Assembly (NCBI GenBank): GCA_028819005.1
Contig: JAPPMP010000037.1
Span: forward strand, 1-39,845
Source: Acidimicrobiaceae bacterium
Lineage (GTDB): Bacteria; Actinomycetota; Acidimicrobiia; Acidimicrobiales; Aldehydirespiratoraceae
Direction: 5' to 3'
DNA: 39,845 bases
This document shows, in pieces, positions 1-39,845 of the stretch. A program made the position numbers and the translations under genes. The number at the start of each line of letters is the position of its first letter. Positions within the stretch are counted from its first letter, which is position 1. The notes under the pieces were generated by a model. The model was not told the origin of the DNA, made no database searches, and saw nothing but the letters and a program-made list of their open reading frames with translations.

Positions 1-162
1 GAAACGACGATGGGCAGGCAGACCCGTCGACAGCAGGCACCACGACGACCACCGTCCCGCCGGCCGGATCACAAGCCCATAGAAACGACGATGGGCAGGC
101 AGACCCGTCGACAGCAGGCACCACGACGACCACCGTTCCGCCGGCCGGATCACAGGCCCTCA
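1..162 (+). repeat. 81-bp tandem repeat, two copies, in frame
   Basis: Copies lie at 1-81 and 82-162 and differ at only a few bases. The period is 27 codons, so the repeat keeps the reading frame and lengthens the Thr/Pro linker of the partial CDS. More copies may lie upstream of the window. Confidence 0.9.
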
Positions 163-452
163 GAGTTGAAGTAACCGAATGCACCGCCAATATCTTCTTT
201 GAGGGATACATGGTGACTATCAGAGGCATCGTATATGCGAATCGGGCGGTCAGCGGTGTGACGGTCTCCCGTTTCCAACGCGATCCATCCTGGGGATATG
301 CGCAGCAATTCGGGTGGACTCGTGACGAACTAGGCTCGCTGTCTGCAGGACAGAGCAAGAGCTTCCGCATCAGCTCTGGATACAACATCCCCATTTATGA
401 ACCGAGCGATAGCGACTGTCATGTCTGGGTGAACTTCGGGGAAAGGGATTGA
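3..452 (+). CDS. C-terminal part of a Thr-rich repeat-bearing exported protein (partial)
   Basis: The open frame enters from the left edge and runs to a TGA, so the true start lies outside the window; 149 residues are visible. The first ~55 residues are two copies of a 27-residue repeat with core PSTAGTTTTTVPPAGSQA, a flexible Thr/Pro linker typical of exported or surface-anchored actinobacterial proteins. A domain of about 95 residues follows, rich in alternating hydrophobic residues and aromatics, with two cysteines (in TEC and DCHVW) that could form a disulfide. This looks like a small beta-sandwich. I do not recognise the domain and assign no function. A stalk plus distal domain outside the membrane is an inference from composition. 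An internal ATG at 210 is not a credible start, because the frame is open and coding-like upstream of it. Confidence 0.7.
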   Translation, partial: NDDGQADPSTAGTTTTTVPPAGSQAHRNDDGQADPSTAGTTTTTVPPAGSQALRVEVTECTANIFFEGYMVTIRGIVYANRAVSGVTVSRFQRDPSWGYAQQFGWTRDELGSLSAGQSKSFRISSGYNIPIYEPSDSDCHVWVNFGERD

Positions 453-546
453 CTATGGCTATGCCAGACGAGCACGCAATCTCGCAACCTTTGCATACAA
501 GAGTGCGCGCAAATAGGCAGGCCTTCGAGTTGCAGCCCGTTGTTTC

Positions 547-592
547 CCGCTCTTGGTTCGCTTCTCTCGCCGGGCCGCTCGGGCCACGGCCC
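547..592. repeat. Degenerate copy of the GC-rich intergenic repeat found at 29164-29377
   Basis: The 211-bp gap between the left-edge gene and the lipoate ligase-like gene has no convincing CDS. It holds about 45 bp that align with the repeat at 29314-29360 (CGCTCTTG, TTCGCT, GGGCCGCTC and GGCC blocks in the same order) at roughly 80 percent identity by eye. Both copies are intergenic. Confidence 0.5.
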
Positions 593-663
593 AACAAATC
601 AGGCCGTTCGCACACAGAAATCCTCTGCCTGTTTGCGGGGCATCTAATCCACATCCGATTGGA

Positions 664-1317
664 CTATTGAGGCAGCCGGGCTCGCAGCAGCTCGAGAATC
701 GGCAAGTCCCCGATCTCATGAACCTGCGACTGCCACCGCGCGACGACTTCGGAATCCACCGCGGCAGCCAGCAAATCGGCCGTCAGCTCCGCGGAGAACC
801 GACGGTGAACCAACGTCTGAAAACGGATCCAGTCGCGAGTCCGCCGCTGGCTCAGTCCGACGACCTTCTTGTCGCCCGAAAACACTTCACCGGGACCGCT
901 GCCCAGGAAACAGGCCATTCTCGACCAGGCATCGCTGCTCGCAGGACCGCGGTGAACCCACACCGACGGCAACTGTGAATCCGTGAGCGCCAGAGCGAAG
1001 GCCTCACCGAGCCAACCCGCCGCGGCAACCACATCGTCGCTCCACAGCGCGTCGCCTGAGGGCAGCCAAACGTCGATCCACACATGTTGAGCGGGTACCA
1101 GAAGCACTGCTCCTCCCCCGCTGTTGCGACGCACGACCGACACGTCGAGCGCAGAGGCGCGTTGCCAGTCGACCTCGCTGTCGCGTTGGGCGCTGCCGAT
1201 CACCAACGCCGTCGAGTGCGCCTCGAAGACGCGTACAGTCCGCTCTCCTCGGTTCGGAGGCACGAACTCGTGAAGGGCGGAAGCACTGCCGTGATGATGC
1301 TCGACGTTCCAGGTCAC
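664..1317 (-). CDS. Lipoate-protein ligase / octanoyltransferase family protein
   Basis: A 217-residue protein of the biotin/lipoate ligase-like fold. It carries the lipoate-binding signature RRNSGGGAVLL at residues ~63-73. Further on is a lysine-containing stretch, GDKKVVGLSQRRTR (~149-162), which corresponds to the catalytic Lys region of LplA-type enzymes. The family attaches or transfers lipoyl or octanoyl groups to carrier lysines of 2-oxoacid dehydrogenases or GcvH. I chose the GTG at 1317 because it overlaps the upstream HNH stop as GTGA; the first ATG at 1392 would force a 79-bp overlap and add a non-family N-terminus. At 217 residues it is shorter than full LplA (about 340), so it lacks the C-terminal accessory domain. 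That suggests a LipM/LipL-like transferase or a ligase needing a partner. Substrate and donor are not decidable here. Confidence 0.8.
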   Translation of the reverse strand: MTWNVEHHHGSASALHEFVPPNRGERTVRVFEAHSTALVIGSAQRDSEVDWQRASALDVSVVRRNSGGGAVLLVPAQHVWIDVWLPSGDALWSDDVVAAAGWLGEAFALALTDSQLPSVWVHRGPASSDAWSRMACFLGSGPGEVFSGDKKVVGLSQRRTRDWIRFQTLVHRRFSAELTADLLAAAVDSEVVARWQSQVHEIGDLPILELLRARLPQ

Positions 1318-1820
1318 GCTGAGCGGCGCTGCTCGGTCAGGTATTGCAACCACGCCGACGGCATCGACCCCGCCGCAATCTCGATCCAGCAACCCGGCGG
1401 CGGTGGGCCGGGGGCGCGTCGGAGACGCATCGAGGTTTCCGCCAGCAACCGATCACACTTCTTGGCATTGCAGAGCCGGCACGCCGCCACAACGTTCTCC
1501 CATGCATGACAACCCCCGCGACTGCGGGGAACAACATGGTCGACAGTCTCCGCACGCGCACCGCAGTACTGGCAGCTGTGGTGGTCGCGAATGAAGATCC
1601 CGTGGCGATTGGGCGATCGATGACGGGCATGGGGAACCTTGACATAACGCGACAGCCGCACTACCGAGGGCTCGGCTAGGGCCAATCGCTCAGAACGCAC
1701 AAGCCGTCCCGAAGCGTGCAGCAACTCGACCTTGTCGTCGAGAATCAAACAGACGGCTCGACGAACCGGCACGACCGCGAGCGGCTCGAACGTTGCGTTG
1801 AGAACGAGGACTCCGGCCAT
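1314..1820 (-). CDS. HNH endonuclease family protein
   Basis: 168 residues. The N-terminal ~75 residues (VLVLNATFEPLAVVPVRRAV) are typical of a widespread actinobacterial HNH family. The nuclease core follows: CQYCG, then TVDHVVPRSRGG, then ENVVAACRLCNAKK. The two CxxC pairs would bind a structural zinc, and the DH pair with the later Asn/His positions forms the HNH motif. The family is common, single-copy and chromosomal, and its physiological role is not settled. It sits between the small conserved gene (9-bp gap) and the lipoate ligase-like gene (4-nt overlap), so the three are probably co-transcribed. The Pro-rich C-terminal stretch after residue ~130 is less conserved in appearance. Confidence 0.85.
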   Translation of the reverse strand: MAGVLVLNATFEPLAVVPVRRAVCLILDDKVELLHASGRLVRSERLALAEPSVVRLSRYVKVPHARHRSPNRHGIFIRDHHSCQYCGARAETVDHVVPRSRGGCHAWENVVAACRLCNAKKCDRLLAETSMRLRRAPGPPPPGCWIEIAAGSMPSAWLQYLTEQRRSA

Positions 1821-1829
1821 GGGCGAAGG

Positions 1830-2096
1830 CTAGTCCCTCCGCTCGCGCCGGTTCTCGGCTTTGCACCAGCGCAGCCAAACGACCACGTCACTGGCGACGA
1901 CGCGAGACTCGGGATCCCCGTACTGGGTTGAGAGCCGAAAGCGAAGCATCTCCGGGGCCGGCAACGGAAGGAAGGGGCGGCGGCGCAACCAGTCGTCGGG
2001 CACGAAGCGCCTCGCCTCGAGCATCGCCGTGGCCCACAGGGAGGGCCGGCGAATGACTGCCCCCAACACTGCGAACATGAACCGCTGCTGTCTCAT
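1830..2096 (-). CDS. Small conserved actinobacterial protein of unknown function
   Basis: About 88 residues from the ATG at 2096. The core RRPSLWATAMLEARRF, then RRPFLPLPAPEMLRFRLSTQYGD and VVVWLRWCK, resembles a small uncharacterised protein I associate with Acidimicrobiia genomes, where a similar Trp/Pro-rich core recurs. No catalytic motif is visible. The start is uncertain: ATGs at 2120, 2096 and 2078 are all in frame, and the first two lie inside a tandem repeat that itself carries GGAG and ATG sequences. Homologue-like sequence begins near residue 10, which argues against 2120. It follows the ROK kinase gene and precedes the HNH gene on the same strand. Confidence 0.65.
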   Translation of the reverse strand: MRQQRFMFAVLGAVIRRPSLWATAMLEARRFVPDDWLRRRPFLPLPAPEMLRFRLSTQYGDPESRVVASDVVVWLRWCKAENRRERRD

Positions 2097-2156
2097 AGGC
2101 ACTGTCTCATAGGCTCCCATAGGCTCCCATAGGCTCTCATAGGCACTGTCTCATGG
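2091..2156. repeat. ~10-bp tandem repeat spanning a stop codon and the next gene's start region
   Basis: Units of the type cataggctcc, with variants tctcataggcactg at both ends, run from inside the small gene's 5' region to the stop of the ROK kinase gene (2151-2153). Read on the minus strand, each unit carries GGGAGCCTATG-like sequence, meaning a Shine-Dalgarno-like GGAG followed by ATG. Successive ATGs fall in different frames because the period is 10. Confidence 0.85.
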
Positions 2157-3020
2157 TTCGCCGATACGGTGTCCAAAGCCTCGGAAACCAACCGCCGCAG
2201 CGCCGATCAAGGGGCCCTCGCCGGCCAGGCCGGCTGGAATGATCCTCGTGCCGGCAGAATGCTGCAGCTGCGCCACCCGGTCGCATTCGAGTTGTGCCGC
2301 CTCGAAGAAATCCCCGCCATAACCCAGCGCAACGGAGCCGGCCACAACCGCAAGCTGCAGATCGAGCAGGTTGGCGATCGAACCCACCGCTCGGCCGACC
2401 ATCGTGCCCGCTCTGGCCCGTTCCGCTGCGGGGGCCTCACTGGCCGGGGCGCCGGTCCGAAAGGCGATGGCCGTGCCGCTCGCTTCGCTCTCGAGCACTC
2501 CACGGACATGGTCGGGCAGTTCGGTGCCCTCCGGCTCGACGACAACGTGTCCGATATGGCCTGCGTTCCCGAGAGCTCCGTCGAGCAGTCTGTCGTCGAG
2601 GACAATCCCGCCACCGACCCCGGTCGACACGACCATGGCAATGTAGTTCGACGCTCCCACGGCGGCTCCGAGCCATCCTTCCGCCAGAGCCAGGGCCTTG
2701 GCGTCGTTGTCGACGAACGTGGGCAGCCCGGTGAGTTCGGCGATCCGAGAACGCAACGGAAAGCCACGCCAGGCGCCGATGTTGAGTGGGGACACTTCCT
2801 CGCCGTTGGGGAGCATCGGACCGCCAGAACCGACCCCGCAGACGTCGACCGAGCCGAGATCGAACGCCCCGACAATCCCCGCCAGTCGACTGAACAGCTC
2901 CTCTGCGTCGCTCGCCCCGGCGGAATCGACCCGGACACGCCGACCGATCTCGCCAGTGTGGGTCACGGTCGCGGCTTCGAACTTGGTTCCGCCGATATCG
3001 ACCGCAAGTGCAACAGGCAT
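2151..3020 (-). CDS. ROK-family sugar kinase lacking the usual zinc cysteines
   Basis: 289 residues from the ATG at 3020, just ahead of the ATP-binding motif AVDIGGTKFEAA. The catalytic FVDNDAKALALAEGW segment supplies the NDA/Asp general base, followed by STGVGGGIV and the hexose-binding AGHIGH. ROK kinases phosphorylate glucose, N-acetylmannosamine or related hexoses in the cytoplasm. Typical members follow AGHIGH with CxCGxxGCxE, which binds a zinc that shapes the sugar site. Here the equivalent stretch is EPEGTELPDHVRGVLESEASG without any cysteine, so zinc cannot bind in the normal way. There is no N-terminal helix-turn-helix, so this is a kinase-type member rather than a repressor. A glucokinase-like role is plausible but the sugar is unknown. 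Confidence 0.85.
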   Translation of the reverse strand: MPVALAVDIGGTKFEAATVTHTGEIGRRVRVDSAGASDAEELFSRLAGIVGAFDLGSVDVCGVGSGGPMLPNGEEVSPLNIGAWRGFPLRSRIAELTGLPTFVDNDAKALALAEGWLGAAVGASNYIAMVVSTGVGGGIVLDDRLLDGALGNAGHIGHVVVEPEGTELPDHVRGVLESEASGTAIAFRTGAPASEAPAAERARAGTMVGRAVGSIANLLDLQLAVVAGSVALGYGGDFFEAAQLECDRVAQLQHSAGTRIIPAGLAGEGPLIGAAAVGFRGFGHRIGEP

Positions 3021-3047
3021 GGGTTTAAATCTAGTTAGCATTGACCC

Positions 3048-3099
3048 CCTTGGAGACACTGTGAGCACAATCGGCCCTTGGAGACACTGTGAGCACAAT
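3048..3099 (+). repeat. 24-bp direct repeat duplicating a ribosome-binding site and GTG start
   Basis: The sequence CCTTGGAGACACTGTGAGCA and four further bases occur at 3048-3071 and 3076-3099, 28 bp apart. Each copy holds GGAG and a GTG start 7 nt later. The second GTG (3089) starts the MoxR gene. The first (3061) opens a 13-codon frame that ends with TGA at 3102, overlapping the MoxR start in another frame. Confidence 0.9.
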
Positions 3100-4132
3100 T
3101 GACGACAGCCCGGGAACATCCCGCGGCATGCCGGCCGACGGTGTGGTCCAAGATCCTGCCTCCCCCAACGACAACGACGCCGCCACCGAATTCCAACGGG
3201 ACTTCGCTTCGATCGTCGCCAATATCGAAAAGGTGATCCGCGGCAAATCCGACGTGATTCACCTGCTCGTGCTCGCTCTGGCGTGTGACGGCCACGTGCT
3301 CATCGAGGACGTTCCCGGCATCGGCAAGACCAGCCTCGGAAAGGCCTTGGCCCGCAGTGTCGACGGGAGATTCGGACGGGTTCAATTCACTCCCGATCTC
3401 CTTCCCACCGATGTGACTGGAATGTCGGTCTGGAATCGGGCCGGAGAGACCTTCGAGTTCCGCCCCGGACCGATCTTCTCCGACGTGCTTCTGGCCGACG
3501 AGATCAACCGCGCCTCGCCCAAGACGCAGTCGGCTCTTCTCGAAGCGATGGCTGAGCGCCAGGTCACCTCCGACGGCGTGACCCACGAGCTGGGTTCACC
3601 GTTCATGGTCATCGCAACCCAGAACCCGATCGAGCACGAAGGAACCTATTCGCTCCCGGAGGCCCAGCTCGACCGCTTCCTCATGCAGCTCGCGATCGGC
3701 TATCCGGACCGCGAGGCTGAGAACCTGATCCTCGAGTCGCACGAAGGACCCGGCAATGCGGTCGACCGGCTCACCGCGGTCGTTTCTGCTGAAGCGGTCC
3801 GGGAGATGTCGAGGTCGCTCGAACAGGTTTATGTGGCTGCGCCTCTGCGCCAGTACCTGCTCAACTTGGCCGGCGCCACGCGCGGGCACCCCTCGTTGCT
3901 GCTGGGACTCTCACCGCGCGGCGTACTGGCGTTGCAACGGGTTGCGCGGGCCCAGGCGGCGGCCCACGGGCGCCGATACTCGACCCCCGACGACGTCAAG
4001 GAACTGGCCCGTGTGGTGCTTCCACACCGGCTGCTGGTCACCCCCGAGGCACGCATGCGCGGCGTCCAGACCTCTGATGTGGTCACCGAGATCCTGGACA
4101 GCGTTCCCGTCCCGCGTCCCGAGAGAAGGTAG
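3089..4132 (+). CDS. MoxR-family AAA+ ATPase
   Basis: 347 residues. Walker A is [14 protein letters not shown] (Lys ~80), Walker B is [14 protein letters not shown] (~134-144), and the sensor region [18 protein letters not shown] precedes DRFLM, all diagnostic of MoxR. The C-terminal lid contains PLRQYLLNL and [11 protein letters not shown]. MoxR ATPases act as chaperones that mature or insert metal cofactors or assemble partner complexes, usually with DUF58/VWA proteins. The next genes are a DUF58 protein and a TgpA-like transglutaminase, the standard actinobacterial trio. The GTG at 3089 has GGAG at good spacing. That ribosome-binding site and start are duplicated just upstream, leaving a 13-codon leader frame. 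Confidence 0.95.
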
Positions 4133-4133
4133 C

Positions 4134-5297
4134 GTGCCGACCCGGACAGGCTGGTGGATTCTGCTCCTCAGCACAGTCCTGGGAATCTTCGGTCGCCTCG
4201 TCGGCGGGATCGAGTTCCTGATTCCCGGCGCAGCCGGGGTCGCCGCGGTGTTGCTTGCTCTGCTGCTGCGCCACCTGCGCCCCTCTCAGATCACTGTCAA
4301 GAAACGGCTGTCCCCGCTCCGCGTGCGGGCGGGGGACTCTGCGCGCGTCGACGTCGAGTTGCACAATCACCAATCACGACGAACCCCGCTGCTTCATGTT
4401 CATGACGCGGTGCCGGGCACCTGTGGGTTCATTGCGGACGTCGCCCCGATCGAAGCCGAAGGGGGCGTCGCTCGCGCTTCGTACCGCCTTAACACCACCA
4501 GCCGCGGACTGCATGAGGTCGGGCCAGTCACGATCCGCGACAGCGACGCCTTCGGGCTCGCGGAGCGAAAACACGTGATTCCCAGCCTGTTGCGACTGAT
4601 TGCACACCCGCGCATAGAGCCCATCGGCCAGATCCCGGTCAGCTCCGCCGAGGACACACTGCTCGGCAAGAAACGCCGACAGGCGCTCGGTCTGAGCGAC
4701 GAAGACTTCGACGGGCTGCGCCCATACACCCCCGGAGACGACCTCCGGCGCGTCCACTGGCTGTCCTCGGCGCGCCAGGACGAACTGCAGGTCCGGCAGC
4801 CTCGCCCGCCACGGCACGGCCTGCTTTCGGTCGTGATCGATGCGAGACCACCGGGCGACGCCGCCGCAGTTTTGGACGTCACGACATCCGTTGCCGGCTC
4901 CATCGCAGCCTCGGTGCTCGCGGCCGGCGACGCCGCGCTCATCGAGACGACCGACGGACGCTCCACGAGACGAGTTATCGGAAGCTCGCAACTTGACTCT
5001 CTGCTCGACTTCCTAGCCCTGCTGTCCGGCGGATCTCCGCAGATTCACGCGGCGGTCCCGAGCAGCAGCGGCAGCGTCATCGCTGTTTCGGCCGATCCTG
5101 TGCTGGCCGGCGATCGCACCGCAAGGCGCAATTTCGTCGAACGACTGGGGGCACGGCTCGTCATCACGACTGACGCCGAGAACTGGGGGGCCGACGGCGG
5201 CGGGCGCCGTTCACCGGGCTGGATTCATCTGACCGCGCCGAACCAGCTCGGGGCGCTGCTGCGGTCAGACTCCCGCCGTTCGCTCGAGTTCGCGTGA
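4134..5297 (+). CDS. DUF58 domain membrane protein
   Basis: 387 residues from the GTG at 4134, one base after the MoxR TAG and preceded by GAGAGAAGG. Two hydrophobic segments near the N-terminus (~7-25 and ~29-46) anchor it. The DUF58 signature FDGLRPYTPGDDLRRVHW lies near residues 195-213, then a von Willebrand A-like region (LLSVVIDARP). DUF58 proteins occur with MoxR ATPases and transglutaminases and are thought to assist envelope assembly; the exact role is unknown. The next gene overlaps its stop by 4 nt (GTGA), indicating translational coupling in a three-gene operon. A longer frame open from 3756 lies inside moxR and is not used. Confidence 0.93.
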   Translation: MPTRTGWWILLLSTVLGIFGRLVGGIEFLIPGAAGVAAVLLALLLRHLRPSQITVKKRLSPLRVRAGDSARVDVELHNHQSRRTPLLHVHDAVPGTCGFIADVAPIEAEGGVARASYRLNTTSRGLHEVGPVTIRDSDAFGLAERKHVIPSLLRLIAHPRIEPIGQIPVSSAEDTLLGKKRRQALGLSDEDFDGLRPYTPGDDLRRVHWLSSARQDELQVRQPRPPRHGLLSVVIDARPPGDAAAVLDVTTSVAGSIAASVLAAGDAALIETTDGRSTRRVIGSSQLDSLLDFLALLSGGSPQIHAAVPSSSGSVIAVSADPVLAGDRTARRNFVERLGARLVITTDAENWGADGGGRRSPGWIHLTAPNQLGALLRSDSRRSLEFA

Positions 5298-7666
5298 GTG
5301 CGCGTCAGGTCACCACCGCCATCGCCGAGGCGTCGCTGATTGCGGCCTCAGTCGTCGCCGTCGTCACCCTCGAGCGCCTGTTCGCAGACCTGACGTTCCT
5401 GCGCGACGTCCTGTTGATGGTTGTCGCCTCTCACCTGGTGGCGATCGCCTGCCGGCGCGCCAGGTTCAAGTTCGGGCCGTCGCTGATCTTCAGCTCCGCG
5501 ACGCTGATACTGCTGGCGAGCGCAGTCTTCTATCCTCAGGAGAGCTCCTTCGTCTTCCCGACGGAGGAGACTCTCCGCGCCCTGTCGGACGACCTGTCAG
5601 CCGCCCGAAGCGTTTTCGCCGAAGAATCCGCTCCGGTCGAGCCGCTACGGGGTTTTCTGGTGGGTGCGTCGGCGCTGATCTGGTTCGGGGCGTTCCTGGC
5701 CGATTCCGCAGCCTTGCGATTGAGGTCCTTCCCCGAGGCCGTCGCCCTGCCGACGTCGGTTCTTGTGTTCACCGCCCTTTTGGGGGTAGATCGCAACCAG
5801 GTGGCTCATGGAATTGCCTACACGGCGGCGATCACCGCCGTTCTGCTCTCGATGCGAGCTCTTCGCAAAGCCGACGACGACATCTGGATCACGACCAGAG
5901 CCAGTCGAGGCGTGTCCACAATTCTGCGGGTGGGAGCCATTTTCGGCCTTGCTGTCGTTGCCTTCGGGGGGTTCGTCGCTCCCCGTGTCCCAGGCGCTGA
6001 CTCCCAACCGTTGTTCGACTTGGCCGACTTGGACGAGCCACAGTCGACTCGGAACATCATCAGCCCGCTCGTCAAGGTCTCGGCTTCGTTGGTCGAACAG
6101 GGCGATCAGGAGATCTTCTCGGTCAGGGTCGACGAAGACGAGCGCGACTATTGGCGCCTGATGGCGCTGACGAGCTTCACCGGCAGCCAGTGGGAACGGA
6201 CGTCGAACTTCGATGGCGCCCGCGGCCGACTCGACAGCACGGTCGATCCCTCCGTCGAGAACCGCAGGACCCTGACCCAGACTGTGACGACGCGCTCGAG
6301 GGGCGAAGACGACATCTATCTGCCGGCCGCCTATGAACTCAGCCGGGTGCTCGATGACGGAGGAGTCAACCTCGAATATGAAACAGCCACCGGCGCTCTG
6401 GTGTATCACAGGGACTCTCAAGAAAGGGCGGAGCAGGGGTTTCGCTACACGATCGAGAGTTTGACTCCCGATTTCGACCCCTCGCATCTGCCGGACCGGG
6501 CAGCAGCGGGGTTGAGCGGCGAGTTCCTGGCCGAGCACATTCAACTCCCTCCCGTCTGCGATCCCGACGAGTCAAGCTCAACCCACAATTGCTGGCCTGA
6601 GCGGATCACCGACCTCGCCCACCAGGTCACCCGGGACGCCGCGAACGACTACCAGCGCGCCAGGATGCTGCAGGACTTCTTTCGCAGTCCGGCGAACTTC
6701 AGCTACAACCTCAACGTCGCCTCCCAGCACGACGTCGCCACCGCCGAAGATTTCCTGTTCGAGGTCCGAAGCGGCTACTGCGAACAGTTCGCCTCGGTGT
6801 ACGCCGCAATGGCCCGGTCGCTTGGAATCCCGACGCGGGTGGCGGTCGGTTACACCTGGGGCTCCTGGGATCGGGCACGCGGGGAATACGTCGTGCGGGG
6901 ACAACACGCCCACGCTTGGCCGGAGGTGTATTTCGCAGGGGTGGGCTGGATCATGTTCGAGCCGACGCCGGGCCGGAGCAGACCCCGCGATTCGGACGTC
7001 ACCGGCCACCTTGAAGCACTCCAGTATCCCAGCAACCAGATCGGCGAGCCGGCGGCATCGGCGCCCGATCCGGCACCGACTCAACCCGCCGGCAACCGTC
7101 GACAGGCGCCCGCTCCCCGCCCGACAGCCCCGCTGGTCGGCGCGGATTCAAGTTCTGTCGCTGACTCTGCGCCGCGGGAGTCTCCCGATGCGATTCGCCT
7201 GTTTATCATCGTTGTCGCAGGCATGGCCGTTCTGGTGGCCATCGTGCCCGCGCTCAAAGCGATCCGGCGACGGAGGCGGGCACTGCGGGGAGCCGACGAC
7301 CCGATTCAGCGAGCCGAGATTGCCTGGGACGAAGCCGTCAGGGCGCTCGGGCTGCTCGACTTGTCGCCGGAGCCGCATCAGACGCCCTTGGAGTTCGCGT
7401 CGGGGACAGAGCGCTTCGGACGTGATCTGGGCCCGCTGCTGTGGGAGCTGGCTGCCAACGTCACCGCGCTGCGCTACTCCGACGCCGCCCGCACCGGCCC
7501 CGGCAAGATCGACGATGGCGACGATCAGGGTCGTGGAAGGCATGCCAACGAGTTGGCGCTCGGGGCCAAGGAGGCTTCGGCGCACATTGTCGATCGTTGC
7601 CACAACCTTGCGGGGCTGCGGCGCGTGGCCCTCGCGGCAATCGACCCGAGAACCCTCGTCGACTAA
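5294..7666 (+). CDS. TgpA-like transglutaminase-domain membrane protein
   Basis: 790 residues. The N-terminal ~215 residues hold several hydrophobic segments (DUF3488/TgpA-N type). A large extracytoplasmic region contains the transglutaminase-like core: SGYCEQFASVYAAMARSLGI with Cys ~496, GQHAHAWPEVYF with His ~540, and WIMFEPTPG with the acidic third position. A further transmembrane segment near residues 635-655 precedes a basic stretch and a DUF4129-like C-terminal region (WDEAVRALGLL, TPLEFA). These enzymes are inferred to crosslink or cleave envelope peptides, possibly linked to peptidoglycan. The start overlaps the DUF58 stop (GTGA), so it is the last gene of the MoxR operon. A Pro/Ala-rich linker joins the catalytic domain to the last membrane segment. 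Confidence 0.93.
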   Translation: MSARQVTTAIAEASLIAASVVAVVTLERLFADLTFLRDVLLMVVASHLVAIACRRARFKFGPSLIFSSATLILLASAVFYPQESSFVFPTEETLRALSDDLSAARSVFAEESAPVEPLRGFLVGASALIWFGAFLADSAALRLRSFPEAVALPTSVLVFTALLGVDRNQVAHGIAYTAAITAVLLSMRALRKADDDIWITTRASRGVSTILRVGAIFGLAVVAFGGFVAPRVPGADSQPLFDLADLDEPQSTRNIISPLVKVSASLVEQGDQEIFSVRVDEDERDYWRLMALTSFTGSQWERTSNFDGARGRLDSTVDPSVENRRTLTQTVTTRSRGEDDIYLPAAYELSRVLDDGGVNLEYETATGALVYHRDSQERAEQGFRYTIESLTPDFDPSHLPDRAAAGLSGEFLAEHIQLPPVCDPDESSSTHNCWPERITDLAHQVTRDAANDYQRARMLQDFFRSPANFSYNLNVASQHDVATAEDFLFEVRSGYCEQFASVYAAMARSLGIPTRVAVGYTWGSWDRARGEYVVRGQHAHAWPEVYFAGVGWIMFEPTPGRSRPRDSDVTGHLEALQYPSNQIGEPAASAPDPAPTQPAGNRRQAPAPRPTAPLVGADSSSVADSAPRESPDAIRLFIIVVAGMAVLVAIVPALKAIRRRRRALRGADDPIQRAEIAWDEAVRALGLLDLSPEPHQTPLEFASGTERFGRDLGPLLWELAANVTALRYSDAARTGPGKIDDGDDQGRGRHANELALGAKEASAHIVDRCHNLAGLRRVALAAIDPRTLVD

Positions 7667-7710
7667 CCGCGATCAGCCGCGTTCGAGAGCGGCGATTGGC
7701 GTCCGGTGCC

Positions 7711-7724
7711 GGCGGGCGCCCGCC
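7711..7724. other. Perfect 14-bp GC palindrome between convergent genes
   Basis: GGCGGGCGCCCGCC lies between the TgpA-like gene (plus) and the DUF3040 gene (minus). It could fold as a hairpin in transcripts from either side, but no U-run follows, so a terminator call is weak. Confidence 0.3.
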
Positions 7725-7726
7725 CG

Positions 7727-8110
7727 TTACAGGCGGTCGTCGGGGCGTTGGAAACGTTGGCGCAGGCGCATGCCGGCCCCTCCGACCGCGTCGCGCAGGG
7801 TTCCCCCCCGATAGTGCTCAGTCATCTCCTGCAGGCCGGCCCGGCCCAACTTTCGGGCGTTGTTCTCGAACCACAAGACGCTCGCGAGCATCACTGCAAA
7901 TCCGAAGAAAGCGAGCAGATAGTGGACCGACAGCAAAAGGACCATCAACGCGACCCCCACCAGGAAGCTCAAGGTCGCCCACTTGAGGTTCCGGAACGCG
8001 TGTGTGTAGATAGTCGTCTGCGCCACCTCGCGCGCCAGATCCGGGTCGCTCTCGTAGAGATGGTCCTCGATTTCGTTGAGAATCCGTCGCTCGTCTTCGG
8101 ACAGCGGCAC
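7727..8110 (-). CDS. DUF3040 domain small membrane protein
   Basis: 127 residues from a GTG. The N-terminus PLSEDERRILNEIEDHLYESDPDLA is the DUF3040 signature found throughout Actinobacteria. Two hydrophobic helices at about residues 45-62 and 64-82 are followed by a basic C-terminal tail (RLRQRFQRPDD). Members are small membrane proteins usually next to cell division or envelope genes; no activity is known. It faces the transglutaminase operon tail to tail and lies downstream of the mannose-phosphate synthase on the same strand. Confidence 0.88.
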   Translation of the reverse strand: MPLSEDERRILNEIEDHLYESDPDLAREVAQTTIYTHAFRNLKWATLSFLVGVALMVLLLSVHYLLAFFGFAVMLASVLWFENNARKLGRAGLQEMTEHYRGGTLRDAVGGAGMRLRQRFQRPDDRL

Positions 8111-8199
8111 CGATCATTCCTCCGGATCTAATGGCCGACGCCTACAGTGTCGCACAGCTTGCGCTCCAAACCAACGCAAGAATCGCCTATCTCGTCCGC

Positions 8200-8931
8200 T
8201 CAGGACCTGCGAGCCGACAAGCGGCGGAGCCGATCCCGCAGACCCCACCATGTCACCAACGCCAGCGCTTCAGCGACGATGAGCGGCGACATCTTCGACT
8301 TTCCCCTGACCCGGTCGACGAACGAGATGGGGATTTCACGCACAGTGCCGCCCACGCCGAGCATCCGGTAAGCCATTTCGATCTGGAAGCCGTACCCGTC
8401 GGCTCGGATCTTCTGAAAGTCGATCCTGGCGATCGTCGTGGCCCGAAAGGCCCGGTAACCGCTGGTGGCGTCGGCGACGTTCATGCCGAGTGCAAACCCG
8501 GCATAGCGATTGCCCCATTTCGAGAGCAGCCTGCGATGCCGGGACCAGTCGGGAATCGATCCACCGGGCACGTAGCGGCTGCCGATGGCCAGGTCCACGC
8601 CCCCCTCGACCGCCTCGAGGAGTCGTGGGAGCACCCCCGGGTCATGCGACAGATCGCTGTCCATCGCCACCAGAATGTCGAACCCCTGCTCCAGTCCCCG
8701 GCGGAACCCGTCGCGGTATGCGGATCCCAGGCCCGACTTGGCGCTGCGTCGCAGCAGCTCAATCCCGGCGTACTGTCCGCTGAGAGCCTCGACCACCTCT
8801 GCGGTGCCGTCCGGCGAGGCGTCGTCGACGACGAGCACCCGGATCTCGGCGCAGGCTTGACGCAGGCGCCGGATCACCTCGGCGATGTTCGGCGCCTCGT
8901 CATATGTCGGGAGAACAACGAGTGAACGCAC
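8200..8931 (-). CDS. Polyprenol-phosphate mannosyltransferase (DPM1-like, GT2)
   Basis: 243 residues from a GTG. Family-2 glycosyltransferase with LPTYDEAPNIAEVI at the N-terminus, VVDDASPDGTAEV for nucleotide-sugar binding, the metal-binding AMDSDLSHDP, IGSRYVPGGSIPDW, and the C-terminal FVDRVRGKSKM typical of dolichol/polyprenol-phosphate mannose synthases. It lacks C-terminal membrane helices, so it is a soluble or peripheral catalytic subunit that would transfer mannose from GDP-mannose to polyprenyl phosphate at the inner leaflet. The lipid-linked mannose feeds membrane mannosyltransferases in lipoglycan or protein mannosylation. A PimB'-like enzyme at 15903-17033 fits a mannosylated envelope. 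Ppm1-like is the best subfamily guess. Confidence 0.88.
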   Translation of the reverse strand: MRSLVVLPTYDEAPNIAEVIRRLRQACAEIRVLVVDDASPDGTAEVVEALSGQYAGIELLRRSAKSGLGSAYRDGFRRGLEQGFDILVAMDSDLSHDPGVLPRLLEAVEGGVDLAIGSRYVPGGSIPDWSRHRRLLSKWGNRYAGFALGMNVADATSGYRAFRATTIARIDFQKIRADGYGFQIEMAYRMLGVGGTVREIPISFVDRVRGKSKMSPLIVAEALALVTWWGLRDRLRRLSARRS

Positions 8932-8981
8932 GGCCGAACTCTATGCGGCACCACCGGCGGCGCGTCGGTAGGATCGGGGCA

Positions 8982-9254
8982 ATGACGACAACCTCTGCTC
9001 CACCCAGATCTGCACGTGTGCTGGCCGTGCTGTCGATCCTGCTCGGCGGTCTCTGTGGAGGCCTCATCGGTTATGTGGTCATGGACCTGCAATGCCACGA
9101 CGGCTGCCCCACAGCAGCGGGGTTCGTCGGCGTGTTCAGCGCTGTCGGCTGCGCCGCGGGGGTTGCAGTCGTGGCCGTTCTGGCCCTGCGGGCGTCCGCC
9201 GAGTGGAACCAGAGAGAAGCCCGCGAACGGGCCCATCGGGAATCTGGGCTTTAA
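8982..9254 (+). CDS. Small membrane protein, unknown function
   Basis: 90 residues from the ATG at 8982, with a GGATCGGGG purine stretch just upstream. Two hydrophobic segments at about residues 11-32 and 43-68 flank a short loop with two cysteines (QCHDGC). The C-terminus is charged (WNQREARERAHRE) and probably cytoplasmic. I do not recognise the family. It diverges from the mannosyltransferase gene (50 bp between starts) and lies 32 bp upstream of the response regulator, so it may share a transcript with the two-component genes. Confidence 0.65.
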   Translation: MTTTSAPPRSARVLAVLSILLGGLCGGLIGYVVMDLQCHDGCPTAAGFVGVFSAVGCAAGVAVVAVLALRASAEWNQREARERAHRESGL

Positions 9255-9286
9255 CTAGCGGCGCGAAATCTGAGAACATCGTCTCT

Positions 9287-9967
9287 GTGAGCACACGAAT
9301 ACTTACCGTTGAGGACGACGAGCGAATCCGAATGTCTGTGCGACTCGCGCTCGAGGATGAGGGGTACGAAGTGGCCGAGGCCGAGTCGGGAGAGGACGCC
9401 CTGTTGGCTTTCGGCCAGACCCCCGCCGATGTCGTGTTGATAGACATAATGCTACCCGGAATGGACGGTTTCGAGGTGTGCCGGTCGATCCGCAAAGTCT
9501 CCGACGTGCCGATCGTGATGGTCACAGCACGGGCCGACACCCACGATGTTGTCGCCGGCCTCGAGGCAGGAGCGGACGACTATCTGACGAAACCCCACGC
9601 ACCGAAAGAGCTCTCAGCGCGTATCCGCGCGTTGTTGCGTCGAGTCCGCACCTCGGACCAGGGCGTTCGACAGCTTGTTTTCGGAGATCTGGAGATAATC
9701 CCGGACGAGGGCGTGGTTCGAGCCGGCACCGAAGAAGTGCATCTCACCAAGACCGAGTTTCGGCTTCTCGTGGAGTTGGCGTCCAACGTCGGGCGGGTGT
9801 TCAGCCGCGAGCTGCTGCTCGAACGAGTCTGGGGTTACGGATATTTCGGCGACGGTCGGCTCGTGGACGTGCACATTCGCCGGCTTCGCACAAAAATCGA
9901 GCCTGACCCCGCCAACCCGCGCCACGTCGTCACCGTGCGCGGTCTCGGCTACAAACTGGCCGCCTAG
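9287..9967 (+). CDS. OmpR/PhoB-family response regulator, MtrA-like
   Basis: 226 residues from the GTG at 9287. The receiver domain (1-~115) has the acidic pair in VEDDE, the phospho-acceptor Asp53 in LIDIMLPG, Thr80 in MVTAR and Lys102 in LTKPHAP. The C-terminal winged-helix domain (~130-226) has LTKTEFRLL, RELLLERVWGY and VDVHIRRLRTKIE. It binds direct repeats in promoters when phosphorylated. The following histidine kinase and GerMN lipoprotein reproduce the actinobacterial mtrA-mtrB-lpqB order, so an MtrA-like role in cell wall and division control is inferred from order rather than proven. A longer open frame from 9092 runs through the preceding gene and is not used. Confidence 0.92.
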   Translation: MSTRILTVEDDERIRMSVRLALEDEGYEVAEAESGEDALLAFGQTPADVVLIDIMLPGMDGFEVCRSIRKVSDVPIVMVTARADTHDVVAGLEAGADDYLTKPHAPKELSARIRALLRRVRTSDQGVRQLVFGDLEIIPDEGVVRAGTEEVHLTKTEFRLLVELASNVGRVFSRELLLERVWGYGYFGDGRLVDVHIRRLRTKIEPDPANPRHVVTVRGLGYKLAA

Positions 9968-9979
9968 GAGTCGGCGATC

Positions 9980-11386
9980 GTGTCTCGTTGGGAAAGACTC
10001 GGTCTGCGGGCAAGGATCACGCTCCTGTTCGCCCTAGGAGGTCTGCTCCTGGCCACGGCGATCGGACTGTTGACTCTGACCCTGACGCGGCGGAGCCTCC
10101 TCGTGGAACGCGACGCGGCCGCGCTCGCGTCGTTCGCCGAGAACGGCCAGCGCTTCCAGCGCCAGATCGGTGACGAACCCGCAGCCGAAGGGGTCGCGGC
10201 AATTCTGGAATCCTTGACGACCACCTCAGGCGCGCTGCCGCTGGTGCGCTTCGGCGATGAGTGGGTTGCGCTCAACCCGGTCGTGTTCAGCGAGGAGACG
10301 GTGCCCGCGACGTTGCTGCAGCTCCTCGCTCAGGACGCTGCGGGGCGCGCCCGAGTCAATCTGAGCGGTGAGCCTGCCATCGTCAGCGGCGTCCGACTTC
10401 CGGGTCGCGACGCCGCGTATTTCGAGGCGGTGCTCATCGGCGAAGTCGACGACACTCTGAATTCTCTGGGACTGATCCTGTTCGGCGTCGGCACAGTGAC
10501 GACCCTCGTCGCTGCCGCGTTCGGATTGTGGGCGTCGCGTCGAGCGCTGACGCCGCTGGCCGATATCCGCGCGGCGGCAGAGTCGCTGGCTGCGGGCGAC
10601 CTGAAGACACGGCTCGATCCGCCGGCCGACGCCGACCTGGCTTCGCTCTCGGCTTCGTTCAACGGCATGGCGCAGTCGCTCGAAGACCGGATCGACCGGG
10701 ACGCCCGTTTCGCCTCAGAAGTCAGCCACGAGCTCCGGTCACCGCTGATGACCTTCAGCGCTTCAGCGGAGGTTCTCAACAACGACCGCTACCAGATGTC
10801 GCATAGGAGCCAAACCGCTCTGGCGCTGCTGACCGACGACATCGCTCGATTCACCCAACTCGTCGAGAATCTCCTCGAAATCAGTCGCTACGACGTCGGA
10901 ACGGCTGCGCTGCAGGCCGAACCGGTCTTCTTCGCCGAGTTCGTAAGGCACGCGATCAGCTATTCGACCAGACCTGATATCGCACTCTCGGTGAGCGAGG
11001 AGGGCGAGTCTTTGGTGATCGTCGCTGACAAGCGTCGCCTCGCGCAGGTGATAGCCAATCTCATCGACAACGCGGACAAGTACGGCGGCGGCAACATCGA
11101 GGTCGAGATCTCCATCGAAACCGATATGGCGTTCCTAGTCGTCCAGGACTATGGTCCGGGGGTCCCGGTGGCGGAGAGACAGGTGATCTTCGACCGCTTC
11201 AGCCGAGGCAGCTCGGGCGGGCGGCGCGGTCACAACACCGGCACCGGACTCGGTTTGTCGCTGGTCTCAGAACACGTCCGGCTGCACACCGGTGAGGTCT
11301 GGGTGGAGGATCGGCTAGACGGGATGCCCGGGACGCGCATGGTGGTTGCTCTGCCGATCAGAATCGACCCGGACGACGATCAGTGA
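9980..11386 (+). CDS. Sensor histidine kinase, MtrB-like
   Basis: 468 residues from the GTG at 9980, 12 bp after the regulator stop. Two membrane segments (~14-36 and ~163-185) enclose an extracytoplasmic sensor region of about 125 residues. A HAMP linker (~186-238, with TPLADIRAAAESLAAGDL) follows. The HisKA box is FASEVSHELRSPL with phospho-acceptor His ~250. The ATP-binding domain has NLIDNADKYGGG, DYGPGVP and GTGLGLSLVSEH. It should phosphorylate the adjacent regulator. Its stop overlaps the GTG of the lipoprotein gene by 4 nt. The order and the next GerMN protein support an MtrB-like kinase, though its signal is unknown. Confidence 0.93.
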   Translation: MSRWERLGLRARITLLFALGGLLLATAIGLLTLTLTRRSLLVERDAAALASFAENGQRFQRQIGDEPAAEGVAAILESLTTTSGALPLVRFGDEWVALNPVVFSEETVPATLLQLLAQDAAGRARVNLSGEPAIVSGVRLPGRDAAYFEAVLIGEVDDTLNSLGLILFGVGTVTTLVAAAFGLWASRRALTPLADIRAAAESLAAGDLKTRLDPPADADLASLSASFNGMAQSLEDRIDRDARFASEVSHELRSPLMTFSASAEVLNNDRYQMSHRSQTALALLTDDIARFTQLVENLLEISRYDVGTAALQAEPVFFAEFVRHAISYSTRPDIALSVSEEGESLVIVADKRRLAQVIANLIDNADKYGGGNIEVEISIETDMAFLVVQDYGPGVPVAERQVIFDRFSRGSSGGRRGHNTGTGLGLSLVSEHVRLHTGEVWVEDRLDGMPGTRMVVALPIRIDPDDDQ

Positions 11387-12027
11387 ACCGGATTGTCAAC
11401 ACGGCACTGATGGTTGCAGTGCTCGCCGCCGGATGCTCGGTCCCGACTGACGCGCCGGCGTCAGAGATAGCTGTGAGCGACCTGCCCGAGAATCTGCGGC
11501 CGGGCTACACCACAACCACGACGACCGCACCGGTGGTGCCCACCGAGCCTGCAACGTTCTATCTGATCGACCAGGTCGAGTCGATCGTGGTTCCGGTCAC
11601 CAGGGAGATCCGCGCTTTCACCACCAACGCGGGCCGGCTCCGGCCGCTCTTCGACGAGTTCCGCACTGAAGACGAGCGCAATATCGGCCTGGTGAACCAG
11701 CTGCTCGAATTCGACCTGTTGAGCGCAACGCGCGACCGCGACCTCTTGACGATCAACATCACCCAGGACGATCCCGAGGCCGATGTGAGCCCGATCCTGC
11801 TGGAGGCCGTTGCCCAGCTCGTCTGGACAGCCACCGAGCCGGGGAGCAACGTCGACCGCGTGCGGGTCTTGATCGACTCGCAGCGCCAAGCTCTCCCTAC
11901 CAGCGCTGAGACGACGGATGAGGATCAGACGGTCGACCGCAGCAACTACGCCTCCTTCAACCCCGAATCTCAAGCTGCCGATGAGACTCAACCCGCAGAT
12001 GAGGATCAGGATGGCTCAGCAGGTTAG
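11383..12027 (+). CDS. GerMN-domain lipoprotein (LpqB N-terminal-like)
   Basis: 214 residues from a GTG overlapping the kinase stop (GTGA). The signal peptide ends in a lipobox VLAAGC (Cys ~18), so it is predicted to be lipid-anchored outside the membrane. A Thr-rich linker (YTTTTTTAPVVPTEP) leads to a GerMN/spore-germination-like domain at ~55-185 (FYLI, VTREIRAF, NQLLEFDLLSATRDRDLLTI, LVWTATEPGSNVDRVRVLID, SNYASFNP). In mycobacteria the third gene of the mtrAB operon, LpqB, has a GerMN domain plus a C-terminal beta-propeller and modulates MtrB. Here the propeller is absent and the protein ends in an acidic tail. Regulation of the kinase is an inference from position. Confidence 0.82.
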   Translation: MNRIVNTALMVAVLAAGCSVPTDAPASEIAVSDLPENLRPGYTTTTTTAPVVPTEPATFYLIDQVESIVVPVTREIRAFTTNAGRLRPLFDEFRTEDERNIGLVNQLLEFDLLSATRDRDLLTINITQDDPEADVSPILLEAVAQLVWTATEPGSNVDRVRVLIDSQRQALPTSAETTDEDQTVDRSNYASFNPESQAADETQPADEDQDGSAG

Positions 12028-12057
12028 GCAGCGTCCGGCAGCGTCCGGCAGCGTGCC
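12028..12057. repeat. 10-bp tandem repeat directly after a stop codon
   Basis: Three units of gcagcgtccg (the third diverged to gcagcgtgcc) begin at the base after the TAG of the GerMN lipoprotein gene, in the 60-bp gap before the convergent phosphofructokinase stop. Confidence 0.8.
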
Positions 12058-12087
12058 AGGCAGAAGCCTGATCTTGGGAGGCCTGCT

Positions 12088-13116
12088 CTAGGGGAAGAAC
12101 GTGCGCGCAACCGCCAGCAGATCCGGTTGCGTGTATTTCAGCGGACCGACACACTCATCGAGACGCACCCGCACGACCTTGTTGTGGCGGAACGCGACCA
12201 TCGTCCCGAAGTCGCCCTCGTGAACCGCAGTCATGGCAGCGACGCCGTACCAAGTGGAGAGCACTCTGTCCAGAGCCGAGGGTGTGCCGCCACGCTGAAC
12301 ATGTCCGAGCACCGTGACCCGCGTCTCGAACCCCGTACGCTGCTCGATCTCTTCGGCGACAACGTTGCCGATTCCGCCGAGTCGGGCGTGTCCGTATTCG
12401 TCGATGCCCGGCTCTGCGACATCAAGCGTTCCCGGTGCCGGAGTCGCCCCCTCCGCGACCACGACTATCGAAGAGAACCGCCCTCTTCGGTGCCTTCTCT
12501 TGAGCGATTCGCAGATCTCGCTGATATCGAAGGGCTCCTCGGGAACCAGCACGATTGTGGCCCCACCGGCGATCCCGGCCCAGGTGGCAATGTGGCCGAC
12601 GTGACGACCCATCACCTCAACGACGATCACCCGGTCGTGGGACTCTGCTGTGGTCCGCAGTCGCTCGATGGCGTCGGTGGCGGTCTGGACCGCGGTGTCG
12701 AATCCGAATGTTCGGTCGGTCCCCGCGACATCGTTGTCGATCGTCTTGGGAACACCGACCAGATCGACGCCGTCGGCGTGGACGCGGGCAGCAGCCGAGA
12801 GCGTTCCCTCTCCCCCGATCACGATCAGAGCCTCGACGTCGTGTCGAGCCATGGTGGCCTTCACGCGCTCAACCCCGTCATCGAACATGTACGGCTGATC
12901 GCGGCTGGTCCCCAGAACCGTTCCGCCGCGGGTCACCAGCCCACGGCATGCTTCGACGTCGAGCGGCATCCGGCGATCATCGAGCAGGCCGCGCCAACCG
13001 TCGAGGAATCCCACGACCTCGTCGCCGTAGGCTCGTTCGGCCTTGCGCACGACGCCTCGGATCACCGCATTCAGCCCCGGACAGTCGCCACCACCGGTGA
13101 GCACGCCGACTTTCAT
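12088..13116 (-). CDS. pfkA: 6-phosphofructokinase (group III type, phosphoryl donor uncertain)
   Basis: 342 residues, ATG at 13116. Glycolytic enzyme forming fructose 1,6-bisphosphate. Motifs: GGGDCPGLNAVIRG (8-21), GGTVLGTSR (64-72), VIGGEGTL (99-106), VPKTIDNDV (122-130, catalytic Asp127), VMGRHVGHIA and GHVQRGGTPSALDR. At the two donor-specificity positions it has Gly104, as in ATP enzymes, and Lys124, usual in pyrophosphate enzymes. That mix occurs in actinobacterial group III PFKs, so ATP or PPi cannot be chosen from sequence alone. It is head to head with glycerol kinase with only 33 bp between start codons. The 603-residue frame open to 13899 reads through antisense glpK and is not the gene. 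Confidence 0.95.
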   Translation of the reverse strand: MKVGVLTGGGDCPGLNAVIRGVVRKAERAYGDEVVGFLDGWRGLLDDRRMPLDVEACRGLVTRGGTVLGTSRDQPYMFDDGVERVKATMARHDVEALIVIGGEGTLSAAARVHADGVDLVGVPKTIDNDVAGTDRTFGFDTAVQTATDAIERLRTTAESHDRVIVVEVMGRHVGHIATWAGIAGGATIVLVPEEPFDISEICESLKRRHRRGRFSSIVVVAEGATPAPGTLDVAEPGIDEYGHARLGGIGNVVAEEIEQRTGFETRVTVLGHVQRGGTPSALDRVLSTWYGVAAMTAVHEGDFGTMVAFRHNKVVRVRLDECVGPLKYTQPDLLAVARTFFP

Positions 13117-13149
13117 TCCAGCGACGCTATCAACAGATAACGTCAGGTC

Positions 13150-14631
13150 ATGGGACTTGTCTTGGCCATTGACTCGGGCACGACCGGAGTTCGCACTTTT
13201 GCTGTCGACGAGCGGGGTGTGCCGCTCGGTTTCGCATACCGGGAGTTCACCCAGCACTTTCCACGACCGGGCTGGGTGGAACACGATCCTGAGGAGATCT
13301 GGCAGGCAGTCCAAGAAACGCTCGCGGAGATCGTCGAGACGACCACTGAACCCGTGAGCGCGATCGGCATCACCAACCAGCGGGAGACGGTCGTGGTCTG
13401 GGATCGCCGCAGCGGCCTGCCCCTTCATCGTGCCATAGTCTGGCAGGACCGGCGCACCGCGACTCGATGCGAGCAACTGGAGGCCGCGGGACATCTCGAT
13501 CTCGTGCGGTCGACCACAGGTCTGGTCCTTGACCCGTATTTCTCCGCGAGCAAACTCGAATGGCTGTTCAACCAGGGAGGGGTCGCGCCCGACGAGCATG
13601 TGGCCTTCGGCACCGTCGACTCGTGGCTCGTATGGAAGCTCACCGGGGGGCGACATGTGACCGACACTTCCAACGCGTGTCGCACGCTGCTCTTCGACAT
13701 CGGCACAATGTCGTGGAGCGACGATATGTGCTCGCTGTTCGGGGTGCCGATGACCGCTCTCGGCGAGGTGCTGCCGTCTTCGGGCCGGTTCGGCGAGACG
13801 ACGGCCGACATTCCAACGGGCGCCGGCGTGCCGGTCAGCGGGATCGCCGGCGATCAACAGGCAGCGCTGTTCGGCCAGACCTGCTTTCTGCCCGGCCAAG
13901 CCAAAAACACCTACGGGACCGGCTCCTTCGTGCTGATGAACGTCGGATCCCAGCAGCCTGAACCTGTCGAGGGCCTGCTCTCGACCGTGGCGTGGACCAT
14001 CGAAGACAACACGACGTACGCCTGCGAAGGAGCGATCTTCGTCACCGGGGCGGCCATTCAGTGGCTGCGCGACGGACTGCGCATAATCGACGATGCGGCC
14101 GAGACCGGGCCGTTGGCCGAGTCGGTGGCCGACGCCGGCGGCGTCGTCTTTGTTCCGGCTCTCACAGGACTCGGCTCGCCGTACTGGGATGCACGCGCAC
14201 GCGGCACGATCGTGGGCCTCACCCGCGGCGCCGGCCGCGCAGAGATCGTGCGCGCCACGGTCGAATCGATGGCCTACCAGAGCCGTGATGTGATCGAAGC
14301 GATGTCTGCCGCTTCGGGGGCCGTTCTTTGCGAACTCCGAGTCGACGGCGGCGCCTCAGTGATGGATTTCCTGTTGCAGTTCCAGGCCGATCAACTCGGC
14401 GTGCCCGTTGTGCGCGCTCCGGTCGCGGAGACCACCGCTGTCGGCGCCGCCTACCTCGCGGGGATTGCCGAGGGCGTTTGGAGCGGACTTGATGAAGTCG
14501 CCGGCCTGTCGAGCCAGTCGGACGCCGACCGCAGATTCGAACCGAGTCCGGACCGCACGCGAGCCGACGCGGACTATGCCCAATGGCAGAGAGCAGTGAG
14601 TCGGGCTTTGGACTGGGACCTAGCCGAATAG
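13150..14631 (+). CDS. glpK: Glycerol kinase
   Basis: 493 residues, the usual length. FGGY-family kinase converting glycerol to glycerol 3-phosphate with ATP in the cytoplasm. Visible: LAIDSGTTGVRTFAVD phosphate-binding start, TNQRETVVVWDRRSG, IVWQDRRT, GTVDSWLVWKLTGG, GIAGDQQAALFGQ, the FGGY signature region NTYGTGSFVLMNVG, ACEGAIFVTGAAIQWLRD, TGLGSPYWDARARG and VDGGASVMDFLLQFQADQLG. Most GlpK proteins begin with DQGTT; here it is DSGTT. It diverges from the phosphofructokinase gene across 33 bp, so the two may share a control region linking glycerol and glycolysis (inference). No glpF or glpD lies nearby in the window. Confidence 0.95.
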   Translation: MGLVLAIDSGTTGVRTFAVDERGVPLGFAYREFTQHFPRPGWVEHDPEEIWQAVQETLAEIVETTTEPVSAIGITNQRETVVVWDRRSGLPLHRAIVWQDRRTATRCEQLEAAGHLDLVRSTTGLVLDPYFSASKLEWLFNQGGVAPDEHVAFGTVDSWLVWKLTGGRHVTDTSNACRTLLFDIGTMSWSDDMCSLFGVPMTALGEVLPSSGRFGETTADIPTGAGVPVSGIAGDQQAALFGQTCFLPGQAKNTYGTGSFVLMNVGSQQPEPVEGLLSTVAWTIEDNTTYACEGAIFVTGAAIQWLRDGLRIIDDAAETGPLAESVADAGGVVFVPALTGLGSPYWDARARGTIVGLTRGAGRAEIVRATVESMAYQSRDVIEAMSAASGAVLCELRVDGGASVMDFLLQFQADQLGVPVVRAPVAETTAVGAAYLAGIAEGVWSGLDEVAGLSSQSDADRRFEPSPDRTRADADYAQWQRAVSRALDWDLAE

Positions 14632-14680
14632 TGCCCTCGAATAGGCCCCTGATGGGCCGGCGGAACTCCATAACTGAACG

Positions 14681-14959
14681 CTACTGTTCTTGAACGCAAG
14701 CATCGGCGTCGTCCCCGTTGGGTTCGGCCTCCCCACTGGGTTCGGAGCCTGCGTCAGAGTCGCTGAACCTGAATCCTCTTGTGAAAGCATCAATGAACGA
14801 CTTTCCTGTCGCTGCAACCGCGGCCATGGCTCGGGGATCCTCGAGAGCTCGTTCAGTGGCTTCGATCAGCCACCTCAATGAGGCCAGAAACGCTTCGCCT
14901 GCCTCGCGAACTTCATCGAACCGGCCTTCATCGTCCCCCGCCGATCCGCTCTCAGCCAT
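14681..14959 (-). CDS. Small acidic helical protein, unknown function
   Basis: 92 residues. An amphipathic helical core, AFLASLRWLIEATERALEDP then AMAAVAATGKSFIDAFTRGF, is followed by a low-complexity acidic tail rich in Asp, Glu, Ser and Gly. No known domain is recognised. It is the last gene of the minus-strand run that starts with queG, 30 bp after the SRPBCC gene, and converges on glpK. A similar small gene next to an SRPBCC gene is plausible in relatives but cannot be checked here. Confidence 0.6.
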   Translation of the reverse strand: MAESGSAGDDEGRFDEVREAGEAFLASLRWLIEATERALEDPRAMAAVAATGKSFIDAFTRGFRFSDSDAGSEPSGEAEPNGDDADACVQEQ

Positions 14960-14989
14960 GTCGGATGCACCGACCGGCGCCGGGCGCCC

Positions 14990-15442
14990 TCACGACGAGC
15001 GGCTCTCGACGTGTTTGGTGAAGTCCTCAAGAGCCGTGCGCAACAGGCGAGCCTCAGCACGCCGCTTGACGAACCCCGGAAGCGGCACCTTCAGAACGAC
15101 GGCTAGGTGGTACACGACCTCGGTCGATCCCGGGTCTGACGCGACCGGCAGGAATTCATACTCGCCGTCGAGGCGTCTGGTGATGTCGCCCCGCTGCAAG
15201 CGCCAGGCAAGCCGACGCGGGTCAGCGCCGTAGAAATACCGCAACGTGTAGGTGGTGCTGCGACCCATCGCTGCGGCCCGGTATTCCACGTCGACTGCTC
15301 GGCCCTCGTCGTCGCGCGACAGGACCCGGGCCATCTTGATGTCGGAGGCCCATTCGGGGTACTTCTCAAAGTCGATCGCCGCGGCATAGCACTGCTCCGG
15401 CGTCGCCACGATCGTCGTTCGTTCGGTCGCCTGGTCAACCAT
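14990..15442 (-). CDS. SRPBCC (polyketide cyclase/dehydrase-like) protein
   Basis: 150 residues of the START/Bet v1-like helix-grip fold. The N-terminus TTIVATPEQCYAAAIDFEKYPEWASDIK is the classic polyketide_cyc start, followed by alternating beta strands (VEYRAAAMGRSTTYTLRY, TEVVYHLAVVLKVPLPGF) and a C-terminal helix with RRAEARLLRTALEDFTKHVE. The fold binds a lipid or hydrophobic ligand in a cavity; the ligand is unknown. It lies downstream of a PimB'-like mannosyltransferase and a membrane protein. From memory, the M. tuberculosis pimB' neighbourhood (Rv2188c) also includes an SRPBCC gene (Rv2185c), so a link to lipid glycosylation is suggested by context. Confidence 0.87.
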   Translation of the reverse strand: MVDQATERTTIVATPEQCYAAAIDFEKYPEWASDIKMARVLSRDDEGRAVDVEYRAAAMGRSTTYTLRYFYGADPRRLAWRLQRGDITRRLDGEYEFLPVASDPGSTEVVYHLAVVLKVPLPGFVKRRAEARLLRTALEDFTKHVESRSS

Positions 15443-15453
15443 CGCGTTCGACC

Positions 15454-15906
15454 CTAACCGCTTTGCGGATCGGTTTGGCGCGCTTCGAATTCACCGAAGC
15501 GGGCACACCACAGTCCCGTGAGGCCCAGGCCCCAGACCGGAACCAGAACTCCGAACGCCGCGGAGGTGTAAATCCGTATCGCTGCGGTGGCCAGTGCCAC
15601 CACTGTCTGGACTGCCAGCGCAGTCAGCAGGATCTTGCGCACCTCTGCGGGCGCGCTGCCGGCCGCGAAGTACAGACCTCCAATTCCGATGACCTGGTGG
15701 CGGCTCCGCTCCACCGCGATCAGGAACGCCCACACCATCACGGCGGTCCCAGCGACGAACAAGACCAGCGACACGACCAGATTCGGCCACTGGAACCAAG
15801 ACGGCCAGATCGCGGCTGCCGCCGCTGTGCCGGTGAACACCGCAGTGCCGAACCACGACCAGTTGAGAATGGCTTGGCCCGGCGCCCATTGCTCTCGGCT
15901 GCTCAT
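15454..15906 (-). CDS. Four-helix membrane protein next to the mannosyltransferase
   Basis: 150 residues from the ATG at 15906, which overlaps the stop of the mannosyltransferase gene by 4 nt (ATGA). Hydrophobic segments lie at about residues 17-33, 38-60, 88-110 and 113-130. A conserved-looking basic loop (VERSRHQVIGIGGLYFAAGSAP) lies between helices 2 and 3. The coupling with the PimB'-like gene and the position before the SRPBCC gene suggest a role in the same envelope pathway, but no enzymatic motif is visible. The longer frame to 16014 only extends into the mannosyltransferase gene. Confidence 0.75.
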   Translation of the reverse strand: MSSREQWAPGQAILNWSWFGTAVFTGTAAAAAIWPSWFQWPNLVVSLVLFVAGTAVMVWAFLIAVERSRHQVIGIGGLYFAAGSAPAEVRKILLTALAVQTVVALATAAIRIYTSAAFGVLVPVWGLGLTGLWCARFGEFEARQTDPQSG

Positions 15907-17033
15907 TGCCGGACCATGGCATTGATCGCCGCAGCCAACTGATCTGCCAGAACGTCGTAGGAGAATTCTCGTTCCGCCCGCTCTCTGGCGGCCCGCGCCA
16001 TCGCCGTACGGCACTCGTCGTCGTCGAGCAGTTGCAGAATCGACTCCGCGGCGCAGTCGGCGTCGTCGGGATCATCGACAACCAAACCGGTCTCCCCGTC
16101 AACGACGGCTTCGTGCGCTCCTCCGCTGCGACCGGCGACCTGAGCTGTGCCAGCCGCCGCCGCCTCCAGAAAGACAATGCCGAAACCCTCCTGCTCCAGT
16201 CCGCCCCAGCGGCTGCGGCACAACATTGTGAAGACGTCACCACAGCCGTAGAGCAGGCCCAATGCATCGGCCTCCACTCGACCCAGCAGCTTCACGGGCG
16301 CGTCGAGCTTGGCGATCAGAGAACTGAGGCGCCGCCGATCGCGGCCGGCGCCGGCGATCACAACGTGGACCTCGGGATGGATCCTGCGGATCGCCACGGA
16401 TGCCTGGATCAATGTGTCCATTCCCTTGCGCGGGACCAGACGGCTCACCGACACAACCAGCGGGCCCTCAGTGGGCAGACCGAGCTCCGATCGCGCGGCC
16501 CGCTTGCTCGGCTGGTCGAGCGGCGCGAACCGTTCGGCGTCGACGCCCGGCGGAATAATACTGACCGGCAGAGAGCGCCCCAGTGATCGTTCACCCTGTT
16601 GTGCGGGATAGCCGCCTGCCGCAATCACTCCGACAGCCCCGCTGAGTACCCGATTCAACAGACTGCGGACGCCGGGTATCCGTCCGGGAATCGCGACTTC
16701 CGCACCGTGCAGAACGACTCCGTAGGGCACCTTGAGACTGGGGCCGATCAGGCCAACGGGCACAGCAGGGTCGAGGATCACGAGTTCGGCGCCGTAATAG
16801 TCCGCCATCTTCTCGACCCGCCGCGCGAGCAGCGGGTGGGGCAACAGCCACGGTTCGCGACTGCGGACAACCTTGAACGGCTGGGCTGCGTCGAAAGCAG
16901 CGGCATCGGCGTGCGGCGTGCTGTAGACGACCACCTCATCGGGCGGAAGGCGCCGCCAGAGCTCCCACAGATAGTTCTGTATGCCGCCGATCTTCGGGGG
17001 GAAGTCGTTGGTGACTAGGAGATGGCGGGCCAC
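15903..17033 (-). CDS. GT4 mannosyltransferase, PimB'-like
   Basis: About 376 residues from the GTG at 17033 (a TTG at 17042 would add three residues). GT-B family 4: HLLVTNDFPPKIGGIQNYLWEL acceptor-side start, an Arg/Lys donor-phosphate site in VSRLVPRKGMDTLI, and the donor-site Glu motif EGFGIVFLEAAAAG preceded by CRSRWGGLEQ. This pattern matches the GDP-mannose-dependent phosphatidylinositol mannoside mannosyltransferase PimB' and close homologues. It would add mannose to a lipid acceptor at the inner face of the membrane. Immediately upstream is queG, and downstream a coupled membrane protein and an SRPBCC protein. With the polyprenol-phosphate mannose synthase at 8200-8931 it implies mannosylated lipids. 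Acceptor identity is inferred. Confidence 0.85.
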   Translation of the reverse strand: MARHLLVTNDFPPKIGGIQNYLWELWRRLPPDEVVVYSTPHADAAAFDAAQPFKVVRSREPWLLPHPLLARRVEKMADYYGAELVILDPAVPVGLIGPSLKVPYGVVLHGAEVAIPGRIPGVRSLLNRVLSGAVGVIAAGGYPAQQGERSLGRSLPVSIIPPGVDAERFAPLDQPSKRAARSELGLPTEGPLVVSVSRLVPRKGMDTLIQASVAIRRIHPEVHVVIAGAGRDRRRLSSLIAKLDAPVKLLGRVEADALGLLYGCGDVFTMLCRSRWGGLEQEGFGIVFLEAAAAGTAQVAGRSGGAHEAVVDGETGLVVDDPDDADCAAESILQLLDDDECRTAMARAARERAEREFSYDVLADQLAAAINAMVRQ

Positions 17034-17042
17034 AGGACGCAA

Positions 17043-18152
17043 CTATGCCACGGCAACCACAGGGCGCTGGAGTTCTGCTGACACCACATCGTCGAGGGAG
17101 TCGCGCCCGGCCAACTCCTGAAGAAGGTCGTCTCTGCCGAGCCGTCGAGCCGCCCAGACAGCGTGAGCCACGACGACCGGTGAGTGATGGGCCAACATGG
17201 CGGCGAGCACGTTCACGGTTCGCTCGTCGGCGCCCCGACCGATGTTGCCCAGCACCACCAGAGCATTGCGGCGCAGGTAATCGGGATCGCGCTCAGGCAC
17301 ATACCAGCGCCCGAGACGCGACATCAGAGCCTGATCGTCGAGTTCCAAGACGTCGAGGATCGGAACCCATGCCCCTTCATCGCTCTGCGCCGCAGGCTTC
17401 TTTCGACGAATCTGGTTCGGTGGACACACGTCTTGGCAGTCGTCACAGCCGTAGATCCGGTCACCGAGCAGCTCGCGATATTCGGCGGGAAAAACCCCCG
17501 AAACCTGCAACAGCCATGCCAAGCACTTGTTCGCATCGACCACGCCTGGGGCGATGATCGCCCCGGTCGGACACCCGTCCAGGCATTTGGTGCAGGTCTT
17601 GCAAGCGTCTTCAACCTCGGGAAGCGGCTCAATCTGCAGGGGCGCGTTGGTCAGGACCGAGCCGAGCACGACGAGACTGCCGATACCGGGCACGAGCACA
17701 TTGGAGCTCTTGCCCCACCAACCGATGCCCGCACGATGAGCCGCGGCCCGGTCGACGAGGTGATTCTGATCAGCCAGCACGAGAGCTTTGAAGCCCGCCG
17801 TTCGCAGGGGGCGAGCAATCTGCTCGAGGGCCGCGCGCAAAGCCGCGTAGTGATCTTCTGAACTGTAAGCGGCGACTCTTCCGGTCGGTTGATCGCTGGG
17901 ACGCGTGGGGAGTTCACGCTGGTAGTCGTACGCGCCCACAATCAGGCAGGTTGCGTCGCTCATGGTCCTGCTGGGATCGGTAGAGCGGTCGGGGTTGCGG
18001 TAGGTGAACTGCATGTCACCGCTCAGACCCCCGGCCTTGCGTTGCTTGAGTTCGACGCGAGTGCGTTCAAACGGCGCCGCTGTTGTCGCTCCCACCGCGG
18101 CCAAGCCGGCAGCTCGGCCGACGGCAACGAGTTCGTCGACGGTCAAAGTCAC
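17043..18152 (-). CDS. queG: Epoxyqueuosine reductase QueG
   Basis: 369 residues from the GTG at 18152. QueG reduces epoxyqueuosine to queuosine in tRNA using cobalamin and two [4Fe-4S] clusters. Cluster ligands are visible as CKTCTKCLDGCPTGAI, then a lone CLAW, and YGCDDCQDVCPPN. Upstream are the family motifs MQFTYRNPDRSTDPSRTM, DYQREL, YSSEDHYAALRAALEQIA and HRAGIGWWGKSSNVLVPGIGSLVVLGSVLT. The C-terminal part has the HEAT-like repeats (DYLRRNALVVLGNIG, SPVVVAHAVWAARRLG). It heads a minus-strand run, its stop directly adjoining the mannosyltransferase start. No other queuosine genes lie in the window, so the cell may make or salvage the precursor elsewhere. Confidence 0.93.
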   Translation of the reverse strand: MTLTVDELVAVGRAAGLAAVGATTAAPFERTRVELKQRKAGGLSGDMQFTYRNPDRSTDPSRTMSDATCLIVGAYDYQRELPTRPSDQPTGRVAAYSSEDHYAALRAALEQIARPLRTAGFKALVLADQNHLVDRAAAHRAGIGWWGKSSNVLVPGIGSLVVLGSVLTNAPLQIEPLPEVEDACKTCTKCLDGCPTGAIIAPGVVDANKCLAWLLQVSGVFPAEYRELLGDRIYGCDDCQDVCPPNQIRRKKPAAQSDEGAWVPILDVLELDDQALMSRLGRWYVPERDPDYLRRNALVVLGNIGRGADERTVNVLAAMLAHHSPVVVAHAVWAARRLGRDDLLQELAGRDSLDDVVSAELQRPVVAVA

Positions 18153-18213
18153 CTGTCCATCGTGGCACGACGAGCAAGAAATGAGACACAACGGGGCCAC
18201 GACGCTGACGAGC

Positions 18214-18303
18214 AATGGCCCCACCCCGGCGGAGGATCGAGTCCAGGATCAGACGGCGCGGCCAGCGCAGCGAGAATGGCCCCACCCCGGCGGGAGGATC
18301 GAG
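18214..18303. repeat. 28-bp direct repeat near a stop codon
   Basis: AATGGCCCCACCCCGGCGGA with its GGATCGAG continuation occurs at 18214-18241 and, with one inserted G, at 18275-18303, 61 bp apart. The second copy ends one base before the stop of the Cys-rich small gene, so both copies lie just downstream of that gene and upstream of queG. Confidence 0.85.
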
Positions 18304-18304
18304 G

Positions 18305-18496
18305 CTAAACGGCGCTCGAGCGGGGTATGAACCTGCTCGACGGGACGAGTCCGGCGTCGTTGAGCAGTTCGAAGGCCCGCCGTTCCTCGAAGTCGAGAAC
18401 TACCGGAGTGCCCTCCGCGTGGCCGACAAGGTAACTGACGACGCAGTCGTCGCACGTTTCGGTGTGCTGCATGACGCACATGTCGCAGTCGATCAT
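18305..18496 (-). CDS. Small Cys-rich conserved actinobacterial protein
   Basis: 63 residues from the ATG at 18496, which has a strong AAGAGGGG ribosome-binding site a few bases upstream; the longer ATG at 18580 is less likely. The protein carries CDMC and CDDC pairs (MIDCDMCVMQHTETCDDCVVSYLVG) and then an acidic helical part ending ELLNDAGLVPSSRFIP. The pattern of two Cys pairs followed by VVLDFEERRAFELLNDAGLVP resembles a small actinobacterial family of unknown function. Four cysteines suggest zinc or an Fe-S ligand set (inference). It is transcribed toward queG; two direct-repeat copies lie between them. Confidence 0.75.
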   Translation of the reverse strand: MIDCDMCVMQHTETCDDCVVSYLVGHAEGTPVVLDFEERRAFELLNDAGLVPSSRFIPRSSAV

Positions 18497-18647
18497 CAGC
18501 CCCTCTTGGCTGCCCGCAGAAGCGCCGCAGTGAGGATCCAGCTCCTCGCTGACCAGTCGAAGATGAGTGTGTTTTCCCATGCCCTCAAGTTACGCAGGGG
18601 GTGTGACACTGCTAGATGGATCGATGCCGCTGCCATAGATTGGCACG

Positions 18648-19181
18648 ATGCGCAACGCCGATGCCTCCGATACTCCAGCGCCCGCACACGGATCGGCGCC
18701 CCCAGAAGACGAGCACAACATCTCTCGACGCCAGGTACTCCGACTGGGAAGCGGAGGCGCTCTCGCGTTGGTCATCGGCGCAGGCGCCGGATGGTTCGAC
18801 CGGGCCCGCGACTCGGGTCCGAAGACCCTCCTCGCACCAGCCCCGACCACCAGCACCACCACCAGCACCACCAGCAGCACCACGACAACGGCCGCACCGG
18901 TGACTGTGACTGGAATCGGCGAAGTCGACCCGCGCATCATCACACTAGGCCAACGCGTCGTCGAGGTGACCGGCGAAGACGACATCGCCGAACTGCTGGC
19001 ACAGCTCCCCGAGGCCGATCAGGACCGTGATCCGCTCGAACGCGCTGCGGCCCGCGTCAGGACTGACTTCGAAATGAGCGACACCATCTCCGTCGACGGA
19101 TGGATCCTCGCCGCGTCCGAAGCAAGAGCCGCCGCGGTGATCGCCCTGTTCTGCTCCGAGTCCGTCGATTCAACATGTTGA
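18648..19181 (+). CDS. Tat-exported protein coupled to the GMC oxidoreductase
   Basis: 177 residues. A twin-arginine signal is visible: SRRQVLRLGSGGALALVIGA, with Arg27-Arg28, followed by a hydrophobic stretch. A Thr/Ser-rich linker (~66-83) leads to a compact C-terminal domain of about 90 residues ending DGWILAASEARAAAVIALF with two cysteines near the end (LFCSES and the last residue). Its stop overlaps the GMC oxidoreductase start by 7 nt, so the two are translationally coupled. In gluconate and fructose dehydrogenases a small Tat-signal subunit exports a signal-less GMC flavoprotein with it, which is the likely arrangement here. The domain itself is not one I recognise. Confidence 0.75.
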   Translation: MRNADASDTPAPAHGSAPPEDEHNISRRQVLRLGSGGALALVIGAGAGWFDRARDSGPKTLLAPAPTTSTTTSTTSSTTTTAAPVTVTGIGEVDPRIITLGQRVVEVTGEDDIAELLAQLPEADQDRDPLERAAARVRTDFEMSDTISVDGWILAASEARAAAVIALFCSESVDSTC

Positions 19182-20776
19182 CCGACGCGCGAGCGCTCAA
19201 CTCCGGCAGCTCGCTGAGAGCCGACGTGTGCATTGTCGGCGGGGGCGCCGCGGGCATCACCATCGCAATGGAGATGCTCAACTCCGACCTGAGCGTCCTG
19301 CTGCTCGAATCGGGGGGTACCGAATCAGACGCTGCCACCCAGGCACTCGCGCAGGGTGAGAGCATCGGCGCCCCGTTGACCTCACTCGACAATCCGGTGA
19401 ACCTCGACCAGACACGACTGCGCTACCTCGGCGGCACCACCAACCATTGGGCCGGATTCTGTCGGCCGTTGTCGCCCATCGACTTCGAGACCCGAGATCA
19501 TCTGGTCGTCTCGGGCTGGCCTATCGACTACGCCGACATGGTTCCGTACTGGGATCGAGCCGCCGAGTGGGTTCGCATCAGCGACGCCGATTTCTCGATC
19601 GGCGCCTGGGAACGGCGCCTGGGAGTCAGCGCCCCGCCGATCGACACGCTCGCCGTCGAGCCGTTGGCCTTCCAGGTTTCGTTCCCGACGAAGTTCGGAG
19701 ACGTGTACGCCCCTGAGCTGCGCGCCGCGGCCAATATCGAAGTGCTGCTCCACGCCAACGCATTGAACCTTGCCGGCAACGACGGGCAGAGGGTCGCTCA
19801 TGTCGATGTTGCCACGTTGAGTGGTGTTTCGTTCACGGTTGAGGCACGGGCCTACGTGCTGGCCGCAGGCGGAATCGAGAATGCACGCCTGTTGTTGGCG
19901 TCGATTGACAGCGACCCCGCCGGTCTGGGCAACAGCAATGGTCTCGTGGGCCGCTATTTTTCCGAGCACCTGCAGATATACGCCGGCTTCGGGGTGCTTG
20001 AACCGGATTTCGGCGAAGTCAGCGGGTTGCAGGGTGGTGAGGTCGCAATCACACAGGGGCGGCATGCCGGCCATGTCCACGGTGCCAAGTTCGCCTTGGG
20101 ACTGACCGACGCACACCTGCGTTCAGCTGCGACAACAGGCCTCGAGTTGCAGTTCCTCCCCGGTCGTCTGCCCGACGGCGCGCCTCTGCAGGAGCAGGGA
20201 GTCACCGTCGGCGACATCAGCGCAATGATGGCCCATACCGGACCGGAGCCCGGTACCGCCGTATACCTCCAAGCTCTGGCCGAACAGGAGCCGAACCCGC
20301 AGAGCCGCGTGATGCTGGGTAGCAGAACCGACGCTCTGGGAATGCGCCGGGTGCGACTGGATTGGCAGTACACGGCGGCCGACAGGCGCCGGGTGATCGC
20401 CGGGCTCCGGGTGATGGCCGAGGCCATAGGCGCAGCCGATTGGGGACGGCTCCAACTCGTGCCGGGCGGCGTCCATGCCGACGCCCACGACAATCTTGTC
20501 AGCGGCGAGCTCCTCACGATCTTCAGATCCGTGCCCGACGAGATCGACCTGTCGGGGTTTCCAGTCGGTGTGGGCTTCCATCACATGTGCACGACCCGCA
20601 TGTCCCGGAGCGTCGAGCAGGGCGTCGTCGACGCCGACTGCCGCATGCACGAAGTCGACAATCTCTGGGTCGCGGGAAGCAGCGTGTTCGCGACCGCAGG
20701 GACGGCAACACCGACGATGTCGATCGTGGCTCTGTCCATCCGCCTTGCCGACCACCTGCAAGAGCTGCTCGGCTGA
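19175..20776 (+). CDS. GMC-family FAD oxidoreductase
   Basis: 533 residues from the ATG at 19175. FAD-binding Rossmann start DVCIVGGGAAGITIAMEML with ESGG, then the family core YLGGTTNHWAGFCRPLSP and VSGWPIDYADMVPYWDRA. The C-terminal domain holds GFHHMCTTRM (His ~469/470, catalytic base region), GVVDADCRMHEVDNLWVAGSS and the ending IVALSIRLADHL. Most relatives have ANPTLT after the last Gly; here it is ATPTMS, so the second active-site residue, normally Asn or His, is Thr ~512. The protein has no signal peptide of its own and probably rides out with the Tat partner. The substrate, likely an alcohol or sugar, is unknown. Confidence 0.88.
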   Translation: MLTDARALNSGSSLRADVCIVGGGAAGITIAMEMLNSDLSVLLLESGGTESDAATQALAQGESIGAPLTSLDNPVNLDQTRLRYLGGTTNHWAGFCRPLSPIDFETRDHLVVSGWPIDYADMVPYWDRAAEWVRISDADFSIGAWERRLGVSAPPIDTLAVEPLAFQVSFPTKFGDVYAPELRAAANIEVLLHANALNLAGNDGQRVAHVDVATLSGVSFTVEARAYVLAAGGIENARLLLASIDSDPAGLGNSNGLVGRYFSEHLQIYAGFGVLEPDFGEVSGLQGGEVAITQGRHAGHVHGAKFALGLTDAHLRSAATTGLELQFLPGRLPDGAPLQEQGVTVGDISAMMAHTGPEPGTAVYLQALAEQEPNPQSRVMLGSRTDALGMRRVRLDWQYTAADRRRVIAGLRVMAEAIGAADWGRLQLVPGGVHADAHDNLVSGELLTIFRSVPDEIDLSGFPVGVGFHHMCTTRMSRSVEQGVVDADCRMHEVDNLWVAGSSVFATAGTATPTMSIVALSIRLADHLQELLG

Positions 20777-20853
20777 CGACGCCGTCGGCGCCGCCTCGCG
20801 GGCATCTCGCGGCCCTCCTTGACGCCAAACATGTGTTCGGGCAGTGTATTGGC

Positions 20854-22611
20854 GTGTCCGAACAGGCGTTCGCATACCAGCAGAGCTTCGAGGACCTCGG
20901 CACTCCTCTGCACGAGGTCCCCTTCGTCGTCATCGACCTGGAAACAACCGGTGCTTCGCCCGCAGACTGCGCGATCACCGAGATCGGGGCAGTGAAGCTC
21001 CGCGGAGGTGAGTGCCTCGGCACCTACCAGACGCTGGTCGACCCGGGATGCGCGATCCCGCCGGAGATCACGGTGCTCACCGGCATCACCCAGGCCATGG
21101 TGATGCGAGCACCTCGCATCGAAGCGGTGATGCCGTCGTTGCTGGAGTTCGCAGACGGCGCGGTGATCGTCGGGCACAACGTCCGCTTCGACGTCTCCTT
21201 TCTCAATGCGGCTCTGACACGACTCGGCCGTCCCCGCCTCGCGGAACGCTCGATCGACACGCTCGGGTTGGCCCGCCGCCTGCTGCGCGACGAGGTTCCC
21301 AACTGCAGGCTCGGCACGCTTGCCGATCGCCTGCGGTTGAGCCACAAACCCAGCCATCGCGCTCTCGACGACGCGTTGGCGACCGGAGACCTGCTGCATT
21401 TTCTGCTCGAGCGAGCTGCAACCTTGGGAGTGTTGGGGCTCGAAGACCTGATTGCGCTGCCCAAGCTGGCCGGCAGTCCCCAGGCCAAGAAACTTCATCT
21501 GACCGAAGGCCTCCCGCGCGAACCCGGCGTCTACATGTTCAAGGATTCCCGTGATGAGGTGCTCTATGTCGGCAAGGCCTCCAACCTGCGATCCCGAGTC
21601 CGCAGCTATTTCTCCACCGACGAGCGGCGCAAAGTCGGCCAGTTGCTGCGCGAGACGCATCGCATCGACCATCAGGTGTGTCGCAACGGCCTCGAGGCCT
21701 CGGTGTTGGAGCTCCGGCTGATCCATCAGCATCTGCCGCGCTTCAACCGACAGGGCGCCCGGGCCGACAAGTATCCCTACATCAAGCTGACCCTCAACGA
21801 ACGTTTCCCGCGCCTTTCGGTGGTGCGAAAGGTGAACGATGACAAAGCGCTCTATCTGGGTCCCGTGGCATCGACACGGGCGGCGAAACGGGTCATCGAG
21901 GCGATCCAGAGCGCGGCGCCCGTGCGGCGCTGCTCGCTCACCTCGCGAGCGTCGCCGCATGCGGACGCCTGCGCTTCGGCTCAGTTGGGGGTCTCGTGCT
22001 GTCCGTGTTCTGGGGCGACCTCCGAGGCCGAATACGCCGCGGTGATCGAAGAGCTGGTCACCAACCTGACATCGCGTCCCGACCGGTTGCTGGCCCCGCT
22101 GGCAGCAAGAATCGACAGGCTGGCGGCCGAGCAGCGTTACGAAGAAGCGGCCGACGTGCGAGACCGGGCTGATGCGTTGACGGGGCTGCTGCGGCGGCAT
22201 CGACGTTTCGACCTGTTGCGACGAGCAGGGCGCCTGCGCCTGCGTATCGGCAATGCCTGGGTCGAACTACTCGACGGTCGACTCTGGCGCAGCGGCCATG
22301 CGGACGATCCCGGCGAACATTGTGCCCTGGACGACCCGGGCACTCCGGAAGCCCCGCCGACGGAACCTTTGCCCGTTCCCAAGCGCGCGGAAGCCGATGA
22401 ACTGCTCGCGGTTGTCAGCTGGCTCGAACGCAATGCCGACAAGGTGACGATCGAAGAGGTGGAGGGCGTGTTGGCCAATCCCCTGCCGGCGGTGCCGGTG
22501 TTCAAACCGAAGACCAAGAGTCCAGCTCGCCGCACCGCGACCCGAACTGGCCTTACGCCGCTACGCCGATCTGCCTCAGCACCCCGACCACGAATTTCGC
22601 GAATCGCCTGA
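20854..22611 (+). CDS. DnaQ-like exonuclease fused to UvrC-type GIY-YIG nuclease
   Basis: 585 residues from the GTG at 20854 (an in-frame GTG at 20833 is an alternative). N-terminal DEDD exonuclease (~22-195): VVIDLETTG, GHNVRFD, SHRALDDALA. Then a GIY-YIG domain (~220-310): GVYMFKDSRDEVLYVGKASNLRSRVRSYF, followed by the UvrC-like region YIKLTLNERFPRL and a UvrB-binding-like helix pair (DRLAAEQRYEEAADVRDRADAL). It has no C-terminal RNase H-like UvrC nuclease or helix-hairpin-helix, so it is not UvrC itself. The architecture matches the actinobacterial DnaQ-UvrC fusion (M. tuberculosis Rv2191 from memory), thought to act in DNA repair. It converges on trpD, the same neighbour as in Mycobacterium. 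Confidence 0.9.
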   Translation: MSEQAFAYQQSFEDLGTPLHEVPFVVIDLETTGASPADCAITEIGAVKLRGGECLGTYQTLVDPGCAIPPEITVLTGITQAMVMRAPRIEAVMPSLLEFADGAVIVGHNVRFDVSFLNAALTRLGRPRLAERSIDTLGLARRLLRDEVPNCRLGTLADRLRLSHKPSHRALDDALATGDLLHFLLERAATLGVLGLEDLIALPKLAGSPQAKKLHLTEGLPREPGVYMFKDSRDEVLYVGKASNLRSRVRSYFSTDERRKVGQLLRETHRIDHQVCRNGLEASVLELRLIHQHLPRFNRQGARADKYPYIKLTLNERFPRLSVVRKVNDDKALYLGPVASTRAAKRVIEAIQSAAPVRRCSLTSRASPHADACASAQLGVSCCPCSGATSEAEYAAVIEELVTNLTSRPDRLLAPLAARIDRLAAEQRYEEAADVRDRADALTGLLRRHRRFDLLRRAGRLRLRIGNAWVELLDGRLWRSGHADDPGEHCALDDPGTPEAPPTEPLPVPKRAEADELLAVVSWLERNADKVTIEEVEGVLANPLPAVPVFKPKTKSPARRTATRTGLTPLRRSASAPRPRISRIA

Positions 22612-22631
22612 CCGCCTCGTCGGCGGCAACC

Positions 22632-23678
22632 TCACCAGTCGGTCGACGCCAGTGCGGACAGTTTCGCTTCGGCGCGTCCGTCGTCGATGGCAGCAGCGGC
22701 CGACGCCACCCCGTCGCCGAGGTCCGCTGCAAGCCCCGCGACCAGCAGGCCCGCGGCAGCGTTCAGCACCACGATGTCTCGATGGGGCCCTGGGTCGCCG
22801 GCGAAGACCGAGCGGGCGATCCTGGCGTTCGCCTCGGCGTCGCCCCCGATCAGATCTTGCGGCGCAGCCGGGGCCAAGCCGACCGATGACGCGGTGACGG
22901 TCAATTCGGTGATCTCGCCGTCGGTGAGCGAAAGAACCTTCGATGGCCCTGTCGTGGACAGTTCATCCAAGCCGCCGTCACCCTGCACAACCAGCGAACG
23001 CTGCGAGCCTGTCGCTCTCAGCACTCTCGCCATTCGCGCAGCGGTGGACCAGTCCCCGACCCCGACGACCTGCCGCCTCAAACGACCCGGGTGGCTCAAC
23101 GGGCCCAGAATGTTGAACACCGTCTGGATTCCCAACTGCGCTCGCACGGGACCCACATGACGCATAGCCGGATGAAAGGTCCGGGCGAAGGCGAACCCCA
23201 GAGCGATGCTGTCGACCTGGGCTTCGAGCTGGGTGGGGGTCAGCTCCACCTCAACCCCGAGCGCTTCGAGCAGATCGAAGCTGCCTGAAGTCGAGGAGGC
23301 CTTGCGGTTCCCGTGCTTGCAGACCGTCGCCCCTGCCCCGGCGGCCACAAAAGCGGCCATCGTCGAGACATTGAGCGCATGGCGCCTGCGGCTGGCTACT
23401 CCGCCCGCACCTACGATGTCGATCGTGTGGTCGGGCACCGCCAACGGCGTCGCTGAATCGACCATGGCCGTCTGCAGCCCGACCAACTCCTCGACCGTCT
23501 CGCCCTTGATTCGCAAGCCGACTATGAAAGCGGCGATCTGCGCGTCTGTGGCGTCACCGCTGAGGATCGTGGACAGAACGGCTCTGGTGATCTCGGAATC
23601 GAGGTCGGCGCCGTCGGCCAGTGTCCCCAGGACCCCCGGCCAGCCGCCGTGATCGTTGATGCCTGTCGCAGGTTTCAT
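22632..23678 (-). CDS. trpD: Anthranilate phosphoribosyltransferase
   Basis: 348 residues. Joins anthranilate and PRPP in tryptophan synthesis. Visible: LSGDATDAQIAAFIVGLRIKGET helical domain, VCKHGNRKASSTSGSFDLLEALGV (anthranilate/PRPP site), FAFARTFHPAMRHVGPVR, TVFNILGPLSHPGR, and LVVQGDGGLDELS. The glycine-rich PRPP loop, usually VGTGGD followed by a short linker to NxST, is VGAGGV with a longer Arg-rich linker (ASRRRHALNVST), so the canonical Asp is missing. The rest of the active site is intact, so it is probably functional with a variant loop, or a divergent TrpD-like transferase. It stands alone here without other trp genes. Confidence 0.88.
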   Translation of the reverse strand: MKPATGINDHGGWPGVLGTLADGADLDSEITRAVLSTILSGDATDAQIAAFIVGLRIKGETVEELVGLQTAMVDSATPLAVPDHTIDIVGAGGVASRRRHALNVSTMAAFVAAGAGATVCKHGNRKASSTSGSFDLLEALGVEVELTPTQLEAQVDSIALGFAFARTFHPAMRHVGPVRAQLGIQTVFNILGPLSHPGRLRRQVVGVGDWSTAARMARVLRATGSQRSLVVQGDGGLDELSTTGPSKVLSLTDGEITELTVTASSVGLAPAAPQDLIGGDAEANARIARSVFAGDPGPHRDIVVLNAAAGLLVAGLAADLGDGVASAAAAIDDGRAEAKLSALASTDW

Positions 23679-23752
23679 GGGCGTCCTGTCCGTCTCTGTT
23701 GAGGGGCCGATGGCTGACAGGGTGACCGTAGCGCGCTGCTAGCCTCGACCTC

Positions 23753-24214
23753 GTGTCAAAGTTGCTGTTTCCTCCGGCCGTGCGAGCCGGCGCTTTGGCT
23801 TGTCTGGTTGTTGCCGCACCAGCCGCGGTGATCGGTGCGAGCCTCTCCGACGGCGGCGAGGCCAATCAGTCGAACTGGGTGTATCTGACGCTGTCGGCGA
23901 TTGTGGCGGCCTACCTCTTGGGCGGCGCCGCAGCCGGGTGGGTTGCCAGTTCGGGGCGCGTTGTCGGCTCCGGGCGCAACCGGAGCCCGGAAAATCCTCG
24001 GCTTTCAAACGATGCGCCGATGATCAACGGCGCCGCCGCAACGACCGTCGCGTTCGCGGTCGTGCAGTCCGTCGCTGCGATTCTTCGCATAGCCGGCGGC
24101 GAAGGAGTCAACCCGTTGGCGTTGGTCTTCAATGCTCTGCTAGCCGCGGCAATCGGGACTGTCGGCGGCGGGATTGGCGCGTGCCTTGCCAATCGCGCCA
24201 GAGTCAACCGGTGA
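23753..24214 (+). CDS. Four-helix membrane protein, unknown function
   Basis: 153 residues from a GTG. Hydrophobic segments lie at about residues 9-30, 42-66, 93-112 and 122-145. A polar loop with SGRVVGSGRNRSPENPR sits between helices 2 and 3. The layout, a duplicated two-helix hairpin rich in Gly and Ala, resembles small integral proteins of the TIGR04086 kind, but I cannot assign it. It diverges from trpD with 74 bp between starts and lies 46 bp upstream of the DegT-fold gene. Confidence 0.7.
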   Translation: MSKLLFPPAVRAGALACLVVAAPAAVIGASLSDGGEANQSNWVYLTLSAIVAAYLLGGAAAGWVASSGRVVGSGRNRSPENPRLSNDAPMINGAAATTVAFAVVQSVAAILRIAGGEGVNPLALVFNALLAAAIGTVGGGIGACLANRARVNR

Positions 24215-24260
24215 GGATCCTGTTCAAAACGGATTCTGATCGACTAGGAAAGGGCAGCAG

Positions 24261-25451
24261 ATGAAACTCCCAGTTTCGGGCGCCGTTCACGACGAACGCG
24301 AGATCGAAGCAGTCGTGGCCGTGCTGCGCTCATCGACGCTCGACATCGGCGAGAACGTCTTCGAGTTCGAGCGCAGGACCGCATCGCTGTTGTCCAAACA
24401 ACACGGGATCATGGTCAACAGCGGATCGTCGGCTCTGCGAATTGCCGTGGATCTGCTGCAACTCGAACGGGGTGACGAGATCATCACCTCGCCGCTCACC
24501 TTCTCGACCGACATAGCCACCATGGTGCAGTCGGGTCTGGTGCCGGTGTTCGTCGACGTCACGCCTGACACCTACCAGATCGACCACACCAAGATCGAAG
24601 CCATGATCGGGCCTCGGACCAAGGCGATCCTCACCCCGAATCTGTGCGGCAACTGCCCTGATTGGGACGCGATCCGGGCCATCGCCGACGCCCGCGGCCT
24701 GAAGGTGGTGGAGGATTCCTGTGACGTGCTCGACTCCTGGCAGCGGGGTGAGCGCACCGGCGCCCGAGCCGACATCGCGGTCACGAGTTTCGCCCGCAGC
24801 CATGCGATGACCGCCGGCGGCGCTGGTGGGATGGTGGGCGTCGACGACCCGGATCTCTTCGACCTCGGACTGGAGTTGCGACGCTGGGGCCGGCGCTCTG
24901 AGCCGTACCTGTACGGTTCGCGCAAGGGCCGACAGGATCGATTCGGGTATCTCGCCGACGGCACGCCGTACGACATGATCTTCACCTTCGACTCGATCGG
25001 CTACAACTTCGAGCCGACAGAGATCAGCGCTGCCTATGGCCTGGTCCAGTTGGACAAGCTCGATGGTTTCAATCAGCAGCGTCGCGACAACTGGCGGCGG
25101 CTCGACGACTTCCTGGCGACATGCGACGGCGTCTCCAGTGGTCGCACCACACCCGAGACGGACACAACCTGGATGCGCTTCTGCTTCACCATCGATGACG
25201 ACCTGGGCATCGACCGAAGCGAAGTCCAAGAACAGCTCGAAGCGCGCGGGGTGACAACGAGGATGGTGTGGACCGGCAATATTCTGCGCCAGAAGGGTTT
25301 CGCCGGGATCGAGCACCGCGCTCCCGCTGAAGGGCTGCCGAATTGCGACTACATCATGGACAACGCGGTGTCGCTGCCGGTCCACCACGGCCTGAACGCG
25401 GACCACATCGGTTTCATGTGCGAACAGCTCGACGCGGTGCTCGGCTCTTGA
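24261..25451 (+). CDS. DegT/DnrJ-fold PMP-type sugar 3-dehydratase-like protein
   Basis: 396 residues with a strong AGGAAAGGG site before the ATG. The fold is that of DegT/DnrJ/EryC1/StrS aminotransferases: MVNSGSSALRIAV, EDSCDVLDSW (cofactor-nitrogen Asp), TSFARSHAMTAGGAGGMV. At the position of the Schiff-base lysine stands His181, as in PMP-dependent 3-dehydratases such as E1 (AscC/RfbH) and ColD. The C-terminal half also tracks E1 (SIGYNFEPTEISAAYGLVQLDKL, RMVWTGNILRQKGFAGIEHR). E1 uses a four-Cys [2Fe-2S] loop; here that loop (~212-225) reads SEPYLYGSRKGRQD without Cys. It therefore probably dehydrates a nucleotide-activated 4-keto-6-deoxy sugar without an iron-sulfur cluster. No sugar-pathway partners lie nearby. 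Confidence 0.85.
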   Translation: MKLPVSGAVHDEREIEAVVAVLRSSTLDIGENVFEFERRTASLLSKQHGIMVNSGSSALRIAVDLLQLERGDEIITSPLTFSTDIATMVQSGLVPVFVDVTPDTYQIDHTKIEAMIGPRTKAILTPNLCGNCPDWDAIRAIADARGLKVVEDSCDVLDSWQRGERTGARADIAVTSFARSHAMTAGGAGGMVGVDDPDLFDLGLELRRWGRRSEPYLYGSRKGRQDRFGYLADGTPYDMIFTFDSIGYNFEPTEISAAYGLVQLDKLDGFNQQRRDNWRRLDDFLATCDGVSSGRTTPETDTTWMRFCFTIDDDLGIDRSEVQEQLEARGVTTRMVWTGNILRQKGFAGIEHRAPAEGLPNCDYIMDNAVSLPVHHGLNADHIGFMCEQLDAVLGS

Positions 25452-25490
25452 AAAGCGGGGCAAAGCGGCGCTTGTTGGGGCACACTTGGG

Positions 25491-25862
25491 GTGTGACGGG
25501 GAGCCGGTCGGATGGCCGCGGCGCAGTTCGCTGCGTTGAGGAAGGTCGGGACTCCGCAGGGAAGGGTGCTGGCTTGCGCCAGTCGAGGCGACTCGCAGGA
25601 AAGTGCCACAGAAAACAAACCGCCTCAGAGGTTCCCTCACCGGAACCACAGGGGTAAGGGTGAAAAGGTGCGGTAAGAGCGCACCAGCATCCCGGGCGAC
25701 CGGGGTGGCTAGGTAAACCCCACCCGGAGCAAGGCCATGCAGGGAGAGGGCGTCCCGTCCGCAGACACTCCCGGGTAGGCCGCAAAGATGGATGGTCATC
25801 CACGGAGCCGGCAATTCGGCTCCCGGACAGAATCCCGCCTACAGGCCGACTCCCCGTCACAC
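25491..25862 (+). ncRNA. rnpB: RNase P RNA, bacterial type A
   Basis: Catalytic RNA that trims the 5' leader of pre-tRNAs with RnpA. The ends form a perfect 12-bp P1 helix: GTGTGACGGGGA at 25491-25502 pairs with TCCCCGTCACAC at 25851-25862. Conserved core blocks appear in order: GAGGAAGGTCGGGACTCC (CR-I), ACAGAAAACAAACCGCC, GGTAAGGGTGAAAAGGTGCGG, TAAGAGCGCACC, GTAAACCCCACCCGGAGCAA, CCCGGGTAGGCCGC, and GACAGAATCCCGCCTACAGG at the 3' side. Length is about 372 nt, as expected. In CR-I it reads GAAGGTCGGGA where E. coli has GAAAGTCCGGG. It sits between the DegT-fold gene and a membrane protein/zinc-ribbon pair. Confidence 0.97.
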
Positions 25863-25946
25863 CCGCATCGCACTGTCCGGGAGTTCTCGTATCCGCCTGT
25901 CCCGTCTTCGGTGTGTTCCGCGATCCCGGGCCAGGTCATGCCGACA

Positions 25947-26435
25947 CTATCTGAGGTGCTCTCTGGGAAGTCGGCCTGAACTCAACAGAGTCCGGCGGTT
26001 CTCGGGTTGGGCGAGTTCGAAACGGCGGATCAACCAGACGATGGCGCAGATCCCGAGCAGCTCCAACAGCACCAGGATTGCCGGCGGCCGATCAAACTCC
26101 GGCAACGGTGCGGCGGCAATCCCGTCGAGTCCGGCGAACGGCCACCAGAACAACTCCGTCCGCGTCCAGGCCCCCGAGGCCGCGAGGAACACGAACGTGC
26201 CGATGGGCACGCCCAACAGGCGGCGCCGAAGCAGCCGCGACCCGACGGTCAGCCCCATCACCAGCACCAACAGAGTGACTGAGCCGGTCAACGTGTGGAG
26301 GACCAACGGCCGCCCGGTCGTGGCCTCGACGAGTGGCAGCACCGCACCACCGGCAACAAACCGGTAGTCGATCGCGGGGCTGTCGAACACTATGAGAACA
26401 CCGATCACCGCCACTGCGACAAAGAAGGCGAACAC
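25947..26435 (-). CDS. Integral membrane protein, conserved hypothetical
   Basis: 162 residues from a GTG one base after the stop of the zinc-ribbon gene. Four hydrophobic segments lie at about 2-16, 44-66, 77-95 and 118-136. Family-like features are FDSPAIDYRFVAGGAVLPL at the N-terminus, LHTLTGSVTLLVLVMGLTVG, and TELFWWPFAG. The Asp and His residues at helix ends recall membrane metal-hydrolase-like proteins of the YdjM type, but the full metal motif is not evident. The near-zero spacing indicates co-translation with the coiled-coil zinc-ribbon gene. It ends 84 bp from the convergent rnpB; no clear terminator is seen between them. Confidence 0.75.
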   Translation of the reverse strand: MFAFFVAVAVIGVLIVFDSPAIDYRFVAGGAVLPLVEATTGRPLVLHTLTGSVTLLVLVMGLTVGSRLLRRRLLGVPIGTFVFLAASGAWTRTELFWWPFAGLDGIAAAPLPEFDRPPAILVLLELLGICAIVWLIRRFELAQPENRRTLLSSGRLPREHLR

Positions 26436-26436
26436 G

Positions 26437-27147
26437 TCAGAGCAGAACGATCCGTCCGCACTCGTCGCATGACAACACGTCGGAATCGGTGGTGTGTTTC
26501 ATCCGATCGACCTCCATCGCAGGCATCATCGACGGGCAGCCGACGCACTTGCCTCCCTCGAAGCGAACGACCGTCGCCGAGCCGAACATCGGGCGCAGAC
26601 GCTGATAGTCGTCGAGCAGGGAGCTGTCGAGAGCGGCTTGGAGACCCTCTCGGTTCGAACGAATGACTTCTAGTTGGGCATCGACCTCTGACTCGGCCGC
26701 TGCTATTTCGGCTTCCAGACCACCGATCCGCTGATCGATGAGTTCGACTTCGGAACTGAGCCCTGCCACCTGCGAAGCCAGCGATTCGGCCTCTTCCATC
26801 GCGGTGAGAGCTTCGTCCTCGAGGCCGCTCTGGCGGCTTCGCAGCGACGCGATCTCTTCCTGCAGAGCTTGCAGGTCGCGCAATGCTGTGACCTCGCCGC
26901 CGTACAGGCGCACCTCGTCGGTTTCGACCTTGGCAGCGACAATCTGGGCCTCGTCCTCATAGCGCTTCTGGCGTGTTGCGACCTCGACCTGAGTCAGTGC
27001 GAGTTGATCGATCTCGCCGGTGAGGCGTTGACGTTCGACCTGCGCGGCTGCGAGCGAATCACGCTGCGGGAGCACGGCTCTCTTGTGCGACAACTGGTCG
27101 GCCTCAACATCAAGACGTTGAACTTCGAGAAGATCGTGGTGGTTCAT
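26437..27147 (-). CDS. Coiled-coil zinc-ribbon protein (C4-type, DUF164/CdsZ-like)
   Basis: 236 residues. A long antiparallel coiled coil (~1-175, heptads in LLEVQRLDVEADQLSHKRAV and SLRSRQSGLEDEALTAMEEA) is followed by a C-terminal zinc ribbon with GGKCVGCPSMMP and SCDECGRIVLL, giving four Cys ligands. The family is widespread in Actinobacteria and other phyla and is thought to bind nucleic acid or ribosomes. It is co-transcribed with the membrane protein downstream and lies in the same block as rnpB. An AAGGAG site stands 11 nt before the ATG, and a 22-bp inverted-repeat element is upstream. Confidence 0.9.
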   Translation of the reverse strand: MNHHDLLEVQRLDVEADQLSHKRAVLPQRDSLAAAQVERQRLTGEIDQLALTQVEVATRQKRYEDEAQIVAAKVETDEVRLYGGEVTALRDLQALQEEIASLRSRQSGLEDEALTAMEEAESLASQVAGLSSEVELIDQRIGGLEAEIAAAESEVDAQLEVIRSNREGLQAALDSSLLDDYQRLRPMFGSATVVRFEGGKCVGCPSMMPAMEVDRMKHTTDSDVLSCDECGRIVLL

Positions 27148-27176
27148 TCGTTGAATAGCTCCTTGCGGTGAAGACC

Positions 27177-27198
27177 CTCATAATGAACTGGTTATGAG
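27177..27198. promoter_or_regulatory. 7-bp inverted repeat in a divergent intergenic region
   Basis: CTCATAA and TTATGAG flank 8 bp in the gap between the divergent zinc-ribbon and Gfo/Idh/MocA-like genes. On the minus strand the element overlaps a CATTAT sequence that could be a -10 box for the zinc-ribbon operon, so it may be an operator. Confidence 0.4.
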
Positions 27199-27279
27199 AC
27201 AGTACCGAACTCGGGCCCCAGTGTCTTTCAGACCCCGCAGCGTTGCTTGCGAGGTCAACGCCGCGCCAGTCCGACCGAC

Positions 27280-28227
27280 ATGACCGGACTGGCGATCATC
27301 GGCGCCGGCAAATCGGCTGTTTTGCATGGTGAATCGGCGCGCGCCATCCGCGGGATCAAGTTAGTGGGTGTAGGTGGGCGTTCTTCGGGTCGGGCCGGCG
27401 CGGTCGCTGCGGCACTCGGCTGCGAAGAACTGGCTGTTGACGACATGGTCAGGCGCGCCGACATGCTCGTCGTCGCCGTTCCCCCGGGCGATATCGGCGA
27501 GGTGTTGGCGCGGATCCCCTTGGATCGTCCCCTCATCGTCGAGTCTCCGGTCGCCATGCCCTCAGCCGTCGACACGGCAGAGCGACACGCAACCCATCGG
27601 CTCACGGCGAACAGGCCAAGGGCGATGCTCGGCGCGAATCTCCTGCATGCGCAAGTGGTGCGCGACGGACTCGCGGCGATCAACAGTCTCACCGACGCGC
27701 ACCACCTGGTGCTGCGAGCCAACGGGGTGCGCCCGGTTTGGCACAGCGCCTCCGCCGACGAGAGCGGCGTGACTCTGGATCTGGGCGCCCGTCTCCTTCC
27801 TGTCCTGCTCGCCGCTGCCGGGAAACCGGTGGTTGAAGTCTCGGCCGAGCTGCGTCGGCAAGACGGTTTCGTCGTTGCCGCCGAGTTGGGCCTTCGGCTC
27901 CAGGACGGACGCCTGGCGCGCGCCGAATTCCACTGGGGAGACGAGCCGCCCGCAGCCGAGGTTGAAGCCGCCGGCGCCACCCGTGTCGTTTCCGTCGGGC
28001 TGTGGCCGTTTCCCGTGCTTGAAGTCGACGGCAACGAGACAGCCTCGGCTGAGGGTCGAGAACCGCTCCACGCACTCGGATTCGTGTCCCAGATGCAGCG
28101 CCTGAAAGCTGTCACCGAGCAACAGGCGGAGCCCTGGCCCGGACTCGCCGGCGGCGTGGGCGCCTTGAGAGTCATCGAGGCGGCGAACCTGAGCGACAGC
28201 AGCAGAAAACCCGCTCTGCTTGTCTGA
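27280..28227 (+). CDS. Gfo/Idh/MocA-like NAD(P)-dependent oxidoreductase, divergent
   Basis: 315 residues from the ATG at 27280. N-terminal Rossmann domain: GLAIIGAGKSAVLHGESARAI, VGVGGRSSGRAGAVAAALGC, DMLVVAVPPGDI and PLIVESPVAM, the last matching the EKP-like segment of Gfo/Idh/MocA proteins. The catalytic Lys of the EKP motif is replaced (ESPVAM). The C-terminal alpha/beta domain (FVVAAELGLRLQDGRLARAEFHW, then VVSVGLWPFPVLEVDG) fits the family but is divergent. Without the Lys, normal dehydrogenase chemistry is doubtful; it could bind a cofactor in another role. The gene ends inside a tandem repeat that contains its stop. Confidence 0.65.
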   Translation: MTGLAIIGAGKSAVLHGESARAIRGIKLVGVGGRSSGRAGAVAAALGCEELAVDDMVRRADMLVVAVPPGDIGEVLARIPLDRPLIVESPVAMPSAVDTAERHATHRLTANRPRAMLGANLLHAQVVRDGLAAINSLTDAHHLVLRANGVRPVWHSASADESGVTLDLGARLLPVLLAAAGKPVVEVSAELRRQDGFVVAAELGLRLQDGRLARAEFHWGDEPPAAEVEAAGATRVVSVGLWPFPVLEVDGNETASAEGREPLHALGFVSQMQRLKAVTEQQAEPWPGLAGGVGALRVIEAANLSDSSRKPALLV

Positions 28228-28266
28228 ACAACTGTGCTTGCCTGAACACCTGCTTGCCTGAGCCTG
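28217..28266. repeat. 16-bp tandem repeat spanning a stop codon
   Basis: TGCTTGTCTGAACAAC (28217-28232), TGCTTGCCTGAACACC (28235-28250) and TGCTTGCCTGAGCCTG (28251-28266). The stop TGA of the oxidoreductase gene is the TGA inside the first unit; later units repeat it. Confidence 0.85.
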
Positions 28267-28288
28267 CACCGAATAACAGGAAGGACGC

Positions 28289-28756
28289 TCAGTAGGCGCC
28301 TGAGAGTTTGCGGTGGTCCCAGCTCACGACTTTCTCGGGCTCCACCACCACCGCGGTCCGCTTGGCGGCCATATGGACAGCGGCCTGTTCCAACAGCTCT
28401 TCGGGGATGTCGGGTTGGTTCCGCTTCATCACCTCGAGGGCCAGCGGAAACACCTCCGAGTGGTCGGCTACGAGCCGAGCCGTTCCCTTGATCATCACGC
28501 CGCGCAGTTGTTCATAGACGTCGCCGTCCTCCCACAACAGCGTGATTCTCGGATCTCTTTGGAGATTCTTGATCTTCTGGGACTTCGTGTAGGTCTCGAA
28601 GACCACCTGCTTGTCCACACAGGCGAACCACAGAGTCGACAGGTGAATGCTGCCGTCGCGCTCGATCGTCCCCACCTGAAGGCTCTTCTGCTCCTCGATG
28701 AACGCGTCGACTTCGGCTTCGCTCATGCGGATCACGTCTCTTCTGTTCTTTGCCAT
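28289..28756 (-). CDS. Pyridoxamine-phosphate-oxidase-fold (PPOX) flavin/F420 protein
   Basis: 155 residues of split-barrel fold. MSEAEVDAFIEEQKSLQVGTIERDGSIHLSTLWFACVDKQVVFETYTKSQKIKNLQRDPRITLLWEDGD shows the family order: first helix, strand with GTIERDG, HLSTLWF, TYTKSQKIKNLQRDPRI, split here for description. The KIKNLQRDPR segment is typical of PPOX-class F420-dependent reductases. It would bind F420 or FMN and reduce small organics or biliverdin-like compounds; the substrate is unknown. The cold-shock gene lies upstream on the same strand but is separated from it by a strong terminator, so this gene needs its own promoter. Confidence 0.82.
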   Translation of the reverse strand: MAKNRRDVIRMSEAEVDAFIEEQKSLQVGTIERDGSIHLSTLWFACVDKQVVFETYTKSQKIKNLQRDPRITLLWEDGDVYEQLRGVMIKGTARLVADHSEVFPLALEVMKRNQPDIPEELLEQAAVHMAAKRTAVVVEPEKVVSWDHRKLSGAY

Positions 28757-28783
28757 CCGCTCAGGCTAGAAACTTCGGAGCGC

Positions 28784-28812
28784 GTTAAGAAAAAAGGCGC
28801 CCTTGGGCGCCC
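28784..28812 (-). terminator. Rho-independent terminator of the cold-shock gene
   Basis: On the minus strand GGCGCCC-AA-GGGCGCC (28796-28811) forms a 7-bp GC stem with a two-base loop, followed by TTTTTTCTTA. It lies 45 bp after the cold-shock stop, between it and the PPOX gene. Confidence 0.85.
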
Positions 28813-28857
28813 ATTTTCCAGATTGGTTGTTGACGCGATGGTGAACGGAACAGTCGT

Positions 28858-29058
28858 TCAGACCACTCGGACAGACAGGGCTTCATCGCCCTTGCGGCCC
28901 GGGCCGATCTCGAACTCCACGTTTTGACCTTCCTCAAGAGTTCGGAACCCGGAACCATCGATGTTGGAGAAGTGCACGAACACATCGTCGCCGTCTTGAC
29001 GGGAGATGAATCCGTAGCCTTTCTCGTTGTTGAAAAACTTCACTGTGCCCGTAGGCAT
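28858..29058 (-). CDS. Cold-shock protein (CspA family)
   Basis: 66 residues from the ATG at 29058. Single OB-fold: [18 protein letters not shown] (RNP-1 KGYGFI) and DVFVHFSNI (RNP-2 VFVHF), then [19 protein letters not shown] and VRVV. Such proteins bind single-stranded RNA and DNA and melt secondary structure; many are constitutive. The frame is open to 29109, but homologues start at [10 protein letters not shown] strong terminator follows, so it is a single-gene transcript. The ~335-bp region upstream carries the GC-rich repeat array at 29164-29377 and no gene. Confidence 0.95.
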
Positions 29059-29163
29059 CTGGGCATTCCTTTCGATTATCGCGGCGTTCAACGCGAACTC
29101 CGCACGCACAGCCTAGAGAGCCTTTATGTGAATCCACCGAAGCACCGGAGAATGTGTTCGCTG

Positions 29164-29377
29164 CCCCCCGCTCTTGTTCGCTGCGCTCCACCCCCCGCTC
29201 TTGTTCGCTGCGCTCCACCCCCCGCTCTTGTTCGCTGCGCTCACAGGGCCGCTCAGGCCGCGGCGGGCCGCTCAGGCCGCGGACGGGCCGCTGCCGCCGC
29301 TGCGCTCACCGGGCCCCGCTCTTGTTCGCTGCGCTCACAGGGCCGCTCAGGCCGCGGCGGGCCGCTCAGGCCGCGGA
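29164..29377. repeat. GC-rich intergenic repeat array (27-bp and 94-bp periods)
   Basis: Three 27-bp units beginning CCCCCCGCTCTTGTTCGCTG start at 29164, 29191 and 29218; a fourth is at 29314. Two further blocks made of GGCCGCTCAGGCCGCGGCGG sequence lie at 29247-29283 and 29341-29377, so a ~64-bp composite (29220-29283, 29314-29377) recurs with a 94-bp period. The array fills the gap between the cold-shock and luciferase-like genes. Read on the minus strand, the 27-bp period keeps frame and gives ERSEQERG-like peptide, but no credible start is seen. Confidence 0.85.
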
Positions 29378-29393
29378 CTCGCAAGCTCGGCCT

Positions 29394-30332
29394 CTAGCGC
29401 CCGGTCACAGCATGGAAGCCGGCGACGAGTTCGCGAACCCGTTGCTCTGCATCAAGTGCTCGGAGGTTGAAGCCCGAACCGAGCCGAAAGTCGGTCACGC
29501 CGGTCTCGATGAGCCGCGGGACCGGCTCCATGGTGGCTTCGACGTCGAGCGAGCCGTCGTCGCGGGTGACGACGGCAAAACTGGACACCACTTCGATGTC
29601 ATCAGGATTGCGGCCCTCCGCGCTGACTGCTGCTCTCATTTTTGCAATACCGCTCGTGATGTCGGCGGCGTCTGGCCCCCAGGGGATCCAACCCGTGCCG
29701 AAACGGGCGAGACGGCGCATGGAGGCTTTGTTGACGGTGCCGCTGACCCAGATGGGCACGCCTTTGGCTTGGGTGGGTTTGGGCATCTGGTGGATCTGCG
29801 AGAACTGCAGGCGATCCGACGAATGCTCGGCAACCTGCTGCCTCCACAGCGTCTGGCACACTTCGAGCGTGTGGTTGAGCTGTGCCCCGCGATCGCTGTA
29901 GTCGAGTCCGGCCGCTTCATATTCTTCCCGCTGCCAACCGACCCCGACTCCCACATCAACTCTGCCACCAGACAATACGTCGATGGTGGCCAGCGTCTTG
30001 GCCAGCACCACCGGTCGGCGCAGCGCCGCGATCAAGATCCCGGTCATGAACCGGATTCGTTCGGTGACCGCGGTCAGGTGGGCGATCGTGGTCAGCGGTT
30101 CCAACCAGTGGCCGTCCGGGCCAGTCGGCTGGCGCCCGCCTGCGAGACCCCCGGTTCTGGGGTCGCTGTAAGCCTCGAGGTTCTCCCCGAAGACAACGTG
30201 GTCCGCCAACGCCAGCCGATCGATACCGGCTCGGTCCGCGGCGGTGGCCTGCTCGGCGAGGTGCGCCCAGCCCCCGGGATCGTCGGGCGAGAACGTGATC
30301 AGCATCGCAGAGAGTGTCGGGGTTGTCGGCAT
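29394..30332 (-). CDS. Luciferase-like (LLM class) F420-dependent oxidoreductase
   Basis: 312 residues from the ATG at 30332, chosen because GAGGTGG lies just upstream; an earlier start at 30365 adds 11 residues. TIM-barrel LLM signatures: ADRAGIDRLALADHVVFGENLE, LTAVTERIRFMTGILIAALRRPVVLAK-type segment, LATIDVLSGGRVDVGVGVGW and PIWVSGTVNKASMRRLARFG. Members use reduced F420 or FMN to transfer hydride or oxygenate small substrates; the exact reaction cannot be told. It is downstream of the homocysteine methyltransferase on the same strand (87-bp gap). Its stop lies about 16 bp from the GC-rich repeat array. Confidence 0.9.
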   Translation of the reverse strand: MPTTPTLSAMLITFSPDDPGGWAHLAEQATAADRAGIDRLALADHVVFGENLEAYSDPRTGGLAGGRQPTGPDGHWLEPLTTIAHLTAVTERIRFMTGILIAALRRPVVLAKTLATIDVLSGGRVDVGVGVGWQREEYEAAGLDYSDRGAQLNHTLEVCQTLWRQQVAEHSSDRLQFSQIHQMPKPTQAKGVPIWVSGTVNKASMRRLARFGTGWIPWGPDAADITSGIAKMRAAVSAEGRNPDDIEVVSSFAVVTRDDGSLDVEATMEPVPRLIETGVTDFRLGSGFNLRALDAEQRVRELVAGFHAVTGR

Positions 30333-30419
30333 CGCCACCTCAGTCGCTAGCGGTTTCACCAGCATGTAAGCACATCACGCCGACACGGCGGCAACCCGGT
30401 GGGCAACGGCGGGATCATG

Positions 30420-31394
30420 TCAACCGCGGCGGCGTCTGCTGGAACGGTCCCCATCACGAGCCGGGCGACTTCGACGACTCGTGGGAGCGTCCGGAGTCTG
30501 GACCTCAGGCACCGCAATCGTGCCGTCGAGGACGCCGCGGATGAACGCCACATGTGCGGGTGTGCTCCCACAGCAGCCCCCGATGATCTCGGCGCCGCCT
30601 TGACGAACGCGGTGGGCGTGCGCCCCCATGACTTCAGGGGTGCCGCTGTAGCTGAGTTCCGCTCCGTGCCATTGGGGTATCCCGGCGTTCGCCTTGGATA
30701 TGACCGGCACGGTGCTGACCGCTCGCATCTCGGCCAGAGCCGCCTCCGTGTCGGGGAGGTTGTTGCCGCAGTTGGCGCCCATTGCCACAACGCCGAGTTC
30801 GGTGAGGCGTATGGCGGCCTCCTCACCGGTGACGCCCATCATGGTGCGGCCGGCGGTATCGAAGCTCATGGTGACCGCTATGGGCAGGTCGCAGCTCTTG
30901 CGAGTGCCGACAACGGCCGCTTCCACCTCCACCAGCGAACTCATGGTTTCGATCCAGACGACGTCGACGCCTCCGCGACTGAGGCCCTCTGCCTGTTCGG
31001 CGAAAGCGGAGACGGCGTCGGTGTAGTCGAGGGGACCCAACGGCGCTATCAATTCTCCCGTCGGCCCGACCGATCCGGCCACCAGGATCTTGCGTTCCGC
31101 CCGGTCGGCGACGATTCGACCGTTGGCGCCGGCCGCTTGGTTGACTTCGATCACTCGATCGTCGAGTTTGTGCAGTGCCAACCGATAACGCGTGCCGCCG
31201 AAAGAATTGCTCAAGAAGACGTCGGATCCGGCGTCGACGTAGGCCTGATGGATCTCCTGCACCTTTTCGCCGGCGTCCAGGTTCATCCGCTCAGGTGCAT
31301 CGCCGGGCATCAGGCCTCGCTCGAACATCTCTGTGCCCATGGCCCCGTCGACGATGAGACGGCCTCGCTGCGCGACCAACTCTTCAAGCAGCAT
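30420..31394 (-). CDS. Homocysteine S-methyltransferase family protein
   Basis: 324 residues. TIM barrel with LIVDGAMGTEMFERGLM at the start, VFLSNSFGGTRYRL, VAGSVGPTG, VDVVWIETMSS, and the zinc cysteines in GANCGNN and IIGGCCGSTPAHV, which bind and activate homocysteine. The family includes betaine- and S-methylmethionine-homocysteine methyltransferases and the first domain of MetH; the donor here is not clear from sequence. A 25-residue Arg/Asp/Ser-rich tail after the conserved end (residue ~300 onward) is unusual. It lies downstream of the acyl-CoA ligase gene and upstream of the LLM oxidoreductase on the minus strand. Confidence 0.88.
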   Translation of the reverse strand: MLLEELVAQRGRLIVDGAMGTEMFERGLMPGDAPERMNLDAGEKVQEIHQAYVDAGSDVFLSNSFGGTRYRLALHKLDDRVIEVNQAAGANGRIVADRAERKILVAGSVGPTGELIAPLGPLDYTDAVSAFAEQAEGLSRGGVDVVWIETMSSLVEVEAAVVGTRKSCDLPIAVTMSFDTAGRTMMGVTGEEAAIRLTELGVVAMGANCGNNLPDTEAALAEMRAVSTVPVISKANAGIPQWHGAELSYSGTPEVMGAHAHRVRQGGAEIIGGCCGSTPAHVAFIRGVLDGTIAVPEVQTPDAPTSRRSRPARDGDRSSRRRRG

Positions 31395-31442
31395 GGCTGC
31401 TGACGTTATCTACAGGCCGGCGGCTAACGGCCTCTGGGCAAC

Positions 31443-32999
31443 CTATCGTTCGCGCAGCTCGCGGCGCAGAATCTTGCCGGACGCGCTCTTGGGGATGGCG
31501 TCGATCACTTCGAGCAGGCGGACCTGCTTGTAGCTGACCAGATGCTCGCCGACGAGCGCTTGAACCTCTTCGAGAGTGACGCCGGCGCCCGGTGCGCACA
31601 CCACGAAGGCTTTGGGAATCTCTCCGGCTTCGACGTCTTCAACCCCGATCACGGCCACATCGATGATCGCCGGATGGGTGATGAGCACAGCTTCGATCTC
31701 AGCGGGCGGCACTTGGAAGCCCTTGTATTTGATGAGTTCCTTGATGCGGTCGACGATCGAGTAGTGCCCTGCCTCGTCGAGCACGGCCACATCGCCGGTG
31801 TGCAGCCAACCGTCTGAGTCGATGGTCTCGGCTGTGGCCTCGGGGTTGTTGAGGTAGCCCTTCATCACCATCGGGCCGCGGACCCACAGTTCGCCCCGGC
31901 CGCCGACGTCTTGGTCCTCGCCTGTTTCGGGGTCCACGATGCGGCACTCGGTGTTGGACACCGCCGTGCCGCTCGTGCCGGGCCGATAGTTCCCCTCCGG
32001 AGTGGCGTGGGTGACGGGGCTGAGCTCGGTCATGCCGTAGCCTTGGACAATCTCGCAGCCCACACGATCAGCCGCTTCTTCTGCCAGGTCGGCGCCGAGT
32101 GGCGCCGCGCCCGAGAACACCTGCTTGAGGCTCGACAGGTCGTAGTTCTCCACAAGCGGAGACTTGGCCAATGCCAGCACCATCGGGGGAACTGCGAAGA
32201 AGCGGGTGATCCGCAACGACTGCACCAGCGTCAGTGCCGCTTCCAGGTCGAACCGCGGCATGGTCACCACGGTCACCCCGTTGGCGAGCAGGCCGTTCAT
32301 CAGGACCTGCATCCCGTAGATGTGGAAGAATGGCAGCGCGGCGAGTCCCGCTTCGTCCTCTTCGTATTGGAGCACGTGTTCCATCTGGCAGACGTTGGCG
32401 ACCAGATTGTGGTGGGTGAGCATCACCCCTTTGGGAAGGCCCGTGGTGCCCGACGAGTACGGCAGCACCATCACGTCGCTGTGGAGGTCGACGGAGACCT
32501 GGTCGATCGGATCGGCCATGAGCGAGGACATCGGCGTGGTGGCCGGCGCGCCTTGGGGTGCCTCCCCCGCCACGATCACCTCGCTGACGGCGGTGCCTTC
32601 GACCGCGGCCAGCGCTACTTCGAGGAACATCGGAATCGTCAGAAGCAACGACGCCCCTGAATCCTGAAGTTGGAACCTGACTTCTTCTGCGCCGTAGGTC
32701 GGATTGATGGTGGTGATTGTGGCCCCGGCGACTCCCACGGCATGGAACACCAGTGCGTACTCGGGGATGTTGGGGGCCATGATCCCGAGAACATCACCGG
32801 GTCCGAAGCCCCGAGCGGCCAGACCGCCGGCCATGGAGCGGATCGCCGAGTCAAGCTCGGCGAAGGTGTAGGAGGAAGCGCCCGCGTCGGTAATGGCCAC
32901 GCGATCGGGAACGCTCTGCGCGTGCCGCATAACCAGTTCAGTTATGGAGACGTCTGGGATCTCCACGCTGGGCAGCGGACTGGTGTGGATAATTGTCAT
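31443..32999 (-). CDS. 4-coumarate-CoA ligase-like acyl-CoA synthetase
   Basis: 518 residues, adenylate-forming enzyme. Motifs: LPYSSGTTGLPKGVMLTH (A3), ALPFFHIYGMQVL, SGAAPLGADL, VQGYGMTELSP (A5), GELWVRGPMVMKGYL, GWLHTGD (A7), IKELIKYKGFQVPPAEIE (A8) and PKSASGKILRRELRE (A10, catalytic Lys). It activates a carboxylic acid as acyl-AMP and transfers it to CoA. The order of motifs and the KYKGFQVPPAEIE hinge fit 4CL and related aryl/acyl ligases; the acid substrate is unknown. It begins a minus-strand run of three genes with homocysteine methyltransferase and LLM oxidoreductase, though 48- and 87-bp gaps do not prove an operon. Confidence 0.93.
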   Translation of the reverse strand: MTIIHTSPLPSVEIPDVSITELVMRHAQSVPDRVAITDAGASSYTFAELDSAIRSMAGGLAARGFGPGDVLGIMAPNIPEYALVFHAVGVAGATITTINPTYGAEEVRFQLQDSGASLLLTIPMFLEVALAAVEGTAVSEVIVAGEAPQGAPATTPMSSLMADPIDQVSVDLHSDVMVLPYSSGTTGLPKGVMLTHHNLVANVCQMEHVLQYEEDEAGLAALPFFHIYGMQVLMNGLLANGVTVVTMPRFDLEAALTLVQSLRITRFFAVPPMVLALAKSPLVENYDLSSLKQVFSGAAPLGADLAEEAADRVGCEIVQGYGMTELSPVTHATPEGNYRPGTSGTAVSNTECRIVDPETGEDQDVGGRGELWVRGPMVMKGYLNNPEATAETIDSDGWLHTGDVAVLDEAGHYSIVDRIKELIKYKGFQVPPAEIEAVLITHPAIIDVAVIGVEDVEAGEIPKAFVVCAPGAGVTLEEVQALVGEHLVSYKQVRLLEVIDAIPKSASGKILRRELRER

Positions 33000-33138
33000 C
33001 GGGATCTCTCCAGCTCAGGTCGTGGTGGATCGTAGCGTGAACATCTTCTGCAGGCTCAGCGGACCACCGATATGGTGGACCCGTCGCCTGAGGTCGCCCA
33101 AAAGACTCCGAAGAGGCGAACAGACCCGGAACAGATTG

Positions 33139-33483
33139 ATGGACCCGCTCATCTACCCCGACGATCCTCGCAGAGTTCGCAGCCGGAGACCTCTGCGTGC
33201 CTTCATCCGCCGGATGATGCGGCCGGCGCCACGTCCCCCCGCCGAATCCGACATCTTCACCGCGGCCCGCCACGTCACCGGCGCGATAGGAGCGGGCACG
33301 AGTCCGGCCTACGACGCGCTCGCCGAAGGGGGCGAGCGCCTCAACCGTTCACTGCGCGAGAATCCGTTGCCGCCGAGCACGCACATTTCGCATCGTGACT
33401 CCACCCGCCACAATATTCCTGTCCCGCTCTCTGAGCGCTGTATTGGGGACTGCCGCAAATCAACAGACAGCGACGTCGACTAG
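33139..33483 (+). CDS. Hypothetical Arg-rich protein
   Basis: 114 residues from the ATG at 33139 (MDPLIYPDDPRRVRSRRPLR). The first ~80 codons have the strong G/C third-position bias of real genes in this window; the last ~30 do not, which may mean a natural end, a frameshift or a false extension. The N-terminal half is rich in Arg and Pro. The middle (AARHVTGAIGAGTSPAYDAL) looks ordered. I recognise no family. It diverges from the acyl-CoA ligase gene and converges on the zinc-ribbon membrane protein. It may not be a gene. Confidence 0.4.
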   Translation: MDPLIYPDDPRRVRSRRPLRAFIRRMMRPAPRPPAESDIFTAARHVTGAIGAGTSPAYDALAEGGERLNRSLRENPLPPSTHISHRDSTRHNIPVPLSERCIGDCRKSTDSDVD

Positions 33484-33522
33484 CATCGGGGCACACAGCG
33501 CATCACTTGAGACGTTGGAGGA

Positions 33523-34944
33523 TCAGGGTTTCGGCGGGAGCAGCAGCAGAGCGTCACTGCTGGGCGCGGGCGCGCCGAACACCGTCAGGTCGACGGAATT
33601 GATCCGAGCGTTCTCAACTCTGAGAACCGACAGTCTCGCTGTCGACATCGGGTCGAGCCATGCAACCACCTTCGAGTCCGGCGACCATGCCGCCCCGTTC
33701 GGAACCGGGTCCTCGAGCCGCACAAGACTGCTCGCTGCGACATCGTAGAGGTGACTGGTCGGCGAGGACTGACTCTCACGCGGATCGCTGACGTCTGAAG
33801 ACGTCAGCAGCAGATGTCCACCGTCGGGTGAGATTGTGAGTCTCTGGGATCCGCCCGTCAGATTGTCGACTAGTTCTCTCGGCAGGGATGCGGTCTCACC
33901 GGAAGCACGGTCGACCAACACCGCAATGCAATCCGCCATGTCTGTGCCCGACGTGTCTGTGCCCGACGTGTCTGTGCATCGGATCTCAACGTGGTGGACC
34001 GCATTCGCAGCGACCACCGGCCACTCAGAGAAGCGGGTCAACTGCACCTGGGTGGTGACAAACGTCTCGCCGGTCACGCTGGTGACGAGCACACCGAGTC
34101 CGGGAACCTCCAGAAGCGTTGCTCCGAGCGGCACTTCCAGATCGACCATGAACACTCCTGAGCTGTTTCCGACGAAGAGCCTCGCAGGGTCCGGGGGTTC
34201 GTCGAACACCAGTGCAAGATGGTCGTCTGCGCCCACAATGACCAGACCCCATGTCGCTGAGAGTCGGTGAACAGAGGGGGCACTTGGTGCGTTGTCAACC
34301 ACAAAGCCGTACGTTCCCGAGGCTCGGTCATACATCACAAAGGAGCCGTAGCCCTCCAACAGGTCGTCCATGTTTGCTTCGGACGGGTTCACAAGCTGAG
34401 TCGATTCGGTTGAGACGGCAGGGTCCACCAGGGCGACCGCCTCTCCATCAGACACCAGATACGCAAATTGATGGCCGCCTGTGTGCTGGGCAAAATAGTG
34501 TCGGGAAACTGCTTCCAGGATTTCTCTGCGACGAATCTCAGACGCGCTGACGCCCTCGTCGGGGTAACCGGCGGTATCGGTTGTGGAGTCGTCGCCCGGC
34601 GTTGACGGGTTGTCGGTCGGATCCTCGCCCGGATTCTGGGGGTTCTCGCGATCCTGTACACGCTCAGAGGAATCCCGGCCGACGATCAATGCTGCTGCGC
34701 ATATCGCCAACAACGCCACAAGAAACCAAGCAACGCGGCCAGTTCTGTTGATCGGCGCGGGAACTGTTGTGTCCTCTGTGAATCCACTGCGCGAGAAGGC
34801 GTCTTGGCTGTGGTCGATTCGCTGGCCACATTTGGGGCAGTGGCTTCCTGGGGGGCTGTCGACGTAGCGCGTTTCGGTTCCGATTGAAAGGCTTTCGACT
34901 TGAGGATGGTTCGGACTAGTGGCTCGCTTGCTCTTTCGCCTCAT
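33523..34944 (-). CDS. Zinc-ribbon membrane protein with extracytoplasmic beta-rich domain
   Basis: 473 residues. A cytoplasmic N-terminus carries HCPKCGQRID, a single CxxC knuckle. One transmembrane helix follows at about residues 70-89 (VAWFLVALLAICAAALIVG), then a Pro/Asp/Thr-rich linker. The large C-terminal part (~135-473) is beta-rich, with strands that recall a propeller (LTISPDGGHLLLTSSDV, AAWSPDSKVVAWLD). A 15-bp in-frame repeat encodes GTDTSGTDTS-like sequence near residue ~330. I do not recognise the family; a membrane sensor or scaffold is possible. It diverges from the CobW-type gene. Confidence 0.75.
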   Translation of the reverse strand: MRRKSKRATSPNHPQVESLSIGTETRYVDSPPGSHCPKCGQRIDHSQDAFSRSGFTEDTTVPAPINRTGRVAWFLVALLAICAAALIVGRDSSERVQDRENPQNPGEDPTDNPSTPGDDSTTDTAGYPDEGVSASEIRRREILEAVSRHYFAQHTGGHQFAYLVSDGEAVALVDPAVSTESTQLVNPSEANMDDLLEGYGSFVMYDRASGTYGFVVDNAPSAPSVHRLSATWGLVIVGADDHLALVFDEPPDPARLFVGNSSGVFMVDLEVPLGATLLEVPGLGVLVTSVTGETFVTTQVQLTRFSEWPVVAANAVHHVEIRCTDTSGTDTSGTDMADCIAVLVDRASGETASLPRELVDNLTGGSQRLTISPDGGHLLLTSSDVSDPRESQSSPTSHLYDVAASSLVRLEDPVPNGAAWSPDSKVVAWLDPMSTARLSVLRVENARINSVDLTVFGAPAPSSDALLLLPPKP

Positions 34945-35023
34945 CTGGGCGCGAATCTAGTCCGCTTGGCGGTGTGGATAGAATGACGTCCTCACCTAGC
35001 GGACCGCGGGGAACGGGATTCAA

Positions 35024-35956
35024 GTGGACAGCGAGGAACCTTTGGCAGACGTCGGTTTGGAGATCGTTGGTTTGGAGTTGATCGCCCCCTGGGACGGTCG
35101 CCGGGTGCCGGTCACTCTGCTCGGCGGGTACCTCGGGGCGGGCAAGACCACGGTGATCAACGAGGTGCTGGCTCGGACCGATCAGCCGATCGCGGTGCTG
35201 GTCAACGATGTCGGATCGGTGAATGTCGATGCATCGCTGGTTCGCCGTCGCCACGGCGACACCATTGAATTGACCGACGGATGCGTCTGCTGCAGCCTCG
35301 CCGGGGGTTTGGCAGAAGCGTTCGACGGCTTGCGGGACCGGGACTCCCCGCCTGATCATGTCATCGTGGAGCTGAGCGGCATCGCCGATCCGGCTCGGGT
35401 GGCGCCGTGGGCCTCTTCGCCTGGGTTCTCGTTGGACGGTGTGGTGGTGCTGGTCGACGCCGATCAGTTCCCGGAGCGCTTCAGCGATCCGGCCACGGCT
35501 GATTCTGTGAAGACCCAGCTCGGGGCGGCGGATCTGGTTGTTCTCAGCAAACTCGACATCGCAGCGGCGGCTGATGTGGCCGAGACCCGCTCGATCCTGG
35601 GGGACTGCATTCCCGGTGTCCCGGTTCTGAGCAGTGACGACGCGGTCGCGACTGCCTCGTTTGTCGATTTGGCCACTCGTCGGCCCGGTGGGGTGGCCGA
35701 TACCGGACCGGCAAACCTGTTCGACGCTCACGAAGTCTCGACTGTTGCGGTGCCCCGGCCCATTGCCCGTGCTGAGTTTGAAGCGATGATCGACGCTTTG
35801 TCTCCTTCTACCTTGCGCGCCAAGGGCATTGCGGTGACCCCCGACGGCACCCGGCTGCTCGCCCAGGTCGTGGGCCGACGCCGCTGCGTCACCGTGCTCC
35901 CAGACGCCGAATCCCAACCCCCCACCGACCTGGTGGTCATCAGTCCGCGGAGTTGA
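35024..35956 (+). CDS. CobW/P47K-type GTPase (COG0523 metal chaperone family)
   Basis: 310 residues from a GTG. G1/Walker A is LLGGYLGAGKTT (Lys ~41), followed by NDVG, the metal-binding CVCCSLAGG (Cys ~87, 89, 90), the G3-like ELSGIADPARVAPW and a G4-like SKLD. The C-terminal CobW_C domain is small and ends in VVISPRS. G3E-family members deliver metals such as zinc, cobalt or nickel to client enzymes with GTP hydrolysis. No His-rich stretch or client gene is visible, so the metal is unknown. It is divergent from the zinc-ribbon membrane protein and followed at once by the 16-bp repeat array. Confidence 0.9.
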   Translation: MDSEEPLADVGLEIVGLELIAPWDGRRVPVTLLGGYLGAGKTTVINEVLARTDQPIAVLVNDVGSVNVDASLVRRRHGDTIELTDGCVCCSLAGGLAEAFDGLRDRDSPPDHVIVELSGIADPARVAPWASSPGFSLDGVVVLVDADQFPERFSDPATADSVKTQLGAADLVVLSKLDIAAAADVAETRSILGDCIPGVPVLSSDDAVATASFVDLATRRPGGVADTGPANLFDAHEVSTVAVPRPIARAEFEAMIDALSPSTLRAKGIAVTPDGTRLLAQVVGRRRCVTVLPDAESQPPTDLVVISPRS

Positions 35957-35965
35957 CTCTCTCCC

Positions 35966-36061
35966 GGACCGATCAGCTGGCGGACCGATCAGCTGGCGAA
36001 CCGATCAGCTGGCGAACCGATCAGCTGGCGGACCGATCAGCTGGCGGACCGATCAGCTGGC
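35966..36061. repeat. 16-bp tandem array, six copies
   Basis: Six head-to-tail units of G(G/A)ACCGATCAGCTGGC start at 35966, 35982, 35998, 36014, 36030 and 36046; a partial unit (GAACC) follows. The second base is G, G, A, A, G, G. Each unit contains GATC and CAGCTG. There are no spacers, so it is not a CRISPR array. It begins 9 bp after the CobW-type stop and ends 16 bp before the glyoxalase fragment. Confidence 0.95.
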
Positions 36062-36077
36062 GAACCGGCCCGGTCGG

Positions 36078-36401
36078 TTAGTCGGCCTCGTCGTTCGGTC
36101 CCTTCTGTGGCGCTTCGATCAGTTCGACACAGGTGCCGTCGGGATCGAGAAAGAACAGCGCCCGCAGATCTGAGGGAAGTCCGGGTCCCATCTCCAGCGC
36201 CACGGGCGGGCAGAAGCATTTGACCTCTGCGTCTACCAGTGCTTCGTAGTCACGGTCGATGTCATCGGTGAGCAGGGCTATGCGGAAGATCCCCAGTTCG
36301 TTGGCTCGCCGTTGAACCGAGCGGCCGGCTTTCGGTGACTTCCACTCCACCAGATCGAAGGTGAATTGGCTACAGCAAGGCCCAGCCCGCGCAAACTCCA
36401 C
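36078..36401 (-). pseudogene. Truncated VOC/glyoxalase-family gene
   Basis: 107 residues from a GTG, of which about 95 match the C-terminal part of a VOC-superfamily protein: QFTFDLVEWKSP, NELGIFRIALLTDDIDRDYEALVDA and GLPSDLRALFFLDPDGTCVELIEAP. A complete VOC domain has a further N-terminal part with the first beta-alpha-beta unit and a metal His. That part is absent; the sequence upstream (36402-36494) gives no VOC-like translation in any minus frame. The 5' end has been replaced by the VapC gene region, which suggests deletion on insertion of the toxin-antitoxin pair. It may be silent or make a half-domain protein. Confidence 0.7.
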
Positions 36402-36494
36402 GGGTCACGACCCCTGGGAGCGAGCGTTGTCGCCGCCGATATCCCGCCGATGTTGGTCTCCTTGGGAGAATACCCAGCGCCCGTAATCACGTTG

Positions 36495-36932
36495 TCAGCG
36501 TTTCTGAGGAGCGAAGGGATTGAGCCATTCGAGTTCGGTGAACCTGCCAAAATCAGAATCGGCGGACACGATAGACAGCCCATGTTCAATGCACAGTGCC
36601 GCGAGTGCGGCATCGGGAATCAGATTTGCGCCAAGGTGCAAATCTCGGATCAGGCGGCCCAAGATCTCTGGGTAACCGCGGCCGGGTTGAGGTGCCCAAG
36701 CGTTGGGAGCATCCAGCCAACTCTGCACCAACGCCCATGCTTCTGCGGGTGTGAGCGGAGTTGTCATCGCACGGGGATTGGTCGAGATGCGCAGGAACGC
36801 CGTCAGTGATTGCCACGGCAGCCCTACCCGCCTCGGGCCATTCAACGCTTCTTCGATCCAGTCTTTTGCCACGGCGTGGTACGGACTGTCTTCGTCCACC
36901 GCGTACAGCAGGATATTGGCGTCTACCAGCAT
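36495..36932 (-). CDS. vapC: PIN-domain toxin VapC
   Basis: 145 residues. PIN ribonuclease fold: MLVDANILLYAVDEDSPYH with the first catalytic Asp (Asp4), WQSLTAFLRISTNPRAM, LIPDAALAALCIEHGLSIVSADSDFGRF with the later Asp cluster, ending ELEWLNPF. VapC toxins cleave tRNA or rRNA; the target is unknown. It follows the VapB gene by 6 bp on the same strand, the standard antitoxin-toxin order. It lies in the accessory island between the truncated VOC gene and the ASCH/HNH pair. The acidic residue that many VapCs place in the LTAFLRI helix is not evident, as in one common VapC subgroup. Confidence 0.9.
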   Translation of the reverse strand: MLVDANILLYAVDEDSPYHAVAKDWIEEALNGPRRVGLPWQSLTAFLRISTNPRAMTTPLTPAEAWALVQSWLDAPNAWAPQPGRGYPEILGRLIRDLHLGANLIPDAALAALCIEHGLSIVSADSDFGRFTELEWLNPFAPQKR

Positions 36933-36938
36933 TGCAGG

Positions 36939-37169
36939 TCAGCGAGCCTGATGACCTTCGAGAAAGTCGACCGCCTCGGCCACATTCGTCACATCGATCC
37001 GAATCCCGAGGCGGCGCGTCTGCTGAACGAAAGGCTTCGGGGATGTTTCGGCCAACAGCCCGCGCCGAAGCAAGCAGTTGACAGCTTCCGAGACGCCCAT
37101 CCCGCTCTCGTTGCGAAGTTGTGCAAGCGCCTTCGCAGTGTCGTCGTCGAGTTCTACGGTGGTCCTCAT
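36939..37169 (-). CDS. vapB: Ribbon-helix-helix antitoxin VapB
   Basis: 76 residues from the ATG at 37169; a GTG codon directly precedes it. The N-terminus MRTTVELDDDTAKALAQL and GVSEAVNCLLRRGL form a ribbon-helix-helix DNA-binding domain. The C-terminal RRLGIRIDVTNVAEAVDFLE would bind the VapC toxin. It should neutralise VapC and repress its own operon together with it. An inverted repeat around a good -10 box overlaps the start codon and is the likely operator. Confidence 0.88.
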   Translation of the reverse strand: MRTTVELDDDTAKALAQLRNESGMGVSEAVNCLLRRGLLAETSPKPFVQQTRRLGIRIDVTNVAEAVDFLEGHQAR

Positions 37170-37198
37170 CACACAGAGTATACATGCGAATGTGTGAT
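37168..37198 (-). promoter_or_regulatory. vapBC promoter and operator, apparently leaderless
   Basis: Perfect 8-bp arms ATCACACA (37168-37175) and TGTGTGAT (37191-37198) enclose 15 bp. Between them, read on the minus strand, is TATACT (37183-37178), a good -10 box. The start codon of vapB falls within or next to the arm nearest the gene, about 9 nt from the -10, so the mRNA should have almost no leader and no Shine-Dalgarno is seen. Binding of VapB(C) to the arms would block RNA polymerase. Confidence 0.6.
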
Positions 37199-37223
37199 TA
37201 ACTCCATCTAAATGATTTGATTA

Positions 37224-37237
37224 GCACATCAATGTGC
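37224..37237. promoter_or_regulatory. 14-bp palindrome upstream of vapBC
   Basis: GCACAT-CA-ATGTGC lies in the locally AT-richer gap between the ASCH gene stop and the vapBC promoter. The two-base centre makes a DNA-binding site more likely than a hairpin terminator; it shares the TGTG element with the vapB operator arms. Confidence 0.35.
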
Positions 37238-37264
37238 AAGAACTCTCCGTCCCTCGGCTCGATG

Positions 37265-37726
37265 CTACGCCGCTAGGCGCAATAGTTCGTCGCCGGTCCG
37301 GGTGTCGACGTAGGCGAAGCTCTGCGGGGGTCTGAACCCCGGTGATGTCTCGCGCAGGCGTGTGAGCGGAATCGGTTGGGGAAGGGAGGCTGGGTCTGCG
37401 AGCGTCAAGGCAGTGCCCTTCTCAACACCTTCGAAGTAGTTCAAGAACTCCTGATGGTTGATCCCCGTTCGTGGGCCGAATTCCCGCCACAGGGCTGCTA
37501 GCCGTTCGGACACCACGCTTGTCACGATGCACGTTCCGACGAGCGCTCGCACCGGCGACGTCGCATAAATCAGCGCCCGCGTCGGCACAACTATCTTCGG
37601 CTCCGATCGCCTCAGCTCAACCGTCTTGGCACCAGCGAGAATCGCTTCAGCGAACCTCGGCTTGAGCGGAAGAACGATCATCCGACCTGGATCGAGAGCA
37701 GCGTGAGCTATGCTAGAATTGCTCAT
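37265..37726 (-). CDS. ASCH-domain (PUA-like) protein
   Basis: 153 residues. The ASCH fold is indicated by MIVLPLKPRFAEAILAGAKTVELRRSEP, split here into the beta-strand PLKPRFAEAILAG and the KTVELRR pocket-side motif, then ALIYATSPVRALVGTCIV and a C-terminal beta part. ASCH/PUA-like domains bind RNA or modified bases. Related EVE, SRA and PUA-like domains read modified DNA bases in restriction systems. The ATG at 37726 overlaps the stop of the HNH gene by 4 nt (ATGA), so the pair is translationally coupled and probably functions together. RNA-directed roles remain possible. Confidence 0.8.
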   Translation of the reverse strand: MSNSSIAHAALDPGRMIVLPLKPRFAEAILAGAKTVELRRSEPKIVVPTRALIYATSPVRALVGTCIVTSVVSERLAALWREFGPRTGINHQEFLNYFEGVEKGTALTLADPASLPQPIPLTRLRETSPGFRPPQSFAYVDTRTGDELLRLAA

Positions 37727-38424
37727 GCTGCTGGGTTCCTAGGAAGCACTAAGCCCCGACCGTCTTCGGTGTCCGCAACGGTCAGCGGTGGCATCGTTGC
37801 GTGCCGCCACTTGGTGATTTCGGGCTTGTTGGCCTTGCGCTTGTTGCAATAGGTGTGCGCTGCTTGGAGGTTGTCGATCTTGTGCAGGCGGCTCGTGTAG
37901 TACGTCCCCGGTTCGGCTTTCCCACGATCGTTGACGTCAAAGAACACGAACACCTTCGGAACGATGTGTTCAATCTGAGCGCCCTTGAGTTTCATTTCTG
38001 CTCCGCACAGCCCGCACCGCTGGCCGTCACGCCCATAGACATATTTGAGCATTTTGCGCCGATGTTCATCGTCCCAGCGGCCGGCGGCGTCAGGTTCGTC
38101 AGATTCCAGGTACCGGCGCTGGACATTATCGACAGTCTTTGCGACCTTCGCGAAGAATCCCTGAGGCTCTTTGTCAGCTTCTGAGTTTGATTCCCCTTCA
38201 ACGCTGGCTCGGGATTCTTCGGGCGGCGCGGGTCGATCCGTGTCGCCTGCTGCGTCCACCGGTGACTTGATCTGCAACGTGCCTCGGCATCGCGGGAATT
38301 CAGTGCAGCCCCAGAACTGATTGCCTGCTTTCACTCCCTTACGCGCGGTGCGCAGGAGCATTGGACGCTCGCATCTCGGACAGTTCGGAACCGACTCTGT
38401 GTTGTGCGCTGACAATCCGCTCAT
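37723..38424 (-). CDS. Topoisomerase-type C4 zinc finger plus HNH nuclease
   Basis: 233 residues with GAGG upstream of the ATG. The N-terminal ~50 residues form a topoisomerase I-like zinc finger: NCPRCERPMLLRTARKG, then FWGCTEFPRCRGT, giving four Cys. A charged linker of ~80 residues follows. The C-terminal HNH nuclease (~130-220) shows RDGQRCGLCGAEM, then QIEHIVPKVF and, after an insertion, LQAAHTYCNKRKANK; Cys pairs, IEH and the final His/Asn/Cys complete a beta-beta-alpha metal site. The zinc finger suggests binding to single-stranded DNA. It is coupled to the ASCH gene and lies next to type I hsdR; a restriction role is inferred. Confidence 0.82.
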   Translation of the reverse strand: MSGLSAHNTESVPNCPRCERPMLLRTARKGVKAGNQFWGCTEFPRCRGTLQIKSPVDAAGDTDRPAPPEESRASVEGESNSEADKEPQGFFAKVAKTVDNVQRRYLESDEPDAAGRWDDEHRRKMLKYVYGRDGQRCGLCGAEMKLKGAQIEHIVPKVFVFFDVNDRGKAEPGTYYTSRLHKIDNLQAAHTYCNKRKANKPEITKWRHATMPPLTVADTEDGRGLVLPRNPAA

Positions 38425-38524
38425 GATCCTCTTCCGGCTGGGGTATACCGATACGTTCCTGACAATTCTGCCCGTACGAGTGCCACCTGTCGCAATTTGC
38501 TGTCGCGATGCAGCACGTATCGGT

Positions 38525-39845
38525 TCAGATCGTGGCGGTGTTTTGGAGGTGTTGGATGATTTGGAAGAACTCGGCTTGGTCGGGCTCGGCGAACAGGGCT
38601 TCGGGGCCTTGGGGTGCTACGGACGTGAAGGGTGACTCGTAGACGCGGCCGCTCTCGATGGTGCCGTGCTCGGTCAGATAGTTGATCACCATTTCGACGA
38701 AGCGGATCTGGTTGACGTTGTAGTGCTTGTCGTCGAGGAACTTGGCGAAAGCGCGTTTCGCGGCGGCTCGGTTGAGGCCCACCAGCGAGCGGATGAACAG
38801 CCCGAAGCTGCCGGCCCGTTGTGACGCCTCGGCAAAGGTCTCGTTGTCGCCGATGCCGGCGGCGACCAGCGCTCGCTGCAGGCCGTCCATGTCAGCCGCA
38901 GTCAACGGCTCGCCGCTGCGGACCTTGGCCACGACGTCCTCGGCCAGGTTCTCCTTCAGGAAGTGCTGCGCCTTCTTGCGGAACTGGGCGAACTCGTCGC
39001 TGCCAACACCACCGGCAGCGCCGTCGCCGCCCTCAGTGTCGCCAGCGCCGCCCGCCCCTCCGGTGCCGGGCAAATCAACCACGCGGGAGCCGCCGAACTC
39101 ATCGGCGAAGTCGCTGTAGAGGATGTTCTTGTTGGTGTACTCGATGAGTTGCACGAGGTTGCGCAACCGCTTTCGGGCGTCTTCGAGCATTGCGTAGGTG
39201 ACATCGGCCCACCATTCGTCGGTCTGGATGTCGGCGATCAACTCCTGCTGCTGGACCACGACGGGAATGGCCGTGCCCAGGTCCGCCAGCGCGGAGGCAA
39301 CGCGGATGATCCGCCGCCGTTGCCGCTCGAACGGGTCGTGCCGCAGCAGACCAAGCTGGGCGTTCAGCATTACCACGTCGAAGCGCTTGGCTTCCTCGCT
39401 GTCGGCATCGAGCCGGTCGGGCAGTTTGGCAACTCGCTCATTGAGTTCGGCCAAGTCCGCCAATGAAACCGAGTCCCACGCAGCCAACGTGCTGAACCGC
39501 TCCACCAGCTCCAGATGAGGGCGCACCAAGAAGTTGTCGGGGTTCATCGACTCCACAGTCCGGTGCAGGGTGGCTGCTATCTCGGCCCGCTCGTCGCCGA
39601 GCGCTACCACCGAGTCGAGCGTCTGCAACAGCTCCAGCCTCGCCGAGAAGAGGATCTCGCTGAGCGACTTGCCGGTCGACTTCTCCGCCGGCGCCAGCGG
39701 CTGGCTGAAGTACTCCAGGTTCCCGCAGAAGTCGAACACGTTGAAGTGCGTCTTGTGCCTGCGGGGCCCGAATAGGTCCGGACACAGCCGCGTCCCCCGG
39801 CCCAGCATCTGCCAGAACTTGGTCTTCGACCGCACCATCTTGAAG
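38525..39845 (-). CDS. Type I restriction enzyme R subunit (HsdR), C-terminal part (partial)
   Basis: The frame enters from the right edge; about 440 residues are visible and the start lies outside the window. FKMVRSKTKFWQMLGRGTRL is the last helicase motif (VI region, QMLGRGTRL) of the HsdR superfamily 2 motor, followed by FNVFDFCGN. The rest is the C-terminal helical region of EcoEI-type R subunits (ERFSTLAAWDSVSLADLAEL, FRKKAQHFLKENLAEDVVAK, FAKFLDDKHYNVNQIRFVEM). HsdR translocates and cuts DNA together with the HsdM and HsdS subunits, which are not in the window. A Gly/Ala-rich linker lies near residue ~265 of the visible part. Confidence 0.9.
   Translation of the reverse strand, partial: FKMVRSKTKFWQMLGRGTRLCPDLFGPRRHKTHFNVFDFCGNLEYFSQPLAPAEKSTGKSLSEILFSARLELLQTLDSVVALGDERAEIAATLHRTVESMNPDNFLVRPHLELVERFSTLAAWDSVSLADLAELNERVAKLPDRLDADSEEAKRFDVVMLNAQLGLLRHDPFERQRRRIIRVASALADLGTAIPVVVQQQELIADIQTDEWWADVTYAMLEDARKRLRNLVQLIEYTNKNILYSDFADEFGGSRVVDLPGTGGAGGAGDTEGGDGAAGGVGSDEFAQFRKKAQHFLKENLAEDVVAKVRSGEPLTAADMDGLQRALVAAGIGDNETFAEASQRAGSFGLFIRSLVGLNRAAAKRAFAKFLDDKHYNVNQIRFVEMVINYLTEHGTIESGRVYESPFTSVAPQGPEALFAEPDQAEFFQIIQHLQNTATI

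Follow-up and report, generated by a model that had tools for sequence, protein, structure and literature searches.

Evidence for a third lineage of DegT-fold enzymes with a catalytic histidine, beside E1/SpnQ and ColD

What reaction might be catalysed by a DegT-fold protein that carries a histidine at the position of the PLP-binding lysine and lacks cysteine in the loop that bears most of the iron–sulfur ligands of E1? The question is raised by one gene of the window, by which we mean the whole 39,845-nucleotide stretch of DNA that was analysed. The open reading frame begins with ATG, and its reality was confirmed. Its product falls within the DegT_DnrJ_EryC1 superfamily (Pfam PF01041, 269 bits against a cut-off of 19.8; 7.8e-80) and is the sole full-score DegT protein of its genome. 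The top NCBIfam match is RfbH (E1), at 275 bits below the model cut-off of 423, and by this equivalog score the protein is not an E1. Ranked by sequence, the nearest solved relatives are E1 (3bcx, 4e-57), the Lys transaminase 7b0d (4e-40) and ColD (6e-38). The features on which the analysis turns are as follows.

24261..25451, + strand: gene for a 396-residue DegT-fold, His-type PLP/PMP enzyme (open reading frame, Pfam and AlphaFold model)
24714..24716, + strand: codon of Asp152, predicted partner of the cofactor pyridine nitrogen (invariant in the A3 and A4 alignments; role taken from the DegT family)
24720..24722, + strand: codon of Cys154, in the column of the E1 cluster ligand Cys193 (alignment; also Cys in ColD)
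24801..24803, + strand: codon of His181, at the PLP-lysine position (E1 His220; alignment)
24873..24980, + strand: residues 205–240, the loop bearing three cluster cysteines in E1, here with no Cys, an RRWGRRSE signature and low model confidence (alignment and AlphaFold model)

A first-pass annotation of this DNA had placed His181 at the PLP-lysine position, and the alignments bear this out. The residue aligns with the catalytic His220 of E1, and its column is His in all 51 aligned proteins (49 family members and two E1s), whereas it is Lys in 9/9 Lys aminotransferases of the tree set; the Schiff-base lysine of the Lys-type sugar aminotransferases is thus replaced. The same annotation had held that a lysine elsewhere in the cofactor site would overturn its reading. 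The single fully invariant Lys of the family, K46, precedes the NSGSS phosphate-binding stretch, away from the cofactor aldimine position, and a search of the family alignment for any other invariant Lys found none. The claim that the four-cysteine loop of E1 is here devoid of Cys stood, with one correction: residues 205–240 hold no Cys in any of 38 family members, as against three to four in 14/14 E1/SpnQ-type proteins, but the E1 ligands do not all lie in one loop, with C251, C253 and C261 inside it and the fourth, C193, outside. The window protein lacks Cys at the three loop columns, leaving the four-Cys [2Fe-2S] motif incomplete, and retains Cys154 (kept in 36/38 family members) in the C193 column. 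By alignment, Cys154 is non-diagnostic for an E1-type cluster because ColD carries the same Cys. A His at the lysine position together with a predicted absence of the cluster is the combination seen in ColD. The second His of the HH motif of E1 and ColD is absent, being A, S, I or V in the family.

An AlphaFold model built from 40 family sequences (mean pLDDT 88, with residues 209–215 and 239–247 below 50) is consistent with the E1-like body proposed earlier. Its top PDB match is E1 (VIA Z 47.8, 2.2 Å over 373 residues, 32% aligned identity), followed by the best Lys aminotransferase at 45.6 and ColD at 44.7. Matches of this fold span Z 41–48, and the fold alone cannot decide function because all the scores are close.

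A maximum-likelihood tree with nine Lys aminotransferases as the outgroup placed the His proteins on one side, apart from those aminotransferases (100/97). Within the His clade there are three groups: E1 with SpnQ-like proteins (100/100), ColD (100/98), and the lineage of the window protein (100/100), which therefore lies in neither of the other two clades. On sequence, we place the window protein in a third lineage beside E1/SpnQ and ColD and not on a step between them, and the intermediate class proposed in the first-pass annotation gives way to this arrangement. E1 and ColD are mutual sisters on the tree (95/85), a pairing that the AU test does not make decisive: it rejected neither a grouping of the window's lineage with E1 (p 0.23) nor an exclusive link with ColD (p 0.08). 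Five residues, N131, W209, R211, R334 and G339, are common to all three His lineages and absent from the aminotransferases. A search of the available literature found nothing on this third lineage. One further protein, encoded on the Solidesulfovibrio magneticus plasmid pDMC1 (L174:2941-4146), combines the DegT fold and the catalytic His with Cys at the C251, C253 and C261 columns and Ala at C193; it branches apart from E1, from ColD and from the lineage of the window protein, as a single sequence on a long branch. This protein hints that the iron–sulfur cluster may be ancestral and may have been lost twice.

The third lineage includes a sister sub-branch, grouped with the window family at 100/100, whose gene context is informative. 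Plasmids of the Alphaproteobacteria Leisingera, Roseibium/Labrenzia, Palleronia, Sinorhizobium and Ensifer encode proteins 44–46% identical to that of the window, with the same His and, in the four aligned, no loop Cys. In the Leisingera, Roseibium and Palleronia records the sister gene, X, directly follows rfbF (glucose-1-phosphate cytidylyltransferase) and rfbG (CDP-glucose 4,6-dehydratase), a locus of the kind in which E1 is expected; in these three, rfbG has no E1/rfbH neighbour, and within 12 kb there is no annotated E3-type reductase. A tblastn search recovered the same rfbF–rfbG–X order in S. meliloti, S. terangae and Ensifer. Six such loci (L163, L164, L165, L166, L201 and L202) have a cluster-free protein in the slot of E1; after X, a homologous SAM-methyltransferase gene is found in 4/6 and an NAD(P)-dependent oxidoreductase homologue in 6/6. 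For comparison, an Azospirillum plasmid carries the usual rfbF–rfbG–rfbH with a true E1, and as positive controls the true E1 genes of the window's own order adjoin an rfbG-like gene and ColD-clade genes adjoin gmd. Because of the gene order, the sister branch is a putative cluster-free CDP-4-keto-6-deoxyglucose 3-dehydratase, with CDP-4-keto-6-deoxyglucose very likely its substrate. The earlier suggestion of the role of E1 performed with ColD-like chemistry thus gains backing for this sub-branch. The idea that its members are E1s stripped of their cysteines was rejected, since forcing them into E1 gave p 2e-6 in the AU test.

The window sub-branch differs from both the CDP-locus branch and E1 at positions that include D84 (E1 T123), N127 (H166), A178 (Y217), R208 (D246), E214 and W337 (F377). 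One of these positions can be marked on the window as follows.

24792..24794, + strand: codon of Ala178, in the E1 Tyr217 column (Ala in 37/38 of the window sub-branch; Tyr in the CDP-locus sub-branch and E1)

Most of these residues are inferred to line the cofactor or substrate site because they are adjacent to known DegT active-site motifs. Because several conserved residues differ, the window sub-branch could carry out a chemistry different from that of E1 and the CDP-locus branch.

Relatives at 47–97% identity occur in 26 of 198 sampled genomes of the same order, several with a second paralogue. One contig carries two paralogues of the family close together (L093 and L051, 65% and 50% identical to that of the window). 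Two further matches in the order (G004 and G007, ~37% identity) are true E1s. A scan of named genomes yielded 282 candidate loci, and the best 80 of the 282, which were retained, come mainly from Acidimicrobiia, with additional Streptomycetaceae, Frankia-like, Myxococcota and other proteobacterial members. Compared with a 97%-identical copy from a sponge MAG, the window gene has dS 0.37 and dN 0.012, and compared with a 93%-identical copy, dS 0.71 and dN 0.037; a dN/dS of about 0.03–0.05 indicates strong purifying selection. In the same two comparisons the protein is better kept than the adjoining trpD product (97% versus 89% and 93% versus 83%). The gene product is presumably a constrained, active enzyme.

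As had been noted from the sequence, sugar-pathway genes do not flank the window gene and rnpB does. The RNase P RNA (class A, 232 bits; 25500–25857, + strand) lies directly 3′ of it, an adjacency kept in both close relatives checked (L066 and L113), which share the order trpD, small protein, gene, rnpB, and not kept in four 71–74% relatives scanned. The place beside rnpB is stable yet uninformative on function. The small protein between trpD and the gene (23753–24214, + strand; 153 residues) is membrane-like by composition and has no Pfam match; at 63–70% in the two nearest relatives, it is less conserved than the His-type gene itself. No metabolic partner genes adjoin the window copy, and elsewhere in its genome the relative of the SDR partner described below reaches only 43% (contig C5), with no recognisable pathway, while the amidohydrolase partner was looked for and not found.

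Other members of the window sub-branch sit in operons. No sugar-nucleotide genes adjoin them in the loci read, save that some Streptomycetaceae copies have a single nucleotidyltransferase-like gene nearby. The 64 operon partners scanned include 19 SDR, nine Amidohydro_2, five MarR and three PhyH proteins and two acyl-CoA dehydrogenases, and none of the 25 most frequent partner families is a dedicated sugar-nucleotide family, nine weak Epimerase matches reflecting the SDR fold only. Close relatives (70–73%) have operons of the form gene–SDR–SDR–Gfo/Idh/MocA–SDR. Two of the Amidohydro_2 partners are L060:7282-8142 and L088:11226-12428; the nearest solved structures of the latter are PtmU3 (9e-29) and DitZ (7e-24), a likeness that could indicate CoA-ester or terpenoid-like metabolism. 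A universal supply of NDP-4-keto-6-deoxysugar was rejected, as gmd, rmlB and rfbG are each missing from some carriers, in genomes that are themselves incomplete: four carriers lack rmlB (G118, G026, G051 and G093), rfbG exceeded the cut-off among carriers in G113 only, and no 4,6-dehydratase type was found in every one of these incomplete carrier genomes. CDP-glucose 4,6-dehydratase (TIGR02622), expected at an E1 locus, exceeded the cut-off in one of the 28 genomes searched, which is not that of the window. Gene context and the pocket changes somewhat disfavour the CDP- or GDP-sugar substrate envisaged in the first-pass annotation, as far as the window sub-branch is concerned.

We consider the best reading, with a probability of roughly 0.6, to be that the window protein is a third-lineage His-type PLP/PMP dehydratase working without a cluster, in the style of ColD and driven by glutamate. 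Sequence, fold, tree position, gene order and selection are what the analysis shows directly; the steps that follow, taken over from related enzymes and the E1/ColD mechanism as reviewed (PMC8987622), and the substrates of both sub-branches are inferred. With no lysine at the site, PLP would be bound non-covalently, and glutamate would convert it to PMP, which would form a ketimine with the substrate ketone. His181 would then take the C4′ proton, with departure of the β-hydroxyl as water. Because there is no cluster to pass electrons, the resulting enamine/imine would be hydrolysed to the deoxygenated ketone, ammonia and PLP, and neither an iron–sulfur cluster nor a reductase partner would be used. 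The window sub-branch would act on a different β-hydroxy-ketone, which may not be a sugar nucleotide and whose supply and further conversion would fall to SDR-, Gfo/Idh/MocA- and amidohydrolase-type partners. A tentative and more specific proposal, which we would put at somewhat under even odds, is that the sub-branch deoxygenates a free ketone (a ketosugar, cyclitol or other ring ketone) by this ColD-style, cluster-free, glutamate-driven route, in a small-molecule pathway with those three partner types, while its sister does the job of E1 on CDP-sugars without iron–sulfur or reductase.

Weighing against the favoured reading are the missing second His, the aminotransferase-like length of the loop after His181, the changed conserved residues and the want of metabolic neighbours at the window copy, and other readings have to be set beside it. 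It is unlikely that the protein is a functional equivalent of ColD, making GDP-4-keto-3,6-dideoxymannose from the GDP-4-keto-6-deoxymannose of a Gmd encoded elsewhere in the genome. The top structural matches include ColD, which also has no cluster, and gmd exceeded the cut-off in 26 of the 28 genomes searched, including that of the window (G000:C30); but GDP-fucose-type synthesis accounts for gmd lying beside a second epimerase-family gene, a 73% identical copy of the gene occurs in G077 without gmd above the cut-off (in a genome 90% complete), and the window family lies outside the ColD clade and, unlike the genes of that clade, adjoins neither gmd nor a ColC-like gene at the loci read. Similarly doubtful is a conventional aminotransferase of sugars or cyclitols, relying on a different lysine or on none. 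Public records label these proteins DegT/DnrJ/EryC1/StrS aminotransferases, the loop after His181 has the length found in Lys aminotransferases, and SpnQ, also a His-type enzyme, can transaminate when its reductase is absent (PMC8987622). Against this stand the grouping of all nine Lys aminotransferases, each with Lys at that position, on their own side of the tree, the lack of any invariant lysine but K46, and a His that is invariant over deep divergence; the label in the public records is probably wrong for these proteins.

The partner types (SDR, Amidohydro_2, acyl-CoA dehydrogenase, PhyH and Gfo/Idh/MocA) and the changed residues of the pocket region would also suit a different PLP/PMP chemistry acting on something other than a sugar, such as elimination or epimerisation within natural-product or carbon-ring metabolism, yet we consider this improbable. 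Across the order, the small amidohydrolase co-occurs in 25/26 carriers versus 42/172 non-carriers and the SDR in 21/26 versus 19/172, figures that would favour such a reaction but are confounded by kinship and genome size, and the sister branch sits in a sugar-nucleotide locus, with the function-assigned His members being NDP-sugar 3-dehydratases. Least probable by far is an E1 without its cluster that is degenerating or has lost its function. Such a protein might well have E1 as its nearest PDB sequence and fold and occupy an orphan site beside rnpB, but the low dN/dS and the better conservation than trpD speak against decay, the lineage is old (100/100), and in the same order E1s are encoded by genes of their own. 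An E1-derived pseudogene was rejected on the dN/dS and the tree.

The cluster-free, glutamate-driven dehydratase that we favour would thus join C-3 deoxygenases that have been regarded as two solutions, E1/SpnQ with an iron–sulfur cluster and a reductase, and ColD without. An old, apparently cluster-free third lineage with one branch in the CDP-sugar slot of E1 opens to direct test the question whether glutamate by itself suffices for the reaction of E1, and bears on the number of times that the cluster arose or disappeared. The window branch, with its changed pocket-region residues and non-sugar neighbours, offers a lead to PMP-dependent deoxygenation beyond nucleotide-sugar chemistry. With E1 (RfbH/AscC/DdhC) and SpnQ the window protein shares the catalytic His, the W-G-R and GN..RQ signatures and the best sequence and fold match, and its sister branch occupies the same rfbF–rfbG slot; unlike E1, it lacks the C251, C253 and C261 cysteines and the second His, has Ala for Tyr217 and an N terminus ~30 residues shorter, and falls in a separate clade. 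ColD (GDP-4-keto-6-deoxymannose 3-dehydratase) resembles it in the catalytic His, the lack of a cluster, a similar length and a Cys at the E1 C193 column, and differs in clade, in pocket-region residues (at about 28–30% identity), in its second His and in its gmd or ColC-like neighbour. The DegT/DnrJ/EryC1/StrS aminotransferases (ArnB, perosamine synthase and 7b0d) have the same fold, PLP-phosphate site (NSGSSAL) and active-site loop length, whereas the window protein has His for their Schiff-base lysine and lies off their side of the tree (100/97).
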